A DNA stretch of 64,000 nt, from NCBI GenBank assembly GCA_903822545.1, contig CAIJPN010000178.1, positions 1 to 64,000 on the forward strand. Reading direction: 5' to 3'. The position numbers and the translations under genes are program-made. Positions 1 through 64,000 of this stretch are shown piece after piece. Below the pieces are notes generated by a model that ran no database searches, was not told where the DNA came from, and saw nothing but the letters and a program-made list of their open reading frames with translations. The number at the start of each line of letters is the position of its first letter. Within the stretch, counting starts at the first letter, position 1. This DNA is from an uncultured Anaerolineae bacterium. GTDB taxonomy: Bacteria; Chloroflexota; Anaerolineae; Anaerolineales; Villigracilaceae.

Positions 1-834
1 ACCGCCCAGGCTGCCAGCGTCCCGGTGGAAACTCCAGTTCGCCCGGCAATGCCACAGGTGACAGGAAAACCCATCGAAACGGTGACTGCCAAAGCCGAAA
101 CACCCGATCCAGCCCCGCGCCAGGCTGCGACAACGGAATTCAGCCCGAAGATAACTGCCCAGGCTGCCAGTGTCCCGGTGGAAACCCCGGAAATGCCACA
201 GGTGACAGGAAAACCCATCGAAACGGTGACTGCCAAAGCCGAAACACCCGATCCAGCCCCGAGTCAGGTCGCGACAACGGAATCCAGCCCGAAGATGACC
301 GCCCAGGCTGTCAGCGTTCCAGCGGAAACCCCGGCAAGGTCACAGGTGACAGGAAAATCCATCGAAACGGTGACTGCCAAAGCTGAAACACCTGATCCAG
401 CCCCGCGCCAGGCCGCGACAACGGAATCCGGCCCGAAAATGACCGCCCAGGCTGCCAGCGTTCCGGTGGAAACCCCGGCGAGACCACAGGTGACAGGAAA
501 ACCCATCGAAACGGTGACTGCCAAAGCTAAAACACCTGATCCAGCCCCGCGCCAGGCCGCCAGTGTCCCGGTGGAAACCCCGGAAATGCCACAGGTGACA
601 GGGAAACCCATCGAAACGGTGACTGTCAAAGCCGAAACACCCGATCCAGCCCCGCGCCAGGCCGCGACAACGGAATCCAGCCCGAAGATGACCGCCCAGG
701 CTGCCAGCGCCCTGGTTGAAACCCCGGAAATGCCACAGGTGACAGGAAAACCCATCGAAACGGTGACTGCCAAAGCCGAAACACCTGATCCAGCCCCGCG
801 CCAGGCCGCGATAACGGAATCCAGCCCGAAGATG
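1..834 (+). repeat. In-frame tandem repeat array in fliK, ~144-bp unit, six copies
   Basis: Units start near 1, 154, 298, 442, ~559 and 691. A full unit is 48 codons and contains the core QVTGKPIETVTAKAETPDPA. The first visible unit is 51 codons. The fourth-fifth junction lacks 13 codons, apparently by recombination between QAA-coding stretches. Copies differ by only a few residues, so expansion is recent. The array runs off the left edge, so the true copy number is unknown. Confidence 0.95.
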
Positions 835-1707
835 GTTGAGCAGCCCGCTCAAACGATGTTTTTTGGTGTGGAAAGTGGAAGTAAGGATGAAAAACTTGGG
901 TCTGCATCTGCACAAACGGTGAGTGATGATGCGGTTGCAGCCCAGAATGATATGGGCTTGCAACAAATTCGGGTGGCGGATGATGCTAAAGTTGAAAAAA
1001 CAGGAGTTGAGAAGGATTTCTCAATGCCTGATGGTGCCGGGATACAGCAAAAGGTTGCGAATGCTGCGGTAACGGGACGAACGGACGGGGCGGACAGCGT
1101 CCTGCCTGTGATGCAGAAAAATGAACCAGCGAAGGGTGAGCCGGTTGTCCAGGATGAAAAATCCAGCCGGGCCTTTTTTAAGAAGGATGAGAGGAAGGTT
1201 GGGGATGTTGAAAAATCGTCTGAAAGTGGAAAGCTGGCGGCTTTTGGCAGCCCGCTGCATACGCAGGCGATGGGCAAGCCGGATGCGAACTTTGCTGCCA
1301 GCCACTCGCCAGTGGTGGATGTGGCCGAGCAGGTGGCGCGCCAGTTGAGTACGAGGCTCCAGCCAGGGATGGGCGCGATGCGCCTGGAGTTGCACCCGCA
1401 GGAGTTGGGCGCGATCGATGTGCAGGTGGCGCGCGGCCCGCAGGGTGTGAGTGTGACCTTTTTTGCAGAACAACCCGCCACGGGGCGGTTGCTTGAAGCC
1501 CAAATGGGCCAGTTGCGCCAGTCGCTTAGTGATGCGGGTGTGCAGTTGGCCGGGCTGAATGTTGGACAGCAAAGACAGGAAGGAGGTGGTTTCCAGCAGA
1601 ACCCGTTTGCCCGGGCGCAGCAGGTGAGTGCGCCGGTGGCAGCCACAAGCGCCGAGGAACCTGATGCGCTGGCATGGCAGGCGGGCAGGATTGATTATCG
1701 GGTGTAG
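1..1707 (+). CDS. fliK: FliK, flagellar hook-length control protein (5' end cut by window)
   Basis: The frame is open from base 1 without a start, so the gene begins upstream. The first ~278 codons are near-identical tandem repeats rich in Pro, Thr, Ala and Glu. A charged linker follows, then a C-terminal Flg_hook domain at about nt 1320-1570 (core MRLELHPQELGAIDVQVA). FliK measures the growing hook and, through this C-terminal domain, switches the export gate from hook to filament substrates. The repeats fit the extended secreted ruler part. The next gene is flgD, as in standard hook operons. An A/P-rich protein could mimic a ruler, but the Flg_hook core and the context make this call firm. 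Confidence 0.9.
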   Translation, partial: TAQAASVPVETPVRPAMPQVTGKPIETVTAKAETPDPAPRQAATTEFSPKITAQAASVPVETPEMPQVTGKPIETVTAKAETPDPAPSQVATTESSPKMTAQAVSVPAETPARSQVTGKSIETVTAKAETPDPAPRQAATTESGPKMTAQAASVPVETPARPQVTGKPIETVTAKAKTPDPAPRQAASVPVETPEMPQVTGKPIETVTVKAETPDPAPRQAATTESSPKMTAQAASALVETPEMPQVTGKPIETVTAKAETPDPAPRQAAITESSPKMVEQPAQTMFFGVESGSKDEKLGSASAQTVSDDAVAAQNDMGLQQIRVADDAKVEKTGVEKDFSMPDGAGIQQKVANAAVTGRTDGADSVLPVMQKNEPAKGEPVVQDEKSSRAFFKKDERKVGDVEKSSESGKLAAFGSPLHTQAMGKPDANFAASHSPVVDVAEQVARQLSTRLQPGMGAMRLELHPQELGAIDVQVARGPQGVSVTFFAEQPATGRLLEAQMGQLRQSLSDAGVQLAGLNVGQQRQEGGGFQQNPFARAQQVSAPVAATSAEEPDALAWQAGRIDYRV

Positions 1708-1740
1708 GTGTAAGTTATTTTTGCAAGGAAGGAGAGTGTT

Positions 1741-2181
1741 ATGTCGGTAAATGCAGTTTCAGCAGTTTCTCATAGTTATTCGGCGATGGCAGCCAGCAGT
1801 TCTGCCTCGTCCAGGAGTATTACAACCAGCAATGCGATGGATGCGAATCAGTTCATGCAGCTTCTGATGGCGCAGTTGACCCACCAGGATCCGCTGGAGC
1901 CGATGAACAACACTGAGATGCTGACGCAGTTCTCGCAGTTGAATTCGCTCCAGGAATTGCGCGATATTCGCACAACGCTGGAAGCGGTGTCGGTTTCGAA
2001 CCAGACCACTTACCTGGCGAGCCTGATCGGGAAGATGGTGAAGGCCAGCCGAAGCGATGGGAAGACTATTGAAGGTGTGGTAACTGGCGTTGAGACCAGC
2101 CAAGATAAGCCGCAGTTGTTGATCGGCGATGAAAGGGTCGATTTAAGCAACGTGCAGGAGATCCAAGGAGATGTTTCATGA
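1741..2181 (+). CDS. flgD: FlgD, hook-capping / basal-body rod modification protein
   Basis: 146 residues. The N-terminal FlgD signature is clear at about residues 35-75 (NQFMQLLMAQLTHQDPLEPM, then a QFSQLNSLQEL stretch), preceded by a Ser/Ala-rich secretion-competent leader. FlgD caps the growing hook so that FlgE subunits can polymerise. The protein is short and lacks the Ig-like C-terminal domain of enterobacterial FlgD, like Gram-positive versions. A strong Shine-Dalgarno (GGAAGGAG) lies 6-8 nt before the ATG. The stop overlaps the next start (ATGA), indicating translational coupling. Confidence 0.93.
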   Translation: MSVNAVSAVSHSYSAMAASSSASSRSITTSNAMDANQFMQLLMAQLTHQDPLEPMNNTEMLTQFSQLNSLQELRDIRTTLEAVSVSNQTTYLASLIGKMVKASRSDGKTIEGVVTGVETSQDKPQLLIGDERVDLSNVQEIQGDVS

Positions 2182-2603
2182 CCGATCCATTTAGCGTTCA
2201 GCTTGGACGAATAAATGGGACGGGCCAACAGCCTGCCAAACCCGCCAGCACGACGACCCAGCCCGTGCAGGGGCCCAGTTTCACTGAAACTCTTGAATCC
2301 GTTCAGGGCGTGCGATTTTCCAATCATGCGCAGAAACGCCTGCAAAGTCGAGAGATTTACCTGGACAGCGAGAACGTTAACCGGCTGTCAGATGCAATCG
2401 ACAAGGCAGAAAAGCGCGGCGGGAAATCCTCGCTGGTCATGGTAGACGATCTGGCTTTCATTGTGAATGTCAAGGAGCGCACCGTTGTCACAGCGCTGGA
2501 TAAGAATCAGCGCGGAGAGGGTGTTTTCACCCAAATCGACAGTGTGGTGTTTGCAGACCCGGCCAAAAGCAGTACCAAATCGTCCATCGATATAAAAGGT
2601 TAA
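2178..2603 (+). CDS. TIGR02530-family flagellar operon protein
   Basis: 141 residues; starts inside the flgD stop by a 4-nt overlap. Residues ~45-130 match the small conserved flagellar-operon family TIGR02530: FSNHAQKRLQSREIYL, then DAIDKAEKRGGKSSLVMVDD, then VVTALDKNQ and a terminal FTQIDSVVF. In Firmicutes this gene sits between flgD and flgE, exactly as here. Its molecular role is not well defined; hook assembly or its control is likely from position. The N-terminal ~40 residues are low-complexity and probably disordered. Confidence 0.85.
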   Translation: MTDPFSVQLGRINGTGQQPAKPASTTTQPVQGPSFTETLESVQGVRFSNHAQKRLQSREIYLDSENVNRLSDAIDKAEKRGGKSSLVMVDDLAFIVNVKERTVVTALDKNQRGEGVFTQIDSVVFADPAKSSTKSSIDIKG

Positions 2604-2633
2604 TCCAATTCAACTTTTCAAACTCAAAAATCA

Positions 2634-2664
2634 TTCAGGCTGGCCCTCCTGGAGGAAGCCTGAA
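2634..2664 (+). promoter_or_regulatory. Hairpin in the flgE leader
   Basis: TTCAGGCT (2634-2641) pairs with AGCCTGAA (2657-2664), with an inner CCTCC/GGAGG pairing. No T-run follows and the flgE Shine-Dalgarno lies downstream. It could stabilise or process the flgE part of the message, since hook protein is needed in large excess over FlgD. Function is inferred. Confidence 0.45.
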
Positions 2665-2687
2665 GCACCCACCAAAAGGAGATAAAA

Positions 2688-3962
2688 ATGATCCGCTCAA
2701 TGTTCACCGCTATCAGTTCTTTAGGCCTTCACCAGAAGTATTTGGATGTCGTTTCCAACAATCTTGCCAATGCCAACACCACCGGTTACAAAGCCAGCCG
2801 TGTCCTGTTCCAGGATCAATTCGCGCAGACGATGAGCGTCGGTTCAGCGCCCAGCGCTACCCTCGGCGGAACCAATCCCACGCAGATTGGTCTGGGTGTG
2901 GGCCTGGGTTATGTGGCGGGCAATTTTACGCAGGGCACTTTGCAAAACACCGGCCGCAACATGGATCTGGCTGTGCAGGGTGACGGTTTCTTTGTTTACG
3001 GACAGGATGCCAACCGCCGCTACTCGCGCGAAGGCTCAATGAGCCTCGACTCAGACGGGTACATGGTCAATATGGCCACCGGCTTGCGTACGCAAGGCTG
3101 GATGGTGGATGCCAATGGCGTTATCGACACCAACCTGCCAGTGGATGACATCCAGATCGACAAGGAAAAGACGATGGCGAAAGCCACTGAAAACGTTTAC
3201 CTGGGAGGCAACCTGAGCGCGAACACTGCCACAGATGGCACCGGCTCCGTTTCTGTTTCGATGGCTGTCTACGACTCGTTGGGCGCGCTCAACACTGCTA
3301 CACTGAAGCTGACCCGCGACGCCGTCAACCCGCTGCAATGGAACTGGGCGATTGTTGACCCGACCACCGGGCTGCCCAATGTTGCCACCGGCACGGGCGC
3401 TGGCACCATCACCTTTGATGTGAACGGCCAGGTGGATACCGCCATCATCCCGAATCCGGCTGTCACCACCGCTGTGACCATCCCCGGCTCGACTGGCTCG
3501 GCCAACGCCGGACAGGTTGCCGTGACCCTCGATTTCTCCAAGCTGACGATGCTGACCACCCCCACCAGTTCCACCGTCACCAGCCAGGATGGCCTGGCTG
3601 CCGGTTCTGTCTCGGATGTCTACATCGCTCCGAAAGATGGCACAGTTTCGTTGATCTATGCCAACGGCCTGACGGAAGTCGTTGGACAGGTGGCCTTGGC
3701 ACGCTTCACCAACCCCACCGGCCTGGTACATGCTGAAAATACCACCTTCGTGCCGGGTTTGAACTCTGGCACCGCGCAGATTGGCGTTGCCGCTGGGGGT
3801 GGGCGCGGAGCAATTGCCTCAGGCAACCTGGAAGCCTCCAATGTGGATATGGCCCAGGAATTCACCAACATGATCCTGGCCCAGCGTGGGTTCCAGGCTT
3901 CATCCCGCGTGATCACCACCTCGGATGAAATCTTGCAGGAACTTGTCAATCTCAAGCGGTAA
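2688..3962 (+). CDS. flgE: FlgE, flagellar hook protein
   Basis: 424 residues. The N-terminal rod/hook motif is present (LDVVSNNLANANTTGYKASR, residues ~19-38), as is the FlgE core GRNMDLAVQGDGFFVYG, a Thr/Ala-rich central D2-like insertion (~160-300), and the C-terminal coiled-coil segment ending VITTSDEILQELVNLKR. It forms the hook filament that joins basal body to flagellum and is exported by the flagellar type III system. AAAAGGAG precedes the ATG. Length and central domain favour FlgE over FlgF/FlgG. A strong terminator follows at once, so flbD and mot genes are not directly downstream. Confidence 0.93.
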   Translation: MIRSMFTAISSLGLHQKYLDVVSNNLANANTTGYKASRVLFQDQFAQTMSVGSAPSATLGGTNPTQIGLGVGLGYVAGNFTQGTLQNTGRNMDLAVQGDGFFVYGQDANRRYSREGSMSLDSDGYMVNMATGLRTQGWMVDANGVIDTNLPVDDIQIDKEKTMAKATENVYLGGNLSANTATDGTGSVSVSMAVYDSLGALNTATLKLTRDAVNPLQWNWAIVDPTTGLPNVATGTGAGTITFDVNGQVDTAIIPNPAVTTAVTIPGSTGSANAGQVAVTLDFSKLTMLTTPTSSTVTSQDGLAAGSVSDVYIAPKDGTVSLIYANGLTEVVGQVALARFTNPTGLVHAENTTFVPGLNSGTAQIGVAAGGGRGAIASGNLEASNVDMAQEFTNMILAQRGFQASSRVITTSDEILQELVNLKR

Positions 3963-3973
3963 ACTGTAAATAG

Positions 3974-4009
3974 AAAGAACCGGCGTCGGGAAACCGACGC
4001 CGGTTCTTT
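3974..4009. terminator. Rho-independent terminator after flgE
   Basis: A perfect 16-bp stem (3974-3989 with 3994-4009), GAAA loop, bordered by T-rich sequence. It separates flgE from the convergent crp-like gene and can work on both strands. Confidence 0.93.
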
Positions 4010-4039
4010 GTTTAACCCAACCCATCAGGAGGATAGCGC

Positions 4040-4750
4040 CTATTTGCAATACTTTGCCAGCCCGGCGCGATTCAGTACCACAATTTTGCCGTTGGCGTTG
4101 ATGGAGATGAATTCCTGTTCGCGGAAAAAAACCATCACCGTATTGACACGTTTGCGCGAAGCGCCCACCAGGTCGGCGATATCGCTCTGGGTCAGGTGAA
4201 TGGGGATCAGCACCGATTCACCGTCAGCGCGGCCATACTTTTCAGCAAAAGCCAGCACCTGGCGCGCTACCCGCCCGTAGACATCCAGCGTAGCCAGGGC
4301 CTGGATCAATTCATTTGCCAGCCGCACCCGCGCCGAAAGGATGCGCACCAGGCTTTGGGCGACTGCCGGGAACTGGCGCAGTGCTTCTTGGAAGGCCTGT
4401 TTATCCATCCACAACAACAGCGAATCTTCGAGCGTGACAGCACTGGCAGAACGCCCGGAACTATCAATCAGGCTCATCTCGCCGACAGTATCGCCCGCGC
4501 CGAGGATGGCCAGCACAACATCGCGCCCATCGGCCTGCTCGACATGGATTTTGACCGTGCCATACAGGATGATATACACCGCTTCGCCAGGCAGTTCAGC
4601 CGTCACAATGCTGGTTCCAGCTGCTACCATACGGCGGTGTGCCTGGTGGGCCACCCAGTTCAGCTCAGTCGCGGTCAACCCATCAAACAGCGGGATGGTT
4701 CCCAGGATATTGCGCGTTTCGTCCGATTTCAGATCAGCCATACGTAACAT
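4040..4750 (-). CDS. Crp/Fnr-family transcriptional regulator
   Basis: 236 residues from ATG 4750, chosen because GAGGG lies ~8 nt upstream; an in-frame open stretch reaches 4816 but has no ribosome site. A cyclic-nucleotide-binding-like beta-barrel occupies ~20-130 (with GEAVYIILYGTVKIHV and GDTVGEMSLID), then the dimer helix, then a winged helix (HLTQSDIADLVGASRKRVNT, ~187-206). There is no N-terminal Cys cluster, so it is not a classic oxygen-sensing Fnr. The ligand is unknown. It lies 66 nt downstream of the MBL hydrolase gene and is probably co-transcribed with it. Confidence 0.88.
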   Translation of the reverse strand: MLRMADLKSDETRNILGTIPLFDGLTATELNWVAHQAHRRMVAAGTSIVTAELPGEAVYIILYGTVKIHVEQADGRDVVLAILGAGDTVGEMSLIDSSGRSASAVTLEDSLLLWMDKQAFQEALRQFPAVAQSLVRILSARVRLANELIQALATLDVYGRVARQVLAFAEKYGRADGESVLIPIHLTQSDIADLVGASRKRVNTVMVFFREQEFISINANGKIVVLNRAGLAKYCK

Positions 4751-4815
4751 GATTTTACCCTCGTGCGCCGAATAATTGTCTGAACATTTTTGGAAGGAAA
4801 AGCCACAGGTTTGCA

Positions 4816-5760
4816 CTAATTCTGCAAAAGAAGAGCTTCCGCCTCCCAGGTGGGTTCCTGGCTGACAGCTGGCAGAGCCACTTCCAACCCTTCACAGGCG
4901 GCGAAGGCTGCCGGGAAGCTGTTGCGCGCCTGGGCATCAATTTGAGCAACGGTTTCATCGTCATAATTGGGGTCGTGGTGGAACAGGGCCAGTTGCTTCA
5001 CACCGGCTGCCAGCGCCAGTTCACAGGCCATCTGCGGGGTGGAGTGCCCGAAGCCTTGTTTTGAGCCAAAACCGGCCTCGCCGCGATAATCCGCTTCGGA
5101 ATATTGCGCATCGTGGATGAGCAGGTCGGCGTTTTTGGCAAAGGCCGCCAGCCGCCGGTCGGTGCCCACGTAGCCTTCTGTGTCGGTGGCATAAACGATG
5201 GCCTGATCACACCATTCGATGCGGTAGACCAGGACTCCGCCCGGGTGGGCGTAAGAGCGCATGATGCGAATGATCACTGCGTCGGGGCGGGTGGGTGTGG
5301 CATTTTTCCCCAGGCGGATGGCGTTATCATCAATCACGATGATGTCAGTCTCTTGCAGCGAGTGAATTTCTTTGGTGGAGTTCATCTCGCGCAGGCTGAC
5401 GGGGAAGGCTGGCGGGGTCTGGTTGCGGATGAGCAGTTCTTCCAGGGCCTGTTCTGATGATCCCGGCCCAAACAGGTACAGCCGCGATTTGGGGTTGTAA
5501 GCCGGGGCGAAGAAGGGGAAGCCCTGGGTATGGTCGTGGTGGAGGTGGCTGAACAGGATGACGGCTTCGGTAACGCCGCGTTTTAGCAGGTCGCGCCCGA
5601 GTGGGATGATGCCAGTGCCGGCATCGAGGATGATGGTGTGTTTTCCAGCGCGAACCTCGACACAGGCAGTGTTGCCACCAAACTGGGTGGTCTGCGCGCC
5701 AGGGGTGGGATGGCTGCCTCGTGTGCCCCAAAATTTGACGGTCAGGGTATTTTCTTTCAT
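4816..5760 (-). CDS. MBL-fold metallohydrolase (cyclic-phosphodiesterase-like)
   Basis: 314 residues; AAGGAG precedes the ATG. The metal-binding motif is H72-L-H74-H75-D76-H77, with LDAGTG just before it and later HDAQYS and LFHHDPNYDD segments. The layout resembles the subgroup containing RNase Z-like and cyclic-nucleotide phosphodiesterase class II proteins. Substrate cannot be assigned. The neighbouring Crp-like regulator makes a cyclic-nucleotide link attractive, but that is inference only. Confidence 0.85.
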   Translation of the reverse strand: MKENTLTVKFWGTRGSHPTPGAQTTQFGGNTACVEVRAGKHTIILDAGTGIIPLGRDLLKRGVTEAVILFSHLHHDHTQGFPFFAPAYNPKSRLYLFGPGSSEQALEELLIRNQTPPAFPVSLREMNSTKEIHSLQETDIIVIDDNAIRLGKNATPTRPDAVIIRIMRSYAHPGGVLVYRIEWCDQAIVYATDTEGYVGTDRRLAAFAKNADLLIHDAQYSEADYRGEAGFGSKQGFGHSTPQMACELALAAGVKQLALFHHDPNYDDETVAQIDAQARNSFPAAFAACEGLEVALPAVSQEPTWEAEALLLQN

Positions 5761-5952
5761 GGCGGTCTCCTTTTTTACTGGTGCAAGTGGTTGGTGTGTT
5801 ACTTTCTGATCCTATTATCGGTCTGATGGCCGGTTATCACAACGCAACCTGGGACAGGGTAAGTGAGAAATATTGCACAATCAGGCGATTTCGCCTGGTT
5901 ACAGGAATCAAAAAACGGGCAAAATGCCCGTTTTTACGCAAAATTAGCGAGG
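5761..5952. other. Intergenic segment upstream of the MBL gene
   Basis: Carries the MBL ribosome site, presumably its promoter, a 7-bp hairpin at 5882-5897 (CAGGCGA/TCGCCTG) and the terminator of the PP2C unit. No credible gene seen. Confidence 0.6.
5911..5935 (-). terminator. Terminator downstream of the PP2C gene
   Basis: AAAAACGGGCA / TGCCCGTTTTT with a 3-nt loop and a run of Ts on the minus strand, 18 nt past the phosphatase stop. Confidence 0.88.
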
Positions 5953-6795
5953 TTATCCCTGCACCCAGGCTGGGCCGCTGCCGGGGGTGAAGGGCATGCC
6001 CAGCATGACTACGGTGATGTTGTCGTGTCCGCCACGCTGGTTGGCAAGCGCAATCAGCGTATCAATGGCCTGGCTGAAGGTTGCGCCGCTGATGGTTTCC
6101 AGGATTTCGGAATCGTTCACAAGGTCGGTCAAGCCATCGGAGCACATCATGATCACATCGCCTGGTTTGAGCGTCGTGCCCTGGTTGGCGCGGGCTTTGG
6201 AATCGCTGTCAGTGCTGTTCAGGAACAGGCGCAAATCTGGTTCTGGCGGTTCGCTGGAGCCCAGGAACCGGCGGATGACGTGCATGTTGGGGTGGCCTTT
6301 AACCTGGGAGCGATCCAAAAGTCCTTTTTCGATGGCTTCCTGGATCCAGGTATGGTCGCGTGAAATCTGTTGGATTTTCCCGTCGCGCATGAGGTAGATG
6401 CGCGAATCGCCTGCATAGCCGATGTAAAGCTGCTGTCCGACAATCCACACGCATGAGACGGTGGCGCCCATGCCTTTGCGGGTGGCGTCCAGGTCGGCCT
6501 GTTCGTAGATGGATTCGCTGGCGCGGTAGAAACTTTCCTGGAAAACCGCCAACGGGTGCCCGCCATCGCTGTTGGCAACGGCATCGCTGATCAGGTTAAC
6601 GGCCATTTCTGAAGCCACTTCACCCGCGCGATGTCCGCCTATGCCATCCGATACGATGGCAAAGACGGAGGGTGTCGGGTTGTTTGGGCCGAGGCTGTAT
6701 GCTGTTACGGCAAAGTTATCCTCGTTATTTTTGCCCGACATGCCGGGGTGGCTTTTGGCAGCCACATACAGGTGCGCGCGCTGGCTTTGGTTCAT
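5953..6795 (-). CDS. PP2C-family Ser/Thr protein phosphatase
   Basis: 280 residues. PPM metal-site motifs are intact: NNEDNF (D27), VSDGIGGHRAGEVAS (D50, G51), MCSDGLTDLV and GGHDNITVV near the end. The enzyme is a cytosolic Mn/Mg-dependent phosphatase (Stp/PrpC type) that reverses Hanks-kinase phosphorylation. Its start overlaps the stop of the upstream FHA gene by 4 nt. The pair therefore forms a phospho-Thr signalling module, a phospho-reader plus an eraser. No kinase gene is in the window. Confidence 0.92.
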   Translation of the reverse strand: MNQSQRAHLYVAAKSHPGMSGKNNEDNFAVTAYSLGPNNPTPSVFAIVSDGIGGHRAGEVASEMAVNLISDAVANSDGGHPLAVFQESFYRASESIYEQADLDATRKGMGATVSCVWIVGQQLYIGYAGDSRIYLMRDGKIQQISRDHTWIQEAIEKGLLDRSQVKGHPNMHVIRRFLGSSEPPEPDLRLFLNSTDSDSKARANQGTTLKPGDVIMMCSDGLTDLVNDSEILETISGATFSQAIDTLIALANQRGGHDNITVVMLGMPFTPGSGPAWVQG

Positions 6796-8684
6796 GGTTG
6801 GTTAAGCGGGGTCACTACCGGTTTGGGAGTTTTGGGCGGTTTTGTTAAGACAAAGCGATAGGTCAACTGCCCAAAGTTTACCACATCACCATGCCTGAGC
6901 GTACGGCCCGTGGATGGAACTGGCTCATAATTGAGCCATGTTCCGGCGGTGGAGTTTTGGTCAGCCAGGGTGTACTGGTCATCGTCATCCTGCCGCAGCC
7001 GGGCATGCAGCCCCGAAACGGAAGGGTGATCGAGAACGTTGGTCGCCTGGGTGGGGTCGGTGCCAAAGGTCAGTTCCCGGCCATAGAGTGGAATCGGGTC
7101 CCCGGGCGCGGGGCTTCGATCTGCAGTGAGCTTGGCGAAGTAGGCTGGCGGGGCCGGAGGTTTGCGCCGCAGCCAGGGGAAGGGGTTGGCGCGCGGGGCC
7201 GGGGCATTGCGCGGTTCGACAGCAGCCACTGAAACCGGTTGCGTGACCGGGTCGAGATTGCGTTTGCGTTTTTCGCGCAGGCTCTTCATGGAAGGGATGC
7301 GAAACTGACGGCTCATCAACAGGATGACCAGCAGCACCATGCCTGCCAGCAGAACCCCGCCAACCGCCAATATGCTGCGCTGACGGATGAGTACGCCCGT
7401 CAGGCCGCCCGGCGGCTGCTGGACAACGATTTCTACGGGTACTTCGGCGCTGGTGGCGTTCAGCCCGAGCGAGTCGCTGGCTTCTACTTGCAGGTTGAAT
7501 TGCTGGCTGGAGAGATATGAGCTCAAATCCCAGGTAAACCGGTCGAAAGGTTCGGATGTGTTTTCATCCACTACCTGGCCGTTAACCAGCAGGGCGGAAC
7601 GTGTCAGCGCGCGCGGGTGCTTATCGGGAAATTCCACCAGGATGGTGATTTCCTGCTCATCAGGTTGGGCATTCTGTAGATCAAAAGGATCGGTTTCGTT
7701 TTGGCGCACAATCTGGATGGGCGGGGAGACCAGCGCCAGGTTGGGTGGCTCCACTCGCATTTCTACCAATATGGGTGCCGATGTGATTGCCAGTTCGCCG
7801 CGGCTGATTTGCAACGACAGGCTTTGTTGGCCGCTGGCAATCACTTTGGAACTGTAATCGAGCTGGTAAATACCCCGGTGTGATGCGAACCAGGCTGTCA
7901 GGTCGGGCAGGGTCTCATCACCGGTGAAAGCCTGGTATTTCCCGCCAGTGATCTGGGTGAGTGATTCGAGTGCCAGCGCGCCGGGGTGGTCGAGATAAGC
8001 CTTGGAATCGATCATCCAAACATAAACACGCACGCCGAGCTGCGCCGCGCGTGAAATCAACTGGTTCAGGGGTTCAATATCCGCTTTTTCAAGGTGCGAC
8101 GAAATCAACAATACGGCCGGGCGCGCGCCTAAAATATCACTTTTTTGTTGGGCCACATCCAGGGCAAAGGTCAGGGCCGTCAGGCCTGGCTGCGATGTGC
8201 GCAGGGCCGGGTCGAAACCCGTCAGCCGCTGCCGCCATTCAGATGGGGGGTTGTGACTGGTAATAATCCCGCCATTCCAGGCCAGTGAAAGATCATCCAC
8301 CGGGTTTTCGGGCAGCAGTTGGGCCCAACTATCCAGTGCGGCCACCGCTTTGGAGTAACGTGAGTTTCCCAGCCCGTCGCGCACAGCCAGCGCCGGGCCA
8401 GAATTAACCGCCACCACCAGTTCCAGCGGGATTTGGAACTCTTCCACCCGCCCCGGCTTGATCAACTGACCATTTTCGAGAACCGACACGTTGGCAGCTG
8501 TCAGCCCGGAGACGAAATTGCCCTCGTTATCAAAGACATTCATCCACGCTGAAACACCTGGGAACTGGCTGGCATCCGGTTCCAGCAAAGTGGCAAAAGC
8601 TTTCCCCTGGGCATCCACCGCCGCTGACGGGAGCAACAGCCCACAGGCCACAACCAACACAAAAAGCAACTTTCTCCAACGCAT
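6792..8684 (-). CDS. Membrane protein with degenerate VWA domain and cytosolic FHA domain
   Basis: 630 residues from ATG 8684; a GTG at 8702 is the alternative. Signal peptide (RWRKLLFVLVVACGLLLPSA), extracellular VWA-like Rossmann region (~85-270), Ig-like region, one TM helix (~435-457) and a cytosolic C-terminal FHA domain (~535-620) with GREL, SGLHAR and NSTAGTWLN motifs. The MIDAS DxSxS is replaced by VNSGP, so metal-dependent adhesion is doubtful. FHA domains bind phosphothreonine. Coupling to PP2C suggests it links an envelope signal to protein phosphorylation. A TATCAT box lies 8 nt before ATG 8684. Confidence 0.85.
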   Translation of the reverse strand: MRWRKLLFVLVVACGLLLPSAAVDAQGKAFATLLEPDASQFPGVSAWMNVFDNEGNFVSGLTAANVSVLENGQLIKPGRVEEFQIPLELVVAVNSGPALAVRDGLGNSRYSKAVAALDSWAQLLPENPVDDLSLAWNGGIITSHNPPSEWRQRLTGFDPALRTSQPGLTALTFALDVAQQKSDILGARPAVLLISSHLEKADIEPLNQLISRAAQLGVRVYVWMIDSKAYLDHPGALALESLTQITGGKYQAFTGDETLPDLTAWFASHRGIYQLDYSSKVIASGQQSLSLQISRGELAITSAPILVEMRVEPPNLALVSPPIQIVRQNETDPFDLQNAQPDEQEITILVEFPDKHPRALTRSALLVNGQVVDENTSEPFDRFTWDLSSYLSSQQFNLQVEASDSLGLNATSAEVPVEIVVQQPPGGLTGVLIRQRSILAVGGVLLAGMVLLVILLMSRQFRIPSMKSLREKRKRNLDPVTQPVSVAAVEPRNAPAPRANPFPWLRRKPPAPPAYFAKLTADRSPAPGDPIPLYGRELTFGTDPTQATNVLDHPSVSGLHARLRQDDDDQYTLADQNSTAGTWLNYEPVPSTGRTLRHGDVVNFGQLTYRFVLTKPPKTPKPVVTPLNQP

Positions 8685-8702
8685 CAGCGCTGATGATAAC
8701 AC

Positions 8703-8979
8703 TGAATGCGCTATCCAGAGGCTCTTTGAGATTCAGCGTGGAATACCGCCAGGTGTAGCGCGCCACGCCAAACCGCCAGGTATCCTATTCCCGCGAATGA
8801 ACAGGGGGGATTATCTAAAAAATTCCCGTAATTTAACACCGAACAAAGCGCTCCCCCGGCTGCGATGAGCATAAAATGTGCACAAAACTCCGCAAGGGCA
8901 GCAATCCACGAAATTCCTGAACAAAAGATGCTGTATCAAACCATTCCCAGCCCGTCCAATCGGGTATAATCTTTGCGCC
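8703..8979. other. Divergent promoter region, FHA/PP2C unit and sortase
   Basis: No convincing gene here. Contains the sortase -10 box at its right end. Short reading frames over this stretch have no ribosome sites or recognisable domains. Confidence 0.55.
8965..8970 (+). promoter_or_regulatory. -10 box TATAAT, 9 nt before the sortase ATG
   Basis: A consensus TATAAT would place the transcription start at about 8977, almost on the ATG at 8980. There is no Shine-Dalgarno between them and only a weak -35. This fits a leaderless or nearly leaderless mRNA. Confidence 0.6.
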
Positions 8980-9897
8980 ATGCCAGAAAAACGTCCCGAA
9001 GACCTTTCTGTTGCAGAATTGCGCCGCCTGCTGCTCGATAAGCGCCGGGTGTCGCGTAAAGACCGGCTGGAACGCTTCAAACGCACAGGGCGGGTGATTT
9101 CCCTTGCAGTGGAGCATCCCGAAGAGCCAGAATTCGACCTGGGACGTTTTGTAGAGACCCCGGAAGGCGAAGAAATCTACGAAGACCCGCCCAGCGGCCC
9201 ACGCATCTCGCGCCGCGCCTTTCTCGACCGGGTTTTGCTGGCCGTGGAAGTACTGGCCGTGCTCGGGCTGGTCGGCCTGGCCATCAGCTTCTTTGGCATG
9301 ATGCGCAGCCTGAACCAGGAAGTAGCCGAGTCAATCGAACTGCCCACACCATCGGCCACACCGCTCATCACAGCAGTGGTGCTGCCATCTGGCCACACCC
9401 CGCCCAATGCCGAAGGCGGCGCACAGCCCAATGAAGCTGAAATCCCAGAGCACCTGCGCCCCCTGGCCCAGTCGATTGCCAGCATCCCGGTGCCAACTGC
9501 CAGCGCACAACAGGCCATCCGCATCCAGATTCCCGCCATCAGCGTGGATGCCCCGGTGGTGCTGGGCGACAGCTGGGAGCAGCTTAAAAAGGGTGTCGGC
9601 CAGCACGTTGGCACCCCCAACCCCGGTGAAACGGGAAACATCGTCCTTTCGGCGCACAACGATGTCTTTGGAGAAATTTTCCGCTACCTGGATCAGCTCA
9701 AGCCTGGTGACGCCATCATCCTATACAACAACCAGCGCCAGTTCACCTACATCGTCACCGGCACACAAATCGTCGCCCCCACCCGCGTAGAAGTCATGGC
9801 GCCCACCACCAGCCCGGTGGTCACACTCATATCATGTTACCCTTATCTCGTCGATAACCAGCGGATTGTCGTATCTGCTGCGTTACAAAACCCTTAG
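8980..9897 (+). CDS. Sortase (class D/E-like), membrane-anchored
   Basis: 305 residues from ATG 8980; an upstream in-frame start would read through the -10 box. Cytosolic charged N-terminus, one TM helix (~85-107, VLLAVEVLAVLGLVGLAI), Pro/Thr-rich stalk, then the sortase barrel. Catalytic residues are visible: His226 in LSAHND, Cys286 in TLISCYPY, Arg295 in NQRIVV. Sortases cleave a C-terminal sorting signal and attach the protein to another molecule. No LPXTG-type substrate is recognised in the window. The next small membrane gene starts 12 nt downstream and is probably co-expressed. Confidence 0.9.
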   Translation: MPEKRPEDLSVAELRRLLLDKRRVSRKDRLERFKRTGRVISLAVEHPEEPEFDLGRFVETPEGEEIYEDPPSGPRISRRAFLDRVLLAVEVLAVLGLVGLAISFFGMMRSLNQEVAESIELPTPSATPLITAVVLPSGHTPPNAEGGAQPNEAEIPEHLRPLAQSIASIPVPTASAQQAIRIQIPAISVDAPVVLGDSWEQLKKGVGQHVGTPNPGETGNIVLSAHNDVFGEIFRYLDQLKPGDAIILYNNQRQFTYIVTGTQIVAPTRVEVMAPTTSPVVTLISCYPYLVDNQRIVVSAALQNP

Positions 9898-9909
9898 GAG
9901 AGAAAGAAA

Positions 9910-10083
9910 ATGGCCAAGAAAATCAGCACCAAAGCAGCCCCCACTTTTGCGGGCATCAAAAATAACACCCCGGTTGAATTCAACCCCGATTACAGCCAGA
10001 CCAAGGCAGATTTAAAGCGGATCGCCACCCTGGCTGGTTCCTTTTTCGTTATCCTGATCGTTTTATCGTTCATCATCAAGTAA
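9910..10083 (+). CDS. Small single-TM protein downstream of sortase
   Basis: 57 residues: a basic N-terminus (MAKKISTKAAP), a short polar stretch, and a C-terminal hydrophobic helix (IATLAGSFFVILIVLSFIIK) ending in Lys. GGAGA spans the sortase stop and sits ~7 nt before the ATG, so translation is coupled. Tail-anchored topology is likely. It lacks an LPXTG motif, so it is not an obvious sortase substrate. It may be an accessory subunit of the sortase or unrelated; I recognise no family. Confidence 0.75.
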   Translation: MAKKISTKAAPTFAGIKNNTPVEFNPDYSQTKADLKRIATLAGSFFVILIVLSFIIK

Positions 10084-10133
10084 TTGCGCAGAAGCGCTCC
10101 AGCCTCCGCCTTTTTTCTGTTTAAGGAGCAAGT

Positions 10134-11198
10134 ATGTCCCCCATGTTTGTCCCCGGCCCCGTTGACGTTGCTGAAGATGTCTTAAAGGCGCAAACCAAAG
10201 CAATGATGCCCCACCGCAGCAAAGATTTTGAAGCCATCTTTCGCGGCGCAGCTGAAAAATTGCAGAAAATCTTCTTCACCGAGCAGCGCGTATTCATCAT
10301 GACCAACTCCGGCTCGGGCGCACAAGAAGCCACCATCCGCAACCTGGCCAATGAAAGCGTGCTATCACTGGCCTGTGGATCGTTCTCCAAGCGCTGGTAT
10401 GATGTGGCCGTGGCCAACGGCAAACAGACCGTCAAACTGGAAGTACCCATGGGCCAGCCCAACCTGCCCGAAGCAGTGGAAGCTGCCTTCCAAAAGCAGA
10501 ACTTCGAGCTGATCACCATCGTCCATAACGAGACATCTTCCGGCGTGCGCAATCCCATCAAAGAGATCGCCGAACTGGTGCACCGCATCAGCCCCGAGAC
10601 CATCATCGCCGTCGATGCCGTCTCATCGCTCGGCGGCGACAAAATCCCGATGGATGAGTGGGGCCTCGATGTGCTCTTCACATCCTCGCAGAAAACCCTG
10701 GCCCTGCCGCCCGGCCTGGCGTTGTGCGCCGTCAGCGAACGCGCCATGCAGAAAGCCGCCACTGTTAAAAACCGCGGCTGGTACTTTGACTTCCTGCTGC
10801 TCGAAAAACATCGCGTCAAAGACTCCACCCCCATGACGCCCGCCATGTCGCTGGTCTATGCGCTCGACTACCAGCTCGACCGCATCCTGGCCGAAGGCAT
10901 CGAAACCCGCTTCGCCCGCCACGCCGCCATGGCCGAACGCGCCCGCTCCTGGGCAGAAGCCAAAGGCTGGAGCATTGTTCCACCCGAAGGCTACCGCTCC
11001 CAGACCCTGACCGTTGTTCGCAACCCCGAAAGCTTCAGCTGCGCCGAATTCAACAAATTCATCGCCCCACGCAGCATGAAACTCGCCAACGGCTACGGCG
11101 ACCTGAAAGACAAGAGCATCCGCATTGCCCACATGGGCGAAATCCACATGGATGACCTGAACAAACTACTCGCGGCGCTCGACGAATACACAAAATAA
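10134..11198 (+). CDS. Class V aminotransferase (alanine-glyoxylate/serine-pyruvate type)
   Basis: 354 residues, full length for the family. A FVPGPVDV start, GSGAQEA loop, IAVDAVSSLGG and the PLP lysine K187 in SSQKTLALPPG mark a fold-type I class V aminotransferase. The family includes alanine:glyoxylate and serine:pyruvate/glyoxylate transaminases. Exact substrates are not readable. TAAGGAG lies 8 nt before the ATG. A palindromic repeat separates it from the next gene. Confidence 0.88.
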   Translation: MSPMFVPGPVDVAEDVLKAQTKAMMPHRSKDFEAIFRGAAEKLQKIFFTEQRVFIMTNSGSGAQEATIRNLANESVLSLACGSFSKRWYDVAVANGKQTVKLEVPMGQPNLPEAVEAAFQKQNFELITIVHNETSSGVRNPIKEIAELVHRISPETIIAVDAVSSLGGDKIPMDEWGLDVLFTSSQKTLALPPGLALCAVSERAMQKAATVKNRGWYFDFLLLEKHRVKDSTPMTPAMSLVYALDYQLDRILAEGIETRFARHAAMAERARSWAEAKGWSIVPPEGYRSQTLTVVRNPESFSCAEFNKFIAPRSMKLANGYGDLKDKSIRIAHMGEIHMDDLNKLLAALDEYTK

Positions 11199-11205
11199 CA
11201 CGGTA

Positions 11206-11234
11206 GTAGGGGCGAGCCGATGGCTCGCCCCTAC
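11206..11234. repeat. GTAGGGGCG-type palindromic repeat
   Basis: GTAGGGGCGAGCC, loop GAT, GGCTCGCCCCTAC: a perfect 13-bp stem. Nearly identical in plan to the copy inside lutC at 41832-41860. A T-run does not follow, so it reads as a REP-like element rather than a terminator. Confidence 0.85.
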
Positions 11235-11242
11235 AAATTTCT

Positions 11243-12592
11243 ATGGAACAACTTATCCAACTCACCCTCACCACCCTCGCCTACGGCGGAGAAGCCATGG
11301 GGCGCCACGAAGGCCGCGCCATCTTCGTACCCTTTGGCCTGCCCGGCGAAATCGTCCGCGCCCGCATTGTCGAAGAACGCAAAAACTTCGCCCGCGCCGA
11401 ACTGGTCGAAATCGTCAAGCCATCTCCTGACCGAATCACACCCAAATGCGCGCATTTTTTCTCCATCACCCCTAACCCCTCTCCCGCGGGGAGATGGGAA
11501 CTCCCCCCTCCCCCCACGGGGGAGGGGCCGGGGGTGAGGGCCTGCGGCGGCTGCCACTACCAGATGCTGCCCTACCCCGCCCAACTGCGCGCCAAAACCG
11601 AAATCCTGCGCGACCAACTCACCCGCATCGGCAAAATCCAAAACCCGCCGGTCAAAAACATCGTCGCATCACCAAATGAGTGGAATTATCGCAACCACAT
11701 TCAATTCCATCTGGATAAAAACGGCAAATTGGGTTTTATCGCAGCCAGAGCCGCTTCCGCCATCGGGCGCGGGGCCGACGCTGGAGAAATCCGCCCTGAA
11801 TCCGTCATCCCGATAAATGAATGCCACCTCCCCGAAACGCCCATCAACGCCCTGTGGCCGACCCTCGAATTCGAACCAGATGCCCCCATCGAGCGCGTCT
11901 CGCTGCGCGCCGGGGACGAGTTGATGCTCATCCTTGAATCTGACTCCCCCGAAGCGCCAGAAATGGAAATTGAAACTGACATCTCCGTCATTCACCTGAC
12001 CGAAGATGACGCAGTCGTCATGGCTGGCGAAGACTACCTCGTCATGGAAGTGCTCGAGCGCTCGTTCAAAGTTTCAGCCGGGTCGTTTTTCCAGGTCAAC
12101 ACCCCAATGGCCGGGAAAATGATCCAACACCTGCTTGACCAGCTCAAAGTCAACAAAAAATCCACGGTTCTGGTGGATGTATATTGCGGCGTCGGCCTGT
12201 TCAGCGCCTTTTTCGCGCCCAAAGTCGCCCGCCTGATCGGCATCGAAACAGCCATCTCATCCTGTAACGATTTTGCCGTCAACCTGGATGAATTCGACAA
12301 CGTGGAACTCTACGAAGCCGACGCCGAAGAAGCCCTGCCCGCGCTGGATGTGCAACCCGATGTCGTCATCGTCGACCCGCCGCGCGCCGGGTTGGATAAA
12401 ACCGTTATCGATGCATTGGTGGCACTCAAGCCCAAAACACTGGCCTACGTCTCCTGCGACCCATCCACCCTGGCACGAGACGCCGCCCGTCTGCTGGCAG
12501 GTGGATTCCATCTCAAGCAGGTCACGCCCTTTGATCTCTTCCCGCAAACCTATCACATAGAAAGCATCAGTCTTTTCGAACACAAAATCTAA
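11243..12592 (+). CDS. RlmD/TrmA-family rRNA uracil-5 methyltransferase with internal insert
   Basis: 449 residues. TRAM domain (1-60), Fe-S cysteine region, SAM-binding motif (VDVYCGVGLFSAFF), and catalytic C405 in YVSCDPSTLARD after VIVDPPRAGLDK. The family methylates C5 of a uridine in rRNA (23S U1939 for RlmD). Family members have C-x5-CGGC. Here C69 and C101-G-G-C104 are 31 residues apart because a GC-rich palindrome adds ~26 codons in frame; the fourth Cys lies in INECHLPE. The reading frame is otherwise intact, so it is probably expressed. Confidence 0.88.
   Translation: MEQLIQLTLTTLAYGGEAMGRHEGRAIFVPFGLPGEIVRARIVEERKNFARAELVEIVKPSPDRITPKCAHFFSITPNPSPAGRWELPPPPTGEGPGVRACGGCHYQMLPYPAQLRAKTEILRDQLTRIGKIQNPPVKNIVASPNEWNYRNHIQFHLDKNGKLGFIAARAASAIGRGADAGEIRPESVIPINECHLPETPINALWPTLEFEPDAPIERVSLRAGDELMLILESDSPEAPEMEIETDISVIHLTEDDAVVMAGEDYLVMEVLERSFKVSAGSFFQVNTPMAGKMIQHLLDQLKVNKKSTVLVDVYCGVGLFSAFFAPKVARLIGIETAISSCNDFAVNLDEFDNVELYEADAEEALPALDVQPDVVIVDPPRAGLDKTVIDALVALKPKTLAYVSCDPSTLARDAARLLAGGFHLKQVTPFDLFPQTYHIESISLFEHKI
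11463..11540. repeat. CCCTCACCCC-type palindromic element inside rlmD-like gene (copy A)
   Basis: A 78-nt segment running CCATCACCCC ... GGGGTGAGGG, with two internal G/C hairpins. Its length equals the 26 extra codons between the first and second Fe-S cysteines. It encodes a Pro/Gly-rich peptide including NPSPAGRWE and PTGEGPGV. Related copies lie at 28881-28960 and 47265-47343. Confidence 0.85.
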
Positions 12593-12601
12593 GCTGCGAT
12601 G

Positions 12602-12644
12602 AATGGATGAAGCAGGAAAGGGAAAAATCCCTGCTTCATTCATT
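12602..12644 (+). terminator. Probable terminator after the rlmD-like gene
   Basis: AATGgATGAAGCAGG pairs with CCTGCTTCATtCATT, ~15 bp including one G-T pair. The downstream T-run is weak. Confidence 0.55.
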
Positions 12645-12710
12645 ACCATCTTGTTTTACATCATGCTGTCTTTCGCTACCAATATACCCTTCTTTGCTGC
12701 CAGTAGCTTC

Positions 12711-12745
12711 AACGCTTGCCCATCCTGTTGTGTCGGGCAAGCGTT
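12711..12745. terminator. Second hairpin upstream of the acyltransferase gene
   Basis: AACGCTTGCCC / GGGCAAGCGTT, a perfect 11-bp stem with a 13-nt loop followed by TGATTT. Terminator or leader structure. Confidence 0.5.
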
Positions 12746-12870
12746 TGATTTAAATTTTCTTGACCCATACTTTGATGATACTGTTCTCTGCAAAAGCAAA
12801 TTCCGCCCCATAACTGCGGATTTCGGCGGCGAGCAAGAACCGGGATTACGGGGAATCGATGGGGTGAAAC

Positions 12871-14847
12871 ATGGATAAAGTCGCTGGCAAATATCGGCCG
12901 GATATTGATGGGTTGCGTGCGGTCGCTGTCCTGGCGGTGGTATTTTTCCACGCCGGGTGGGAAGTTTTTGAGGGCGGCTATGTGGGGGTGGATGTTTTTT
13001 TTGTGATCTCGGGCTTCCTGATCACGCAATTGATCATGAAAGACCTGGAAAAAGGCGTTTTCTCAATCGCGCGCTTTTATGAAAGACGCATCCGGCGCAT
13101 TTTCCCCGCCTTCTTTGCGCTGGCGTTCTTTGTGGTATTGGCTGGCGCCTGGTTATACAACCAGGAAAACTTCCTGGCCCTGACCGAAAGTGTCTTTGCC
13201 GCAACATTATCCTGGGCCAATTTGCTATTCTGGAGCCAGGCCGGGTACTGGGATGGGCCATCGCTGCTCAAGCCCATGCTACATACCTGGTCGCTATCAG
13301 TGGAAGAACAGTTTTACGTGGTGTATCCACTGACCCTGTATGTGCTTGCGCGCTTTTGGAAAAATCGCATCACCTCCATTTTATGGGGATTGCTGGCCCT
13401 ATCTTTCGGCTTCAACGTGTATGTGTTGCAATACGATCCCAATTCGGCTTTTTACCTGCCCTACCTGCGCGCCTGGGAACTGCTGCTGGGCGGGTTAATT
13501 GCCATTCGCCCTGTGGCCCTGACCCAAAAGCTAAATGAAGCCTCATCCCTGTTCGGTCTGGGGATAATCTTTTACAGCATTTTCTCCTTTGATGCCGAAA
13601 CCCCCTTCCCAGGCCTGATGGCCGTTTTGCCGGTGTTTGGCTCGGGGCTGGTCATCAACGCCGGTGTTAGCGGTGATACCCTGGCTGGCAGGCTGCTGCG
13701 GATTAAGCCGCTGGTAGCGGTCGGGAAAATATCCTATTCACTCTACCTGTGGCACTGGCCGCTGCTGGTGTTCGGAAAGTATTACCTGATCCGCATAGCA
13801 ACTGGCTGGGAACTGGCCCTGCTGCTATGCGTTGCGCTGGCAATTTCCATCATATCCTGGTGGCTTGTAGAAACGCCTTTCCGCGATACCCGTTTTTTAA
13901 GCCGCCGCCAGCTTTTTGTTTTTGCCGGTGTAATCGGGTTGGTATTGGTGGCCATCAACCAGGTAAACATTGCCTACCAGGGCTTTCCACAACGCTACAT
14001 CGGCAGGAACATCATCCCCAGTACTGAATTTAACGCAGGGAACAACAAATGGAACCAATGCACCGGCGGTAAAGAATATTGTGTCATTGGGGAAACGAAC
14101 GGCAGCCCCTCATTTTTACTGTTCGGCGATTCTCATGCCAGATCCATCGCCCCGGGCATTGATGCCGCGGCCAAACGCTACCATCTCTCGGGCTACTATA
14201 TCTATTGGGAAGGCTGTGTTCCCCTGCTCGGCGTGGATAAGATCCGCAGCGGGGTTGCCATGGATGAAGGCTGCGCCCTCCAAAAGCGCGCAATTGCCAG
14301 CTTTCTCAAAAAGAATCCGGGCATTTCCCGGGTCATCATTAGCTCACGATGGGCTATCAACTATACCGGGACAGTCTACAAAACCGAAGGCTCCGGGGTG
14401 GTAACCCTGGTCAGCGAGGATAAGCAAAATGTCCAATTATCCCAGTCCCAATTGTTCTATATCGGCTTAAAAAACATGATCGCAGATGTCGATGCCAGCG
14501 GGGAAAAAATTTACATCGTTTTGGGCATCCCGGAGGTCGGGTACAACGTTCCATCAGCGCAGTTCATCGGCCAGTTGACCCGGCGCGATATCAACCAGAT
14601 TATCGCACCCACAAAAACTGAATACCTGCAACGCAACCAGGGGGTGCTGCAAGTGATGCAAAAAATCCAGCAGGAATTTCCTTCCGTCACCCTGATTGAT
14701 CCGGCCAGCCCGCTTTGCAACAACGAGCAGCAAATTTGCATCGTCAAAGATAACAAAAATTACCCACTGTACCGTGACGACGACCATTTATCCACCTACG
14801 GCGCTCTCTACATTTCCCCCATCTTTGATGAGATTTTCCAAAAATGA
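12871..14847 (+). CDS. Acyltransferase-3 / SGNH fusion protein (OafA-like O-acetyltransferase)
   Basis: 658 residues. The N-terminal acyltransferase-3 membrane domain (~1-370, about 10 helices) shows RPDIDGLRAVAVLAVVFFHA, GYVGVDVFFVISGFL and RRIRRIFPAFF. The C-terminal domain is an SGNH hydrolase fold with FGDSHAR (~416-422) and a late DDDHLS holding the catalytic Asp/His. Such proteins carry acetyl groups across the membrane and O-acetylate surface polysaccharide. The next gene overlaps by 4 nt, which implies a joint role in envelope glycan modification. GC is lower than in most neighbours. Confidence 0.9.
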   Translation: MDKVAGKYRPDIDGLRAVAVLAVVFFHAGWEVFEGGYVGVDVFFVISGFLITQLIMKDLEKGVFSIARFYERRIRRIFPAFFALAFFVVLAGAWLYNQENFLALTESVFAATLSWANLLFWSQAGYWDGPSLLKPMLHTWSLSVEEQFYVVYPLTLYVLARFWKNRITSILWGLLALSFGFNVYVLQYDPNSAFYLPYLRAWELLLGGLIAIRPVALTQKLNEASSLFGLGIIFYSIFSFDAETPFPGLMAVLPVFGSGLVINAGVSGDTLAGRLLRIKPLVAVGKISYSLYLWHWPLLVFGKYYLIRIATGWELALLLCVALAISIISWWLVETPFRDTRFLSRRQLFVFAGVIGLVLVAINQVNIAYQGFPQRYIGRNIIPSTEFNAGNNKWNQCTGGKEYCVIGETNGSPSFLLFGDSHARSIAPGIDAAAKRYHLSGYYIYWEGCVPLLGVDKIRSGVAMDEGCALQKRAIASFLKKNPGISRVIISSRWAINYTGTVYKTEGSGVVTLVSEDKQNVQLSQSQLFYIGLKNMIADVDASGEKIYIVLGIPEVGYNVPSAQFIGQLTRRDINQIIAPTKTEYLQRNQGVLQVMQKIQQEFPSVTLIDPASPLCNNEQQICIVKDNKNYPLYRDDDHLSTYGALYISPIFDEIFQK

Positions 14848-16472
14848 ACAACAAAACAACACTCACCGTACACAACAATCTGCATTTGGGGCTGATGGCT
14901 TTTGGGTTAGTCTCAATCGGGGTCGCAATCCTGTTGATTTTCACATCCCCACGATTCGCCAACGCTGACGACATCCGCATGTCAATGACGATACATGGCT
15001 ATGGACAGATACTGATTGGAAGCCCCTACCTGATGTTTTCAAACATCCTGCGCGGCTACATCATCCAACATTTGCCAGATTTTGAATTTGCGCGCGGCTA
15101 TTCAATTGAAACTTACCTCACCCTGTTCTTTTCATGCTGGCTGGGGCTGTTCTTACTCTTCAAATTTGATGTTCCCAAAAGCCTGGCCTGCGCCCTGATC
15201 ATCCTTATTTACGGGTATAACTTTGAATTCCCGCAGTTTACGATCACTGCCGGCCTGTTGACAGCCTCGGGGCTGTTGGGAATCTATTATTACCTGGAAA
15301 AAGAACCGGCGAAGGAAGTTTTGATACTCTCGGTCATCGCCCTGCTTTACGGATTCATCACGCGGGCCGATGAGTTTGTCTTTGTCCTGCTATTATCAGC
15401 CCCCATCCTGGTAACATCATTTGCACGGGCAAACAGCTTCTTTGCCGGGGTGATCCTGGCGCTGACATTCACCATGGGATTGCTGACTTACATCGATTAC
15501 CTGGTTGATAACAGCAGCTTTTTCATCAAATACACCCAATTCCAAAACGCCCGAAGCCAATACAATGATTACCAGGTGGCCAACTTAATCTTGCGGGATG
15601 AAAGTATCTACAAAAAATATGGCTTATCTAAAAACGATATCCGCCTGGTTTCACGAGGCTTCAGCTTCGATGAAAGCCTGTCTGAGCCAGGGCGACTATC
15701 TAAAATGGCCGCAGAAGTCAAATTTACAGACATCCTGCTTTTCAATAGCCAACTCATCCCGCAGAACTTGAAACTGCTGATCAAATTTCCCATGCTGCCC
15801 TTGTTTTTGGTGAGCCTGCTTGGGTTGGTGCTCGTTGGCGCGCGCCAACCAAAATTCCTGGTAATGTTCGCCTTTTTCATTACATCGATTATCGGCTTCA
15901 CCTTGATTGGGCGCAGCGGCGTAACCAGAATCTACTACCCGATTCTTGCCTGCCTGCTCATCCTGATGATTCCATCAATAAAAATGAACCCCCTATCCTG
16001 TAAACTGATCCTGTCTGCCGGAATGTTGGGCGCGCTCCTGCTTTTTGGACAAGATTTTGCATCCCAATTAACCGCCAGCAACGCGTTATTCAACCAATCC
16101 CAGATCATGGTGCAAGAACAAATTGCTCCCAACAGCATCATTTTTAACTGGAACGGATTTGACTTTCATTACTATTACACCCTGTTCCCAAAAACGAATT
16201 TACAGGCGATCCATTATGACCATAGCGGCGTATCATCCTTTTTCCCTTACTCTGTCTCAAACATAAACCGTGAAACCGGTTTCGGGTTTGTTGACCAATT
16301 CACATCAAGCGCAGGCTTACTCCTGATGTCTGAGAATATTAACCTCATCAAAATCTACTGCCAAGAGCATTTCTCCGGGGAATTGAACATCACCAGCAAG
16401 GTAAAAATATCAGAAACAGCGCACTTGTATTCGCTCCGCTGCGTACCAGGCAGAAAGGCATCAAAACCCTGA
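14844..16472 (+). CDS. Polytopic membrane protein, GT-C glycosyltransferase-like
   Basis: 542 residues with roughly 11 hydrophobic segments and a C-terminal soluble portion. After TM1 an acidic pair occurs in FANADDIRMSM, the position where GT-C lipid-linked-sugar transferases keep their catalytic Asp. No conserved family was recognised. Coupling by ATGA overlap to an O-acetyltransferase supports a role in surface glycan assembly. The gene is clearly more AT-rich than its neighbours, a hint of transfer. Function is inference. Confidence 0.6.
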   Translation: MNNKTTLTVHNNLHLGLMAFGLVSIGVAILLIFTSPRFANADDIRMSMTIHGYGQILIGSPYLMFSNILRGYIIQHLPDFEFARGYSIETYLTLFFSCWLGLFLLFKFDVPKSLACALIILIYGYNFEFPQFTITAGLLTASGLLGIYYYLEKEPAKEVLILSVIALLYGFITRADEFVFVLLLSAPILVTSFARANSFFAGVILALTFTMGLLTYIDYLVDNSSFFIKYTQFQNARSQYNDYQVANLILRDESIYKKYGLSKNDIRLVSRGFSFDESLSEPGRLSKMAAEVKFTDILLFNSQLIPQNLKLLIKFPMLPLFLVSLLGLVLVGARQPKFLVMFAFFITSIIGFTLIGRSGVTRIYYPILACLLILMIPSIKMNPLSCKLILSAGMLGALLLFGQDFASQLTASNALFNQSQIMVQEQIAPNSIIFNWNGFDFHYYYTLFPKTNLQAIHYDHSGVSSFFPYSVSNINRETGFGFVDQFTSSAGLLLMSENINLIKIYCQEHFSGELNITSKVKISETAHLYSLRCVPGRKASKP

Positions 16473-16497
16473 CACAAACGGATTTTATGATTTGCGA

Positions 16498-17127
16498 TTA
16501 CTTCTCAAACCGCAGCAACCAACGCGTCAGGAAGTATGCCGCCAGCCACGTCAAGATATTCAACCCAACGAAAAAGCCGATGATGGCATAATTCCCGCTG
16601 TTAAAAATTGGCGAGGGCGGTGGATGCATAACATTGGCTGCCGTGGCAAAAATCGCGCGCAGCACAATAATAAATGCCACGTTCGCTGCCGAGGTAAGCA
16701 GCTTATTGCTGAAAACCCACAACCCAGCCTGGAGTAGCACGCCGACAATGGCAAACGTCAGCGCCAACCGGAAACGCGGTTCAGCCAGGAACAGCCCGTT
16801 CCAGTTGGTGCGCATGGCTACCAGGGAAAGCGGCAGGTATGTCAGCCAGAAAACAATGCCGGTCAACCCCAATGCACGAGACCAATTATGGAACCCATCT
16901 TCACGTGCAGCCAGGGTGGAGACAAAATGCGCCAGCAAGCCCAGCACACCAGCTGCCGCGGCCAGCATAAAGGCGATTTCTGCCGTCAGTACCCAGGCAC
17001 CGTGCAGGTACACAATCCGCACATTGGCACCAAGGGCTTTTTCTTCCGGGCCAAAGAAAGATACCAGCGCGATGATAACCACAGCGCCAAAAAAGAAAAG
17101 GAGGGGAGATGCTTTAGGTTTGGACAT
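16498..17127 (-). CDS. Six-TM membrane protein, CcmC/CcsA-like?
   Basis: 209 residues with about six TM helices. The VRIVYLHGAWVLTAE segment resembles the RI-Y-H-P-W stretch of cytochrome c assembly CcmC proteins, and length and helix count also fit. The tryptophan-rich WWD heme motif is not evident, so assignment stays tentative. On the minus strand a TAAAAT box lies 6 nt before the ATG with no Shine-Dalgarno, suggesting a leaderless mRNA. No cytochrome genes are adjacent. Confidence 0.5.
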   Translation of the reverse strand: MSKPKASPLLFFFGAVVIIALVSFFGPEEKALGANVRIVYLHGAWVLTAEIAFMLAAAAGVLGLLAHFVSTLAAREDGFHNWSRALGLTGIVFWLTYLPLSLVAMRTNWNGLFLAEPRFRLALTFAIVGVLLQAGLWVFSNKLLTSAANVAFIIVLRAIFATAANVMHPPPSPIFNSGNYAIIGFFVGLNILTWLAAYFLTRWLLRFEK

Positions 17128-17243
17128 GCCCCGATTTTACTCGCGATTTTTCCTTGCGCAATTCATCAAAAATACTGATGATTGTCACTATTCCTGGCCT
17201 GCGCCTGTCGATAAAATAGAGTTATTCCAATGCGGAGTGACTC

Positions 17244-17756
17244 ATGACAACTGAAAAATTTTCATGGTGGAAATTTATCACCGGCTACCTGTTTTACCTG
17301 CTTTTCCATGAAATCAATCGCCTGGTCCCGGGCATCATCGGGACAATCCTGGGCGAGGGTTTCCAATCTGTTTACGCCCACATGAAAATGCTCTTTTATG
17401 CCTACTTGCTGGTTGCCATCATCGATTTTATCCTTCACCGCAAAAGCATCAAACTCGAGCCATTTCTCTATGCGCGCATGTTCATCCTGGCGGCAGTGCC
17501 CTGGCTGATGATTGTCATATATTACTCGTTTGAAGCAGTTGGCATCTTCCTGCCCGGGCACACCGAATTGCTTTGGGGGCTGATCATGACCGCCGTTGGC
17601 ATCTACTTCTGCATCCGGCTAGAAACGCCACTGGATGCCATCCCACTGCGCGGCGCTCTCAAAGCCCTGATTGTATTTTCCTTCGCTGCCAGCCTGATCA
17701 CCTACACCGGATTTTCCTTTGCCGTTCCTGATAATTTCTTCATCGCCATAAAATAA
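17244..17756 (+). CDS. Hypothetical four/five-TM membrane protein
   Basis: 170 residues, almost entirely hydrophobic helices joined by short loops. The N-terminus is MTTEKFSWWKFITGYLFYLL and helices end near YTGFSFAVPDNFFIAIK. GGAGTGA precedes the ATG. A stable hairpin follows at 17787-17823. No family recognised. It lies divergent to the CcmC-like gene, with a TAAAAT box (17212-17217) upstream. Confidence 0.65.
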   Translation: MTTEKFSWWKFITGYLFYLLFHEINRLVPGIIGTILGEGFQSVYAHMKMLFYAYLLVAIIDFILHRKSIKLEPFLYARMFILAAVPWLMIVIYYSFEAVGIFLPGHTELLWGLIMTAVGIYFCIRLETPLDAIPLRGALKALIVFSFAASLITYTGFSFAVPDNFFIAIK

Positions 17757-17786
17757 TTGAATAGCGAATCTATAGATTTGCCCCAA

Positions 17787-17823
17787 ATGCAGAACGGAGG
17801 CCAGTATGGCCTCCGTTCTGCAT
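17787..17823. terminator. Hairpin after the small membrane protein gene
   Basis: ATGCAGAACGGAGGCC / GGCCTCCGTTCTGCAT, a perfect 16-bp stem with a 5-nt loop. It lacks a T-run but is the obvious transcript end or an RNA-stabilising element. Confidence 0.7.
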
Positions 17824-18067
17824 CCCCAACGCCAATCTCCACGTCTCCTGCATAATTTTTTCATAACCGGATGGTAAGATAACACAAACGATAAATCATT
17901 TCGCTGTGCCGACACTGTGCGCAGCACACATGAGCAGAACGATCACGCAATCGAAGAGCGGTCGACAGCAAAAAAATGCGTTGACACCGGTCTCCGACCA
18001 GCGGAAACAACTGGCATTTTTTTCTTATCCATAATCTCGTTAAGCTACAAACGATAAAGGAGCTACT
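17824..18067. other. Intergenic segment with a 12-bp direct repeat and strong A/T-armed hairpin
   Basis: ACAAACGATAAA occurs at 17884-17895 and again at 18047-18058. Between them, AAAAAAATGC (17970s) can pair with GCATTTTTTT (18010s), enclosing GGTCTCCGACC. No coding sequence seen. See findings. Confidence 0.5.
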
Positions 18068-18520
18068 ATGAAAAATTTCTGGAAATGGTTTTTGGGAACA
18101 ATACTGGTACTGGCAGTTGTTGCCGCCCTGTTAGCAGTGCCCCTGGTGATGCGCCGAATTATGCTGGCGAACTTCATCCCGGCCCAGGCACAAAGCAATT
18201 GGAGAAACATACCCACGAACCCTGGTTTAAACACACCCGGCGGGCGTGGATATAACGATAACTTTGGCCCCGGCGGCATGAATAGCAGGCACGATTTTTC
18301 ACGCCAGGGCAGGTTCCAACCCTTCTTTGGCGGTTTTTTGCTGCTTGGCAGCCTGTTCCGCATGATTTTCCCGCTCGGTGTATTCGCCCTGTTCACCTAC
18401 TTCGTTTACCAGCAAGGTAAACAAGCTGGAATGCGCGCAACAGGCGCAGTTCCTCCGGCTCCCCCTGCGCCAGCCACGACAGAAGCACCAGCGCCACAAT
18501 CACCGCCCACAGTTGAATAA
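18068..18520 (+). CDS. Hypothetical membrane protein with Pro-rich tail
   Basis: 150 residues: N-terminal TM (FLGTILVLAVVAALLAVPLV), an extracytosolic Gly/Asn/Arg-rich linker, a second TM pair region (FFGGFLLLGSLFRMIFPLGVF), and a Pro/Ala-rich C-terminus. AAAGGAG lies 7 nt before the ATG. It resembles small Chloroflexi envelope proteins of unknown role. A textbook terminator follows, so it is monocistronic. Confidence 0.7.
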   Translation: MKNFWKWFLGTILVLAVVAALLAVPLVMRRIMLANFIPAQAQSNWRNIPTNPGLNTPGGRGYNDNFGPGGMNSRHDFSRQGRFQPFFGGFLLLGSLFRMIFPLGVFALFTYFVYQQGKQAGMRATGAVPPAPPAPATTEAPAPQSPPTVE

Positions 18521-18528
18521 CCCATTCA

Positions 18529-18568
18529 TCAAAAACTGCGAAGGAGTTCATTCCTTCGCAGTTTTTGA
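18529..18568. terminator. Terminator between the Pro-rich membrane protein and slyD
   Basis: TCAAAAACTGCGAAGGA / TCCTTCGCAGTTTTTGA, a perfect 17-bp stem with A/T arms, able to act in both directions for two convergent genes. Confidence 0.92.
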
Positions 18569-18612
18569 TTCGACAACTCGGGGTTTTGCACCCTTTTATT
18601 GCGCATCAGGGG

Positions 18613-19104
18613 TTAGTGATGGTGTTCCTCGTCATGGGCATGACCATGTTCCATCTCTTCATCAGTAGCATCACGCAGCCCAACAATCTTAACATCAAAA
18701 TGCAGTTCCTTACCCGCTAGCGGGTGATTGAAATCAAGCACCACCAGGTCGTCAGTCACGGCGGTGATGCGCGCCAGCATCGGGTTGCCCGATTCATCCG
18801 TCACCTGTAACTCAACACCCACTTCCAGCGGGATTTCAGGCGGGAATTCTTCGCGGGGGACTTCCACCACAGCTTCAGAGTCAAACTCACCGTAACCATC
18901 CACAGGAGCAACCACCACTTTTTTCGATTCACCAACTGCCATTTCATACAATTCATCTTCCAGGCCGGGGATGATATTGCCTGCGCCCTGCAAGAACTCC
19001 AGCGGCGCGCGCCCGGAGGATGTATCAACCAGCTCGCCATCCACATGCAGCGTGTAATCCATAGAAACTACGCAGCCGTCCTGCACCTTCATCAAATTGC
19101 TCAT
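18613..19104 (-). CDS. slyD: SlyD-type FKBP peptidyl-prolyl isomerase
   Basis: 163 residues. FKBP core (TLHVDGELVDTSSGRAPLEF, then GAGNIIPGLEDELYEM) with the IF chaperone insert (YGEFDSEAVVEVPREEFP) and the tail GHAHDEEHHH. SlyD catalyses prolyl isomerisation, chaperones folding, and binds Ni/Zn through its His tail for metalloenzyme maturation. AAGGAG precedes the ATG at 19104. Confidence 0.93.
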   Translation of the reverse strand: MSNLMKVQDGCVVSMDYTLHVDGELVDTSSGRAPLEFLQGAGNIIPGLEDELYEMAVGESKKVVVAPVDGYGEFDSEAVVEVPREEFPPEIPLEVGVELQVTDESGNPMLARITAVTDDLVVLDFNHPLAGKELHFDVKIVGLRDATDEEMEHGHAHDEEHHH

Positions 19105-19215
19105 TTTTCTCCTTAGTGATCTGGCACAAAGTATAGATGGGTCGCCAGAAATTAGGTCGATTTTACTTGCTTTTCAGGTTTTACGGCCAGTTTCACCAAA
19201 ACCCTGTCAAAACCA

Positions 19216-19244
19216 TTGACTTAATAGAATATATGTTCTATATT
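19216..19244 (+). promoter_or_regulatory. Sigma-70 promoter with embedded near-palindrome
   Basis: TTGACT (19216-19221), 17-nt spacer, TATATT (19239-19244). The spacer contains TAGAATATATGTTCTA (19225-19240), palindromic apart from one mismatched base pair, a likely operator. Drives the gene at 19301. Confidence 0.75.
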
Positions 19245-19300
19245 TACCCGGTCACAAGAGCGCGACATGCTAATCTTTATCGTTCTGTAAGGAGACCACC

Positions 19301-19996
19301 ATGAAAAACCAATCCCCCATCCAATTCATTGGCATCTTCAAAAACTCAATTCTCAAACGCGGTTCCATGTTTGGCGGCATGTTGGTGGGAGCCTTGCTCT
19401 TTTTTGAAATCTTCAACTACACCACCACCGATTTCGCCCTGACCGACCTGCTGGGCAATGAGCTTACTTTCCTGGGCATGCGCTGGGCCACCATCCTGTC
19501 CATCGCCTTTTGTGGCATCGATTTTGCCGGGCTGGCGCGCCTGTTCACCCCACAGGTGGAATTGGATCAGGAGCCGACAGAAGTCTGGTACTTGCTAGCA
19601 GCCTGGGCCCTGGCTGCCACCATGAATGCCGGGCTGACCTGGTGGGGTGTGGCAGTTGCCACCAACGGGCACACTGCCCTGGGTACGGCCATCGTGGGGC
19701 GTGAATTTGTCACCAATGTAGCGCCGGTTTTTGTGGCGACGATGGTATGGCTGATTCGCATCCTGATCATTGGTACCATTTCACTGGCCGGGGAACGCAT
19801 CTTTGGCATGGCTGACGACCGAACAGTGGCTCGCCGTTATGAAAAACCGTCCAGCCAGCCCAACCAGGCGGCCCGCCCCCTGGCTCGACCAGAACAACCC
19901 CGGCCCCTGGCGCGCCCCGAACCAACTTATCACCCGGTGGGCATGGCCGCAAAAGCCAAAGAAGATGATCCGCAAAATAGGAAATGGAAAAGCTGA
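19301..19996 (+). CDS. Hypothetical membrane protein with ARPLARPE-repeat tail
   Basis: 231 residues. Four or more TM helices span ~23-165 (e.g. WYLLAAWALAATMNAGLTWW), followed by a cytosolic tail rich in Pro, Ala and Arg with short ARPLARPEQ-type repeats. TAAGGAG lies 8 nt before the ATG. It has one of the clearest promoters in the window. No known family. Single-gene unit; a palindromic repeat follows. Confidence 0.65.
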   Translation: MKNQSPIQFIGIFKNSILKRGSMFGGMLVGALLFFEIFNYTTTDFALTDLLGNELTFLGMRWATILSIAFCGIDFAGLARLFTPQVELDQEPTEVWYLLAAWALAATMNAGLTWWGVAVATNGHTALGTAIVGREFVTNVAPVFVATMVWLIRILIIGTISLAGERIFGMADDRTVARRYEKPSSQPNQAARPLARPEQPRPLARPEPTYHPVGMAAKAKEDDPQNRKWKS

Positions 19997-20042
19997 CCGA
20001 ATTTGAAGCCGATTTCCCGAAGCTGTGCTTCGGGACTCCAAA

Positions 20043-20085
20043 AATAACAGTAGGGGCGCAGCAGTGCTGTGCCCCTACTGTTATT
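20043..20085. repeat. GTAGGGGC palindromic repeat at the end of the GNAT gene
   Basis: AATAACAGTAGGGGC pairs with GCCCCTACTGTTATT (15-bp arms) around an inner AGCA-GTGC-TG. It overlaps the stop codon of the GNAT gene (20081-20083) and may double as its terminator. Confidence 0.82.
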
Positions 20086-20947
20086 CCAGTGTGGATTGGC
20101 CGTGCGCGAGCACGTAAAAGCTGCGGGGCCGGGCGGCCCGGGATTCGTAAAGAAAATCAGTGACGAGGTAACCAGCCGCAAAGGCCGATTCAAACATCTC
20201 GCGTGTGAATAACTTCCAGGCGCGGGCCAGGCCCATATCGGCAACTTTCAAACTCTGGAAATCAGCTGGGATTTGAGCCAGGACAAGGGAAGAATCAGCG
20301 TGGTTGAAATGTTCGGGTGGCGCAAGCAGGTCTCCATCCAGGAAGGTGGCGGTGTATAAGGCCGGGGTGTTGGCGCGCTGGTAATGGTCAAGGGTCAGCG
20401 CGGGACGAGGCGAATCACCCAATCGCTGCTGAACGCGCGGTGTGTTGATCCACCAATCCACCTGGAAGCGGTCAGATGGCATGCCCACATTCAGACCGTC
20501 ACGCATCTCGCCGTAGATTTCGCGCAGGAAGGTGTTGCAGACTGCGCCCAGGCGGGCGATGTTGAGGCGTGCGTTGCGGCTCATCAGTGGGTCATACGTC
20601 CAGGTGATGTGGTCGAGGCCTTGCTGGCGGACGAGTTGGGCCTGGGCGCGTTTGAGCGCAAAGCCGAGGCCTGAATCACGATATTCGGGCAGCACGCCCA
20701 GTTCGTGCGAGCAGTGTTTCAGGCGCGGCCCATCGGGCAGGGATTCGAATCCGGGAAATCCCAGGGCAAAACCGGCCAGCCGGTCATCGAGGTAAGCGCC
20801 CAATACCAATCCGCCATTGTGGGCCAGGGTGACAAGCAGGTGCAGGGGAATCACATCGGTTTCACAATTGGGCCAGACGATACGCTGGATTTCTTCGACT
20901 TGGGCCATTTCTTCAGGGGTTTCGAGGATGCGGATGTTGGGTTTCAT
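20081..20947 (-). CDS. GNAT-family acetyltransferase (COG3375-like)
   Basis: 288 residues. N-terminal GNAT fold (~1-150): VLGAYLDDRLAGFALGFPGF, then acetyl-CoA loop-like HELGVLPEYRDSGLGFALKR and the TWTYDPLMSRNARLNIARLG stretch typical of the COG3375 group. The acceptor is unknown. It overlaps the upstream epimerase gene by 4 nt, so the two are co-translated. The last codons lie in a palindromic repeat. Confidence 0.82.
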   Translation of the reverse strand: MKPNIRILETPEEMAQVEEIQRIVWPNCETDVIPLHLLVTLAHNGGLVLGAYLDDRLAGFALGFPGFESLPDGPRLKHCSHELGVLPEYRDSGLGFALKRAQAQLVRQQGLDHITWTYDPLMSRNARLNIARLGAVCNTFLREIYGEMRDGLNVGMPSDRFQVDWWINTPRVQQRLGDSPRPALTLDHYQRANTPALYTATFLDGDLLAPPEHFNHADSSLVLAQIPADFQSLKVADMGLARAWKLFTREMFESAFAAGYLVTDFLYESRAARPRSFYVLAHGQSTLE

Positions 20948-21882
20948 TTGGAATCTCGCCGGGAGAAGGTTTGCATGGCGGAGCGCCGCCAGTTAATGTT
21001 GCGCAGATATTCGAGGCGATAGGTGAAGCGTGCGGGCAGGAACCCAAAGACGCGTGGGATGATATCGACCGGGCATGTGCGGTTGTATGAGAAGTAATCG
21101 ACCCAAAAGCTGGAAAATGGGAAGCCGGGGATGATGTTTTCCATCCAGACGGTAACGGTGCGCAGGGTGGGCAGGCTGAAGGGGATGTAGGGGCGCGGGG
21201 TGCGGGTGGTGGCCAGGATGGCATCGGCAGCCTGGCGGAAGGTGAAGTATTCGCTGCCGCCAATTTCATAGGTCTGGTTAATGGTGTCGGGGTTTTCGAG
21301 CGACCAGATGAGGCAGGTAACCAGGTCTTCAACCCACAACGGCTGGAAGAGCGTTTGCCCATCGCGCGGCGTGGCGATAAAAGGCGAAACCGCCCCCAGG
21401 CGCGCCAGTGCGGTGGTGAAGTGATCTTCTGGCCCATAGAGCAGCCCGGCGCGAAAGATGGTGTGATCCACGCCGCTGCGGCGCAGGTGCTCTTCGGCAA
21501 TGCCTTTGACTTTGAATACGGGGTAGTATGAAGCCCGGTCTGCCCCGATGTGGCTGACGTAGAAGATGCGCTGGACACGCGTATCGGCGGCGGCGGCGGC
21601 CAGGTTGGCTGTGCCGCGCGCATCGGTGCTGAGGATGTCTGCGCGCACACCTTCAAATTCGGCCCCGGCCAGGTGATAGATGGTGTCGATCCCACGCATG
21701 GCAGCACGCAGGCCGCGCTCATCATTGAGGCTGGCAACGGCCACTTCTACGGGCACGCCGCGTGGCAAGGCCGGGGTGCGCGGCGAGGGACGAATCAGGG
21801 TGCGGACGGGATGCCCCTGTTCAACCAACTGCCGCACCAGGGCGCGCCCGACAAAACCGGTTCCACCGGTAACAAGGATCAT
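20944..21882 (-). CDS. NAD(P)-binding epimerase / NDUFA9-like extended SDR
   Basis: 312 residues from ATG 21882, chosen because a consensus TATAAT lies 7 nt before it. Rossmann motif VTGGTGFVGRALVRQL at residues 4-19, DTIYHLAGAEF, and a YSxxK-related segment at PVFKVKGIAEEHLRRSG. Atypical SDRs of this kind include NmrA- and NDUFA9-like proteins. Substrate unknown. Transcribed with the GNAT gene. Confidence 0.82.
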   Translation of the reverse strand: MILVTGGTGFVGRALVRQLVEQGHPVRTLIRPSPRTPALPRGVPVEVAVASLNDERGLRAAMRGIDTIYHLAGAEFEGVRADILSTDARGTANLAAAAADTRVQRIFYVSHIGADRASYYPVFKVKGIAEEHLRRSGVDHTIFRAGLLYGPEDHFTTALARLGAVSPFIATPRDGQTLFQPLWVEDLVTCLIWSLENPDTINQTYEIGGSEYFTFRQAADAILATTRTPRPYIPFSLPTLRTVTVWMENIIPGFPFSSFWVDYFSYNRTCPVDIIPRVFGFLPARFTYRLEYLRNINWRRSAMQTFSRRDSK

Positions 21883-21889
21883 GGGGGTG

Positions 21890-21895
21890 ATTATA
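21890..21895 (-). promoter_or_regulatory. -10 box 7 nt before the epimerase ATG
   Basis: GGGTATAAT on the minus strand, then CACCCCC, then ATG at 21882. No Shine-Dalgarno; a leaderless start is expected. Confidence 0.6.
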
Positions 21896-22047
21896 CCCAT
21901 CGCGGATGCTCTGTGGAGCAGATCACGAAACTGCCCAAAACAAATAAAACAAAATCATTACAAGCCGGTGAGAAATTCTGGAAAAGTGGCACAATTCTTG
22001 CACCTTATAGGATAGCGAAAAAACTTTCGAAACCAAAAGAGGCAAAA

Positions 22048-22230
22048 ATGTGTCAAAACGCAAACCAGGTGGTCAACATACCCATGCAAGACGGACGGTT
22101 GGAGGTTGCGCGTCCGTCCATAAAAAAAATCCAGACGCAACTAAATCTCAATGCAGGGTCAATTGAACAGTTAAAAACCGTTGAACTTGCGAATGCAGTA
22201 AAAATTGCTGACAAAACTGAAGAGCCCTAA
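22048..22230 (+). CDS. Orphan 60-residue peptide gene
   Basis: Starts at an ATG with AGAGG ~5 nt upstream and reads MCQNANQVVNIPMQDGRLEV to the terminal ADKTEEP. One Cys at position 2, no TM helix, no signal peptide. Composition (Asn, Gln, Val, Lys) is soluble and plausible for a real small protein. A secreted TIM-barrel-like protein follows 28 nt after the stop. No family recognised; it could be regulatory or a chance frame. Confidence 0.5.
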   Translation: MCQNANQVVNIPMQDGRLEVARPSIKKIQTQLNLNAGSIEQLKTVELANAVKIADKTEEP

Positions 22231-22258
22231 AAATATAGAACATTAAAGGAATTACATC

Positions 22259-23140
22259 ATGAAAAAGCAATTATTTTTCTTCTTCCTGATACTCACACTC
22301 CTTAGCAGCTTTTGTTGGCCCGAACCGGCACTGGCCGCGCGAGGAACACCCACTTCGCTGGAATTTGCGCGAGGCATCTGGTTAGATGTGAACAACCGCA
22401 CCTTTGAATCCGATTTACGGAGCGCGGTCGCCCTCAAAGTGGATTGGGTGAATGTTGACTATGACTGGGGTGCGCTAAGTGCTTCTGCCGAGAAAAGCCA
22501 GTCGTTTGCAAACGCGCTGAAATTATTGAAAAGCGCCAACCTGTCGGTGGTCGTTTCGCTGATCAATGCCCCGAAAACCGCCCAAAGCCTGGATGGCCCC
22601 AATGCAGACCAAACTGCTGCACTGGTGAGCAAACTCATCAGCGATTATCCACAAATTTTAGCAATCGAAATCTTCCCGATGGCGAATCTTAAGGCCCGTT
22701 GGGGCAGCAAACCCAACCCAACGGGTTACGCCAGTCTGTTGCAAAAAGTTGAGGCGCGCATCCGGCTAGAGAAAAAGAGCACATTGATCATCGCCGGTGG
22801 GCTGAGCAATCTTATTTATGAACGGGATGACATGCCTGCCCCGGCCTATTTGCAAAAATTCTACGAAAGTAAATATTACCCGGCCCTTATCAGCTTGCGC
22901 TTTCGCAACCTGAGCTCAGACTTGCTGCGAAGCAATACAGAAAACTGCCTGCGCTATTATGAACAGGCACGCGAGATTATGCTCAAAAACAACCATCGTT
23001 CAGGGCTGATTTGGCTGATGGAGGCCAAACCGCAGTTGAACGAGAATATAACCTGGTACCAGAAGGCTACAGACCTGGCAAGAGCACAGTTATATATGGG
23101 CGCAATTTTCTACAATTCCACCCTGGCTGTTGCAAAATAG
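22259..23140 (+). CDS. Secreted TIM-barrel-like protein
   Basis: 293 residues with a signal peptide (LFFFFLILTLLSSFCW, cleavage near PALAA-RG). The mature part alternates strands and helices as in (beta/alpha)8 glycosidase-like barrels: ALKVDWVNVDYDWGAL, LLKSANLSVVVSLINAP, AIEIFPMANL, then GLIWLMEAKP near the end. No catalytic motif is certain; Glu in IEIFP and MEAKP are candidates. A sugar-related role is inferred only. A long hairpin terminates it. Confidence 0.62.
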   Translation: MKKQLFFFFLILTLLSSFCWPEPALAARGTPTSLEFARGIWLDVNNRTFESDLRSAVALKVDWVNVDYDWGALSASAEKSQSFANALKLLKSANLSVVVSLINAPKTAQSLDGPNADQTAALVSKLISDYPQILAIEIFPMANLKARWGSKPNPTGYASLLQKVEARIRLEKKSTLIIAGGLSNLIYERDDMPAPAYLQKFYESKYYPALISLRFRNLSSDLLRSNTENCLRYYEQAREIMLKNNHRSGLIWLMEAKPQLNENITWYQKATDLARAQLYMGAIFYNSTLAVAK

Positions 23141-23170
23141 AAATAAATTACGGAGTAGGGGACTTCGTAT

Positions 23171-23217
23171 CAACGTCTCCTGGGTTTGGCGCTCAGTGCC
23201 AATGCCAGGAGACGTTG
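23171..23217 (+). terminator. Long hairpin after the TIM-barrel gene
   Basis: CAACGTCTCCTGG / CCAGGAGACGTTG (13 bp) with an inner TTGGC/GCCAA stem, followed by ATGTTTT. Confidence 0.8.
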
Positions 23218-23222
23218 ATGTT

Positions 23223-23484
23223 TTAAGACAGCGTTTTTTCCAGGATGGAGTTAAACTCCCGGTCATTCAACGGTTTTGTCAGGTAGCTGGTTCGATACCG
23301 TTCCACCCGCCGAGCAGACCAATACCCGGAAACACGTCCGGGTTGGGATGTGCTTCCGGGTATAATCCACCGCCTGTTCGTCAGAAACAAAACGCCCAAT
23401 AACATCGTACCCTTTGCAGTGAAGCTGGCGGGCCAGTTGCAGCGCAAAAAGCACTTCATCATCGACAATGATGAATGTAATTTT
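23223..23484 (-). pseudogene. Degraded response-regulator receiver domain
   Basis: Reading leftward from 23484 gives KITFIIVDDEVLFALQLARQ, the acidic-pocket strand of a CheY-like receiver, then GYDVIGRFVSDEQAVDYTRK. No start codon precedes it: a stop at 23485-23487 abuts it. The frame then diverges, and the family C-terminus TKPLNDREFNSILEKTL appears in another frame at 23223-23290. The phospho-Asp strand and the Thr/Ser strand are missing. It is a start-less, internally deleted and frameshifted relic. Confidence 0.82.
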
Positions 23485-23500
23485 TTAGCAGGCCTAAGGG

Positions 23501-23528
23501 TTGCATAATTTGTGTCCATTGGTACAAT
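23501..23528 (+). promoter_or_regulatory. Promoter of the UbiA prenyltransferase
   Basis: TTGCAT (23501-23506), 16-nt spacer, TACAAT (23523-23528), ~55 nt before the ATG. A small GGGG/CCCC hairpin lies in the leader. Confidence 0.65.
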
Positions 23529-23582
23529 CTGGACATCGAACTGGGGCGAAGAATCCCCAAAATAGTGAAAGGAGACAAAAGC

Positions 23583-24710
23583 ATGAATATCAATTTTGGC
23601 ATGTGGCGCAAAGCCCTGTGGGAACTCATCAAAATGGATGATAAAAAAGAGTGGGAGGCGCTGGATGTCATCTCCAAGTGGTTGATTGCCACCCGTTCGG
23701 CAGTCACCACCGTTACCCTGTACTCATCCATCATTGCCGGGCTGCTGTACTGGCGCACACTTGACCAGGGGCAGTCATTCCCCTTCGTCCCGTGGATCAT
23801 CGTCAGCCTGGGGCTGTTCGTGGCCCACGGCACCAACAACCTGCTCAACGATTACACCGATTTCAGCCGGGGCGTGGACAAAGACAACTACTTCCGCACC
23901 CAGTATGGCGTCCACCCACTGGTGCAGGGCTTCTGGACGAAAAGCCAGCAAATCCAGTGGTTCATAGTCAGTGGCATCATCGCATTTATGTCAGGTATCT
24001 ATGCCCTGTGGTACACACAAATGAACCCGCTGGTGCTCGGCCTGTTCGCTTTTGGCGCACTGGTGCTGCTCTTCTACACCTGGCCAATGAAATATTGGGC
24101 GCTGGGAGAACTCTCCATCTTCCTGATCTGGGGCCCGATCATGATCGCGGGCGTCTACCTGGTACTTTCTGGCAGCTTTGACTGGAATGTAGCCCTGGCG
24201 GGCATCCCCTTCGGGCTGAGTGTGGCCAGCATCAACGTGGCCAAGCACACCGACAAACTCAAAGATGACAAGAAAAAAGGCGTCGGCACCTTCCCGGTGC
24301 GTGTGGGCGAGTCTTTTGCGCGCTACACCACCATGGCGACCATCGTCATCGCCTACGCTATCACCATCTACCTGGTCATCACCGGCTATTTCAGCACCTT
24401 CATGCTGCTGATCCTGTTCGCCATCCAGCGCGCCTTCTACGCCATCGCCGTGCTAACCAAGCCGCGCCCCGAAGGCCCGCCCGCCGGGTTTGAAGTCTTC
24501 TGGCCCACCTGGTTCTCCGGCTTCGCCTTCTACCACAACCGCATGTTTGGCGGATTGTTCGTCCTGGGCGTTTTCCTGGATGCCATCGCGCACATCTTCG
24601 CCAAATCGCTGCCGCTGCCAGCCAACACCCTGGGCGGGATTGCAATGGGCATCGGTATTATCATCGCAATCGTGCGTTTTGCCATGGATAAAGCCAAGAA
24701 AAAGCAATAG
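23583..24710 (+). CDS. UbiA-superfamily prenyltransferase (MenA-like)
   Basis: 375 residues from ATG 23583, with GGAG ~9 nt upstream; an earlier GTG would cover the ribosome site. About nine TM helices. The first Asp-rich motif is NNLLNDYTDFSRGVD (~97-111) and the second is DKLKDDKKKG (~220-229), both binding Mg-prenyl diphosphate. Such enzymes attach a prenyl chain to an aromatic ring, as MenA does in menaquinone synthesis. The N- and C-terminal extensions make it longer than typical MenA, and no other men genes are nearby, so the acceptor is open. Confidence 0.82.
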   Translation: MNINFGMWRKALWELIKMDDKKEWEALDVISKWLIATRSAVTTVTLYSSIIAGLLYWRTLDQGQSFPFVPWIIVSLGLFVAHGTNNLLNDYTDFSRGVDKDNYFRTQYGVHPLVQGFWTKSQQIQWFIVSGIIAFMSGIYALWYTQMNPLVLGLFAFGALVLLFYTWPMKYWALGELSIFLIWGPIMIAGVYLVLSGSFDWNVALAGIPFGLSVASINVAKHTDKLKDDKKKGVGTFPVRVGESFARYTTMATIVIAYAITIYLVITGYFSTFMLLILFAIQRAFYAIAVLTKPRPEGPPAGFEVFWPTWFSGFAFYHNRMFGGLFVLGVFLDAIAHIFAKSLPLPANTLGGIAMGIGIIIAIVRFAMDKAKKKQ

Positions 24711-24729
24711 TTCAGTCAGCAGTAAACCA

Positions 24730-24760
24730 ACGGCGCGGGGAACATCCTCGCGCCGTTTTT
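24730..24760 (+). terminator. Terminator after the prenyltransferase
   Basis: ACGGCGCG / CGCGCCGT stem followed by TTTTG. Confidence 0.85.
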
Positions 24761-24761
24761 G

Positions 24762-25514
24762 TTATAACTTCACTAAAATTTCCATCCAGGCGGGCAGATT
24801 GGGCCGAACACCGGCATCCAAACGGCCATCGGGCCTCCAGGCAGCAAACTGGTTGTCGATCCAGATGACCAGGCCGAGCGGCCCCCTGGGCTGGAATCCC
24901 GTTTCGTGGACTTTTACGCCATCGATAAAGTATTCCACGCGATTTTGACCGCCCTGTAGCCGGTATTCGTGCCATTGAGTAACATCCACATCCAGACTTT
25001 TGGCATCCTCGCGGATGATCTGCCCAAAAATCCCGCGCAAGATGCGTGAAATGGGACGCATGAAGAGCAGCGGGGCAAAAATCGCTCCCGGCGCGAGCAA
25101 AAGCGATGGGATGCGCGGCGCGCAGAAGGCCTGGGCCAGGAATCCGCTGGCGGGTGAGGGGCGCACCTTCGGCGCAAAAGAAAGATGGTTTTCTGCCGAG
25201 GCGTGGAAGAACCAGCAGGCGTTTGGCAGCGCTGGCAGCCGCCGAGACATGCCTCCCAGGCCAAGCGAGACGGTAAACGGGTCATTCCAAAAGCCGAATC
25301 CCCATGTTCCGGGGAGATTCGGCTCAGAGATGCGGCAGGAAAGCGTCAGGGCGGTTGAATCGGTGTGGAGAAACTTCGAGCGTGGCAGGTGCCCGTAATC
25401 GTCGAGCTGCGCCAGCCGGTACGAATCTGCATTTCCCCCAGGAATGGCAAGCCGCCAGGTTTCACCCTGGCGGCTGATTTGGCTACCGGCGGTTTTGCGC
25501 GGCTGGAGGTTCAT
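24762..25514 (-). CDS. Concanavalin-like jelly-roll protein of unknown function
   Basis: 250 residues from the ATG at 25514, which overlaps the transporter stop by 4 nt; upstream in-frame sequence is antisense to the transporter. The C-terminal half reads VTQWHEYRLQGGQNRVEYFI, DGVKVHETGF and PRGPLGLVIWIDNQFAAW, the pattern of LamG/glucanase-like jelly rolls where a ligand or glycan face is formed. No signal peptide, so cytosolic. Enzymatic residues not identifiable. Confidence 0.65.
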   Translation of the reverse strand: MNLQPRKTAGSQISRQGETWRLAIPGGNADSYRLAQLDDYGHLPRSKFLHTDSTALTLSCRISEPNLPGTWGFGFWNDPFTVSLGLGGMSRRLPALPNACWFFHASAENHLSFAPKVRPSPASGFLAQAFCAPRIPSLLLAPGAIFAPLLFMRPISRILRGIFGQIIREDAKSLDVDVTQWHEYRLQGGQNRVEYFIDGVKVHETGFQPRGPLGLVIWIDNQFAAWRPDGRLDAGVRPNLPAWMEILVKL

Positions 25515-26395
25515 TTGCGGTTGACGAGGTACACACCAAGGATGGTGAGGATGCCGCCAATGACGGATGCTGCGGTGATGGCTTCGCCCAGCATAAAGGC
25601 TGCGATGACCATGGTGACAAGCGGCTCGATGTTGATGAAAACACTCAGCTGCGCAGCTGGCAGGGCTTGCAGGGCATCGTACCAGGCGATGTAGGCCAGC
25701 CCGGAGCCGAAGATGCCCAATGTCAGGATGGCGAGCCAGCCGGGGATGGTGATTTGTGGGATTTCGCCCAGGCCGGGGCCGAAGCCGAAGATCCAGATGC
25801 ACGAGAAGAGCCAGCCGAGCGCCATCACGTAAAACATCATCAAGGCCGCGGGGTGACGGTTGAGGCCACCGCGTGAAAGGACAGAAAAAATTGCCCAGTT
25901 AACGGCGCTGATGAGGATGAGAAAGTCGCCGTAGCTGCCAAAGGTGCCGCTCAACAGGTAGGCCAGGTTGCCCTTGCTGACGATGAGCAGCACGCCAAAT
26001 GTGGCCAGCGCCATGCCGAAGATGCGCAGTGGGCTTAGGTTTTCGCGCAGGAAGACCCAGCCAAGGATGGCAGTAAAGACCGGGATGGTGGCGACAATCC
26101 AGGCGGTGGTGGTTGCGGCGGCGGTGATCAGACCAGTAGCTTGCAGCCATTGGTGGAAGGTGACACCCAGGAAGCCGAGCAGGGCAAAGTACGCCCATTC
26201 GCGCCCTTTTGGCAGGGTAAACTGGCGGCGAAGCAGCACCGCCGCGCCAAGGATGAGAACGCCCATGCCAAAGCGCAGCCAGATGATGGTGACGGGTGAG
26301 ACATCGCGCAGGGCGATTTTGGTTGCAACAAAGGTTGCGCCCCATATGATGACGGCAGCCAGGGCTTCAAGGTAGATGACAGTTTTGGATTTCAT
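25511..26395 (-). CDS. DMT-superfamily transporter (two EamA domains)
   Basis: 294 residues, ten TM helices in two EamA repeats. The first begins YLEALAAVIIWGATFVATKI, the second SAVNWAIFSVLSRGGLNRHP. It is an inner-membrane drug/metabolite exporter or importer; substrate is unpredictable. A TATAAT box lies on the minus strand at 26424-26429, giving a leader of about 22 nt. It is co-translated with the jelly-roll gene. Confidence 0.88.
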   Translation of the reverse strand: MKSKTVIYLEALAAVIIWGATFVATKIALRDVSPVTIIWLRFGMGVLILGAAVLLRRQFTLPKGREWAYFALLGFLGVTFHQWLQATGLITAAATTTAWIVATIPVFTAILGWVFLRENLSPLRIFGMALATFGVLLIVSKGNLAYLLSGTFGSYGDFLILISAVNWAIFSVLSRGGLNRHPAALMMFYVMALGWLFSCIWIFGFGPGLGEIPQITIPGWLAILTLGIFGSGLAYIAWYDALQALPAAQLSVFINIEPLVTMVIAAFMLGEAITAASVIGGILTILGVYLVNRK

Positions 26396-26578
26396 GGGTT
26401 CATAGTCCTGTATAAGGCTGGAATTATACCCATCCGGGTGGCAAATTGCGTTTGTTGTTGGTAACGAGTCGGGGATTTCTCGAAGTCAATTTGCGCAGGG
26501 GTGCGTGGCAGCAGATGGGTTAATGCGCTATGATTTTGAGAAAACCCCGGGTAACCAGCCTGCCGCAAAATCCGGGAT

Positions 26579-26606
26579 AAAAATACGCCCGGCGGGGCGT
26601 ATTTTT
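26579..26606 (-). terminator. Terminator after the zinc-finger protein gene
   Basis: AAAAATACGCCC / GGGCGTATTTTT, a perfect 12-bp stem with a GGCG loop, 14 nt past the stop at 26620. Confidence 0.9.
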
Positions 26607-26619
26607 GCGGGTTCGGGTT

Positions 26620-27036
26620 TTATTTGGTCAGCAGGCTGTGCATCGTTTTCAACAATCCAGCCCATTGTGATTCGGCCTGGCGTTTGCGCGAGATTTCCCC
26701 GGCGCGCTGGCGCATGATCTCCATCACACGTTCATCTTCCCCGGCGTCCAGCCAAAAGCCATGATTGTTTGCTGCGCAGGTGTCCAGTTTCAGGCTGTAG
26801 AGTCGGTACTGGAATTCCTGCAATTTCTCGCCGCAAATTGGGCAGGGGCAGGCGCTATCGGTCTCGTGGTGAACAAGCGAGCCTTTATGAGCATCATCAT
26901 CGAATGTCACATCTTCCAGCCGGTCAAGCTCATGAAAATCGAGCCACATGCCCCGGCAGGCCGGGCAGTAATCCACTTCCATCATCCCTTTATAGTATTT
27001 TTTTGTCAGCGAGGTGGAACATTTGGGACAATCCAT
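26620..27036 (-). CDS. TFIIB-type zinc-ribbon protein
   Basis: 138 residues from ATG 27036 (GGAG ~8 nt upstream; a TTG at 27048 would read through it). Two zinc ribbons: MDCPKCSTSL...DYCPACRGMWLDFHELDRLE, the hallmark of zf-TFIIB (COG3809), and CPCPICGEKLQEF...DTCAANNHGFWLDAGEDE. A C-terminal charged helix follows. Function of the family is unknown; nucleic-acid or protein binding is likely. A TATAAT box at 27081-27086 (minus) drives it, divergent from the CDF gene. Confidence 0.85.
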   Translation of the reverse strand: MDCPKCSTSLTKKYYKGMMEVDYCPACRGMWLDFHELDRLEDVTFDDDAHKGSLVHHETDSACPCPICGEKLQEFQYRLYSLKLDTCAANNHGFWLDAGEDERVMEIMRQRAGEISRKRQAESQWAGLLKTMHSLLTK

Positions 27037-27151
27037 AGCAATCTCCAATTAGCGAGCGGCGGCGCACTGCCGCCTGGCTGATTATACTGCCGTGCCAGTA
27101 ACATGACAGAAAATGTGATTTTCTACCATTCCAGCCATCTGGCAGAACCGT

Positions 27152-27157
27152 TACAAT
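27152..27157 (+). promoter_or_regulatory. -10 box 6 nt before the CDF transporter ATG
   Basis: TACAAT, then TAAGCT, then ATG at 27164. TTCCAG at 27129-27134 is a possible -35 (17-nt spacer). No Shine-Dalgarno: leaderless start likely. Confidence 0.55.
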
Positions 27158-27163
27158 TAAGCT

Positions 27164-28120
27164 ATGACACATGAACGCGACAAAAAAAGCCTGTTGGCTG
27201 TCAACCTGGGGCTGGGCATCAACGTTGGCCTGGCCGCACTTAAAACCACCATCGGCGTCATTGGGCATAGTCCGGCGCTGCTGGCAGAGGGCATCAACTC
27301 CACATCCGACGTAGCCTACTATGTTGTGGCAAGCATCTTCGTTCGCATGGCAAACAAACCGGCAGATGATGAGCATCCCTATGGCCACCAGCAACTGGAG
27401 AGCATCGCCGCGCTGGTAGTGGGGTCATTCATCGTAACAACGGCTGTGGCTGTTTTTTTTGATGCGGTCGATAAAATCTGGGATATTTTCTCCGGGACGA
27501 CCCCTCCCACGGCTTCAAACTTTACCCTGTGGGTGGCACTGCTGACGGTGGGCATAAAAGTATTCCTGACTTTTTATGTTCAAAAGCTGGGGAAGGAAAC
27601 CAAAAACCCGGTGGTAGAAGCGATGGCCTACGATCACCGCAACGACCTTTTCTCCGCTTCGGCAGCATCGGTGGGGATCTTTCTCGGGCAGCGCGGGCTG
27701 CCCTGGGTTGACCCGTTGGCTGGAGCGCTGGTGGCAATGCTGATCCTGCGCACCGGCATCTACATCCTGCGCGAATCATCCCTCGAGTTGATGGATGCCG
27801 TCCCCAGCCGCGAACTGGCTGAACAGACCACCAACCTGCTTAAAGAAGTATCGGGCGTTCAACAATTGGAGGAGCTCCAGGCGCACCGCTTTGGGCCCCA
27901 CCTGGTGTTGAACCTGACGATTGGTGTGAGCGGTGACCTGACCGTACGCGATGGGAACCTGATTGCTCACAACGTTGAGGCGCTGGTGCGTCATGAAATG
28001 GCAAATGTCAGCCGGGTGCATGTGCATTACCACCCGGCCAAACCCGGCCAGCCCATGAGCATCGACGATATCCTGGCCGAGTCGCGCCGGCACGTTATGG
28101 AGCCTCAGGAACCGATCTAA
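27164..28120 (+). CDS. Cation diffusion facilitator, probable Mn2+ exporter
   Basis: 318 residues, six TM helices plus a C-terminal metallochaperone-like domain (VSRVHVHYHPAKPGQP). Family hallmarks HPYGHQQLES and GINSTSD are present. The transport site reads N45-x3-D49 in TM2 and D157-x3-D161 in TM5. Zinc transporters usually have D/H-x3-D with H-x3-D; an N-D-D-D set is associated with the MntE manganese group. Mn2+ efflux is therefore the best guess. Single gene with a leaderless-type promoter. Confidence 0.87.
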   Translation: MTHERDKKSLLAVNLGLGINVGLAALKTTIGVIGHSPALLAEGINSTSDVAYYVVASIFVRMANKPADDEHPYGHQQLESIAALVVGSFIVTTAVAVFFDAVDKIWDIFSGTTPPTASNFTLWVALLTVGIKVFLTFYVQKLGKETKNPVVEAMAYDHRNDLFSASAASVGIFLGQRGLPWVDPLAGALVAMLILRTGIYILRESSLELMDAVPSRELAEQTTNLLKEVSGVQQLEELQAHRFGPHLVLNLTIGVSGDLTVRDGNLIAHNVEALVRHEMANVSRVHVHYHPAKPGQPMSIDDILAESRRHVMEPQEPI

Positions 28121-28147
28121 CCCTGCGGCTTGCCAGGAAGGCCAGCC

Positions 28148-28576
28148 ATGCCCATTTTTTATGATATCAGCCCGGAACTCAATTTGCTGGTTTACATCGG
28201 CAAAGAAAAAATTACCGTAAAAGATTACTACCGCGCGGTGGATGAAGCTGCGCTTGATCCACGCCGAACCCAGGGGATGTTCACAATCATCGATTTGTTA
28301 TTTGCGAGCGTGGATATGGGTTTGGAAGATATGCAATATATTATCAACCGCATCAACGCCAGGGCACAAAAGGGGTTGCCGCCTGAACCCACCGCCATCC
28401 TGACCATGGACAGTGGGATGTATATTGCCGGTGAAACAATCAACCTTTTGCCAAGCGAAGCCCCCCTGCAACTTGATGTTTTTTATTCAATTGATACTGC
28501 GATCAGTGCACTCGGTCTGTCTGACCACAATCAGGAAGTGATGCTCTTTTGGGAGCAAGCCAGGTTGCGGGCATAA
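28148..28576 (+). CDS. Hypothetical alpha/beta protein (SpoIIAA/STAS-like?)
   Basis: 142 residues from ATG 28148, with AGGAAGG ~7 nt upstream. It begins MPIFYDISPELNLLVYIGKE and alternates strands and helices (GMFTIIDLLFASVDMGLEDM, then AILTMDSGMYIAGETINLL). Size and pattern suggest a SpoIIAA/STAS-like cytosolic domain, but no diagnostic motif is present. It lies 27 nt after the CDF gene and shares its terminator. Confidence 0.6.
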   Translation: MPIFYDISPELNLLVYIGKEKITVKDYYRAVDEAALDPRRTQGMFTIIDLLFASVDMGLEDMQYIINRINARAQKGLPPEPTAILTMDSGMYIAGETINLLPSEAPLQLDVFYSIDTAISALGLSDHNQEVMLFWEQARLRA

Positions 28577-28579
28577 AAA

Positions 28580-28605
28580 ACTCCAAAATCAGGAGATTTT
28601 GGAGT
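28580..28605. terminator. Bidirectional terminator overlapping the tlyA stop
   Basis: ACTCCAAAATC / GATTTTGGAGT with a 4-nt loop and flanking A/T tracts. The tlyA stop codon (28589-28591) lies inside it. Confidence 0.88.
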
Positions 28606-29461
28606 CAGAGAGAGCTTTATCCACCAGCGCAGCGATGTCTGCGCTGTTTTTATGCAGGTCCAGCCAGGCCAGGAACTCGGTGTTGCCTTTGGGGCCGAGC
28701 AGTGGTGAGCGGACGAGTCCACGCACTCCCAGGCCGAGTTTTTGGGCAAAAGCCAGCACATCCAACAGCACCTGGCGATGCACCGCCGGATCGCGGATGA
28801 CGCCTTCACCTTTGGCCGTCAGCTTGCGCCCGGCCTCGAATTGGGGCTTGATGAGGGTGATGATGTTGCCATCACCATTCCCCTCACCCCCTACCCCTCT
28901 CCCGGTGGGAGAGGGAGGCAGACTCCCTTCCCCCGGCGGGGGAAGGGTTGGGGATGAGGGCAAGAACCAGTTTTTCATTCCTGGCAGCAGGATTTTCAGC
29001 GAGATAAACGAGGCATCGCAGACCACCAGCTGCACCGGCTCAGGGATGGATTCAACGTAGCGGGCGTTGGTTTCTTCCATGACGATAACGCGCGGGTCGT
29101 TGCGCAATTTCCAGTGCAAGATGCCTTTGCCCACGTCGATGGCGTAGACCTTCGCTGCGCCGTGTTGCAGCAGGCAGTCGGTGAAGCCGCCAGTGGATGC
29201 GCCCACATCTACAGCGGTAACTCCGGCTACGTTAACGGGAAACGCTTCCAGGGCGGCGAGGAGTTTTTCTCCGCCGCGCGAGACAAAGCGCGGGCCAGAA
29301 TCCACAGCCAGGGTAACGGTTTCATCAAAAGCCGCCGAGGCTTTATCCACCATTTGGCCGTTGACGCGCGCCTGCCCGGCCATGATGATGGCCTGGGCTT
29401 TGCTGCGGCTTTCGGCCAGTCCACGCTCTACGAGAAGGATATCGAGACGGGTTTTGGACAT
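28589..29461 (-). CDS. tlyA: TlyA-family rRNA 2'-O-methyltransferase with internal insert
   Basis: 290 residues from ATG 29461. N-terminal S4 RNA-binding domain (RLDILLVERGLAESRSKAQA), then an FtsJ-like Rossmann methyltransferase: DVGASTGGFTDCLLQHGA, YAIDVGKGILHWKLR, CDASFISLKILLP, IKPQFEAGR. TlyA methylates 2'-OH of cytidines in 16S/23S rRNA. Between MKNWF and GNIITLIKPQFE the protein has ~27 extra Pro/Gly-rich residues (~168-194) encoded by a GC-rich palindrome; homologues have a short loop there. The frame stays open. Confidence 0.9.
   Translation of the reverse strand: MSKTRLDILLVERGLAESRSKAQAIIMAGQARVNGQMVDKASAAFDETVTLAVDSGPRFVSRGGEKLLAALEAFPVNVAGVTAVDVGASTGGFTDCLLQHGAAKVYAIDVGKGILHWKLRNDPRVIVMEETNARYVESIPEPVQLVVCDASFISLKILLPGMKNWFLPSSPTLPPPGEGSLPPSPTGRGVGGEGNGDGNIITLIKPQFEAGRKLTAKGEGVIRDPAVHRQVLLDVLAFAQKLGLGVRGLVRSPLLGPKGNTEFLAWLDLHKNSADIAALVDKALSDSKIS
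28881..28960. repeat. CCCTCACCCC-type palindromic element inside tlyA (copy B)
   Basis: Starts CCCTCACCCC and ends GGGGATGAGGG, with two internal hairpins (CCTCTCCC/GGGAGAGG and CTTCCCCC/GGGGGAAG). Same plan as 47265-47343 and 11463-11540. It is translated as a PTLPPPGEGSLPPSPTGRG-type peptide. Confidence 0.88.
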
Positions 29462-29463
29462 CT

Positions 29464-29730
29464 TTAGCTGAGTTTTTTGAGCGGCATAGTCTGCGGCCCC
29501 TGGCAGAAAATGCATTCCGTGATATGACCCTGGGCGTCGAAGGAACCCAGCCGGAAAACCATCTGCGGCTCGATGGGCACACCCAGTTCGAGATTTGCCA
29601 TCCCGTAGCCTTTGCGGAAGATGGTTTCACCATCTTTGACAACGATCACTGCCGCGCCGGGCTTATCTGCCGGGTAGAGCGGGGTGAGCAGGGCTTCAAA
29701 TTGTTCCAGTAATTCAGGGGAAAGTGTCAT
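29464..29730 (-). pseudogene. N-terminal fragment of a serine beta-lactamase-like hydrolase
   Basis: 88 codons. Residues ~22-60 (KPGAAVIVVKDGETIFRKGY, then ANLELGVPIEPQMVFRLGS) match the N-terminus of class C beta-lactamase-like serine hydrolases, which continue with the SxxK nucleophile. Here homology stops exactly at FRLGS, and a short unrelated tail containing ECIFCQG follows. The catalytic domain is gone, so no hydrolase activity is possible. It lies between tldE and tlyA. Confidence 0.75.
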
Positions 29731-29739
29731 TAGAAATCC

Positions 29740-31038
29740 TTATTTGGCGGTGACACTAAGTTTGCCGATTTGCACGTAGGGGAACAGGCCGTTGAACCAG
29801 GCGAACGGGCCGCTGATCCACTCGCGTTCCTGGCTGATGGCGGCAATGTTTTTGATGGCGTCGAAGGCATTCCCGGCCAGCATGACATCTTTAACACGCC
29901 CAACAACTTTCCCGTGCTCGATTTTGTAGCCGAGAAAGATGTTGACCGAAAACTCACCATTGATGGGGTTGCCCTGCCCCAGCCCAAGGAACTCATGCAC
30001 CAGCAAGCCGTTCTCGATGCCGCGCAGCATATCCTCGTAGCGGGTTTCGCCGGGAGCGATGACGAGATTGGTCAGTTGGCGGGTGGTTCCATGCCCGGTA
30101 GGATGGGTCTGGACGCGCCCGGCGGTGTCGAGATCGTAGATAAAGTTTTTCAGCACACCTTTTTCGATCAACGGCGTGACTTTGCGCGCCACACCCTCAT
30201 TGTCGAAGGCACTGGTATTGGGGCCGAATTCAATAAACGGATCGTCCACAATGCTCAGGCGCGGGTCAGCAATTTGCTGGCCGAGCTTGTCGCGCAGCGG
30301 GGATGCACCCAGGTATACGTTTTTGCCATCCACTGCCAGGCCGAGCGAGAGCAGCAGCGCAATCAAGCCGCCGGGAGTGAAAATGACCGGCATTTCGCCT
30401 GAATCCACCGGAACGATTTTCTCAGCCATACGGAAGTATTCGATGGCGCGCGTAGCGATGTCTTCCTCGTCCACTTGGCGTTTTTTCTGGCCGACGCCGT
30501 GCCCGGCGAACAGGATGTCGGTGCCGCGCGTCAACTGCCCGCCCGCGCCGATGTTGAATCCGGTATGCTCGGCAGAATAGCTGGCGCCTTTTGAGTTGGC
30601 ATATTCGAAGCGATAGATTTCTTTGTTAACTCCCGCCCCGGCCAGGATTTCGGGATTATAGGCTTTGATCATATCCATCATTTTCTGGCCCAGGTGGATC
30701 ATCTCGGGCTTTTGCAGCGGCAGCAGCGCCGGGTCGAACGTTTTCACTTCCTGTAGCTGCTGCGGGTCGGGAAGTTCAAAATGCGCCGGGCTGCCAAATT
30801 CTGCCGCTTCGAGCGCGCGATTGACCACCCCATCCACATCACGCGGATCGGTGGTACTGGAGTTGCCCACCTTACCATCCACAATTACTTTGACATTGAT
30901 CTGGGTGCGTTGCGACGATTCTGCTGATTTCAGCCGGTCATTTTCAAAATCGACCGAGCTGGTTTCCTGCGTCAATAAGGTGGCCTGCGCACCCTGGGCC
31001 TTCTGCATGGCCTTTTCAATAATTTGTTGGACGATCAT
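29740..31038 (-). CDS. TldE/PmbA-family protein
   Basis: 432 residues from ATG 31038 (GGAGG upstream), overlapping the tldD stop by 4 nt. PmbA/TldD signatures: NDRLKSAESSQRTQINVKVI, PVIFTPGGLIALLLSLGLAV, YDLDTAGRVQTHPTGHGTTR, and the C-terminal VKDVMLAGNAFDAIKNIAAI. It is the non-catalytic partner in the TldD/TldE heterodimeric protease, which degrades unfolded peptides and in some bacteria matures RiPPs such as microcin B17. No RiPP precursor is seen nearby. Confidence 0.92.
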   Translation of the reverse strand: MIVQQIIEKAMQKAQGAQATLLTQETSSVDFENDRLKSAESSQRTQINVKVIVDGKVGNSSTTDPRDVDGVVNRALEAAEFGSPAHFELPDPQQLQEVKTFDPALLPLQKPEMIHLGQKMMDMIKAYNPEILAGAGVNKEIYRFEYANSKGASYSAEHTGFNIGAGGQLTRGTDILFAGHGVGQKKRQVDEEDIATRAIEYFRMAEKIVPVDSGEMPVIFTPGGLIALLLSLGLAVDGKNVYLGASPLRDKLGQQIADPRLSIVDDPFIEFGPNTSAFDNEGVARKVTPLIEKGVLKNFIYDLDTAGRVQTHPTGHGTTRQLTNLVIAPGETRYEDMLRGIENGLLVHEFLGLGQGNPINGEFSVNIFLGYKIEHGKVVGRVKDVMLAGNAFDAIKNIAAISQEREWISGPFAWFNGLFPYVQIGKLSVTAK

Positions 31039-32405
31039 TGCTGGCCTCCTACAACACAATTCTGGATGCGAATATGCGGCCCACCCAACCCCACACGCAG
31101 CGGATGCTGGCTGCCTTTGCCACAACCGCCGGGGCCGTTGGGCGTAAAGCCCACATCGTCGCCGATCATATCGATGTTTTTCAACGTGTCAAACACGTTA
31201 CCCGTCAGCACCACATCGCGCACCAGTTCGGCAATCTGCCCATCGCGGATCATATATCCGTACCCAGCGCTGAAGGTAAACATCTCCATAGCGGTCTGCC
31301 CGCCGACTTCTTTCAGGGCGTACACGCCCAGCTTGATGTCTTTGATCATATCTTCCAGCTTCGCCGAGCCGCCTTCGATATACGTATTGGTCATGCGCAC
31401 CAGCGGCGGATGCTGGAAGTGCACCGCGCGCGCGTTGCCGGTAAGCTGTTCATTCATCTTGGCGGCAGTTTCACGCGAATGCAGCCGCCCCACCAAAACG
31501 CCGTCTTTGATCAGGTAGTTTTTGCGCGTCGGCACACCCTCGTAATCGTATTTGTGCGTGCCCAGGCCGCCATCCAGCGCGCCGTTGTCGACGATATTCA
31601 GGCCATCCGAGCCAAAACGTTTGCCCAACACCATGATTTCCTGCATCTGCGGGTTTTCGTAGACAAAATCAGATTCGCTCAGGTGCCCGAAAGCCTCGTG
31701 CGTAAAAACGCCCGTCATCTCATGATCAGTAATGACCGAGTAGGTACCGCCTCGCACCGGCGGCGCAGAAAGCAATTCAACCGCCCGTTTGGCGGCCGTC
31801 CTGGCATTCTCGTGGAAATTCTCAATCGTCTGGTAGCCTTCCGGCCCGCCGCCCATCTCAAAACCGTTCTGGACGATATCGCCATCGCGTCCGGTGGCAA
31901 TCACAATGATATTGACATCTGGCTTTTCTTCTTCGATATAAGTTCCATCCGAGTTGGCGTACCAGACCGTCTTAAAAGTATCGGCATAGCGCACGCTGGC
32001 TGTCTGGATTTTTTCGTGATAACCCAGCATGATGCGGTTATATTCTTCCATCAGGGCTTTTTTCTCGGCCAGCGGCACATTGCGGAAATCTTTAACCATG
32101 CTGGCTTTGATGGAATCCACCACCGGTTCTGTCGGCGCAAAATAAGTTTTATCACGTCCAACCAGTTTGGCCGTTTCGCAGGCTTCTTTTACGCGCCGGG
32201 GCAGGTCATCGATATCATTGAATGTGGCATAGCCCCAGCCGCCCTTCCACAGCGCGCGGACGATGCCGCCCACCGTGCGCGCCGAGCCAATGGTATCCAG
32301 GTCGGGGCCGCGAAAATTGACCCACGAATTGGTCTTGTCCTCGATACGGATGTCCACAAATTCCACATCATGAGATTTGATAGCTTCAGACAATCGATCA
32401 CGCAT
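31035..32405 (-). CDS. tldD: TldD-family zinc metalloprotease
   Basis: 456 residues from ATG 32405 (AAGGAG upstream; the frame is open to 32450 without a ribosome site). The zinc motif is HEAFGH (HExxxH) in GVFTHEAFGHLSESDF, with a later LVRDVVLTGNVFDTLKNID. It is the catalytic half of the TldD/TldE complex, with the active site in a closed chamber. The arrangement tldD-tldE with ATGA overlap suggests equal synthesis. Confidence 0.93.
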   Translation of the reverse strand: MRDRLSEAIKSHDVEFVDIRIEDKTNSWVNFRGPDLDTIGSARTVGGIVRALWKGGWGYATFNDIDDLPRRVKEACETAKLVGRDKTYFAPTEPVVDSIKASMVKDFRNVPLAEKKALMEEYNRIMLGYHEKIQTASVRYADTFKTVWYANSDGTYIEEEKPDVNIIVIATGRDGDIVQNGFEMGGGPEGYQTIENFHENARTAAKRAVELLSAPPVRGGTYSVITDHEMTGVFTHEAFGHLSESDFVYENPQMQEIMVLGKRFGSDGLNIVDNGALDGGLGTHKYDYEGVPTRKNYLIKDGVLVGRLHSRETAAKMNEQLTGNARAVHFQHPPLVRMTNTYIEGGSAKLEDMIKDIKLGVYALKEVGGQTAMEMFTFSAGYGYMIRDGQIAELVRDVVLTGNVFDTLKNIDMIGDDVGFTPNGPGGCGKGSQHPLRVGLGGPHIRIQNCVVGGQQ

Positions 32406-32474
32406 AGAAAGCTCCTTTACCACTATCGGGTTATTTTGGAGTGCAAGCATTGCAGAAGCAACGCTTCCAGATCG

Positions 32475-33407
32475 TTATGGCCGGGCTTCGGCGGCAATTT
32501 CAACCCGGTCGATCACCGGGCCGAGGCTGTATATAGGAAAAGAAAATTTTCCCGGCTGAGAGTTTTCGCCGCTCCACTCCCAGCGTCGTTGGCCGATTGG
32601 GAGTCCATCTGCGCTGTAGGCGCTGGCCACAATCCACAGGCGTTTGGCAGGCTGGTTCAGCTTCACCCTGCCACTGATTTGGGCGCTGCGCCCATCCCAG
32701 GCGATCAAAACCTGGGTGTTATCGAGCAACACATCGATGTAGCGCGGATCATTGGCCTGTAAACGCGTGGCGGCCAGCAAATCAGCGTGGGGGCGCGCGT
32801 TAGCATATTGTGCCGGGAAGAACGTTCCCAGCGGGATGGACGCGCCGGGCGGGATGCTATCCAGCAGGGCGTAAGCGGGCTGGCTGGCCAGGATTTGCCC
32901 ATTTTCATCCAGCAGGCTGACCTGGGCGATGATGTTTTCCACGCGCTCGGCGAACGGGTTGCGCGCCAGTACCAGGCACCACGTCCCCGCGCCAGAGGGG
33001 GCGCACGAAAGCGGGCCAAGTTCAATCTCCGCTGGGGATGGTGTCGGCCGTGCCGCATCCGCTGAGACAGACGGGATGTTGATGGCCTGCCCAACGCTGA
33101 GGGCCTGCGGAACAATGCCGGTGTTGGCGCGCAGCAGGTCGTTAATACTCAAATTGAAACGTTCGGCGATGGCGCTGAGTGTGTCCCCACGGGCGATGGT
33201 GTAGGTGAAGGGCGTCGGCGATGGGATCGGGAGGCTGGTGGCGGCGAAAGTTGGTGTTGGGGCGGGGGGCAAAGTCTTGGTGGAATAAGCAACCAGGGTT
33301 AACGGCGGCAAAGCTGTGGGGGCGGGGGTGGCGGGCGCGGCACAGCCTGAGAGGATGATCAAGGCCAGGGCGGCCATCCCACGCTGGAGGCTGGAATTCC
33401 ATTCCAT
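32475..33407 (-). CDS. LysM-domain lipoprotein
   Basis: 310 residues. Lipoprotein signal peptide with lipobox LSGC (Cys22), a Pro/Thr-rich stretch, and one LysM domain (~67-112: YTIARGDTLSAIAERFNLS, ending GQAINIP) that binds peptidoglycan. The C-terminal ~190 residues form an uncharacterised beta-rich domain. It is lipid-anchored at the cell surface. A TATAAT on the minus strand lies 7 nt before the ATG with no ribosome site. Confidence 0.87.
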   Translation of the reverse strand: MEWNSSLQRGMAALALIILSGCAAPATPAPTALPPLTLVAYSTKTLPPAPTPTFAATSLPIPSPTPFTYTIARGDTLSAIAERFNLSINDLLRANTGIVPQALSVGQAINIPSVSADAARPTPSPAEIELGPLSCAPSGAGTWCLVLARNPFAERVENIIAQVSLLDENGQILASQPAYALLDSIPPGASIPLGTFFPAQYANARPHADLLAATRLQANDPRYIDVLLDNTQVLIAWDGRSAQISGRVKLNQPAKRLWIVASAYSADGLPIGQRRWEWSGENSQPGKFSFPIYSLGPVIDRVEIAAEARP

Positions 33408-33414
33408 ATAGTAG

Positions 33415-33420
33415 ATTATA
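33415..33420 (-). promoter_or_regulatory. -10 box 7 nt before the LysM lipoprotein ATG
   Basis: TATAAT, then CTACTAT, then ATG at 33407; leaderless-type start. Confidence 0.6.
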
Positions 33421-33434
33421 CAGCCCCTTGATGG

Positions 33435-34424
33435 CTACTTTACCATCGGCCAATCCATCAGCATGACCTCGGCCAGCAGGCGCGCATTGACGTTTTTATC
33501 CAGCCGGTCGAGGGCTTTTTCCACCCCTTCGGTGATGGCCCGCGCCTGGGGGCGGTCGATGTCATAAGACAGGTTGCCGATCTCATCGGCCCGGTCAATG
33601 TTGGTGGGTTCAAGCGCCGCGCCAGAGGCCTTCATCAGCACATCGCGCCAATACGAAAGCCAGATGAACAGCGTCTGACGGAAAATATCCTTGTCTTTGG
33701 ATAGTTTTTCAGCGTAGGTGAAGCGTTCGCGTCGTCTGGCAGCCAGCAGCGCGCGCAAATCATCCAGCTTTTCGGTACGGAAGGCCAGCGCTTTCTCATC
33801 TGCCGAAAGCCGCAGCGCAAAACCGGGCCGCCCACCCGAAAGATGCCCCAGCAGGCGCGCTTTTCCTGGCTCCACGCCCCGCGCAGCCAGGAAATCCGTT
33901 ACCGCATCCACCGAGAGCGGGCGCAGGCGCAAAATCTCACAGCGCGAGATGATGGTTGGCAGCAGCTGCTCGGCGTTATCAGCAGTCAGCAGCAGCAGGG
34001 CATGGCTGGGGGCTTCCTCCAGCGTTTTGAGCAGGGCGTTTTGGGCGTTAGGGTTGGCTTCCTGGAAGCGCAGGAAGATAACGATTTTATAGGGGGAAGA
34101 ATAGGGTCGCAGCGACAGGAATTTGGTCACCTCGCGGACTTGCTCCACTTTGAGCGTTCCACCCTCCGCCTCAGCCTGGATGACCATTAAATCGATATTT
34201 TGCCCGGCCTCGAACTGTTTACACGTCCGGCAGGCCTGGCATGGAACCCCCGGCGCTTTTGGCGTCTGGCAGTTGAGCGCCTGCGCCAGGCGGATTGCCA
34301 ATGTGCGCCGCCCAACGCCCGATGGGCCTGTCAGCAGGTAGGCGTGGCGCAGGGTGTTGTGGGCCACATGCTGTTGCAGCATTTCCACAGCCCAATCGTG
34401 TCCGAAAATGTTCCAGGTGTTCAT
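33435..34424 (-). CDS. holB: DNA polymerase III delta' subunit
   Basis: 329 residues from ATG 34424 (AAGGA upstream). AAA+ clamp-loader fold: LLTGPSGVGRRTLAIRLAQ (Walker-A-like with Arg replacing Lys), zinc module CQACRTCKQF, QNALLKTLEEAP and ISRCEILRLRPLS (SRC sensor 1). Delta' is the non-ATPase wrench of the clamp loader, so loss of the lysine is not alarming. It sits in a leftward group with rsgA, pbp and maf. Confidence 0.9.
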   Translation of the reverse strand: MNTWNIFGHDWAVEMLQQHVAHNTLRHAYLLTGPSGVGRRTLAIRLAQALNCQTPKAPGVPCQACRTCKQFEAGQNIDLMVIQAEAEGGTLKVEQVREVTKFLSLRPYSSPYKIVIFLRFQEANPNAQNALLKTLEEAPSHALLLLTADNAEQLLPTIISRCEILRLRPLSVDAVTDFLAARGVEPGKARLLGHLSGGRPGFALRLSADEKALAFRTEKLDDLRALLAARRRERFTYAEKLSKDKDIFRQTLFIWLSYWRDVLMKASGAALEPTNIDRADEIGNLSYDIDRPQARAITEGVEKALDRLDKNVNARLLAEVMLMDWPMVK

Positions 34425-34496
34425 CAAATCCTTTTCGGAGTCCAAAATCTCCGGGGTCTGGACAGTCAAAAGCGGGAAACTTTTGACTCCGCGCAG

Positions 34497-35417
34497 CTAT
34501 TCCTGCCCGGCCTTTAGGCGGAGGTACGACTCATATCTTTCCTGCCGCACCGCGCCAGATTTGATGGCTTTGAGCACGGCGCAGCCAGGTTCGTGGGTGT
34601 GCGAGCAATCGCTGAACTGGCAGGCTTCCACCAGTGGAGCCAGTTCGGGGAAGTAGGCGTCGATTTCTTCGGGTTCGGTGTCCCACAGGGCCAGCGATTT
34701 CCAACCGGGGGCGTCGGCCACCCATCCGCCGCCGACCAATGGGTGTAGCTGGCGGAAGTTGGTGGTGTGGGTGCCTTTTTTCATAAAGTTGGAGACTTCG
34801 CCAACGGCGATCCCCAGCCCCGGTTGGATGGCGTTCATCAGGCTGGATTTTCCTACGCCGCTCGGCCCGGCCAGCGCGGAGAGTTTGCCGGTGAGCGTTT
34901 CGTGCAGTTCCTCGATGCCGATGTGTTTTTCGGCGGAGGTGTAAATGACCGGGTAGCCAAGTTCGGGGTAAAAGCCAAATTTTTCCTGTGCTTTTTCCTG
35001 TCCGATCAAATCCACTTTGTTGGCCACGATGACGGCCGGGACGTTTTGTTTTTCGGCGATGACCAGGAAGCGGTCGAGCATCCGCAGTTTGGGTTCGGGG
35101 TGGGCGCAGGCAAAGACGAAAACGGCCTGGTCGGGGTTGGCAAGCAAAATCTGGCGGTATTCTCCCTGGGGGCGCGGATCGAGGCGCACGATTTCGGCTT
35201 TGCGCGGCAGGATCTCTTCGATGCTGCCAGAGCCATCGGTCAGGAGTGTGTAGAGTACAGAATCGCCCACAGCGGCGATGTCGCCTTCCCGGCGGCCTTG
35301 TTTCAAGCGTCCGCGCAGCTGGCAGGTGACAGGGCGGTCAGCATCCTGGCTGAGGACGAAGAAGAAGCCCGATTGGGCGCGAATGATGAGGCCGGTGAGC
35401 AGTTTGGGAGCAGACAT
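34497..35417 (-). CDS. rsgA: RsgA, ribosome small subunit-dependent GTPase
   Basis: 306 residues. OB domain, then a circularly permuted GTPase: NKVDL (G4) precedes GPSGVGKSSLMNAI (G1), and DAPGWKSL (G3) comes last. The C-terminal zinc site is CQFSDCSHTHEPGC. RsgA releases RbfA and checks 30S maturation. It begins 4 nt after the pbp stop. Confidence 0.95.
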   Translation of the reverse strand: MSAPKLLTGLIIRAQSGFFFVLSQDADRPVTCQLRGRLKQGRREGDIAAVGDSVLYTLLTDGSGSIEEILPRKAEIVRLDPRPQGEYRQILLANPDQAVFVFACAHPEPKLRMLDRFLVIAEKQNVPAVIVANKVDLIGQEKAQEKFGFYPELGYPVIYTSAEKHIGIEELHETLTGKLSALAGPSGVGKSSLMNAIQPGLGIAVGEVSNFMKKGTHTTNFRQLHPLVGGGWVADAPGWKSLALWDTEPEEIDAYFPELAPLVEACQFSDCSHTHEPGCAVLKAIKSGAVRQERYESYLRLKAGQE

Positions 35418-35420
35418 CCG

Positions 35421-37679
35421 CTATGGCTTTTGCGGCTGGGCAGTCTGGGTGCCCTCAAAGCCGAATGGGGTGGGTGTGCGGGTGACGCCGATGGAGGTTT
35501 CCCACGAGTAGGGGCGACGCGGGCGGCCAAAGAAGTAGATTTCGACCACGCGGCGGAAGATTTGAGCGGCAAACTCAGACCCTTCGCCCGCGTTTTCGGC
35601 GATGACAGCAATGGCAATATCGGGAACGCCTTCGATTTGCTGGTCAGTGTAGCCTGCAAACCACGAATGGGGGTAGCCGGGGATGCCTGTTTCGGCGGTG
35701 CCAGTTTTGCCGTACAGTTTGATCTCAAAGTTGCGGAAGCGGTGTTCGGCTGTGCCGCGCGGGTTGATATTTTCAATAACACCCAGCATGGCTTCGCGCA
35801 AAGCTGCCAGGTTGGCTGGTTTTATCGGCAGGGTGCCAACCGCTTCTGGTTTGAAGACCTGGGTTTCAGCTTTATTGGCATCCATGTATTTTTCAATAAC
35901 TTGCGGACGGTAGAGTGTGCCGCCGTTGCCAATAGCGGCCATAAAACGCGCCACTTGCAATGGAGTGACGAGTACGTCGCCCTGGCCAATGGACTGGTTG
36001 ACAGCATCCAACAAGGTGGGCGGGTTGAGAATTTGCCCGGAGATTTCATTGACACCTTCGATGCCGGTGGGGCCGCTCAGGCCAAATCCGCGCGCCATGT
36101 CGGCGACAGCAGTGACACGCCCTTGGTTGTACAGGTCAAATCCGATGTGCCAGAACCATGGGTTGCAGGAGCGCATCAGGCCCTGCGAGAGGGTCAGCAC
36201 ACCAGAAGGCGGGGTTTTGCCTTCGCCGGTGGCGCGCAATTCGGACATATAACGGTCATACGTCCAATCGTTGAAAGTGCGTCCGGGAAATTCGTTCCAG
36301 GTGTATTCGCAGTTGAATTCCAGGTTTGGGGTGTAGGTTCCGCTTTCAAGTGCTGCCGAGAAGGTGATGACTTTAAAGACTGACCCAAGCGGGTATCCGC
36401 CCTGGGTAGCGCGGTTGAGCATGGGGGTATTGGGATCGTTGACCAGCACGCCCAGACCGGAAGAGCTGTTGTAGTTGTCGGGTTCAAACAGGTTGGGGTC
36501 AAATTCAGGGGAAGAAACCAGTGCCAGCACACGGCCAGAATCGCGTTCCATCACTACAATTGCGCCGTTGAAACCGGTCAGGGCCTGCTGCGATTGGTAT
36601 TGCAGGCTTTTGTCGATGGTCAGGTAGATGGAAGACGGCTGCACCGGGTCGGTTTTGCCCAGGTAGCTGACAATGTTCCCATCCGGGCCGACCACATATA
36701 GCGTGCCGCCGCTCTTCCCTGCCAGTTTTTCTTCAGCCCACTTCTCAATCCCCACCTGTCCAATGCGGGAATCGGGGGCGTAACCTTTGCGCACATATTC
36801 ATCTAACTGCTCGGGCTGGAGGGGCGAAATGTAGCCGATGGTCTGTGGGGCAATGCCGCCCTGCCAGTAATAGCGCGAAGTGTAATTGTTCATCACCACG
36901 CCGCCCAACCCGGCCAGCACGCCATAACGTTTGTTGGTTTCTTCGAGCGAGGCTTCACCGATGGGCACATACCAATCCTGCCCATAGTAATTCTGGTATT
37001 TAGCCTGCACGTCACCAGGAGCCATACCGGTCAGGTTGGCAAGTTCATAGATCAGCGTGCCTTCTTGCTTTTCGTTGATGAAAGCCGGGTTAACCCCAAA
37101 TGCCACTGCCTGACTCTGGCTGACGATGACATTACCAGCCCGATCATAGATTTCACCACGATTGGGGCTTTCGTAATCCATTGCCAGGGTGTTGCCGCCC
37201 CGCAGTTCGGGCAGGATCAAGCCATCTTCCCAGTCCAGCTTCCAGTTGCCATCTTCCAGGCGCAGGTTATAGGTCATATCACGCGTCAGGTCACCGACCA
37301 TGCTGGAGCGATAAACCATGCGCACATTAACCTGGGCATCGTGCGGGTTCAGGGTTGATGAGAGCACTTCAACCCCCAGGTCTTGAAGCCCCAGGTTGTT
37401 CATGGCATTGCGATAGCGCTTGACAAAATCTTCCTGGCTGATAGTCTGGCGGCTGGCATCCGTCAGGTAGCCATACATCACATCGTAACTATTGGCCTTC
37501 CAGGCCTCGAAAAAACCTTTTAGCTGGTTTAAAACATCTGGGGCATTCGTCACCTGGATGGAAGGCCCAGGCAGATCAGGGGAAGGTGTGGGCGGAATCA
37601 AACTTGTCCCGCCAGGAACGCTGGCACAGCCTGCCAGCAGCGCAAAAATAATCAAAACATTAAAAACACGCGATTTCAT
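35421..37679 (-). CDS. Class B penicillin-binding protein, MecA/PBP2a-type
   Basis: 752 residues from ATG 37679. Lipobox LAGC replaces the usual TM anchor. N-terminal MecA_N/NTF2-like domain (QLKGFFEAWKANSYDVMYGY), dimerisation domain (RGEIYDRAGNVIVSQSQ), then transpeptidase: S433-V-F-K436, S504-C-N506, K658-T-G660 (KTGTAETG). It cross-links peptidoglycan outside the membrane. The domain order matches low-affinity PBPs of the PBP2a/PBP3 class, though affinity cannot be read. Overlaps maf by 4 nt. Confidence 0.92.
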   Translation of the reverse strand: MKSRVFNVLIIFALLAGCASVPGGTSLIPPTPSPDLPGPSIQVTNAPDVLNQLKGFFEAWKANSYDVMYGYLTDASRQTISQEDFVKRYRNAMNNLGLQDLGVEVLSSTLNPHDAQVNVRMVYRSSMVGDLTRDMTYNLRLEDGNWKLDWEDGLILPELRGGNTLAMDYESPNRGEIYDRAGNVIVSQSQAVAFGVNPAFINEKQEGTLIYELANLTGMAPGDVQAKYQNYYGQDWYVPIGEASLEETNKRYGVLAGLGGVVMNNYTSRYYWQGGIAPQTIGYISPLQPEQLDEYVRKGYAPDSRIGQVGIEKWAEEKLAGKSGGTLYVVGPDGNIVSYLGKTDPVQPSSIYLTIDKSLQYQSQQALTGFNGAIVVMERDSGRVLALVSSPEFDPNLFEPDNYNSSSGLGVLVNDPNTPMLNRATQGGYPLGSVFKVITFSAALESGTYTPNLEFNCEYTWNEFPGRTFNDWTYDRYMSELRATGEGKTPPSGVLTLSQGLMRSCNPWFWHIGFDLYNQGRVTAVADMARGFGLSGPTGIEGVNEISGQILNPPTLLDAVNQSIGQGDVLVTPLQVARFMAAIGNGGTLYRPQVIEKYMDANKAETQVFKPEAVGTLPIKPANLAALREAMLGVIENINPRGTAEHRFRNFEIKLYGKTGTAETGIPGYPHSWFAGYTDQQIEGVPDIAIAVIAENAGEGSEFAAQIFRRVVEIYFFGRPRRPYSWETSIGVTRTPTPFGFEGTQTAQPQKP

Positions 37680-38350
37680 ACGTACACCTTTAATTCGCTG
37701 GTCGATTTCAAAATTTGCCGCGAAACCGGGCACTGATAATTCATCTTAGACTGGCACCTGCCAGCCACATCGGCGCGTGGAGAAACACCCACCTGGCGCA
37801 GCAGGTTAGCCAGGTGACAAACCGGCAGGCCCATCACACTGGCAAAACAGCCGCTCATCCGCGCCACCGGCTGGAACCCTGCATGCTGGATGCCATACGC
37901 CCCGGCCTTATCCATCGGGTCGCCAGAACGGATGTAGGCATCCATCTCATCATCAGAGTAAGCGCGCATCGGCACATCCGTAATGCACAGATCGGTCAGC
38001 GCCCGCCCATCGCGCACACGCACCACCGCAATCCCAGTGAAAACCTGGTGAGAGCGCCCGCGCAGCAGGCTCAACATTGCCCGGGCATCGGCCACATCCA
38101 CAGGTTTCCCCAAAATCCGGCCATCGATCACCACACTGGTATCCGACCCGATCACCACATGCTCATTGCGGGCGCGTGGCAAAACAGCCCGGGCTTTGGC
38201 CTCCGCCAGGCGCAACACATAATTGCGAGGCGATTCGCCAGCCAGCAGACTCTCATCCACATTAGCCGCGTCCACACCGAACATCCAACCACCCAGCGCC
38301 AGTAACTCGCGCCGTCGGGGAGAATTAGAAGCAAGTAAAAGTAAAGGCAT
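37676..38350 (-). CDS. maf: Maf-family nucleotide pyrophosphatase
   Basis: 224 residues from ATG 38350; an ATG at 38359 is possible. Signature LLLASNSPRRRELLAL at the N-terminus, then VIGSDTSVVIDGRILGKPVD and GAYGIQHAGFQPV. Maf enzymes hydrolyse non-canonical or methylated NTPs, or dTTP/UTP. The C-terminus extends ~35 residues beyond the usual end (from SPRADVAG to ELKVYV) and overlaps the pbp start. Confidence 0.9.
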   Translation of the reverse strand: MPLLLLASNSPRRRELLALGGWMFGVDAANVDESLLAGESPRNYVLRLAEAKARAVLPRARNEHVVIGSDTSVVIDGRILGKPVDVADARAMLSLLRGRSHQVFTGIAVVRVRDGRALTDLCITDVPMRAYSDDEMDAYIRSGDPMDKAGAYGIQHAGFQPVARMSGCFASVMGLPVCHLANLLRQVGVSPRADVAGRCQSKMNYQCPVSRQILKSTSELKVYV

Positions 38351-38480
38351 CTCGTTCATAGTATTAGTAGAAAACGATTGTAACACAGCCAGAGTTCCCA
38401 CAATTCGCCTCTGTTCCGTTCACCCACTCCGTTGTACAATCTCAAATTGATTAGACAAGCCCACACACTCCGGAGAAAAC

Positions 38481-39047
38481 ATGGAACTACTCAAAAACCG
38501 CATTTTACAAGATGGCCGCATCCTCGAAGGCGGCATTCTCAAAGTCGACGGTTTCATCAACCACCAGGTCGACCCGGCCCTCATGGATGCCTGCGGCAAG
38601 GAATTCGCCCAACGATTCGCCCACATTGGCGCCACCAAAATCCTCACCGCCGAAATCTCAGGCATCGCCCCGGCCCTCACCACCGCCTTCCACATGGGAC
38701 TGCCAGTTGTCTACGCCCGCAAGAGCAAACCCGTTACCATGCCCGACCAGGTCTTCCTGACCCTGGCCCCCTCCCACACCAAAGGCCGGATGGTAGAGCT
38801 CATCGTTTCCCCCGAACACCTGGCCCACGGCGAACGCGTCCTGATCATAGATGACTTCCTCGCATCCGGCGCAACCATCTTGGGGCTGGTGCGCCTGGCC
38901 CAAACTGCCGGCAGCGAAGTCGTTGGCATAGGCGCACTCATCGAAAAAGTTTTTGAAGGTGGCCGCAACGCCCTCCTGCCGCTCGGCGTCCCGGTCGAAT
39001 CACTTGCCATGATCACATCCATGAGCAACGGCCTAAAATTTGCTTAA
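38481..39047 (+). CDS. xpt: Xanthine phosphoribosyltransferase
   Basis: 188 residues, the normal Xpt length. PRPP motif RVLIIDDFLASGATILGLV and N-terminal LKNRILQDGRILEGGILKVD with FINHQVDP are typical. It salvages xanthine to XMP. GGAG lies 6 nt before the ATG; a TACAAT box at 38435-38440 leaves a leader of only ~35 nt, too short for a purine riboswitch. The HIT gene overlaps its end. Confidence 0.93.
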   Translation: MELLKNRILQDGRILEGGILKVDGFINHQVDPALMDACGKEFAQRFAHIGATKILTAEISGIAPALTTAFHMGLPVVYARKSKPVTMPDQVFLTLAPSHTKGRMVELIVSPEHLAHGERVLIIDDFLASGATILGLVRLAQTAGSEVVGIGALIEKVFEGGRNALLPLGVPVESLAMITSMSNGLKFA

Positions 39048-39438
39048 AATCCTGCGCATTGCGTATTCTGTCATCCCAAAAGGCAAAATACGCAACCGTT
39101 TTTTAATTTGGATGATCGGGAAAATGCTCTTCGCCCTGCCTGTCGCCCGTTTAAGAGAAACATCCACCCTCCTGGCCTTTCACCACCCGCAGCCAACCTA
39201 CCCGTATCATGTCTTGCTGGTACCCAAAAAACCCATAGCCACCCTGACCGACCTCGACCCCGCCGACAACGCCTTCCTGACCGATTTATTCGCCACCGTC
39301 CAGCAGCTCGTCACCGAAAACCACCTCACCGATTCTGGATACCGCCTCATCGTCAACGGCGGCAGCTACCAAGACTTCCCCTACCTGCATTTCCACCTGA
39401 TTTCAGGTTCCGAAGGCACTCAACGAACAACTGCTTAG
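39040..39438 (+). CDS. HIT-family protein with altered histidine triad
   Basis: 132 residues from a TTG at 39040 that overlaps xpt by 8 nt. HIT fold: LAFHHPQPTYPYHVLLVPKK, then YRLIVNGGSYQDFPYLHFHL. The triad reads Y-x-H-x-H where family members have H-x-H-x-H; the nucleophilic central His is kept. Family enzymes are nucleotide hydrolases or transferases. The N-terminal ~35 residues are basic and hydrophobic, so the start may be further in. Confidence 0.75.
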   Translation: MLKILRIAYSVIPKGKIRNRFLIWMIGKMLFALPVARLRETSTLLAFHHPQPTYPYHVLLVPKKPIATLTDLDPADNAFLTDLFATVQQLVTENHLTDSGYRLIVNGGSYQDFPYLHFHLISGSEGTQRTTA

Positions 39439-39509
39439 CGTGTCAAACCCATATCGTCAAGATTTTTTGCCAGAAAGAGAAAAGTGATAGCAAACCTGGT
39501 AATTAAAAG

Positions 39510-39537
39510 GACGGCGCGCCACTTCAGGCGCGCCGTC
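39510..39537 (-). terminator. Terminator after the DUF5666-like gene
   Basis: GACGGCGCGCC / GGCGCGCCGTC with a 6-nt loop, followed on the minus strand by CTTTTAATT. Confidence 0.85.
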
Positions 39538-39556
39538 AGATGGAGGGAGAATGTAA

Positions 39557-39955
39557 CTACGGCAGACAACTCAACTTTGCACCAACAGTAATCCGGGTGG
39601 TGGCCCATGTCCCACCGGATAATGTGCCTGTGACGCTGACTGCATTGCCTATTTTCAAATCGCTAAAAGTGATCACCGTCGTGGTGGTTCCATTTGTGAA
39701 ACGGTACAGGGTTGCTGCACTGGTTTTAATCAGCACTTCCTGACCAATATACGATTTCACCAGTGAATTTCCGCGTAAGATTTTAACCGTGACTGTTTTC
39801 GCGGTGGCATCAATCGCAGTGATGGTTCCCACCAGGGTGAATGGGGATTTCGCATTTCCAGCAGACGGGGCCAGCTTGGGTCCGGCAGCAAGCGCCGGGG
39901 AGGTCATGGCAATCGTCAAAACGAGAGCCAGCAAAAGGGGCAGAAAACGTTTCAT
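39557..39955 (-). CDS. Secreted DUF5666-like beta-barrel protein
   Basis: 132 residues from ATG 39955 (AAGGAG upstream). Signal peptide KRFLPLLLALVLTIAMTSPA with AxA cleavage. The mature part has an OB-like beta pattern: FTLVGTITAIDATAKTVTVK, IGQEVLIKTSA, IGNAVSVTGTL. It is exported and of unknown role. The region between it and the sigma gene is AT-rich and carries promoter-like boxes for both directions. Confidence 0.75.
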   Translation of the reverse strand: MKRFLPLLLALVLTIAMTSPALAAGPKLAPSAGNAKSPFTLVGTITAIDATAKTVTVKILRGNSLVKSYIGQEVLIKTSAATLYRFTNGTTTTVITFSDLKIGNAVSVTGTLSGGTWATTRITVGAKLSCLP

Positions 39956-39985
39956 TGGGGGTCTCCTTATCGAATTGGTTATCAC

Positions 39986-40118
39986 TATCTATGACGAACC
40001 AAACTCCCAAAAGATACGGCTTCTACTCATTTATTGTAACATATATTTCACATAATTATACAATAAAAAATGACACCCGTATCAATTCTCTTTTGAATGC
40101 GTCATAACAAGTGAGTAC
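39986..40118. promoter_or_regulatory. AT-rich divergent promoter region
   Basis: TATAAT on the minus strand (40055-40060) for the DUF5666-like gene, and TTGTAA (40034) with TATACA (40057) on the plus strand for the sigma gene. Noticeably more AT-rich than surrounding DNA. Confidence 0.55.
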
Positions 40119-40658
40119 ATGAGCTCCATCGCCGAAGAAACCCTGCTGCGCCTGGCGCGCCGCTTTGACCAGGCTGCCCTGGCCGAGCTTTATGACCGTT
40201 ACAACAACGGCATTTATTACTACGCCCTGCGCTTGCTAGGAGATTCCTCCCTGGCCGAAGATTGCGCCGCTGAAACCTTCAGCCGCCTGCTGCGCGCACT
40301 GCACGATGGCGGTGGGCCTACCGAAAATATCAAAGCCTACCTGTACCGTTCTGCGCACAACTGGGTAACCGACTACTACCGCCGCACACCACCCCTGCCC
40401 CTCGACCCCGAAGTCGACATCATAGAACCCGAAAGCGACCCTTGCATCCAGGCTGAAGAAAATATCATCCAGTCTCAGGTGCGCTCGGCCCTGCGGCTGC
40501 TCACTGCTGACCAGCGCCAGGTCATCACCTTGCGTTTCATTGAAGGCTGGGAGTTTGAACAAATTGCCGCCAGCCTGCAAAAGCCAGTTGGCGCAGTCAA
40601 ATCACTCCAGCACCGCGCAGTGAGCGCATTACAAAAAATGTTATTAAAAAATGGATGA
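40119..40658 (+). CDS. ECF-type RNA polymerase sigma factor
   Basis: 179 residues. Region 2: AALAELYDRYNNGIYYYALR, then DSSLAEDCAAETFSRLL and AYLYRSAHNWVTDYYRR. Region 4: LTADQRQVITLRFIEGWEFE and AVKSLQHRAVSALQKML. It directs RNA polymerase to a specific regulon. The next gene overlaps by 8 nt and encodes a membrane DUF5667 protein in the usual anti-sigma place, so the sigma is probably controlled by it. Confidence 0.92.
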   Translation: MSSIAEETLLRLARRFDQAALAELYDRYNNGIYYYALRLLGDSSLAEDCAAETFSRLLRALHDGGGPTENIKAYLYRSAHNWVTDYYRRTPPLPLDPEVDIIEPESDPCIQAEENIIQSQVRSALRLLTADQRQVITLRFIEGWEFEQIAASLQKPVGAVKSLQHRAVSALQKMLLKNG

Positions 40659-41679
40659 TGTCATGCCCCCTGATCTTGATCTGGACCCCAAACTGGTTTC
40701 AAAACTGCGCGCGTTACAGGCCACCCCAACCCGCAGCCCGCAGCTTGCCTCCCGCGCTCGTACTTCTTTCCTGGTTGAGGCTGCCCGGCTGGCCCCAAGC
40801 AGCCATTCCCAGCCACAAACTCGCCAGGGCGGGTGGAATGAAGCCCTCAAAAACTTGTGGTTTTTCAGGCAAAAAGGGAAAAACGCCCTGCTCAACTTCG
40901 CAATAACCATTTTACTAACATTCGCCTTGTTGATTGGCAGCGGAGTAACCGCTGTCGCTGCCGCCCAGTCTGCCCAGCCCGAAGATGTTCTCTACCCGGT
41001 CAAAACCTGGAGCGAAGATGTGCGCCTGGATTGGGAACACAACCCACAGTCAAGGCTCGACCTGACCCTTCAATTCACAGACCGCCGCATTGCCGAAATC
41101 CAGGCCAGCCTGGCTGTCAATGGCACAATCCCAGAACCTGTATTGGCTCGCCTGCAATCAGAACAGGAGCAAACATTGGCCCTGGCTGCCGGCTTGCCAG
41201 CCCCACAGGTACTCCCTGCCCTGACACAGGTACGAAATCGTGCCAGGCAACAGGATCAAGCCCTTTCTGATATGCAACTGCCCAATTCTCATGCCGCGCA
41301 ATATTTGGCGCGCGTTGAAACAATGCTCCAAAACCAGGCGCAGCTTGCCCAGCAAGGGATGGATAACCCTGAAGCTTTACGGCAGCGTCTTCGCAATGGT
41401 GATTATTCCCAGCCGGGCACCAACATCCCAGCAGGCACATCGACCCCGTGTAACGGGAATGGTTCAGGGTATGGGCCAGTCAGGTCGCAAACCCCGCAGG
41501 TTGATTCCACACCCATACCTGGTTCAGGCTACAGGTATGGATCGTCAAAAACACCCCCGGCTGACATAACATCTAATCCAGGTTCCGAGCCGCAGGGCTC
41601 CAGCACACCCAAAGCTGGGAATGGCCCAGGCCCACAGCCCGCTTCGGGATCAGGTGGCGGCAAAGGCGGAAAACCTTAA
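40651..41679 (+). CDS. DUF5667 membrane protein, putative sigma-factor partner
   Basis: 342 residues. Short cytosolic N-terminus (~1-85), one TM helix (NFAITILLTFALLIGSGVTA), then an extracytosolic DUF5667 helical domain (SAQPEDVLYPVKTWSEDVRL ... TLQFTDRRIAEIQASL) and a long Gly/Pro/Ser-rich tail. Translational overlap with the ECF gene implies an anti-sigma-like or co-regulated envelope protein, but there is no zinc HxxxCxxC anti-sigma motif. Confidence 0.82.
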   Translation: MDDVMPPDLDLDPKLVSKLRALQATPTRSPQLASRARTSFLVEAARLAPSSHSQPQTRQGGWNEALKNLWFFRQKGKNALLNFAITILLTFALLIGSGVTAVAAAQSAQPEDVLYPVKTWSEDVRLDWEHNPQSRLDLTLQFTDRRIAEIQASLAVNGTIPEPVLARLQSEQEQTLALAAGLPAPQVLPALTQVRNRARQQDQALSDMQLPNSHAAQYLARVETMLQNQAQLAQQGMDNPEALRQRLRNGDYSQPGTNIPAGTSTPCNGNGSGYGPVRSQTPQVDSTPIPGSGYRYGSSKTPPADITSNPGSEPQGSSTPKAGNGPGPQPASGSGGGKGGKP

Positions 41680-41693
41680 ACCAGCGCTACCCA

Positions 41694-42392
41694 TCAATCG
41701 AACGCTACAGTCAAGTTCTTAACCATAATCCACACATGCAGATTCTTCGGTCCATGCACGCCGAGGGTGACGGTCAGTTCAATATCGGCAGTGCGGCTGG
41801 GGCCGGTGATGAAAACGAGGTAATCGGGGGTGTAGGGGCGAAGCGATGCTTCGCCCCTACCGATATGTTCGGCAAAAACCTGGTGCAGGTCGGGGCGCAG
41901 CATTTCGGGGCGGACGATGGCGAGGTGGAGGCGCGGCAGCAGCGAGACGGCGCGCGGTTTTTCGGCGGAGGATGCCAGGACGAGGGTGCCGGTTTCTGGC
42001 AGGATGTATTCGGCTTCGGTGATGCCGAGGTCGCAGTGGGCCATTTCGTGTTTATCGGCATTGGGGGAGATGATGTCAACTGCCAGGCTGCGGAGGGTGT
42101 TTTCAATGCCGAGTTGTTCAAATAACGGGGTGTGCCAGAGTGTCGCTTTGCGGATTCCATTTTTAGCGACGAGAGCTTTCAGGGCATCTGAAACAGAATC
42201 AGCGGAGAGTTTTTCTGCCACGCCGGAGAGTTTGCGAACTTCATCAAGGAATTGCTCGATTTCGGAATCAACAGATTCGGGGCGACGTGACTCGTAGATG
42301 GCGGGACGCGGGCCAAGCCCCCTACGGGGATTATAGGGCGGTCTTTGTCCACCTAAAGAGCGGCGAATGTTTTCGATAACGGGATTGGTCAT
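41694..42392 (-). CDS. lutC: LutC-like LUD-domain protein with palindrome-encoded insert
   Basis: 232 residues. LUD fold: ATLWHTPLFEQL, ITEAEYILPETGTLVLASSA, SLLPRLHLAIV, VFITGPSRTADIELTVTLGV, HGPKNLHVWI. It is the LutC partner of L-lactate oxidation to pyruvate. Residues around HIGRGEASLRPYTPD are encoded by a 29-nt perfect palindrome (41832-41860); family members have a shorter link between the helix and the ITGPSRTADIE strand. It is the last gene of the leftward lut/AOR unit. Confidence 0.88.
   Translation of the reverse strand: MTNPVIENIRRSLGGQRPPYNPRRGLGPRPAIYESRRPESVDSEIEQFLDEVRKLSGVAEKLSADSVSDALKALVAKNGIRKATLWHTPLFEQLGIENTLRSLAVDIISPNADKHEMAHCDLGITEAEYILPETGTLVLASSAEKPRAVSLLPRLHLAIVRPEMLRPDLHQVFAEHIGRGEASLRPYTPDYLVFITGPSRTADIELTVTLGVHGPKNLHVWIMVKNLTVAFD
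41832..41860. repeat. GTAGGGGCG-type palindrome inside lutC
   Basis: GTAGGGGCGAAGC, loop GAT, GCTTCGCCCCTAC. Same length, loop and outer arms as the intergenic copy at 11206-11234, but here translated in frame. Confidence 0.88.
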
Positions 42393-42432
42393 AGTCGGGT
42401 ATTCAGTCGATGGTCAGGACATTCAAAAGATG

Positions 42433-42504
42433 TAGCGCGAAATATTATTTCGCGTTACGGTTTTTCCAAAAGATGAAATATTATTTCGCGTTACGGTTTT
42501 TCCA
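42433..42504. repeat. 30-bp direct repeat with palindrome at the lutB 3' end
   Basis: Copies at 42439-42468 and 42475-42504 are identical over 30 bp (36-bp period). The outer copy also forms a palindrome at 42433-42459 (CGCGAAAT / ATTTCGCG inside GTA...TAC). The inner copy supplies the last codons of lutB. Confidence 0.88.
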
Positions 42505-43902
42505 CCAGGAGCGAAAACCGGCGGTGAAGGCTAGCAGCGGGCGGGATTTTGTCCAGCGGTTGAGGGGGTAGGGGGCGGAGGAAATCCAGCTATCGCGGGT
42601 GAAGAGGGCCATAACGGGGGGCAGGATTCTTGCGCCGAAGCGGTAAATCCAGTTTTGGGCGAGGGCCAGGGCGGAGAGTTTTGCGGCGGCGGCGATGGGG
42701 GCGGGCATGGTTGATGCGGCGATTTGGTCACCTTCGGCCACACGGCGGCGCAGGTGACGCAGGATGGTGGGGATGGGAATTTTGACCGGGCAGACATCGG
42801 CGCAGGCACCGCAGAGGGTGGAGGCGTAGGGCAGTTCGCGGGCGGTGGGGGTGCCGAGCATCTGAGGGGCGAAGATGGCGCCGATGGGGCCGGAGATGAA
42901 CCAGCCGTAGGCGAAGCCGCCGACGTTTTTGTAGACCGGGCAAACGTTGGCGCAGGCGCCGCAGCGGATGCACTTGAAAACTTCGCGCCCGATGGGGTCT
43001 TTGAGCACATCCGAGCGGCCGTTGTCGAGCAGGACGATGTGGAATTCTTTGGGGCCGAATTCGCCTTCGGCGCGGCGCGGGCCGGTGATGAACTGGGTGT
43101 AGGTGGAGAGTTTTTGGCCGGTGGCCGAGCGGGCCAGCAGTTTCAGGAAAACGGTGAGGGATTCCCAGTCCGGGATGATTTTGTCGATGCCGACAACGGC
43201 CACGTGCAGGTCGGGCATGGTGGTGCACATGCGCCCGTTGCCTTCGTTGGTGACCATAACAAGCGTGCCGGTTTCGGCGATGAGGAAGTTCGCGCCGGAA
43301 ACGCCCATTTCAGCGTTCAGGAATTTCTCGCGCAGGATTTCGCGGGCGATGCGGGTCAGCTCGATCGGGTCGGCGGGGGCGTCGATACCGAGTTTTTCGC
43401 TGAAAATCGCGGCGATTTCTTCTTTTTTCAGGTGGATGGCTGGGACGATGATGTGCGAGGGGCCGGTTCCGGCCAACTGGATGATGTACTCGCCCAGGTC
43501 GGTTTCCAGGGCTTCGATTCCTGCCGTTTCGAGGGCGTGGTTCAGGCCGATTTCTTCCGTCGCCATCGACTTGGATTTGACCGCCAGTTTGACATTATGC
43601 TCGCGGGCGATTTGCAGCACAATCTGGCGCGCATCTTCGGCGGTGGCGGCCCAGTGAACATGCCCGCCCGCGGCTGTGACTTTTTCTTCAAAGCGCAGCA
43701 GGTAGGTGTCCATGTTTTCGATGGTGTGCAGGCGGATGTCCGAGGCTATCTGGCGCAGCTGCTCGAACTGGGGCAGTTCGGACACGCGGGCGGCGCGCCC
43801 AACCGCAAAGCGCGCCGTGGCCTGTTGGACAGCGGATGGGATGCTGGGCGGGATGTGCCCGGTGTAGGCTTCGAAGCCGATGTAGGTGGGGGTTTCGCTC
43901 AT
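42481..43902 (-). CDS. lutB: LutB-like iron-sulfur protein
   Basis: 473 residues. N-terminal LUD domain (LAVKSKSMATEEIGLNHALE, IAETGTLVMVTNEGNGRM, YTQFITGPRRAEGEFGP), then two 4Fe-4S motifs: CIRCGACANVCPVY and CGACADVCPVKIP. The C-terminal LutB tail follows. Electrons from lactate pass through these clusters. The last ~7 residues (KNRNAK end) come from a duplicated 30-bp segment. Confidence 0.92.
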   Translation of the reverse strand: MSETPTYIGFEAYTGHIPPSIPSAVQQATARFAVGRAARVSELPQFEQLRQIASDIRLHTIENMDTYLLRFEEKVTAAGGHVHWAATAEDARQIVLQIAREHNVKLAVKSKSMATEEIGLNHALETAGIEALETDLGEYIIQLAGTGPSHIIVPAIHLKKEEIAAIFSEKLGIDAPADPIELTRIAREILREKFLNAEMGVSGANFLIAETGTLVMVTNEGNGRMCTTMPDLHVAVVGIDKIIPDWESLTVFLKLLARSATGQKLSTYTQFITGPRRAEGEFGPKEFHIVLLDNGRSDVLKDPIGREVFKCIRCGACANVCPVYKNVGGFAYGWFISGPIGAIFAPQMLGTPTARELPYASTLCGACADVCPVKIPIPTILRHLRRRVAEGDQIAASTMPAPIAAAAKLSALALAQNWIYRFGARILPPVMALFTRDSWISSAPYPLNRWTKSRPLLAFTAGFRSWWKNRNAK

Positions 43903-43959
43903 AAATCATCCAATGTTGGGACGGGGTTTTCCCGCTCTGGCTGGCGAAAAATAAAACTT

Positions 43960-43982
43960 GGGCGCGGAGACCGCGCCCCTAC
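43960..43982. repeat. Half GTAGGGGCG-type palindrome between lutA and lutB
   Basis: GGGCGCGG-aga-CCGCGCCC followed by CTAC; the outer left arm is lost. Confidence 0.65.
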
Positions 43983-43984
43983 AG

Positions 43985-44710
43985 TCATTTGGAAGACAAC
44001 AAATCAATAATGTGCATGGCACGGATATTCGAGCCAGTCTTGTGCAGCCCGCCCGCCACGTTCATCAGGCAGCCGGGTTCGCACATCACAACCGTATCCG
44101 CTCCGCTGGCGAGGATGTTTTTGAGCTTGTTCTCCATCATCGAGCGGCTGACTTCGGGATAGGTAACCGTGAACGCGCCGCCAAAGCCGCAGCAGGTTTC
44201 TTCTTCGTTGAGTGGGACGAATTCCAGGCCTTTGACCGCATTCAGCAGGGTTTTGGCTTCGGTTTTTAATCCCAGCTCGCGCAGGTAGTGGCAGGAGGCG
44301 TGATACGTGACCTTGTGCGGGTACACCGCCCCAACATCTGTCACTTTGAGCACGTTGACCAGGTATTCGGTAAATTCAAAAGTGCGGGAGGCGATTTCGG
44401 CGGCGAGGGCGTGTTCGGGTGTCCCGGCGGGGAAAAGCTCGGGGTAGTGATGCTTCACCATGCTGACGCACGAACCGGATGGGCCGATAATCGAGGCGTC
44501 GCTCCGCCCAAAAGCGCGGAGGAAGTTCCGGGCCACCTCCCGCGCCTGGGATTCGAATCCGTTGTTGAAGTGCGGTTGTCCGCAGCAGGTTTGTTCGTGT
44601 GGGAAGGTCAGTTCCACGCCGAGACGCTCCAACAGCACGGTCATGTTCTGGAGTGTTTTGGTGTAGAACTGGTCGCCGAGGCAGGTGATGAAGAGTTGGG
44701 CTTTGGGCAT
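43985..44710 (-). CDS. lutA: LutA-like (Fe-S)-binding protein
   Basis: 241 residues with two CCG domains: EQTCCGQPHFNNGF plus SGSCVSMVKHH, and EETCCGFGGAFTV plus MCEPGCLMNVAGG. This is the glycolate-oxidase/heterodisulfide-reductase-like subunit that, with LutB and LutC, oxidises L-lactate to pyruvate. GGTGA precedes the ATG. It follows the aldolase gene in the same unit. Confidence 0.93.
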   Translation of the reverse strand: MPKAQLFITCLGDQFYTKTLQNMTVLLERLGVELTFPHEQTCCGQPHFNNGFESQAREVARNFLRAFGRSDASIIGPSGSCVSMVKHHYPELFPAGTPEHALAAEIASRTFEFTEYLVNVLKVTDVGAVYPHKVTYHASCHYLRELGLKTEAKTLLNAVKGLEFVPLNEEETCCGFGGAFTVTYPEVSRSMMENKLKNILASGADTVVMCEPGCLMNVAGGLHKTGSNIRAMHIIDLLSSK

Positions 44711-44724
44711 AGATTCACCAAAAT

Positions 44725-44774
44725 GTAGGGGCGCGGTTCCCGCGCCTGATTGGGCGGGGAAACCCCGCCCCTAC
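44725..44774. repeat. GTAGGGGCG ... CGCCCCTAC palindromic repeat between aldolase and lutA
   Basis: Outer arms GTAGGGGCG / CGCCCCTAC at the ends of a 50-nt element, with inner short hairpins (GGCGGGG/CCCCGCC). Confidence 0.82.
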
Positions 44775-44776
44775 GA

Positions 44777-45388
44777 TTAGAATTTGCTGTACGCCTCGCT
44801 CATGGCGCGATATTCTTTGAACGGCTCGTTGATGGTTTTGGCAGCCAAGATGATCTGGCAGGCTTCCTCCAGGATAGTTGACCACATGAAGGCTTCATCT
44901 AGCGTCTGGCCGGTGGCAAAACTGCCGTGTCCGCGCAGCATGATGATCTTGTAGTTCTTGACCGCTTCGGCGACTTTGTTCGCCATCTGCGGGGTGCCAG
45001 ATGCGAATTCTTCGGTCACCACCGGGATTTTCTTGAGCAGGTAGGAAGCTTCGTTGTCAATCGGGACGATTTCGTCGCGGGATAATGAAAAGGCGACGGC
45101 CGTGCGCGGGTGACAGTGACAAACTGCCAGGGCGGGGGTGTTCAGGTAAATGGCGCGATGAACCAGCAGTTCGGTAGAAGCCAGCACAACGCCGCTGTCG
45201 TTTTTATCCAGCCGGGTTTCGATCAAATCATGTGGTTTGAGACGCCCAAGCATTGCGCCGCGCCGCTTGATGATGACTCGGTCTCCCAACCGGATGCTTA
45301 AATTGCCGCCATGCGAACTGATCATGTCAGCCGCGTATAAATCTTCGCCAATTTCGCGGAATGTTTCATAAATTCGAGGGTCAATCAT
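44777..45388 (-). CDS. Class II aldolase (fuculose/rhamnulose-phosphate aldolase-like)
   Basis: 203 residues. Zinc ligands HCHP and RGHGSF, catalytic Glu in STELLVHRAIY, N-terminal ISSHGGNLSIRL. Class II aldolases of this size cleave L-fuculose-1-phosphate or related ketose phosphates to DHAP and lactaldehyde. Adjacent AOR and lutABC could oxidise that lactaldehyde, supporting the assignment. GGAG lies 5 nt before the ATG. Other substrates such as 5-methylthioribulose phosphate cannot be excluded. Confidence 0.87.
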   Translation of the reverse strand: MIDPRIYETFREIGEDLYAADMISSHGGNLSIRLGDRVIIKRRGAMLGRLKPHDLIETRLDKNDSGVVLASTELLVHRAIYLNTPALAVCHCHPRTAVAFSLSRDEIVPIDNEASYLLKKIPVVTEEFASGTPQMANKVAEAVKNYKIIMLRGHGSFATGQTLDEAFMWSTILEEACQIILAAKTINEPFKEYRAMSEAYSKF

Positions 45389-45396
45389 AAGTTCTC

Positions 45397-45452
45397 CAGT
45401 AATCAGTGGTCAGTGTGCAGTTGCCAGCAGCCGGGGTGGTTCCTGATTACTG
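45397..45452. repeat. Inverted repeat between AOR and aldolase genes
   Basis: CAGTAATCAG (45397-45406) and CTGATTACTG (45443-45452) enclose a 36-nt loop containing a further GTCAGTG. It fills the whole spacer. Confidence 0.7.
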
Positions 45453-45453
45453 C

Positions 45454-47250
45454 TCATCGATAACTTGCTTCCGCCAGTTCCGCCAAACCGAGTTCGGCCA
45501 GCTTCTTTGGTGTGGGAACACCGTTCTCGTCCCAGCCGCGGGTGCGGTAGTATTCTTTGAGCATTGGCTCCAGTTTTGAAACCCAGCCCTTCGACGGGCC
45601 ATCGGTGGGGGCTTCGGTCAGCAGCCGGGGTGGAAGGGTGTCATTTTGGGCGGTGAAACCTTCGCGGTTGTTGTAAAGCCGCTCCAGGTTCCAAACTCGC
45701 TCGCCTGTTTTAATCATATCACCAGTGGCGTATTCGACGCCCGTTACCGCACTGAGGACGCGCGCAAAATATTCATCCGCCACGCCCATGTTGGTGAACT
45801 TGCACAGCACCAGCGAGTCAATCGCCGCGTTGGAATTCTGATTCAGGATGACAAAACTGGATTTTCCCTGCACCTGGAAACGGTCAATCAGCTTGGGCAG
45901 GCCGAGCACTTCCAGCCCGATCATGTTGCCGCGCATGTGGCAGCCTCCGCGGTTGGAGGTGGCATACAGCAATCCCTGTCCCTGCAAGCCGCGCGGGTCG
46001 TAGGCGGGGAATTCCAGCCCCTTGGATGTCATCGATAGTTCGGGATGCCCGTACTTGGTCGCCAAACGCAGTGAGCCATCGGCCAGTTCCGCGCCGATGT
46101 CGCGGCGATAAGCCATCGCTTCAACGGCGAGAGCAAGCTGGTCGGCGCGCCCAAAGCGCAAATCCGAGTCGAGATAGCCCTTCTCGCTTAGTTCCATCGC
46201 GCAGGCAATCGTCGAACCCGCCGAAATGGTATCCAGCCCCAGGTCGTTGCACAGCGCGTTGACTTCGATAATCGCGGGCAGGTCATCGATGCCGCACTGC
46301 GCACCAAACGCCCAGGTGGACTCAAATTCCGGGCCTTCGCCCTCCACTTTTTCGGTTTTGCTGATGCGGGTGCAGCCAATCGGGCAGGCCCAGCAAGCCT
46401 GGTTCTTAACCAGGTATTTCTCGGTCAGTTCTTCACCCGAAATCGCTTCCGCGCCTTCAAACTGGGTCTGCTGGTGATTGCGCGTGGCCAGCGCGCCGAT
46501 ATTATTCATAATATTCATCAGCACCACGGTGCCAAACTCCGGCAGCGCCTGGCTGGTCAGCGGGCTGGCCGCCAGCAGCTTTTTGGTTTCGTACATCAGG
46601 AACTTGTAGCGTTCCTTATCCATCACTTCGGGGCGCGTCGAGCCTTCCACCACAATCGCCTTCAGGTTTTTCGAGCCCATCACCGCGCCGGGGCCGCCGC
46701 GCGCCGCCGCCCGTTCGCGGTCATTCATAATCGCCGCAATCCGGCTCAGGTTTTCACCCGCCGGGCCGATGCACAGCACATTGCGCTTGTTGTTATCCTG
46801 CCCCAGCTTCTCGGTCACGGCAAAAACACGCATCCCCCACAACGCCGACGCATCATGAAAAGCGACTTCACCGTTCTTGACCTCAATCCAGACCGGCTTT
46901 TGGGCTTTCCCGCGCACAATCAGCACATCGTAGCCAGTTTTCTTGAACTGCATGCCCCAGTACCCGCCCGAGTTCGCGTCCAGCACCGTGCCGGTCAGCG
47001 GGCTTTTCGTCGTCACCGAAAAGCGGTTGCTGGTCTGGTAGCCGGTGCCGGTCAGCGGGCCATTGGTAAAAATGAGCACATTTTCCGGGCTGAGCGGCTC
47101 CACTTCCGGCCCCACCAAATCCCACAACAGCCGCGCCCCCAGCCCGCGCCCGCCGATAAACTGCTTCGCCATCTCCATATCCAGCGGATACGATTTGTGC
47201 GTCAGCGTCGCCAGGTCAATCTCTAAAATTTTTCCGTTCCAACCGTTCAT
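45454..47250 (-). CDS. Aldehyde:ferredoxin oxidoreductase (tungsten-pterin)
   Basis: 598 residues from ATG 47250 (AAGGAG upstream). Family features: KILEIDLATLTHKSYPLDME, GGRGLGARLLWDLVG, RAAARGGPGAVMGSKNLKAI, and the 4Fe-4S set C286-x2-C289-x3-C293 (CWACPIGC) with a distal Cys in LVLCKF. AOR oxidises aldehydes to acids and reduces ferredoxin, using a bis-pyranopterin tungsten cofactor. The MoaD-like gene directly upstream fits cofactor supply. In this unit lactaldehyde is the likely substrate. Confidence 0.94.
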   Translation of the reverse strand: MNGWNGKILEIDLATLTHKSYPLDMEMAKQFIGGRGLGARLLWDLVGPEVEPLSPENVLIFTNGPLTGTGYQTSNRFSVTTKSPLTGTVLDANSGGYWGMQFKKTGYDVLIVRGKAQKPVWIEVKNGEVAFHDASALWGMRVFAVTEKLGQDNNKRNVLCIGPAGENLSRIAAIMNDRERAAARGGPGAVMGSKNLKAIVVEGSTRPEVMDKERYKFLMYETKKLLAASPLTSQALPEFGTVVLMNIMNNIGALATRNHQQTQFEGAEAISGEELTEKYLVKNQACWACPIGCTRISKTEKVEGEGPEFESTWAFGAQCGIDDLPAIIEVNALCNDLGLDTISAGSTIACAMELSEKGYLDSDLRFGRADQLALAVEAMAYRRDIGAELADGSLRLATKYGHPELSMTSKGLEFPAYDPRGLQGQGLLYATSNRGGCHMRGNMIGLEVLGLPKLIDRFQVQGKSSFVILNQNSNAAIDSLVLCKFTNMGVADEYFARVLSAVTGVEYATGDMIKTGERVWNLERLYNNREGFTAQNDTLPPRLLTEAPTDGPSKGWVSKLEPMLKEYYRTRGWDENGVPTPKKLAELGLAELAEASYR

Positions 47251-47264
47251 AATTTCTCCTTTTG

Positions 47265-47343
47265 CCCTCACCCTCCGCCCTCCCCCGGTGGGGGAGGGGA
47301 CTCTGCTCCCTTCTCCCGCCGGGAGAAGGGTTGGGGATGAGGG
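47265..47343. repeat. CCCTCACCC-type palindromic element between moaD and AOR (copy C)
   Basis: Begins CCCTCACCC, ends GGGGATGAGGG, with hairpins CTCCCCC/GGGGGAG and CTTCTCCCG/CGGGAGAAG. Intergenic copy of the family found inside rlmD-like and tlyA genes; it lies between the moaD stop and the AOR ribosome site. Confidence 0.88.
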
Positions 47344-47347
47344 TGAG

Positions 47348-47587
47348 CTATCCGCCAGCCAGCGGCGGGAAAATTGACACTACATCAAACTCCGTTACCG
47401 GAGCATCTACATCATCCGTAGAATGTCCGTTTACTGTGATGATGACATGCGGGCGGATTTGCCCGTCTAGCAACAGATTCGCCGCGAGCGCCGGGTACCG
47501 TTTCACCAGTTCAGTCACCACCGCCCCGACACTTGCTCCCGTTATAGCAACTTCCTTTGTCCCTGCAACTTTGCGCAGGTTGGGCAT
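47348..47587 (-). CDS. moaD: MoaD/ThiS-family sulfur carrier
   Basis: 79 residues from ATG 47587. Ubiquitin-like fold ending FDVVSIFPPLAGG, with the required C-terminal Gly-Gly for adenylation and thiocarboxylation. MoaD-like proteins beside AOR genes supply sulfur for the pterin dithiolene. It is the first gene of the leftward unit. A half GTAGGGGCGA element lies just upstream (47600-47609). Confidence 0.85.
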   Translation of the reverse strand: MPNLRKVAGTKEVAITGASVGAVVTELVKRYPALAANLLLDGQIRPHVIITVNGHSTDDVDAPVTEFDVVSIFPPLAGG

Positions 47588-48181
47588 AATCCATCTACCG
47601 TAGGGGCGAACCATCGGTAGGGTATCTTTGGTTCAGGAAAAACCGGAAGCAAGTTGGGCGGTAGCGGCTTGAGCACCAGTTGTAGAGTGGAACAAGATAG
47701 CCTGACGAAAGCGTTTGCGGAATTCTCGGAACATGCGCTCAAGCGGGCTGGTAGTTCTGAGCAAGTGAGCGGGCCAAGGTTACCCCAAGGTTTCAGCGTA
47801 TGCCAACGCATCGTAGAAAGTCAAGGTGGCTTCAAAATCTCGCCGGAGGGTTTTGAATTGCATTGGGTTGTTGTTGCAGCCAGGCAGCGCCAAATTCCCT
47901 GAACCAACTCGCTTTTCCAGCTTCCCGGCATGACGCTTGAATCGTACCGGTTTCGGACAACTCAACTTGCCGCTCTCTTCCGCCAGGAAATCGAAAAAAA
48001 AGGGGGGGGGCAGCGCAGCCACTCCCCGTCTTACGGTTGTTGATTTCAATATCTGACGATATTGTTTGAGATTGAAAGAGCGCCAGGGCGAGAATCCGCT
48101 TGAGCAGCAGGCGCAAAATGCCGCCCAGGGCGATCAAGCCCCAGGCGGCGTAAACGGTCAGACGGTCAACGCGCGCAGAAC
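47588..48181. other. Decayed intergenic region with repeat and transposon relics
   Basis: Contains a half palindrome, the IS256-like transposase relic, a truncated small membrane gene, and an A-run followed by nine Gs at 48002-48010. No intact gene. An inverted repeat CAATATC/GATATTG lies near 48048. Confidence 0.7.
47633..47890 (-). pseudogene. IS256/mutator-like transposase C-terminal relic
   Basis: In one frame the text ends LLRTTSPLERMFREFRKRFR...LASGFS with a stop at 47633, which matches the RTTN-ER-FRE-RRR end of IS256-family transposases. An in-frame stop lies just upstream; the preceding part (RRDFEATLTFYDALAYAETL) is in another frame. The catalytic DDE core is missing. Confidence 0.7.
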
Positions 48182-48185
48182 TCAT
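47832..48185 (-). pseudogene. Truncated small membrane protein fused to relic DNA
   Basis: Starts with ATG at 48185 overlapping the isomerase stop (ATGA). The first ~45 residues (SSARVDRLTVYAAWGLIALG ... RLLLKRILALALF) look like a genuine membrane segment. Beyond ~48045 the frame runs into poly-G and transposase relic sequence. The original 3' part was probably lost by insertion. Confidence 0.5.
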
Positions 48186-49243
48186 TTTTGCCCGGCCAGG
48201 GCGGCTTTGAGTCCCACCAGGGCATCGACAGGTGTGGGATCAACCTGGTAGGCAATGGCGAGGTAGTAGGAAAGGTAATCGCCGAAATGCAGGGTGGTCC
48301 AAATGTGGGCCAGGGGGGTGTCGCCGCGCGCCATGAAGTAATCGGTATTGAGGCCTTCGAGCATGAAGGTCTGGCGGGTAATGTCGGCGCGCAGGGCATT
48401 GCGTGGGTGGTCGGACGGCGCGCGCAGGAACATAGTCATGGTTTTGGCCGAGAGTAGTTCGTGCGGGTGAATGATGCCCGCCAGGCAGTTGTGGTCGGCT
48501 TCGGGCAGGAACTCGAAGTTGGCCGGAGCCTTGGCAAGTTCGTTGACCTGGCCTTTCCAGCGGCGGGCCACCGGCGCCAGCGCGCCTGCACCGAAGACTG
48601 TCACCCAGCGCCCGACGAGCTGCCCGGCATAGCGTTTGGCCGGGTTCTGCGCGGCGGGGATTTCGGCTTTTAATGCGTTTTGCTGCTCTTTCATGGCAGC
48701 GACTGCCCCGGCCAGGGCTTCATCCTGCGCGGGGATCAGCCCCAGGCGGGCAAAAGCGGCCAGCAACAGCCCGAAGGAAAATCCAACTGCCGCGCGCGGT
48801 TGCCCAGCATGGGAGAACTTCCAGATCGGCAAGTCCAGTTCGGCGGCTTTTTGGGCCAGTTTTCCGCCGGTGCAAACGGCCATAATGGTACAGCCCGCTT
48901 GCCTGGCATGTTCAAACGCATTGAGGGTCTCTTCCGTGTTTCCTGAGTGGGACGAGGCGATGAACAAGGTTGCGGGGCCTTTGGCGAAAGCCGGAATGCC
49001 GTAGTCACGATGAACGATAACAGGGATGGGGCACAAATCAGCAGTGTAGGCAGCCAGCAAGTCTGCGCCGATGGCCGAGCCGCCCATGCCGCTGATAACA
49101 ACGCGGGCAAATTGCCCCTGCGGCAGCGCGCAGGTTTGTCCAAGCGCCCAGGCCGAAGCCAGTTGATCGGGCAGGTTGTCAATTTCGGCCAGCATGTCCT
49201 GCGGGTCAAGTTGTTTCATTTGGGTGAGATCATCGAGGTTCAT
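48182..49243 (-). CDS. Bifunctional phosphoglucose/phosphomannose isomerase (SIS domains)
   Basis: 353 residues from ATG 49243. N-terminal SIS domain: VVISGMGGSAIGADLLAAYT, IASSHSGNTEETLNAFEHA; C-terminal isomerase part GRWVTVFGAGALAPVARRWK and LPEADHNCLAGI, with the conserved late His region. It interconverts F6P with G6P and M6P, feeding glycolysis and mannose-containing glycans, and is the archaeal/Chloroflexi-type enzyme. AGGGA precedes the ATG. Confidence 0.88.
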   Translation of the reverse strand: MNLDDLTQMKQLDPQDMLAEIDNLPDQLASAWALGQTCALPQGQFARVVISGMGGSAIGADLLAAYTADLCPIPVIVHRDYGIPAFAKGPATLFIASSHSGNTEETLNAFEHARQAGCTIMAVCTGGKLAQKAAELDLPIWKFSHAGQPRAAVGFSFGLLLAAFARLGLIPAQDEALAGAVAAMKEQQNALKAEIPAAQNPAKRYAGQLVGRWVTVFGAGALAPVARRWKGQVNELAKAPANFEFLPEADHNCLAGIIHPHELLSAKTMTMFLRAPSDHPRNALRADITRQTFMLEGLNTDYFMARGDTPLAHIWTTLHFGDYLSYYLAIAYQVDPTPVDALVGLKAALAGQK

Positions 49244-49250
49244 ATTTTCC

Positions 49251-49847
49251 CTATCTGTAAACAATAAAACCAAACACCGCCCCGGCAATGACCAGCCAGA
49301 CCGGGTTGATATTGGTGAAGGTCAAGATGACAAAACCAACCAGCGCAATCAGCATCTTATCCCAGCCGCCCGAAATAGCAGCGGCCCAACCAAGTTTTTT
49401 CGCCCCGAAAACAGTCAGGGACATATCGTAGGCCGTCCAGAGCAGCAGGCCGATAATCAGCGGGCGCACAGCCTGGAGCATGGCCTTGACATTGGGGCTG
49501 TCTTTGATTCCAAAGAAAAACACTACCATGATCAGCATCAGGATGGTAGTGGGAATCACCGTCCCGGAAGCGGCAGCGATGGCGCCGGGCGTCCCGGCCA
49601 GTTTATAGCCAATGTAGGCCGATACCTGCGGGGCAATCGGCCCTGGCAGGGCATTGCCTACGGCCAGCGCATCAGCGAATTCGTGGGCGGTCACCCAGGG
49701 TTCGGGCGCAGCCGCGCCGGGTGGAACCCACAGGGCGGCAGTGGTTTCACGCTGCATCAGCGCCATGGATGCCGGGCCACCGCCCCACGAAAACATGGCG
49801 ACACGGGTGAACAGCACGAAAATATCCCAGAGTAGTTTCCAGTTCAT
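49251..49847 (-). CDS. Half-size chromate transporter family protein (ChrA)
   Basis: 198 residues from ATG 49847. One CHR domain: FTRVAMFSWGGGPASMALMQ, GNALPGPIAPQVSAYIGYKL, then TILMLIMVVFFFGIKDSP. Short CHR proteins normally work as pairs encoded by adjacent genes; here only one copy is present. Chromate or another anion may be the substrate. GGAG lies ~12 nt upstream, a wide spacing. Confidence 0.85.
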   Translation of the reverse strand: MNWKLLWDIFVLFTRVAMFSWGGGPASMALMQRETTAALWVPPGAAAPEPWVTAHEFADALAVGNALPGPIAPQVSAYIGYKLAGTPGAIAAASGTVIPTTILMLIMVVFFFGIKDSPNVKAMLQAVRPLIIGLLLWTAYDMSLTVFGAKKLGWAAAISGGWDKMLIALVGFVILTFTNINPVWLVIAGAVFGFIVYR

Positions 49848-49881
49848 TTGGTTGTTTGCTCCTGAAATTTTAGATATTGGG

Positions 49882-50865
49882 CTAATTATGCCCCAAAATC
49901 GGGTGCGGCTGGTAGGGTTCTTCCAGGCTTTTGATTTCTTCAACGGATAATTGGATCTCGAGTGCGGCAATGGCTTGATCCAGGTGATCCATTTTACTCG
50001 CCCCGATGATGGGTGCCGTGATATGGGGCTTGTTCAACATCCAGGCCAGGGCCACCTGCGAAGCCGTAACGCCTTTGGACACGGCAATCCCGGCGGCGCG
50101 ATCTGCCACGGTGAAATCGGTTTCGCGGAAATACAGCTGGCTGGCAAACGGGTCAGTTTTCGCGCGGATGGTTTCCCCGCCGCCATCCCGGGTGCGATTC
50201 CCGGCGAAAAATCCGCGCGCCATAGGGCTCCATGGAATCAGCCCCACGCCCTGGTCGATGCAAAACGGGATCATCTCGCGTTCTTCTTCGCGGTAGACCA
50301 GGTTATAGTGATTTTGCATCGAGACGAAGCGCGTCAGGCCGTGCAAGTCGGCAGTGTACTGGGCTTTGGCAAACTGCCAGGTGAACATCGACGAAGCGCC
50401 GATGTAACGCGCTTTACCAGCGCGGACAACATCATTCAGCGCCGACATGGTCTCTTCGATGGGGGTGTTGTAGTCCCAGCGGTGGATCTGATACAGGTCC
50501 ACGTAATCCATTTGCAGGCGTTGGAGCGACCTGTCGATGGAATCCATGATATGTTTGCGCGAAAGCCCCCGGTCGTTGGGATCGTCGCTCATCTGGCTGA
50601 AAACTTTGGTGGCGACAACCACATCCGCGCGCCTGACACCCAGCGACTTGAGCAGGCTGCCGGTAATGCGCTCACTTTCACCCAGCGAATAGACATCGGC
50701 AGTATCAAAGAAGTTGATACCGGCATCGAGCGCGCGTTTGACGAATGGACGAGCCTGGTCTTCTTCCAACACCCATTCACGCCATTTTTTCGAGCCATAA
50801 GTCATCATGCCCAGGCACAGGCGCGAGACTTTCAGCCCAGTTTTGCCAAGATTTACGTATTGCAT
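49882..50865 (-). CDS. Aldo/keto reductase
   Basis: 327 residues from ATG 50865 (AAGGAGG upstream; a GTG at 50883 would cover it). N-terminus YVNLGKTGLKVSRLCLGMMT, catalytic Asp/Tyr in INFFDTADVYSLGESE, Lys in VVVATKVFS, His in YQIHRWD, and NADPH site IIGASKMDHLDQA. YajO/YhdN-like subgroup, reducing aldehydes with NADPH; physiological substrate unknown. Confidence 0.9.
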   Translation of the reverse strand: MQYVNLGKTGLKVSRLCLGMMTYGSKKWREWVLEEDQARPFVKRALDAGINFFDTADVYSLGESERITGSLLKSLGVRRADVVVATKVFSQMSDDPNDRGLSRKHIMDSIDRSLQRLQMDYVDLYQIHRWDYNTPIEETMSALNDVVRAGKARYIGASSMFTWQFAKAQYTADLHGLTRFVSMQNHYNLVYREEEREMIPFCIDQGVGLIPWSPMARGFFAGNRTRDGGGETIRAKTDPFASQLYFRETDFTVADRAAGIAVSKGVTASQVALAWMLNKPHITAPIIGASKMDHLDQAIAALEIQLSVEEIKSLEEPYQPHPILGHN

Positions 50866-50876
50866 CAGTTCCTCCT

Positions 50877-51338
50877 TTACCAATTACCATACCTGGGGCG
50901 CAGTTCGCCCCGGATATATTCTTCAACGCGGCGGCGGTGCCCATCCATCATATCGCCAGGCAGGGCATCCAGTGGGAACATCTGAACACTTTCGATTTCA
51001 AAATCATGCGTGAAGCTGGCCGTAAAATCTTCACTCAGGAAAACCATAATATGATCGCTCATGTAGTTGGTAAACCGGCTGTAAACGCCAAAAAGCTCAA
51101 GCTTCCCCACCTGCGCGCCCGATTCTTCGTACGATTCGCGCCGGGCGGCCTGGTCAAGCATCTCCCCGCGCTTGACTCCGCCGCCGGGCAGCAGCCAGCC
51201 ATCCTGGTAAGAATGTTTGACCAGCAAAACCTGTTTATCTTGGACAAGCAGTGTGCGCACACCAAGCAACACCGGGCGCGTAATCAGCCATTTCAGGCTG
51301 TACAGGTGGAAGAGTTTAGCCAGCAAGGCGCTTTTCAT
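50877..51338 (-). CDS. Nudix hydrolase
   Basis: 153 residues. A complete Nudix box GGGVKRGEMLDQAARRESYE followed by ESGA (G-x5-E-x7-REUxEExGU). A longer N-terminal helix (LAKLFHLYSLKWLI) precedes the beta core VRTLLVQDKQVLLVKHSY. It hydrolyses nucleoside-diphosphate-linked compounds; substrate unknown. Confidence 0.92.
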   Translation of the reverse strand: MKSALLAKLFHLYSLKWLITRPVLLGVRTLLVQDKQVLLVKHSYQDGWLLPGGGVKRGEMLDQAARRESYEESGAQVGKLELFGVYSRFTNYMSDHIMVFLSEDFTASFTHDFEIESVQMFPLDALPGDMMDGHRRRVEEYIRGELRPRYGNW

Positions 51339-51371
51339 CGGTCAGGGTTTGGTGCGAACAGGATAGGCTTG

Positions 51372-52313
51372 TTACAGGTTGATTTGTTTCATCAGCCACG
51401 ATTTCCCGAGCAGCGTGGCCCTGAACTGCCACAGGATGATTATCAACGCGCCGATGAACATGAACTCGGTGGTTTCTTCCCAGAATTCGAACCAGGTCAG
51501 GTTGGATGCAAAAATGGCATTCAGCGCCAGGCGGAAGAAGGAAAATCCCAGTGCGCCCAGGCCGAGGCTGACCAGAATCTTTGTCCAGGCTGGGATTGGG
51601 TTCTCGTTTTTCTGGAACAGCGGCAGGGTGGCCGTTATGAATGACAACATCGCCAGCCCCGGCAGGATGCGGCGCTCATAGGTTTCGTAAAAATCCAGGC
51701 GGACGTAGGAGTAGGGGAACCCGAAAATGGTCACAGCGTAGGCATCTGGCTGGAGCGGGGCAGTAAGCGGGAGCACCGCGAGGGCTGCCAGCATGGGGAC
51801 AAGCCAACGGGCCAAAATCCGCGCATTGCAGCCAGCTTCGGCGTGGCGGGTGCACTTGCCGCAGATGGGCAGGGCGGCGCAGGCGGTTTGGGATGTATTG
51901 AGATGCAGCAGCCGGGCATCCAGCCCCTCGAGCATGGCAAAAATGGTCAGGGCGAAGGCCAGGGCCATGCCGTAGCTGTGGAGATATTCAGATAGCACGG
52001 AGGCGTGCCGGTAGATGTAGAAGTTAATCGCGCAGAAAGTTTCCCCGGTTAAAAAGGCGATCTGCCCCCATTGCAGGGCAGCCAGGTCGAGGCTTGTTTC
52101 GCCGATCAGGGCCAGGATGAGGAGGAGGCTGAGCAGCATGTAGGTGGGTTTGATCACCAGCCCGGCCATTGCCTGGGCTTGTTGCTCATGCAAGAGCAGG
52201 CTGCGGGGCGGCAGGGCCGGGAGTCCGCCACCAAACAAGTTCGTTCCGCTGAGCAAGATCGGCAATATCCCCACAAAAATCACGATCAGCAGTATCGCAA
52301 GCCGTTGTTTCAT
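51372..52313 (-). CDS. Polytopic membrane protein with Cys-rich loop
   Basis: 313 residues, about eight TM helices. A loop near residues 145-165 has C-x5-C-x2-C-x6-C (from CAALPICGKCTR), suggesting a metal or Fe-S site; a WEETTEF segment lies near the last helices. No family recognised. A TATAAT on the minus strand is 6 nt before the ATG, without ribosome site. Divergent from the Lgt-like gene. Confidence 0.65.
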   Translation of the reverse strand: MKQRLAILLIVIFVGILPILLSGTNLFGGGLPALPPRSLLLHEQQAQAMAGLVIKPTYMLLSLLLILALIGETSLDLAALQWGQIAFLTGETFCAINFYIYRHASVLSEYLHSYGMALAFALTIFAMLEGLDARLLHLNTSQTACAALPICGKCTRHAEAGCNARILARWLVPMLAALAVLPLTAPLQPDAYAVTIFGFPYSYVRLDFYETYERRILPGLAMLSFITATLPLFQKNENPIPAWTKILVSLGLGALGFSFFRLALNAIFASNLTWFEFWEETTEFMFIGALIIILWQFRATLLGKSWLMKQINL

Positions 52314-52319
52314 AACTGT

Positions 52320-52325
52320 ATTATA
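52320..52325 (-). promoter_or_regulatory. -10 box 6 nt before the Cys-loop membrane protein ATG
   Basis: TATAAT, then ACAGTT, then ATG at 52313; leaderless-type start. Confidence 0.6.
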
Positions 52326-52344
52326 GCTTTTTGATTGTAGGTTT

Positions 52345-52366
52345 TCGAACGAGTTCGATATACAAT
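52345..52366 (+). promoter_or_regulatory. -10 box with upstream palindrome for the Lgt-like gene
   Basis: TACAAT at 52361-52366. Directly before it lies TCGAAC-GA-GTTCGA (52345-52358), a 6+6 palindrome well placed for a repressor. Confidence 0.5.
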
Positions 52367-52393
52367 GTTACTATCATTTGCAAGGAGGCTGGC

Positions 52394-53167
52394 ATGTCAC
52401 CTGTACCGATTTTGTTCGATGTTTTTGGGGTTCCTGTTTATTCGCACGGATTTTTCCTATTGCTCGGGCTTTTGGCAGGGCTGGCCTGGCTGATTGTGGA
52501 ATCGCGGCGGCGGCACTGGCCGAAGGAAGAAGTCATCCCGATTACGCTGGCGGCATTCGTAGGCGGGATGATCGGCGCAAAAGCATCCATTGTGTTCTTT
52601 AACGGGTTTGAGTATGCCCCGGTGGTTTTGAGCATGGCCGGGATGTTCGACCCGCGCGTTGGCCCAGGCTCGATTGTCGGCGGGGTGGCAGGCGCGTATA
52701 TGGCCGGGTATATCGCCAGCAAAGCCATTGGCAAGGCTGGCTGCGCCTGCGATGCCTTCGCCCCAGCCATGGCGCTGGCAACAGCGATTGGGCGGGTGGG
52801 CTGCTTCCTGGTTTTTGAAGACGGCCTGGGCAAGCCAACCACGCTGCCGTGGGGCGTGCCGCTGCCGGGCGCAGATTATCTTGTCCACCCCGCGCCGCTG
52901 TATGACATGGCTTTCAACCTGGCCTGGTTTGGCATCCTGCTGGCGCTGCGCGATCATAAATGGATGCAAAACGGCAACCTGCTCAAGCTGGGTATCGGCG
53001 GGTATGCCTTTTTCCGCTTCTTTGTGGAGTTTGTGCGCAACAACCAGGTGCTGGCGTTCGGCCTGACCGGCCAGCAGGTGGTCAGCGCGCTGATGTTTTT
53101 GGCGGTAGCGGCCTATTTTGCGACAAAGAGCAGGCCGCAGTCGACTTTTTCGAGCGTAATGCAGTAA
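52394..53167 (+). CDS. Lgt-like prolipoprotein diacylglyceryl transferase family protein
   Basis: 257 residues from ATG 52394 (AAGGAGG upstream). About seven TM helices. N-terminal PILFDVFGVPVYSHGFFLLL, signature GRVGCFLVFEDGLGKPT, then VHPAPLYDMAFN and GGYAFFRFFVEFVRNN. It aligns with Lgt, which attaches diacylglycerol to lipobox cysteines. In the signature the Asn of GRxGNF is Cys137 (R134 kept), so it may be a diverged paralogue. Several lipoproteins in the window need an Lgt. Confidence 0.82.
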   Translation: MSPVPILFDVFGVPVYSHGFFLLLGLLAGLAWLIVESRRRHWPKEEVIPITLAAFVGGMIGAKASIVFFNGFEYAPVVLSMAGMFDPRVGPGSIVGGVAGAYMAGYIASKAIGKAGCACDAFAPAMALATAIGRVGCFLVFEDGLGKPTTLPWGVPLPGADYLVHPAPLYDMAFNLAWFGILLALRDHKWMQNGNLLKLGIGGYAFFRFFVEFVRNNQVLAFGLTGQQVVSALMFLAVAAYFATKSRPQSTFSSVMQ

Positions 53168-53232
53168 ATGCGAGGCGTTCTGCTCGGTTTCGCCATATCG
53201 AACGTTAGCTTATCCTGATAAAAGGATGCCCT

Positions 53233-53613
53233 ATGAACCTGATCCAAAAAGAATATACCGACCCGGCTGAAAAGCGCAAAGATTTCTGGTTTGGGGTAGT
53301 GCTGTGGGTTGGGCTGAACGTTCTGGCCTTTCCAATTTGCAGCTTCCTGGTATCGATTGGCCTGTCATCCGTTGCAACCGGGCTGGATAGCAGCGACACG
53401 TCAAACACACTCATTTCAATCGCCGGGGTGGCGTTGGGGTTATTGCCCTTGCTCATCAACATTGGACTGATCGTTTATTTCGCTTTCACGCGTCGGCAGG
53501 TGGCTCTGGGGATGCTGGCAGCTTTTGGTGCAGCCCTGCTCCTGACGCTGTGCCTGGGCATCTTGTTTGCGGTCGCCTGCCTGGGCATCATCGGGGCATA
53601 TAACGGTGGGTAA
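53233..53613 (+). CDS. Small hypothetical membrane protein
   Basis: 126 residues with three TM helices (FGVVLWVGLNVLAFPICSFL; LGLLPLLINIGLIVYFAF; LLTLCLGILFAVACLGIIGA). AAAGGA precedes the ATG. No known family. It lies in the same orientation between the Lgt-like and radical SAM genes and could be co-transcribed with either. Confidence 0.7.
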   Translation: MNLIQKEYTDPAEKRKDFWFGVVLWVGLNVLAFPICSFLVSIGLSSVATGLDSSDTSNTLISIAGVALGLLPLLINIGLIVYFAFTRRQVALGMLAAFGAALLLTLCLGILFAVACLGIIGAYNGG

Positions 53614-53669
53614 AAACCCGATCAGGCAAAAGTCAAATAGCAAAACAACCATATCTTTGGAGGAAATCC

Positions 53670-55157
53670 TTGTCCGTCAAGCAGGAACGCAACGAAACCT
53701 TGTGGGAACTTACCAAATCCATCTGCCCCGACTGCAAAAAAGTCATCGATGCGCGCATCATCTTCCGTGAAGGCAAAGTCTACATCGGCAAACGCTGCCC
53801 CGAACACGGGCAGTTTGAAGCCCTGTTTTTTGGAGATGCGGATTTATACGTAAAAATTGGCCCGTACAACAAGCCGGGGACGATTCCCCTGAAATTTTCC
53901 ACCGACATCTACAACGGCTGCCCGCTGGACTGCGGCCTGTGTCCTGACCATCAACAGCATGCCTGCCTCGGGCTGATCGAAGTCAACCAGGCCTGTAATT
54001 TAGACTGTCCATTGTGCTTTGCCAACGCCGGCACACACCTCGCCAAAGATGGCTTTGAGCTGACCTACGAACAGGTCGAATTCATGATTGATAGCTACAT
54101 CGCCGCCGAAGGCAACCCCGAAGTGCTGCAATTCTCGGGCGGCGAACCCAGCCTGCACCCGCGGATTATTGATTTTATCGAGCTGGCCAACCGCAAGGGC
54201 ATCAAATACGTTATGCTCAACACCAACGGTATCCGCATTGCCCACGATGACCGGTTTCTCAACGCCCTGGCGCAGACCAAAGCCCACATCTACCTGCAAT
54301 TTGACGGGTTTGACAACCGCACAAATGAACTGATTCGGGGGAAATCTGATTTGCTGGCAACCAAGCTCAAAGCCCTCGACCGGCTGGCAGAGAAGGATAT
54401 GCGCGTCGTGCTGGTGGCCGCCATCGAGCGCGGAATCAACGACCACGAGATTGGGCACATCGTCGAGTTTGGACTCAGTCACCCGGCGGTGTTTGGGGTC
54501 AACTTCCAGCCCGCATTCCGCGCCCAGCGGCATATCCCCGCCGACCCGTTGACCCGCATGACCATCCCCGACGTGTTGCTGCGTTTACAGGAACAGACCA
54601 ACGGCCTGATTCGCCTCGACGATTTTGTGCCCGTCCCGTGCTGTATGCCGACCTGTAACTTTGTCACCTACGCCCTGATCGATGGCGACGCTGTCACCCC
54701 TATCACCCGCATCCTGGATGTCTCCTACTACCTGAACTATCTCAAAAACCGTACCGTTCCAGCCCTGAACGATGACCTGCTCAAAACGCTCGAGCGCCTG
54801 TGGAGCAGTTCCGCCAAAGTCGGCTCGGACGAAGCCGCGCAGGACATCAACAACATGCTTTCAGGGCATCCCCTGGTAGCAGATGTCCACCAGACTCTCG
54901 AAGCCACCCGCGCCGAACAGCGCTGCACATCCTGTCACGCCCACTTGCCTCTCAGTGACCATGCCCCCCGCGACCTGGGCCGCCACATCTTCATGATCAA
55001 TACCCGCGATTTTATGGATCCGTGGACTTTTAACGTCAAAAACGCCATGAAATGCTGCGTCGAATTCATCACCCCCGATGGCAAGATGATCCCATTTTGT
55101 ACCTACAACACCGTCGGATACCGCGAGCAGGTGGCCGAGATGCTGCGCAAAAAGTAA
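53670..55157 (+). CDS. Radical SAM protein resembling the Tes (tetraether lipid synthase) family
   Basis: 495 residues from a TTG at 53670, fixed by GGAGG 7 nt upstream. N-terminal Cys motifs C19-x2-C22 and RCPEHGQFE, then YNGCPLDCGLCPDHQQHACL, the radical SAM triad C109-x3-C113-x2-C116, GGEPSLHPRI, and a C-terminal Cys region (VPCCMPTCNF, RCTSCHAHL, KCCVEF, PFCTYN). This layout resembles the archaeal Tes family, which joins lipid alkyl chains into membrane-spanning lipids. The product here is unproven, since other COG1964-like enzymes share the frame. Confidence 0.8.
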   Translation: MSVKQERNETLWELTKSICPDCKKVIDARIIFREGKVYIGKRCPEHGQFEALFFGDADLYVKIGPYNKPGTIPLKFSTDIYNGCPLDCGLCPDHQQHACLGLIEVNQACNLDCPLCFANAGTHLAKDGFELTYEQVEFMIDSYIAAEGNPEVLQFSGGEPSLHPRIIDFIELANRKGIKYVMLNTNGIRIAHDDRFLNALAQTKAHIYLQFDGFDNRTNELIRGKSDLLATKLKALDRLAEKDMRVVLVAAIERGINDHEIGHIVEFGLSHPAVFGVNFQPAFRAQRHIPADPLTRMTIPDVLLRLQEQTNGLIRLDDFVPVPCCMPTCNFVTYALIDGDAVTPITRILDVSYYLNYLKNRTVPALNDDLLKTLERLWSSSAKVGSDEAAQDINNMLSGHPLVADVHQTLEATRAEQRCTSCHAHLPLSDHAPRDLGRHIFMINTRDFMDPWTFNVKNAMKCCVEFITPDGKMIPFCTYNTVGYREQVAEMLRKK

Positions 55158-55196
55158 CCAGCCCCCCAGGCAGAATTCTGGCTCCAGCACCCATTA

Positions 55197-55622
55197 TCAC
55201 ACTTCAATTTTTTCGCTCTCTTCCAGCGCAGATGCGGCCCATGCGGTCACGTCCGCGCAGTAGGTTGCGGCACTCTCGGCGCGAACATCAAGAATCGTCT
55301 TCGTCCAGCTGGTTTTGTCGATGATGGGCTGTCCGGTTTTGGATTTGATCTTGAAATCACGTTTGCCGCTATCGACTTTATCTTTGTTCTGCCTGCGGAT
55401 GAACGAGGGTGGCTTATTTTCGATGATAAAGGCTCGCAACAACGCGCGTTCATGCAGCCAGCCATCTTTTGTCAGCTTGCTGGAATGCTGGAGCATGTAG
55501 GTAGCAACCGTCAGGTGGTGAACAGCGCCATAGCCAGGATCGGTGAATTCGAGCACGAGGAATTCATCAAAACGAGACTGGCACAAGGCCTCGGGCGCAC
55601 CGCATTCGGGGCAGGCTGGCAT
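55197..55622 (-). CDS. DUF5946-like protein
   Basis: 141 residues. N-terminal zinc-ribbon-like CPECGAPEALCQSRFDEFLV, then GYGAVHHLTVATYMLQHSSK, the typical DUF5946 core with a His pair. Function unknown. Its ATG overlaps the thioesterase stop (TAATG), so it is translated from the same message. Confidence 0.75.
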   Translation of the reverse strand: MPACPECGAPEALCQSRFDEFLVLEFTDPGYGAVHHLTVATYMLQHSSKLTKDGWLHERALLRAFIIENKPPSFIRRQNKDKVDSGKRDFKIKSKTGQPIIDKTSWTKTILDVRAESAATYCADVTAWAASALEESEKIEV

Positions 55623-56053
55623 TATTTCACCGCGATCATGGTGGCCTGCATCAGCGCGATGAGCTTACGCTCGCCATTTTCAAGCGACTGCACTTCGCCG
55701 CTGCAAACGGTGAGTGTGCGCCCCACTTTAATAACCTTGCCAGTGGCAATAAATTTTTCGCCCCGCGCCGGTGACATGAAATTGACCTTGAACTCCACGG
55801 TCAGGATGCGCTGGTCGGTGGGAATGAGCGTAAAGGCGGCGTAACCGCAGGCGCTATCCACGATGGTGGTGATGACGCCCGCGTGGATAAATCCATCTTG
55901 CTGGGTGAAGTTGGGGTTGAAGGGCATTTCAATGCGTGCTTCGCCCGGAGCAAGATAAGACAGGCTGGCACCCATCGAAAGCATGGCGTGCTGGCGCGTA
56001 AAACGCTCGCGAACATGGGCTTCAAGGGCGGGGTCGAGTGTCTTTGGAGTCAT
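55622..56053 (-). CDS. PaaI-type hotdog thioesterase
   Basis: 143 residues, standard length. HAMLSMGASLSYLAPGEARI, NFTQQDGFIHAGVITTIVDS (Asp/His pocket), and EFKVNFMSPARGEKFIATGK are PaaI/YdiI-like. It hydrolyses acyl-CoA thioesters; substrate unknown. GAGGAA precedes the ATG. Confidence 0.88.
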   Translation of the reverse strand: MTPKTLDPALEAHVRERFTRQHAMLSMGASLSYLAPGEARIEMPFNPNFTQQDGFIHAGVITTIVDSACGYAAFTLIPTDQRILTVEFKVNFMSPARGEKFIATGKVIKVGRTLTVCSGEVQSLENGERKLIALMQATMIAVK

Positions 56054-56118
56054 GGCAATTCCTCAGGGTAAATCTTTGTATCATGGGACAGGAAGGCTGT
56101 CAATTAATCTCATGGGAG

Positions 56119-56124
56119 TATAAT
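56119..56124 (+). promoter_or_regulatory. -10 box of pfkA
   Basis: TATAAT with CTGTCA (56097-56102) 16 nt upstream; leaves a ~30-nt leader containing GGAG before ATG 56160. Confidence 0.6.
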
Positions 56125-56159
56125 CTAGCGGGCAATTTTCACACTTTATGGAGAACAAC

Positions 56160-57275
56160 ATGACGAACACACTTTCACCCGTTAAACGGGTTGCCATCAG
56201 CACCGGCGGCGGAGACGCCCCGGGCTTGAATGCAGTTATCCGCGCAGTGGTGCTTTCGGGCCTCAAGCGTGGCTGGGAAATTTATGGGATCCGCGACGGT
56301 TTTCATGGATTGCTGCTACCCGAGCGTTATCCTGATGGCGGTCTGATCCGCATGACCCGCGACACAGTGCGCGGCATTACCCACCTGGGCGGCACCATCC
56401 TGGGCACTTCCAACCGCAACAACCCCATGCAGTTCCTGGTCAAAATGCCAGATGGAACAACCCAAGAAGTTGACCGCACCGATGAGATCGTGCGCGCCTT
56501 CGGCCTGCACGAAATCGATGCGCTGATTACCGTTGGCGGTGATGGCTCTCTGGCAATTGCCAACGTGCTGATGCAGAAAGGCCTGCGCGTCATCTCGGTG
56601 CCAAAAACGATTGACAACGACCTCGACAAAACCGATGTCACCTTCGGGTTCGATACAGCCGTCGCCTTTGCCACCGAAGCCCTCGACAGGCTGCACACCA
56701 CCGCCGCGTCACACGGGCGCGTGATGGTGGTCGAAGTGATGGGCCGCTATGCAGGCTGGATCGCGCTCAACTCGGGCGTTTCTGGCTCGGCAGATGTAAT
56801 TCTTATCCCAGAGATTCCCTATGATATTAACAAAGTCATCGAAAAAATCAAACAGAGAGATGATACCGGCGCGCGCTTTACCCTGGTGATGGTGGCCGAA
56901 GGCGCAAAACCCAAAGATGGTCACATCTCAGTTGTGGAGCACGAATCTGGCCGGGCCGAGCGCCTGGGCGGCATCGGCGAGAAAGTGGCGCACGAAATCA
57001 GCTCATTTTCAGGCAAAGAAACGCGCGTAGTAGTGCTGGGTCACCTGCTTCGTGGCGGGTCTCCCACCGCCTTCGACCGCCTGATTGCGCTGCGCCTGGG
57101 TGCCGCCGCCATCCGCGCGCTGGAAGAGAACCAGTCTGGCGTGATGGTGGCGCTTGACCCGCCCCAGGTCAAATACGTGCCCATCCCCGAAGCCATCGGC
57201 AAGATGAAATTCGTCCCGGTGGATTGCGACACCGTCCAAACGGCGCGCGACCTGGGAATTTCATTCGGCGATTGA
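56160..57275 (+). CDS. pfkA: 6-phosphofructokinase (probably ATP-dependent, group III)
   Basis: 371 residues from ATG 56160; the ATG at 56148 contains the GGAG ribosome site. GGGDAPGLNAVIRAVV, G126-G-D128-G129-S, PKTIDNDLDKTDVTFGFDTA, VEVMGRYAGWIAL, RVVVLGHLLRGGSPTAFDR. Gly after the GGD usually marks ATP use and Asp marks PPi. The Lys149 in PKTIDND is typical of the group III clade, where Gly/Lys enzymes are ATP-dependent. Catalyses the committed glycolytic step. Confidence 0.93.
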   Translation: MTNTLSPVKRVAISTGGGDAPGLNAVIRAVVLSGLKRGWEIYGIRDGFHGLLLPERYPDGGLIRMTRDTVRGITHLGGTILGTSNRNNPMQFLVKMPDGTTQEVDRTDEIVRAFGLHEIDALITVGGDGSLAIANVLMQKGLRVISVPKTIDNDLDKTDVTFGFDTAVAFATEALDRLHTTAASHGRVMVVEVMGRYAGWIALNSGVSGSADVILIPEIPYDINKVIEKIKQRDDTGARFTLVMVAEGAKPKDGHISVVEHESGRAERLGGIGEKVAHEISSFSGKETRVVVLGHLLRGGSPTAFDRLIALRLGAAAIRALEENQSGVMVALDPPQVKYVPIPEAIGKMKFVPVDCDTVQTARDLGISFGD

Positions 57276-57300
57276 GATTCCCTATCTCATCGCATAAAAA

Positions 57301-57327
57301 AAACGGCGGGCTGCTGGCCCGCCGTTT
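57301..57327. terminator. Bidirectional terminator between pfkA and the toastrack lipoprotein gene
   Basis: AAACGGCGGGC / GCCCGCCGTTT, loop of 5 nt; an A-run on the left supplies an 8-T tail on the minus strand. Confidence 0.92.
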
Positions 57328-57343
57328 CTCATTTCATTTGCTG

Positions 57344-58186
57344 CTATCGGATGATCTGCACATTTCCTGCGCCGACCTCGATCACAATCGTCAGCATCGC
57401 GCCAGAAGCATCCTGGCGATAGACATCGCCATTCTTCGTCCAACCCGCGGGCGTGCTGACATTCGACAGGCCGCTATCCACCGTCACCTGCACCGACAGC
57501 CCATCCGGGATGACCAGCGTCACATTACTCATGCCCGCGCGGATATTGACACTGGCATCGCGCAGCAGCGTCCCGCCGAAATCGAGCTTATAGTTCCCAG
57601 CCCCGCCCTCAAACACCAACGACGTAAAATTAGCGTTCGACAGGTTCAGCAGGTTCACATTAGACGCCCCGGTCTGGTAACGCAGCGAATTCATCTTCAC
57701 CTTATTCGGCGATGAAAAATCCACCGTCACCTGCGCCGCGCCATCATTCACATTCAAATTCGTCAGCGAGAGACCGCCCAGATCCAGCGTACCTTCATAG
57801 GCCCCGGCATTCACCGAAAGTGACATGGGCGCAGCACCCAATTCCAGGGTCCACTCATTCTTCACATCCTGCGTTGTCGGAATACCGTTCACCTTGTAAT
57901 TGCCCTGGCGAATCTCCACATCCGTGCCGCTTTGAATCACTTCCGGCTTAAAATCGGGGAGATTATAGGTGGCCGTGCCGCTCACCAGCTTGCCATCGGC
58001 ACCGGGCACAACAGACAACTTGCCAGCGCCAAAAGACAGCGCCAGCGTAGCCTCACCATCCGGCGCATCCACCGAAATCGCATCGGTCACATCAGGCCCC
58101 GTCGATTTTGTCTGGGGCAGGCTAAAACCGCAGGCCACACTGGCAAGCGCCAGCGCAAGAATAGCAAAAAGTAATTTATTGGACAT
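57344..58186 (-). CDS. Toastrack (DUF4097/LiaF-like) lipoprotein
   Basis: 280 residues. Lipobox at VACG (Cys19) after LLFAILALALASVA. The mature part is a right-handed repeated beta-solenoid: ALSFGAGKLSVVPGADGKLV, ELGAAPMSLSVNAGAYEGTL, TSLVFEGGAGNYKLDFGGTL, AGMSNVTLVIPDGLSVQV. Toastrack domains are surface-exposed scaffolds linked to envelope stress proteins. Lipid-anchored outside the membrane. Confidence 0.85.
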   Translation of the reverse strand: MSNKLLFAILALALASVACGFSLPQTKSTGPDVTDAISVDAPDGEATLALSFGAGKLSVVPGADGKLVSGTATYNLPDFKPEVIQSGTDVEIRQGNYKVNGIPTTQDVKNEWTLELGAAPMSLSVNAGAYEGTLDLGGLSLTNLNVNDGAAQVTVDFSSPNKVKMNSLRYQTGASNVNLLNLSNANFTSLVFEGGAGNYKLDFGGTLLRDASVNIRAGMSNVTLVIPDGLSVQVTVDSGLSNVSTPAGWTKNGDVYRQDASGAMLTIVIEVGAGNVQIIR

Positions 58187-58288
58187 AACAACCTCCAGTT
58201 GGTTCCGTCAAAATGAACTTACTATACCCTTTACGCCCCACCGCCAAAAAAGTTGCGATTCCCGCCCTGGCGCGTGATCCCGCGAGAA

Positions 58289-58843
58289 TTACCTGGCAGC
58301 CGGCCTGAACACTTCAAAACCATCGCCCCGGTCACAGATCAAAACATCCCGCGCTTCCAACCCAATACGAAAGCAAACATAAATATCGCCAACCGCCCCC
58401 GAAGCATTAACCACCATCCCAAAGAAAACCAACCCGGCCCAAAATACCGGCAAAAATGGCACCAGCAGCATCCCCACCAGCGACAACACCACCAGCGGAG
58501 CCAGCCCAACAGCCAGATACGGCCACTTGGGAAAATACCAGCCCGGCATGGCCGCATAAAGATAGCCAACACCATACCCAAACTGCGGCCTATGACGTGA
58601 AAACCACCAGAAAAACGCCCCGTGCACCAGTTCATGGGCTGTCATCCATACAGCCAGCGTCACAAGCAGGAGCAGAGAGAATACCAGCAGGGTTGGCTGC
58701 GGGGCAGACTCAAACTCAAGCAATTCAGCCGAAAGCGCCGGGCGCGCCAGGGTGAGATAAAGCCAGAACAGCCAGCCAAAACCCACCAGCAGCAGCACAC
58801 CAAAAAGCTGGAGGGTGAGATTCAGGCGCAAGTCCTTCTTCAT
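58289..58843 (-). CDS. DUF3267-like putative zinc peptidase, membrane-embedded
   Basis: 184 residues from ATG 58843, where a perfect GGAGGT lies 6 nt upstream; an ATG at 58897 has none. Four or more TM helices. HExxH in MTAHELVHGAFFWW and a distal N-x2-G-x3-D in VVNASGAVGDIY match DUF3267 zincins. Possibly an intramembrane protease; substrate unknown. The upstream ribF gene ends 51 nt before its ATG, so the two are probably co-transcribed. Confidence 0.78.
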   Translation of the reverse strand: MKKDLRLNLTLQLFGVLLLVGFGWLFWLYLTLARPALSAELLEFESAPQPTLLVFSLLLLVTLAVWMTAHELVHGAFFWWFSRHRPQFGYGVGYLYAAMPGWYFPKWPYLAVGLAPLVVLSLVGMLLVPFLPVFWAGLVFFGMVVNASGAVGDIYVCFRIGLEARDVLICDRGDGFEVFRPAAR

Positions 58844-58893
58844 ATCCACCTCCCACGCCAGGGAGTAGGATTCGGGCAGGGTTTGGGTGGGAT

Positions 58894-59811
58894 TCATAGC
58901 AGCGATTTCCCGCGCTCAATATCGGCACGGATTTGGGCGATCAGGGCATCCACCGATGCAAATTTCTGCTCGCCGCGCAGGTATTCGATGAATTCGAGCC
59001 TGACGGTTTTGCCATATAAATCCTGGTGATAATCCAGCAGGTGCGCTTCTACACGCGGGGCTACGATGCCTTCGGTGAAGGTGGGCCGCAGGCCAATGTT
59101 GACTACTGAGCGGTACGCCTGCCCATCCACATAGGCGCGGCAGGCGTAGACGCCATAAGCAGGCAAGAGTTTTCCTTCGGGCACATCCACATTGGCGGTG
59201 GGGATGCCTATTGTGCGCCCGCGCCCATCGCCAGGGATGACCGGGCCGCTGGCAGAGTAGGGGCGTCCGAGGCGGGCGGCAGCGAGAGTCACTTCCCCGG
59301 CGGCAATATTTTGGCGGATGGCGGTGGAGGAAAGTATCTCGTTATTTAAACGAATGGCAGTCACAGGTCGGACAAAATACCCCAAAGACAGGCCGATTTC
59401 GGTTAAACGGTCAACGGTTCCAGCGCGGTTGCGGCCCAGGGCGGTGTCATATCCCACCAAAAGCTGGTGTAGGCCTGTATGTTTTTTCAGGTCGGCCATG
59501 AAATCTTCAGCGGACTGGCTGGCAAATTCGCGGGTGAAAGGTTGGGTGATAAAAGCATCCAGACCCAGCGATGCCAGGGTTTCGGCGCGCTCATTGAGCG
59601 TAGTCAGGCACTTCAGGTTGCGCCCGCCGAGCACGTTGGCCGGGTGCGGGTAGAAGGTGAGCACCACCGCCGGGCTGCCGCTGGCGCGCGCGCCATCTAC
59701 AAGCTGGCGGATGATTTCGCGGTGGCCGAGATGCACGCCATCGAAGATGCCGATGGTCAGCCAGGCATTTTGAAGTTGGGAATCTTGCAGGGATGGGATG
59801 ATTTGCATCAT
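58894..59811 (-). CDS. ribF: Bifunctional riboflavin kinase / FAD synthetase
   Basis: 305 residues. N-terminal FMN adenylyltransferase: TIGIFDGVHLGHREII and VVLTFYPHPANVLGG; C-terminal flavokinase: GDGRGRTIGIPTANVDVPEG, VVNIGLRPTF. Makes FMN and FAD. It follows truB in the translation cluster, a common bacterial order. Confidence 0.95.
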   Translation of the reverse strand: MMQIIPSLQDSQLQNAWLTIGIFDGVHLGHREIIRQLVDGARASGSPAVVLTFYPHPANVLGGRNLKCLTTLNERAETLASLGLDAFITQPFTREFASQSAEDFMADLKKHTGLHQLLVGYDTALGRNRAGTVDRLTEIGLSLGYFVRPVTAIRLNNEILSSTAIRQNIAAGEVTLAAARLGRPYSASGPVIPGDGRGRTIGIPTANVDVPEGKLLPAYGVYACRAYVDGQAYRSVVNIGLRPTFTEGIVAPRVEAHLLDYHQDLYGKTVRLEFIEYLRGEQKFASVDALIAQIRADIERGKSLL

Positions 59812-59880
59812 ATTTTAGTATCGGTGGTAGGGGCCAAAAATTCGTTGCGTTTTGCCAGGAAGGGTCACCCTTACAATACA

Positions 59881-59943
59881 ATTGCCACAGAGTCACAGAG
59901 AAACAGAGAAAAAACTCTGTGTCTCCGGGCCTCTGTGGCAAAT
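59881..59943. repeat. CACAGAG-type palindromic repeat between truB and ribF
   Basis: ATTGCCACAGAG ... CTCTGTGGCAAAT, with internal direct ACAGAG units and a CTCTGTGTCTC arm. A type of interspersed element seen in many bacterial genomes. Confidence 0.8.
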
Positions 59944-59962
59944 AATCAATTTGCGTGGCCTG

Positions 59963-60883
59963 TTACGAGAAGAAAACCTTTTTGGGCTGCCATTCCTGGT
60001 TGGTTTCGTCCAGTTCCATCAGGGCCACCAGTTCACCGGCCATGCTGACGCCGCGCACCAGGTTGTTGATGCCGGGGGTAAGGTTGTCAGACTTGGGCAG
60101 GCGGTGACCGTGGCGGACGGCTTCCACCTGGTCGGGGTTGAGTTCGAGCGCGGGCCAGTCGGTGAGCGCTTCGGCGGCAGGAATCAGGTACTGGTACCAG
60201 TTGCCAGCGCGGAAAGATTCTTGCAGCTTGCGCAGCGGCACCGAATCGCGCAGGCTAAAACGTCCGCTTTTGGTGCGACGCAGCCCAACGAGGTACGCGC
60301 CGCAGCCCAGTTTTTCGCCCAGGTCATTGGCCAGCGAACGCACATAGGTGCCCGAAGAGCAGTGAACATCCACCACAACTTCCGGCGGAGCCCATTCCAG
60401 CACTTCCAGATGGTAAACGTTGATCTTGCGCGGGGCAATCTGCACTTCTTCGCCACGGCGGGCCATATCATAGGCGCGGCGGCCTTTGATCTTAACGGCA
60501 GAGTAAGGCGGTGGGGTTTGTTCGATCTCACCGACAAAGGTTTTGAGCACTTCTTCAAACTGGCTTTCGCTCACATTGGGGATAACCGTGCTGGGACGCA
60601 CAAAACGGCCATCAGCATCGAATGTGTCGGTGGATGCGCCCATGCGAATGATGGCCTGGTAGCGTTTGTCGGAGGCTGAAACATATTCGCTCAAGCGCAC
60701 CGCCGGGCCAATCAAGATGACCAGTACGCCCGAAGCGCGCGGGTCGAGAGTACCAGTATGCCCGGCGCGACGGATACCTGTGCCATAACGAATGGCGTTG
60801 ACGACATCGTGGGAGGTCATACCTATCGGTTTATCTACAACGAGAACGCCAGAAATTGCATTTTTTAAGTCTTGGTTATTCAT
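59963..60883 (-). CDS. truB: tRNA pseudouridine-55 synthase TruB
   Basis: 306 residues. GVLVVDKPIGMTSHDVVNAI, catalytic Asp in HTGTLDPRASGVLVILIG, KRYQAIIRMGASTDTFDADG, and YVRSLANDLGEKLGCGAYL. Forms pseudouridine 55 in tRNA T-loops. Leftward cluster with nrnA, rbfA and infB upstream. Confidence 0.96.
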   Translation of the reverse strand: MNNQDLKNAISGVLVVDKPIGMTSHDVVNAIRYGTGIRRAGHTGTLDPRASGVLVILIGPAVRLSEYVSASDKRYQAIIRMGASTDTFDADGRFVRPSTVIPNVSESQFEEVLKTFVGEIEQTPPPYSAVKIKGRRAYDMARRGEEVQIAPRKINVYHLEVLEWAPPEVVVDVHCSSGTYVRSLANDLGEKLGCGAYLVGLRRTKSGRFSLRDSVPLRKLQESFRAGNWYQYLIPAAEALTDWPALELNPDQVEAVRHGHRLPKSDNLTPGINNLVRGVSMAGELVALMELDETNQEWQPKKVFFS

Positions 60884-60913
60884 TTCAGTCTCCTTTTTGA
60901 TAGGGTCCCCCTG

Positions 60914-61867
60914 CTATAAGTTGAGCATCTCGCGCGTGGCGGCAAGCACACGCGGCTGGATCTCTTCCAGCGAGCCGGGAATGTCAGCCCCGGCTGCGGC
61001 GGCATGCCCACCGCCGCCAAACGATTTTGCGATCGGCGAAACATTGATCCCAGATTGCAGCGCGCGCCACGAGATTTTGACCGTGCCATCGGTTTGCTCG
61101 ACAAAAATCATCCCAACGACATGATCGGTAATGGTGGAAATAATGTTGATCAGGTCAGCATCATCGTTGCCGCCATAACCGGTTTCGCGGCGATCGCTCA
61201 GTCTCAACGTGCCATACACAATACTATCTTCCGATTTCAAGCTTGAAAGCCCGGCCCCCCAGTAGCGCGCCGCCGAATATGCACGATAATTCAGCGCGCG
61301 ATTGTAAAGTTCGGGCATATTGATACCCGTTTCCATCAGGGTCGCCATCCGGCGCAGGGAAGATGCAGATGTGTTAGATGTGCGGAACCCAAGCGTATCG
61401 GTGACGATGCCGGTGGTGAGGGCGGCAGCCACCTCGGGCGTGATCGCCAAACCCCACTCTGGCAGGTAGCTGGTAAGCACCTCAGATGTGGCCACTGCTT
61501 CCGCTTCGACCAGGTTGATCTCAGCGAATTTTTCATTCGTCACATGATGGTCGATGTTGATATCCGGTTTGCGCATTTCCTGGAACTGTTTGCCGGTGCG
61601 CTTGAAATCAGCGCAATCGACCGTCACGAACAGGTCAAAACCAGGCTCCGGTTGTTTTTTAATTTGTGCAGCACCCGGCAGGTGTGTAAAAAGCGCCGGA
61701 GCGCCATCGTTAAGCACCATTTGCACGTGTTTCCCGGCATTTTGCAGGGCCAAACCCAAACCAAGCAGTGAACCAATCGCATCGCCATCTGGGCGGATGT
61801 GCGAAACGATTAATATGTTATTTGCAGTCTCAAATTTGGCTTTGATGACGGCATGAATATCTGTCAT
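60914..61867 (-). CDS. nrnA: DHH/DHHA1 phosphoesterase, NrnA-like
   Basis: 317 residues. ILIVSHIRPDGDAIGSLLGL, VTVDCADFKRTGK, DHH triad in NIDHHVTN, TGIVTDTLGFRTSN, and C-terminal DHHA1 GGGGHAAAAGADIPG. NrnA degrades nano-RNAs and dephosphorylates pAp. The order infB-rbfA-nrnA-truB is typical of Gram-positive-like genomes. Confidence 0.93.
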   Translation of the reverse strand: MTDIHAVIKAKFETANNILIVSHIRPDGDAIGSLLGLGLALQNAGKHVQMVLNDGAPALFTHLPGAAQIKKQPEPGFDLFVTVDCADFKRTGKQFQEMRKPDINIDHHVTNEKFAEINLVEAEAVATSEVLTSYLPEWGLAITPEVAAALTTGIVTDTLGFRTSNTSASSLRRMATLMETGINMPELYNRALNYRAYSAARYWGAGLSSLKSEDSIVYGTLRLSDRRETGYGGNDDADLINIISTITDHVVGMIFVEQTDGTVKISWRALQSGINVSPIAKSFGGGGHAAAAGADIPGSLEEIQPRVLAATREMLNL

Positions 61868-61894
61868 TGGGACGCTCTACTCCTGAACCAATTG

Positions 61895-62248
61895 CTATTT
61901 TTTCTCTTCACGCAGCTGCGCTAAAACCTGTTCGATGTGGTCAGCGTTCTCAGGGGTGGGATCCCAGTGGAAACGCAGCCGGGGAAAGGTACGCAGATCG
62001 ATACGGGCCGAAAGCGCCCGGCGGAAGTAACCGCTGGCGCTTTCCATACCGGTTAAAATCTCGGCAGCGCGGGTTTTTCCCTCCACCGCCGAAACATACA
62101 CATCCGCATAAGCCAGTTCGCGGTCTACAGACACATCGGTCACGTAAACCCCGCCCAGGCGCGGGTCACTCATCTCACGAACCAGCATATCCGAAATTTC
62201 TTCGCGGATGCGGTCGGCTATTCTTTGCAGGCGAACACCTGATGGCAT
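61895..62248 (-). CDS. rbfA: Ribosome-binding factor A
   Basis: 117 residues. RLQRIADRIREEISDMLVRE, DPRLGGVYVTDVSVDRELAYADVYV (read as two strands), and RTFPRLRFHWDPTPENADHI are classic RbfA. It matures the 16S rRNA 5' end on the 30S subunit; RsgA (34497-35417) releases it. Confidence 0.95.
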   Translation of the reverse strand: MPSGVRLQRIADRIREEISDMLVREMSDPRLGGVYVTDVSVDRELAYADVYVSAVEGKTRAAEILTGMESASGYFRRALSARIDLRTFPRLRFHWDPTPENADHIEQVLAQLREEKK

Positions 62249-62263
62249 AATCTCTTCCGTAAA

Positions 62264-64000
62264 TTAGCTGGCTTTTTCCATAATGTAAGTTTCAATCACA
62301 TCGCCAACCATAATGTCATTGAAGTTTTTCAAGCCAATACCGCACTCAAACCCTGAACGAACATCACGGACATCTTCCTTTTCGTGCCGGAGGGACGCAA
62401 CTTCGCCTTCGTAAACCAGGTCAGAGCTGCGATACAGGCGCGCTTTGGCATTACGGCGGAGCTCGCCTTCGGTCACGCGGCAGCCCGCAATCTTACCGAC
62501 CTTCGAGATTGGGAAAATCGCCAGCACATGGGCTTTGCCAATTACCCTGGCGACATACTCCGGCTGGAGCATACCCTTGAGGGCCTTTTCGATGTCTTCG
62601 GTCATGCGATAGATGATATCGTACAGGCGGATATCCACGCCTTCGGCTTCAGCCAGGCGACGGGCATTCACATCTGCCTGGACGTTGAAGCCAACGATAA
62701 TGGCCTTGGAGGCCGAAGCCAACATCACATCGTTTTCACCGATGTTCCCAGTTTCATTGTACAAGATATTGACCTTGATATCACCTTTATTCAAGTTATT
62801 GATCTCGGTCACAAGCGGTTCGAGCGAACCCTGCACATCGGCCTTGACGATGAGTTTGAGTTCCTTCACATCACCGGCTTTAAAACGGGCAAACAAGTCT
62901 TCCAATGACATCTTGGATGCAACGGCCTGGTTCTTCTTGGCTTCCTGCCGTCCAAGCACAATTTCGCGCGCTACCCGTTCATTTTCTACCACTTCAAAGA
63001 TTTCACCAGCGCCGGGCACATCGCTCAGGCCCATCACCGAAACCGGGGTAGACGGGCCAGCCTTTTGAACCGGCTTGCCACGATAATCAAACATGGCTTT
63101 CAGGCGGCCCTGGGCCATCCCGGCTACCACTACATTACCATTTTTCAAGGTTCCATTTTGCACCAGGAGCGTTGCAATTACGCCCTTCGACTTATCCAAC
63201 TCGGCCTCGATCACCGTGCCAATGACTTTACCCTGCGGGTTGGCGCGTATGTCGGTGCTATCCGCCACCAGCAGGATCGAAGCCAGCAAATCATCAATGC
63301 CTTTTTTCTGCTTGGCCGAAACCGGCACCACGATGGTGTTGCCGCCCCATTCATCCGGCACCAGTTCCAATTCAGCAAGCTGGTTTTTGACGAAATCGGG
63401 GTTGGCATTGGCCTTATCAATCTTATTCAAGGCCACGATCATCGGCACGCGGGCAGCTTTGGCATGGGCGATGGCTTCGCGGGTTTGCGGCATCACACCA
63501 TCATCGGCGGCCACCACCAGGACGACAATATCTGCGCCCTGGGCGCCACGCGCGCGCATGGCGGTAAATGCTGCATGGCCGGGAGTATCGAGGAACGAAA
63601 TCAGGCGCCCGGCCTTTTCAACCTGGTACGCGCCGATATGCTGGGTAATGCCGCCCGCTTCCCCGCCGGCCACATTGGTCTGGCGGATGGCGTCAAGCAG
63701 CGAGGTCTTGCCGTGATCAACATGACCTAAAATCGTCACAACCGGCGGGCGGGTAACCAGGTCAGCATCTTTTTCACCGGCAATCTTCTGCCGCCAGAGT
63801 GGAACTTCGCCGGTTTCCTTTTTCTGTTCCACTTCCTGCACTTCAGGAACAGCTTCGTACCCAAACTCTGAGGCAACAATCGCCGCCGTATCGAAATCAA
63901 TCATCTGGTTGATGGAAGCCATCACACCATTCATCATCAATTTTTTGATGGCGTCAATTGGGCTGGCACCGATCTTTTGAGCCAGATCGCGCACACTGAT
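62264..64000 (-). CDS. infB: Translation initiation factor IF-2 (5' end cut by window)
   Basis: 578 codons visible, open through 64000 with no clear start, so N-terminal residues lie outside. IF2_N domain (RDLAQKIGASPIDAIKKLMM), then the GTPase: GHVDHGKTSLL (G1), GGITQHIGAYQV (switch I), DTPGHAAFTAM (G3), NKIDKAN (G4); then domains II-IV to KNFNDIMVGDVIETYIMEKA. It delivers initiator tRNA to the 30S subunit. First gene of the leftward cluster seen here. Confidence 0.95.
   Translation of the reverse strand: MSVRDLAQKIGASPIDAIKKLMMNGVMASINQMIDFDTAAIVASEFGYEAVPEVQEVEQKKETGEVPLWRQKIAGEKDADLVTRPPVVTILGHVDHGKTSLLDAIRQTNVAGGEAGGITQHIGAYQVEKAGRLISFLDTPGHAAFTAMRARGAQGADIVVLVVAADDGVMPQTREAIAHAKAARVPMIVALNKIDKANANPDFVKNQLAELELVPDEWGGNTIVVPVSAKQKKGIDDLLASILLVADSTDIRANPQGKVIGTVIEAELDKSKGVIATLLVQNGTLKNGNVVVAGMAQGRLKAMFDYRGKPVQKAGPSTPVSVMGLSDVPGAGEIFEVVENERVAREIVLGRQEAKKNQAVASKMSLEDLFARFKAGDVKELKLIVKADVQGSLEPLVTEINNLNKGDIKVNILYNETGNIGENDVMLASASKAIIVGFNVQADVNARRLAEAEGVDIRLYDIIYRMTEDIEKALKGMLQPEYVARVIGKAHVLAIFPISKVGKIAGCRVTEGELRRNAKARLYRSSDLVYEGEVASLRHEKEDVRDVRSGFECGIGLKNFNDIMVGDVIETYIMEKAS

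Follow-up and report, generated by a model that had tools for sequence, protein, structure and literature searches.

Protein-coding palindromes are a textbook feature of Rickettsia and Wolbachia, and sporadic intragenic REPs occur elsewhere. The Rickettsia palindromic elements (RPEs), as described in the portions of the literature consulted (Ogata et al. 2000, reviewed in PMC2229807 and PMC10969869), measure 105-146 bp and belong to an AT-rich alpha-proteobacterium. The guanylate kinase of Rickettsia conorii, which holds an RPE, is translated and active, with a changed affinity for its substrate (PMC2229807). Some REPs of the GTAG and CGTC families are also intragenic, and in recB of X. campestris and X. 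oryzae different REPs lie at about the same site (PMC3733652). Here we describe a palindromic repeat that recalls both systems, found within an rRNA methyltransferase gene of an uncultured Anaerolineae bacterium. The window is the whole stretch analyzed, 64,000 nucleotides of contig CAIJPN010000178.1, and its relevant features are given below with the evidence for each in brackets.

11243..12592, + strand: RlmD/RumA-family 23S rRNA (uracil-C5)-methyltransferase gene, 449 aa, with in-frame insert (ORF, profile, structure model)
11447..11449, + strand: codon of C69, first cluster-ligand position (invariant in 50 homologues)
11463..11540, + strand: 78-nt double palindromic element, translated as residues about 74-100, SITPNPSPAGRWELPPPPTGEGPGVRA (sequence, family alignment, folding)
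11463..11472, + strand: left terminal tag CCATCACCCC, family consensus CCCTCACCCC (alignment of copies)
11476..11498, no strand assigned: hairpin 1, CCCCTCTCCCGCGGGGAGATGGG (sequence, family consensus)
11504..11527, no strand assigned: hairpin 2, CCCCCTCCCCCCACGGGGGAGGGG (sequence, family consensus)
11531..11540, + strand: right terminal tag GGGGTGAGGG, inverted copy of the left tag (alignment of copies)
11543..11554, + strand: CGGC codons (C101-C104), second and third cluster-ligand positions (invariant in 50 homologues)
11822..11824, + strand: codon of C194 (ECHLP), putative fourth cluster ligand (invariant in 50 homologues; ECHLP in 21 of 21 inserted genes)
28881..28960, no strand assigned: second double copy, in frame in a TlyA-like (S4 + FtsJ) gene, ORF 28592-29626 on the - strand (element search, ORF, Pfam)
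47265..47343, no strand assigned: third double copy, apparently intergenic, adjoining the start of an aldehyde:ferredoxin-oxidoreductase-like ORF on the - strand (element search, ORF)

The host gene belongs to the RlmD family. Its protein scores 254.6 bits against the cut-off of 183.55 bits for the equivalog model TIGR00479 and falls below the cut-off of the narrower model NF009639. Its Pfam domains are TRAM and tRNA_U5-meth_tr (uracil-C5-methyltransferase), and its closest sequence relative in the PDB is E. coli RumA (1uwv). An AlphaFold2 model (pLDDT 86, pTM 0.86) matches E. coli RumA 2bh2 with a target-normalized TM-score of 0.84 and is a confident RumA fold apart from residues 72-102, the insert, where pLDDT is below 50; on this model the insert is probably a disordered loop. 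Cysteines C69, C101 (codon 11543-11545), C104 (11552-11554) and C194 are invariant among 50 homologues and make up the four-cysteine set of RlmD. The E. coli enzyme (1uwv, 2bh2) is thus alike in fold, cysteines and family score; it differs in the spacing of the first two cluster cysteines, 5 residues where the window protein has 31. The window gene therefore departs from the C-x5-CGGC spacing of RlmD, by an excess of 26 aa or 78 nt. The reading frame at 11243-12592 stays open across the palindrome, and it confirms what the first-pass annotation had reported, namely a separation of 31 residues between C69 and CGGC and a stop-free 78-nt palindrome with two hairpins, which proved to be two tagged hairpins in inverted orientation. 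Directly upstream of rlmD, at 11206-11234, and again at 41832-41860, the window carries perfect GTAG-tagged palindromes (GTAGGGGCGA...TCGCCCCTAC) of the classic REP type, distinct from the element; zero such palindromes are expected by chance.

The element is GC-rich, lies between cluster ligands C69 and C101 and is free of stops in the rlmD frame. The smallest unit combines a hairpin, CCCCTCTCCC-n3-GGGAGAGGGG, and an asymmetric tag, GGGGTGAGG. The form of ~78 nt is composed of two such units, inverted relative to each other, and the tags at its two ends constitute 10-bp terminal inverted repeats, one of two MITE characteristics; aligned double copies read CCCTCACCCC-n3-CCCCTCTCCC-n3-GGGAGAGGGG-spacer-CCCCTCCCCC-n3-GGGGGAGGGG-n2/3-GGGGTGAGGG. 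Single units, consisting of a hairpin with a one-sided tag, are also common. In an alternative to the two hairpins, the whole element folds as one long imperfect palindrome (DNA z -3.1; as RNA -60.6 kcal/mol, z -5.1), a stability equaled by 0 of 200 shuffles. The flanks of 39 copies showed no consistent target-site duplication, the second MITE characteristic, but just a weak CG outside the tags, with no close empty site for comparison. Single units favor [AT][CT]T before their untagged end, with T at -1 in 38 of 55, a modest site preference which the RlmD inserts fit. Units can also be arranged in tandem: in an array at L028:1162-1327 (G000 C183), two near-identical single units of 43 nt come after a double element, with CGTTTTT/CGTCTTT as linkers.

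The window insert is one copy of a multicopy repeat family. A DNA search of its own genome with the element gave 60 hits at about 38 other places (best identity 87%), and a strict unit pattern matched 105 units there, against 0 for a reversed control. Units were found in 129 of the 152 genomes of the bacterial family, ranging from 0 to 193 per genome, with 193 in genome G004 and 0 strict units in the sister genus g17. The relatives named in these comparisons are Anaerolineales/Chloroflexota metagenome assemblies. A further repeat, a MITE of ~170 nt with the terminal inverted repeat AACTCAAGTTGCTACCTT and an apparent TTAA target duplication, occupies contig ends of G000 (L201-L220); it contains a related double hairpin, and many contigs of this assembly break at it.

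Most double copies lie inside genes. Taking an open frame to be at least 130 aa running through the element, 32 of 39 double copies from the own genome were in open frames, and 28 of the 30 element-bearing frames scanned had a Pfam domain, which argues that the family behaves like RPEs and not like extragenic REPs. The genes concerned include alanyl-tRNA synthetase, UvrA, ThyX, CofD, NAD kinase, a radical SAM protein, a GlcF-like Fe-S oxidoreductase, asparagine synthase, GlnD/GlnE, UDP-GlcNAc 2-epimerase, a P-type ATPase and TlyA, among others, and in many of them the Pfam domain alignment crosses or breaks at the element. For 13 such genes, protein sequences were compared with the orthologues of three relatives that hold 0-2 units; these are without the element at that place and usually have a short loop there. 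The likeness to RPEs that had been drawn from the window alone is therefore apt, given at least 28 Pfam-recognized genes with the element in frame and its absence at the compared sites in element-poor relatives. Lengths and coding status, tallied by hand, gave a multiple of three in 16 of 27 coding copies where one third is expected (p 0.005); lengths that are not multiples of three also occur in frame, and in those copies the flanking bases must differ. A single unit is likewise in frame in a formylglycine-generating-enzyme-like gene (L215:1-163, G000 C47; GANPSPSGRGAGVRAYPWGNEW). At L025:416-496 (G000 C132) the element stands directly after the CxxxCxxC of a radical SAM protein, a second insertion beside Fe-S ligands.

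The TlyA loop that holds the copy at 28881-28960 is informative as to where such inserts accumulate. Most of 29 relatives have differing Pro/Gly/Glu-rich stretches there instead, several resembling other repeat families, and REEREEK-type inserts also occur. These sequences suggest that several repeat families may use one TlyA loop, and a loop so variously filled implies that variable loops in general collect such inserts.

We surveyed the loop of 105 RlmD genes, drawn from the bacterial family with a few added from the order. Exact C-x5-CGGC was found in 84; homologues do not, then, generally share a similar loop lacking the palindrome, the prospect held up against insertion in the first-pass annotation. 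The remaining 21 genes have 8-30 extra residues, all at one point after CxHF, giving 13-35 residues between cysteines 1 and 2 in the 20 besides the window gene. Hairpin or tag identifies the element in 17 of the 21, and the majority read HFFSPLPxGEGxGVRxCGGC. With canonical relatives and a multicopy family, the view that a repeated palindrome entered a conserved gene in frame between two Fe-S ligands is supported; the accompanying question, whether only this lineage has the insert, is answered in the negative, with 17 element-like inserts at the same point. On a maximum-likelihood RlmD tree computed without the loop, where change counts carry no direction, a minimum of 15 changes accounts for all 21 rows and a minimum of 13 for the 17 element-like ones, with 5 in genus g9 and 2 in g18. 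Forcing the inserted genes into a single clade is rejected (p-AU 9.1e-5), and one ancestral gain would require 38 losses, each restoring a five-residue loop, which favors gain over loss. On these trees and alignments, the RlmD loop appears to have been hit independently about a dozen times in the family.

Host genomes of inserted RlmD genes carry a median of 45 strict units versus 5 for the others (Mann-Whitney p 1.8e-7), and 18 of 19 versus 26 of 82 have at least 15 units; with relatedness removed by independent pairs the figures are 5.1 versus 0.1 (median p 0.06), a trend that is only suggestive. No polymorphic strain-level pair was found, so no insertion has been seen in the act, and the exact junctions are uncertain since the nearest relatives with an empty site share only 60-80% protein identity. 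The two canonical loop residues beside the insert are unrecognizable in inserted genes. Two RlmD genes have a second in-frame palindrome-like insert, HSPLPVGEGLG near alignment column 185 in L165 (G126) and PLTGAGVR near the N-terminus in L049 (G004). In L056 (G056), from another family of the order, the loop holds a 28-residue insert from a different palindrome (CCCCCCGTAGACGGGTGGG...CCCCCGTAAACGGGGG), and unrelated palindromes may thus use the RlmD site.

We consider it probable that the insert is a copy of a non-autonomous REP/BIME-like palindromic repeat of Anaerolineales, which goes into genes as well as between them, is tolerated in surface loops and has hit RlmD about a dozen times. A small repeat of this kind would be copied or moved enzymatically into single- or double-stranded DNA, the family presumably being in active transposition. 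Insertions of total length 3n in surface loops would add about 12-28 residues, mostly Pro, Gly and Glu, and survive; such tolerance is expected because several frames of the element are stop-free and their coding is rich in these residues. The RlmD loop between the first and second cluster cysteines would be one such tolerant place, where the extra residues may bulge out as a disordered loop in the gap that separates ligands one and two. Each of the 21 inserted genes retains all four cysteines, and on that conservation the 4Fe-4S cluster is most likely kept. Of the two outcomes initially entertained for the cluster, tolerance of the loop is accordingly the likelier to judge by the ligand cysteines, and loss the less likely. 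Methyltransferase activity would then be retained, and the insertions would be neutral or nearly so. Translational bypassing of the hairpin was considered as well; since the inserts keep the frame and contain no stop, it is not needed, and the idea was dropped.

It should also be considered that tolerance may be only part of the explanation. Under uniform insertion with a 7-nt target in these genomes, 0.004 to 0.04 insertions would be expected against the at least 13 counted, a calculation which assumes uniformity and ignores selection and hence speaks only against uniform insertion. The recurrence at RlmD is difficult to explain by tolerance alone, because intergenic DNA, the most tolerant of all, is not comparably enriched. 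What sets RlmD apart is a strictly conserved empty state, a position between metal ligands, and an invariant insertion point and orientation. We tentatively raise the possibility, to which we give somewhat less than an even chance, that the cluster loop is a true preferred landing site, with sequence- or structure-specific insertion around CAY-TTY...TGC-GGC-GG. If so, this would explain the same base and same orientation in many lineages, and a mobile repeat would be repeatedly remodeling an Fe-S motif.

Fewer insertions would suffice if the inserted allele had then spread between species by short-tract homologous recombination; inserts of different genera do have an identical register and repeat F-[FYH]-S ahead of the element, which might point that way. 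We regard this as unlikely. The RlmD gene tree follows genera, so the tracts would have to be very short, and the inserts track the element load of the host genome. The window insert, moreover, is double and resembles the other double copies in its genome (87%), not the relatives' single units, so it at least represents a separate event.

If the insertion had happened just once, long ago, in a common ancestor, with the element later decaying in some lineages and being precisely lost from many, this would account for the position, orientation and frame (HFFSPLPxGEGxGVRxCGGC) that the inserts share, and those of L048, L051 and L057 do look decayed. Such a history is nevertheless improbable: it costs 38 losses against 15 changes, the single clade is rejected, and all 84 of 84 empty loops are exactly five residues, which repeated imprecise deletion would not give. 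The inserts also differ in structural form, from a full double (G000) to a fully tagged single (G004) and a single with an untagged left end.

We find it just as improbable that the insertion wrecks the cluster motif, leaving a gene that is becoming a pseudogene or an enzyme working without its cluster. A gap of 31 residues between ligands is certainly unusual, some TrmA-family enzymes have no cluster, and by structure comparison related enzymes such as SpRlmCD share the fold. Against this, the four cysteines and the catalytic domain are conserved throughout the inserted genes, whose frames are intact, and a search of the same genome for a second RlmD-like gene found none. Finally, an assembly artifact or a native loop palindromic by coincidence is scarcely credible, even in a genome assembly fragmented into 237 contigs, given that independently assembled genomes of many genera contain the family, that dozens of conserved genes have it in frame, and that the reversed-pattern control is empty.

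A repeat of Anaerolineales that is tolerated in surface loops would have consequences beyond this gene. Throughout a whole family, free-living Chloroflexota carry protein-coding palindromes in core genes. The RlmD site offers about a dozen natural replicates of one insertion, with close empty relatives, and these make it testable whether repeats choose their sites or selection simply filters them, and how far a metal-cluster motif can be stretched before it fails. Annotators should be aware that Pro/Gly-rich stretches inserted in Chloroflexota proteins, PSPLPPGEGxGVR for example, can originate from a repeat.

In the open-licence literature we found no earlier description of the unit sequence or of the peptide PLPPGEG, nor, for Chloroflexota palindromic repeats (RepRanger included), of intragenic insertion. 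Apparently new within that literature are the occurrence of the family in Chloroflexota, the extent to which it loads core genes and the roughly dozen separate hits at one codon. The TIRtron repeats associated with TIRYTs (PMC3733652) are similar in that they are palindromic, form dimers, and have ends to which the tag GGGGTGAG fits as GGGGWSAS; this sequence match is a lead only, and a Y1 transposase gene with the element as its terminal repeats was not found in the loci examined. REP/BIME sequences of the GTAG- and CGTC-tagged superfamilies (PMC3733652) resemble the element more fully, having a hairpin with an unpaired tag, singles and inverted dimers, and dozens to hundreds of copies, and the window family is indeed a short, tagged, multicopy hairpin in both arrangements. 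The tag, however, is CCTCACCCC/GGGGTGAGG and not GTAG or CGTC; among reported variants of the CGTC tag is CCTC (PMC3733652), to which there is a likeness in letters. The family also differs in not being extragenic, with about four fifths of its double copies (32/39) in open frames, and in not adjoining RAYT genes here: at 34 Y1_Tnp loci in 15 genomes, units adjoin at most 2-3, none as a flanking pair. RAYT was rejected as the mobilizer, Y1_Tnp (PF01797) genes being present also in the element-free genomes G118 and G120, and the flanks of these genes in general carrying other repeats. With RPEs, as far as the consulted portions of PMC2229807 and PMC10969869 describe them (Ogata et al. 2000), the family shares multicopy palindromes in frame in conserved genes of unrelated function, and an insert that is translated while the host keeps the gene, which is here read from open frames. 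Those portions do not describe many independent insertions at one codon. The window family fits the RPE pattern of palindromic, multicopy, in-frame repeats and differs in sequence and host, being 78 nt long (single units ~35-45 nt), GC-rich and of Anaerolineales in the Chloroflexota. Fitting neither definition in full, the element works like an RPE without being one, and it is built like a REP/BIME.
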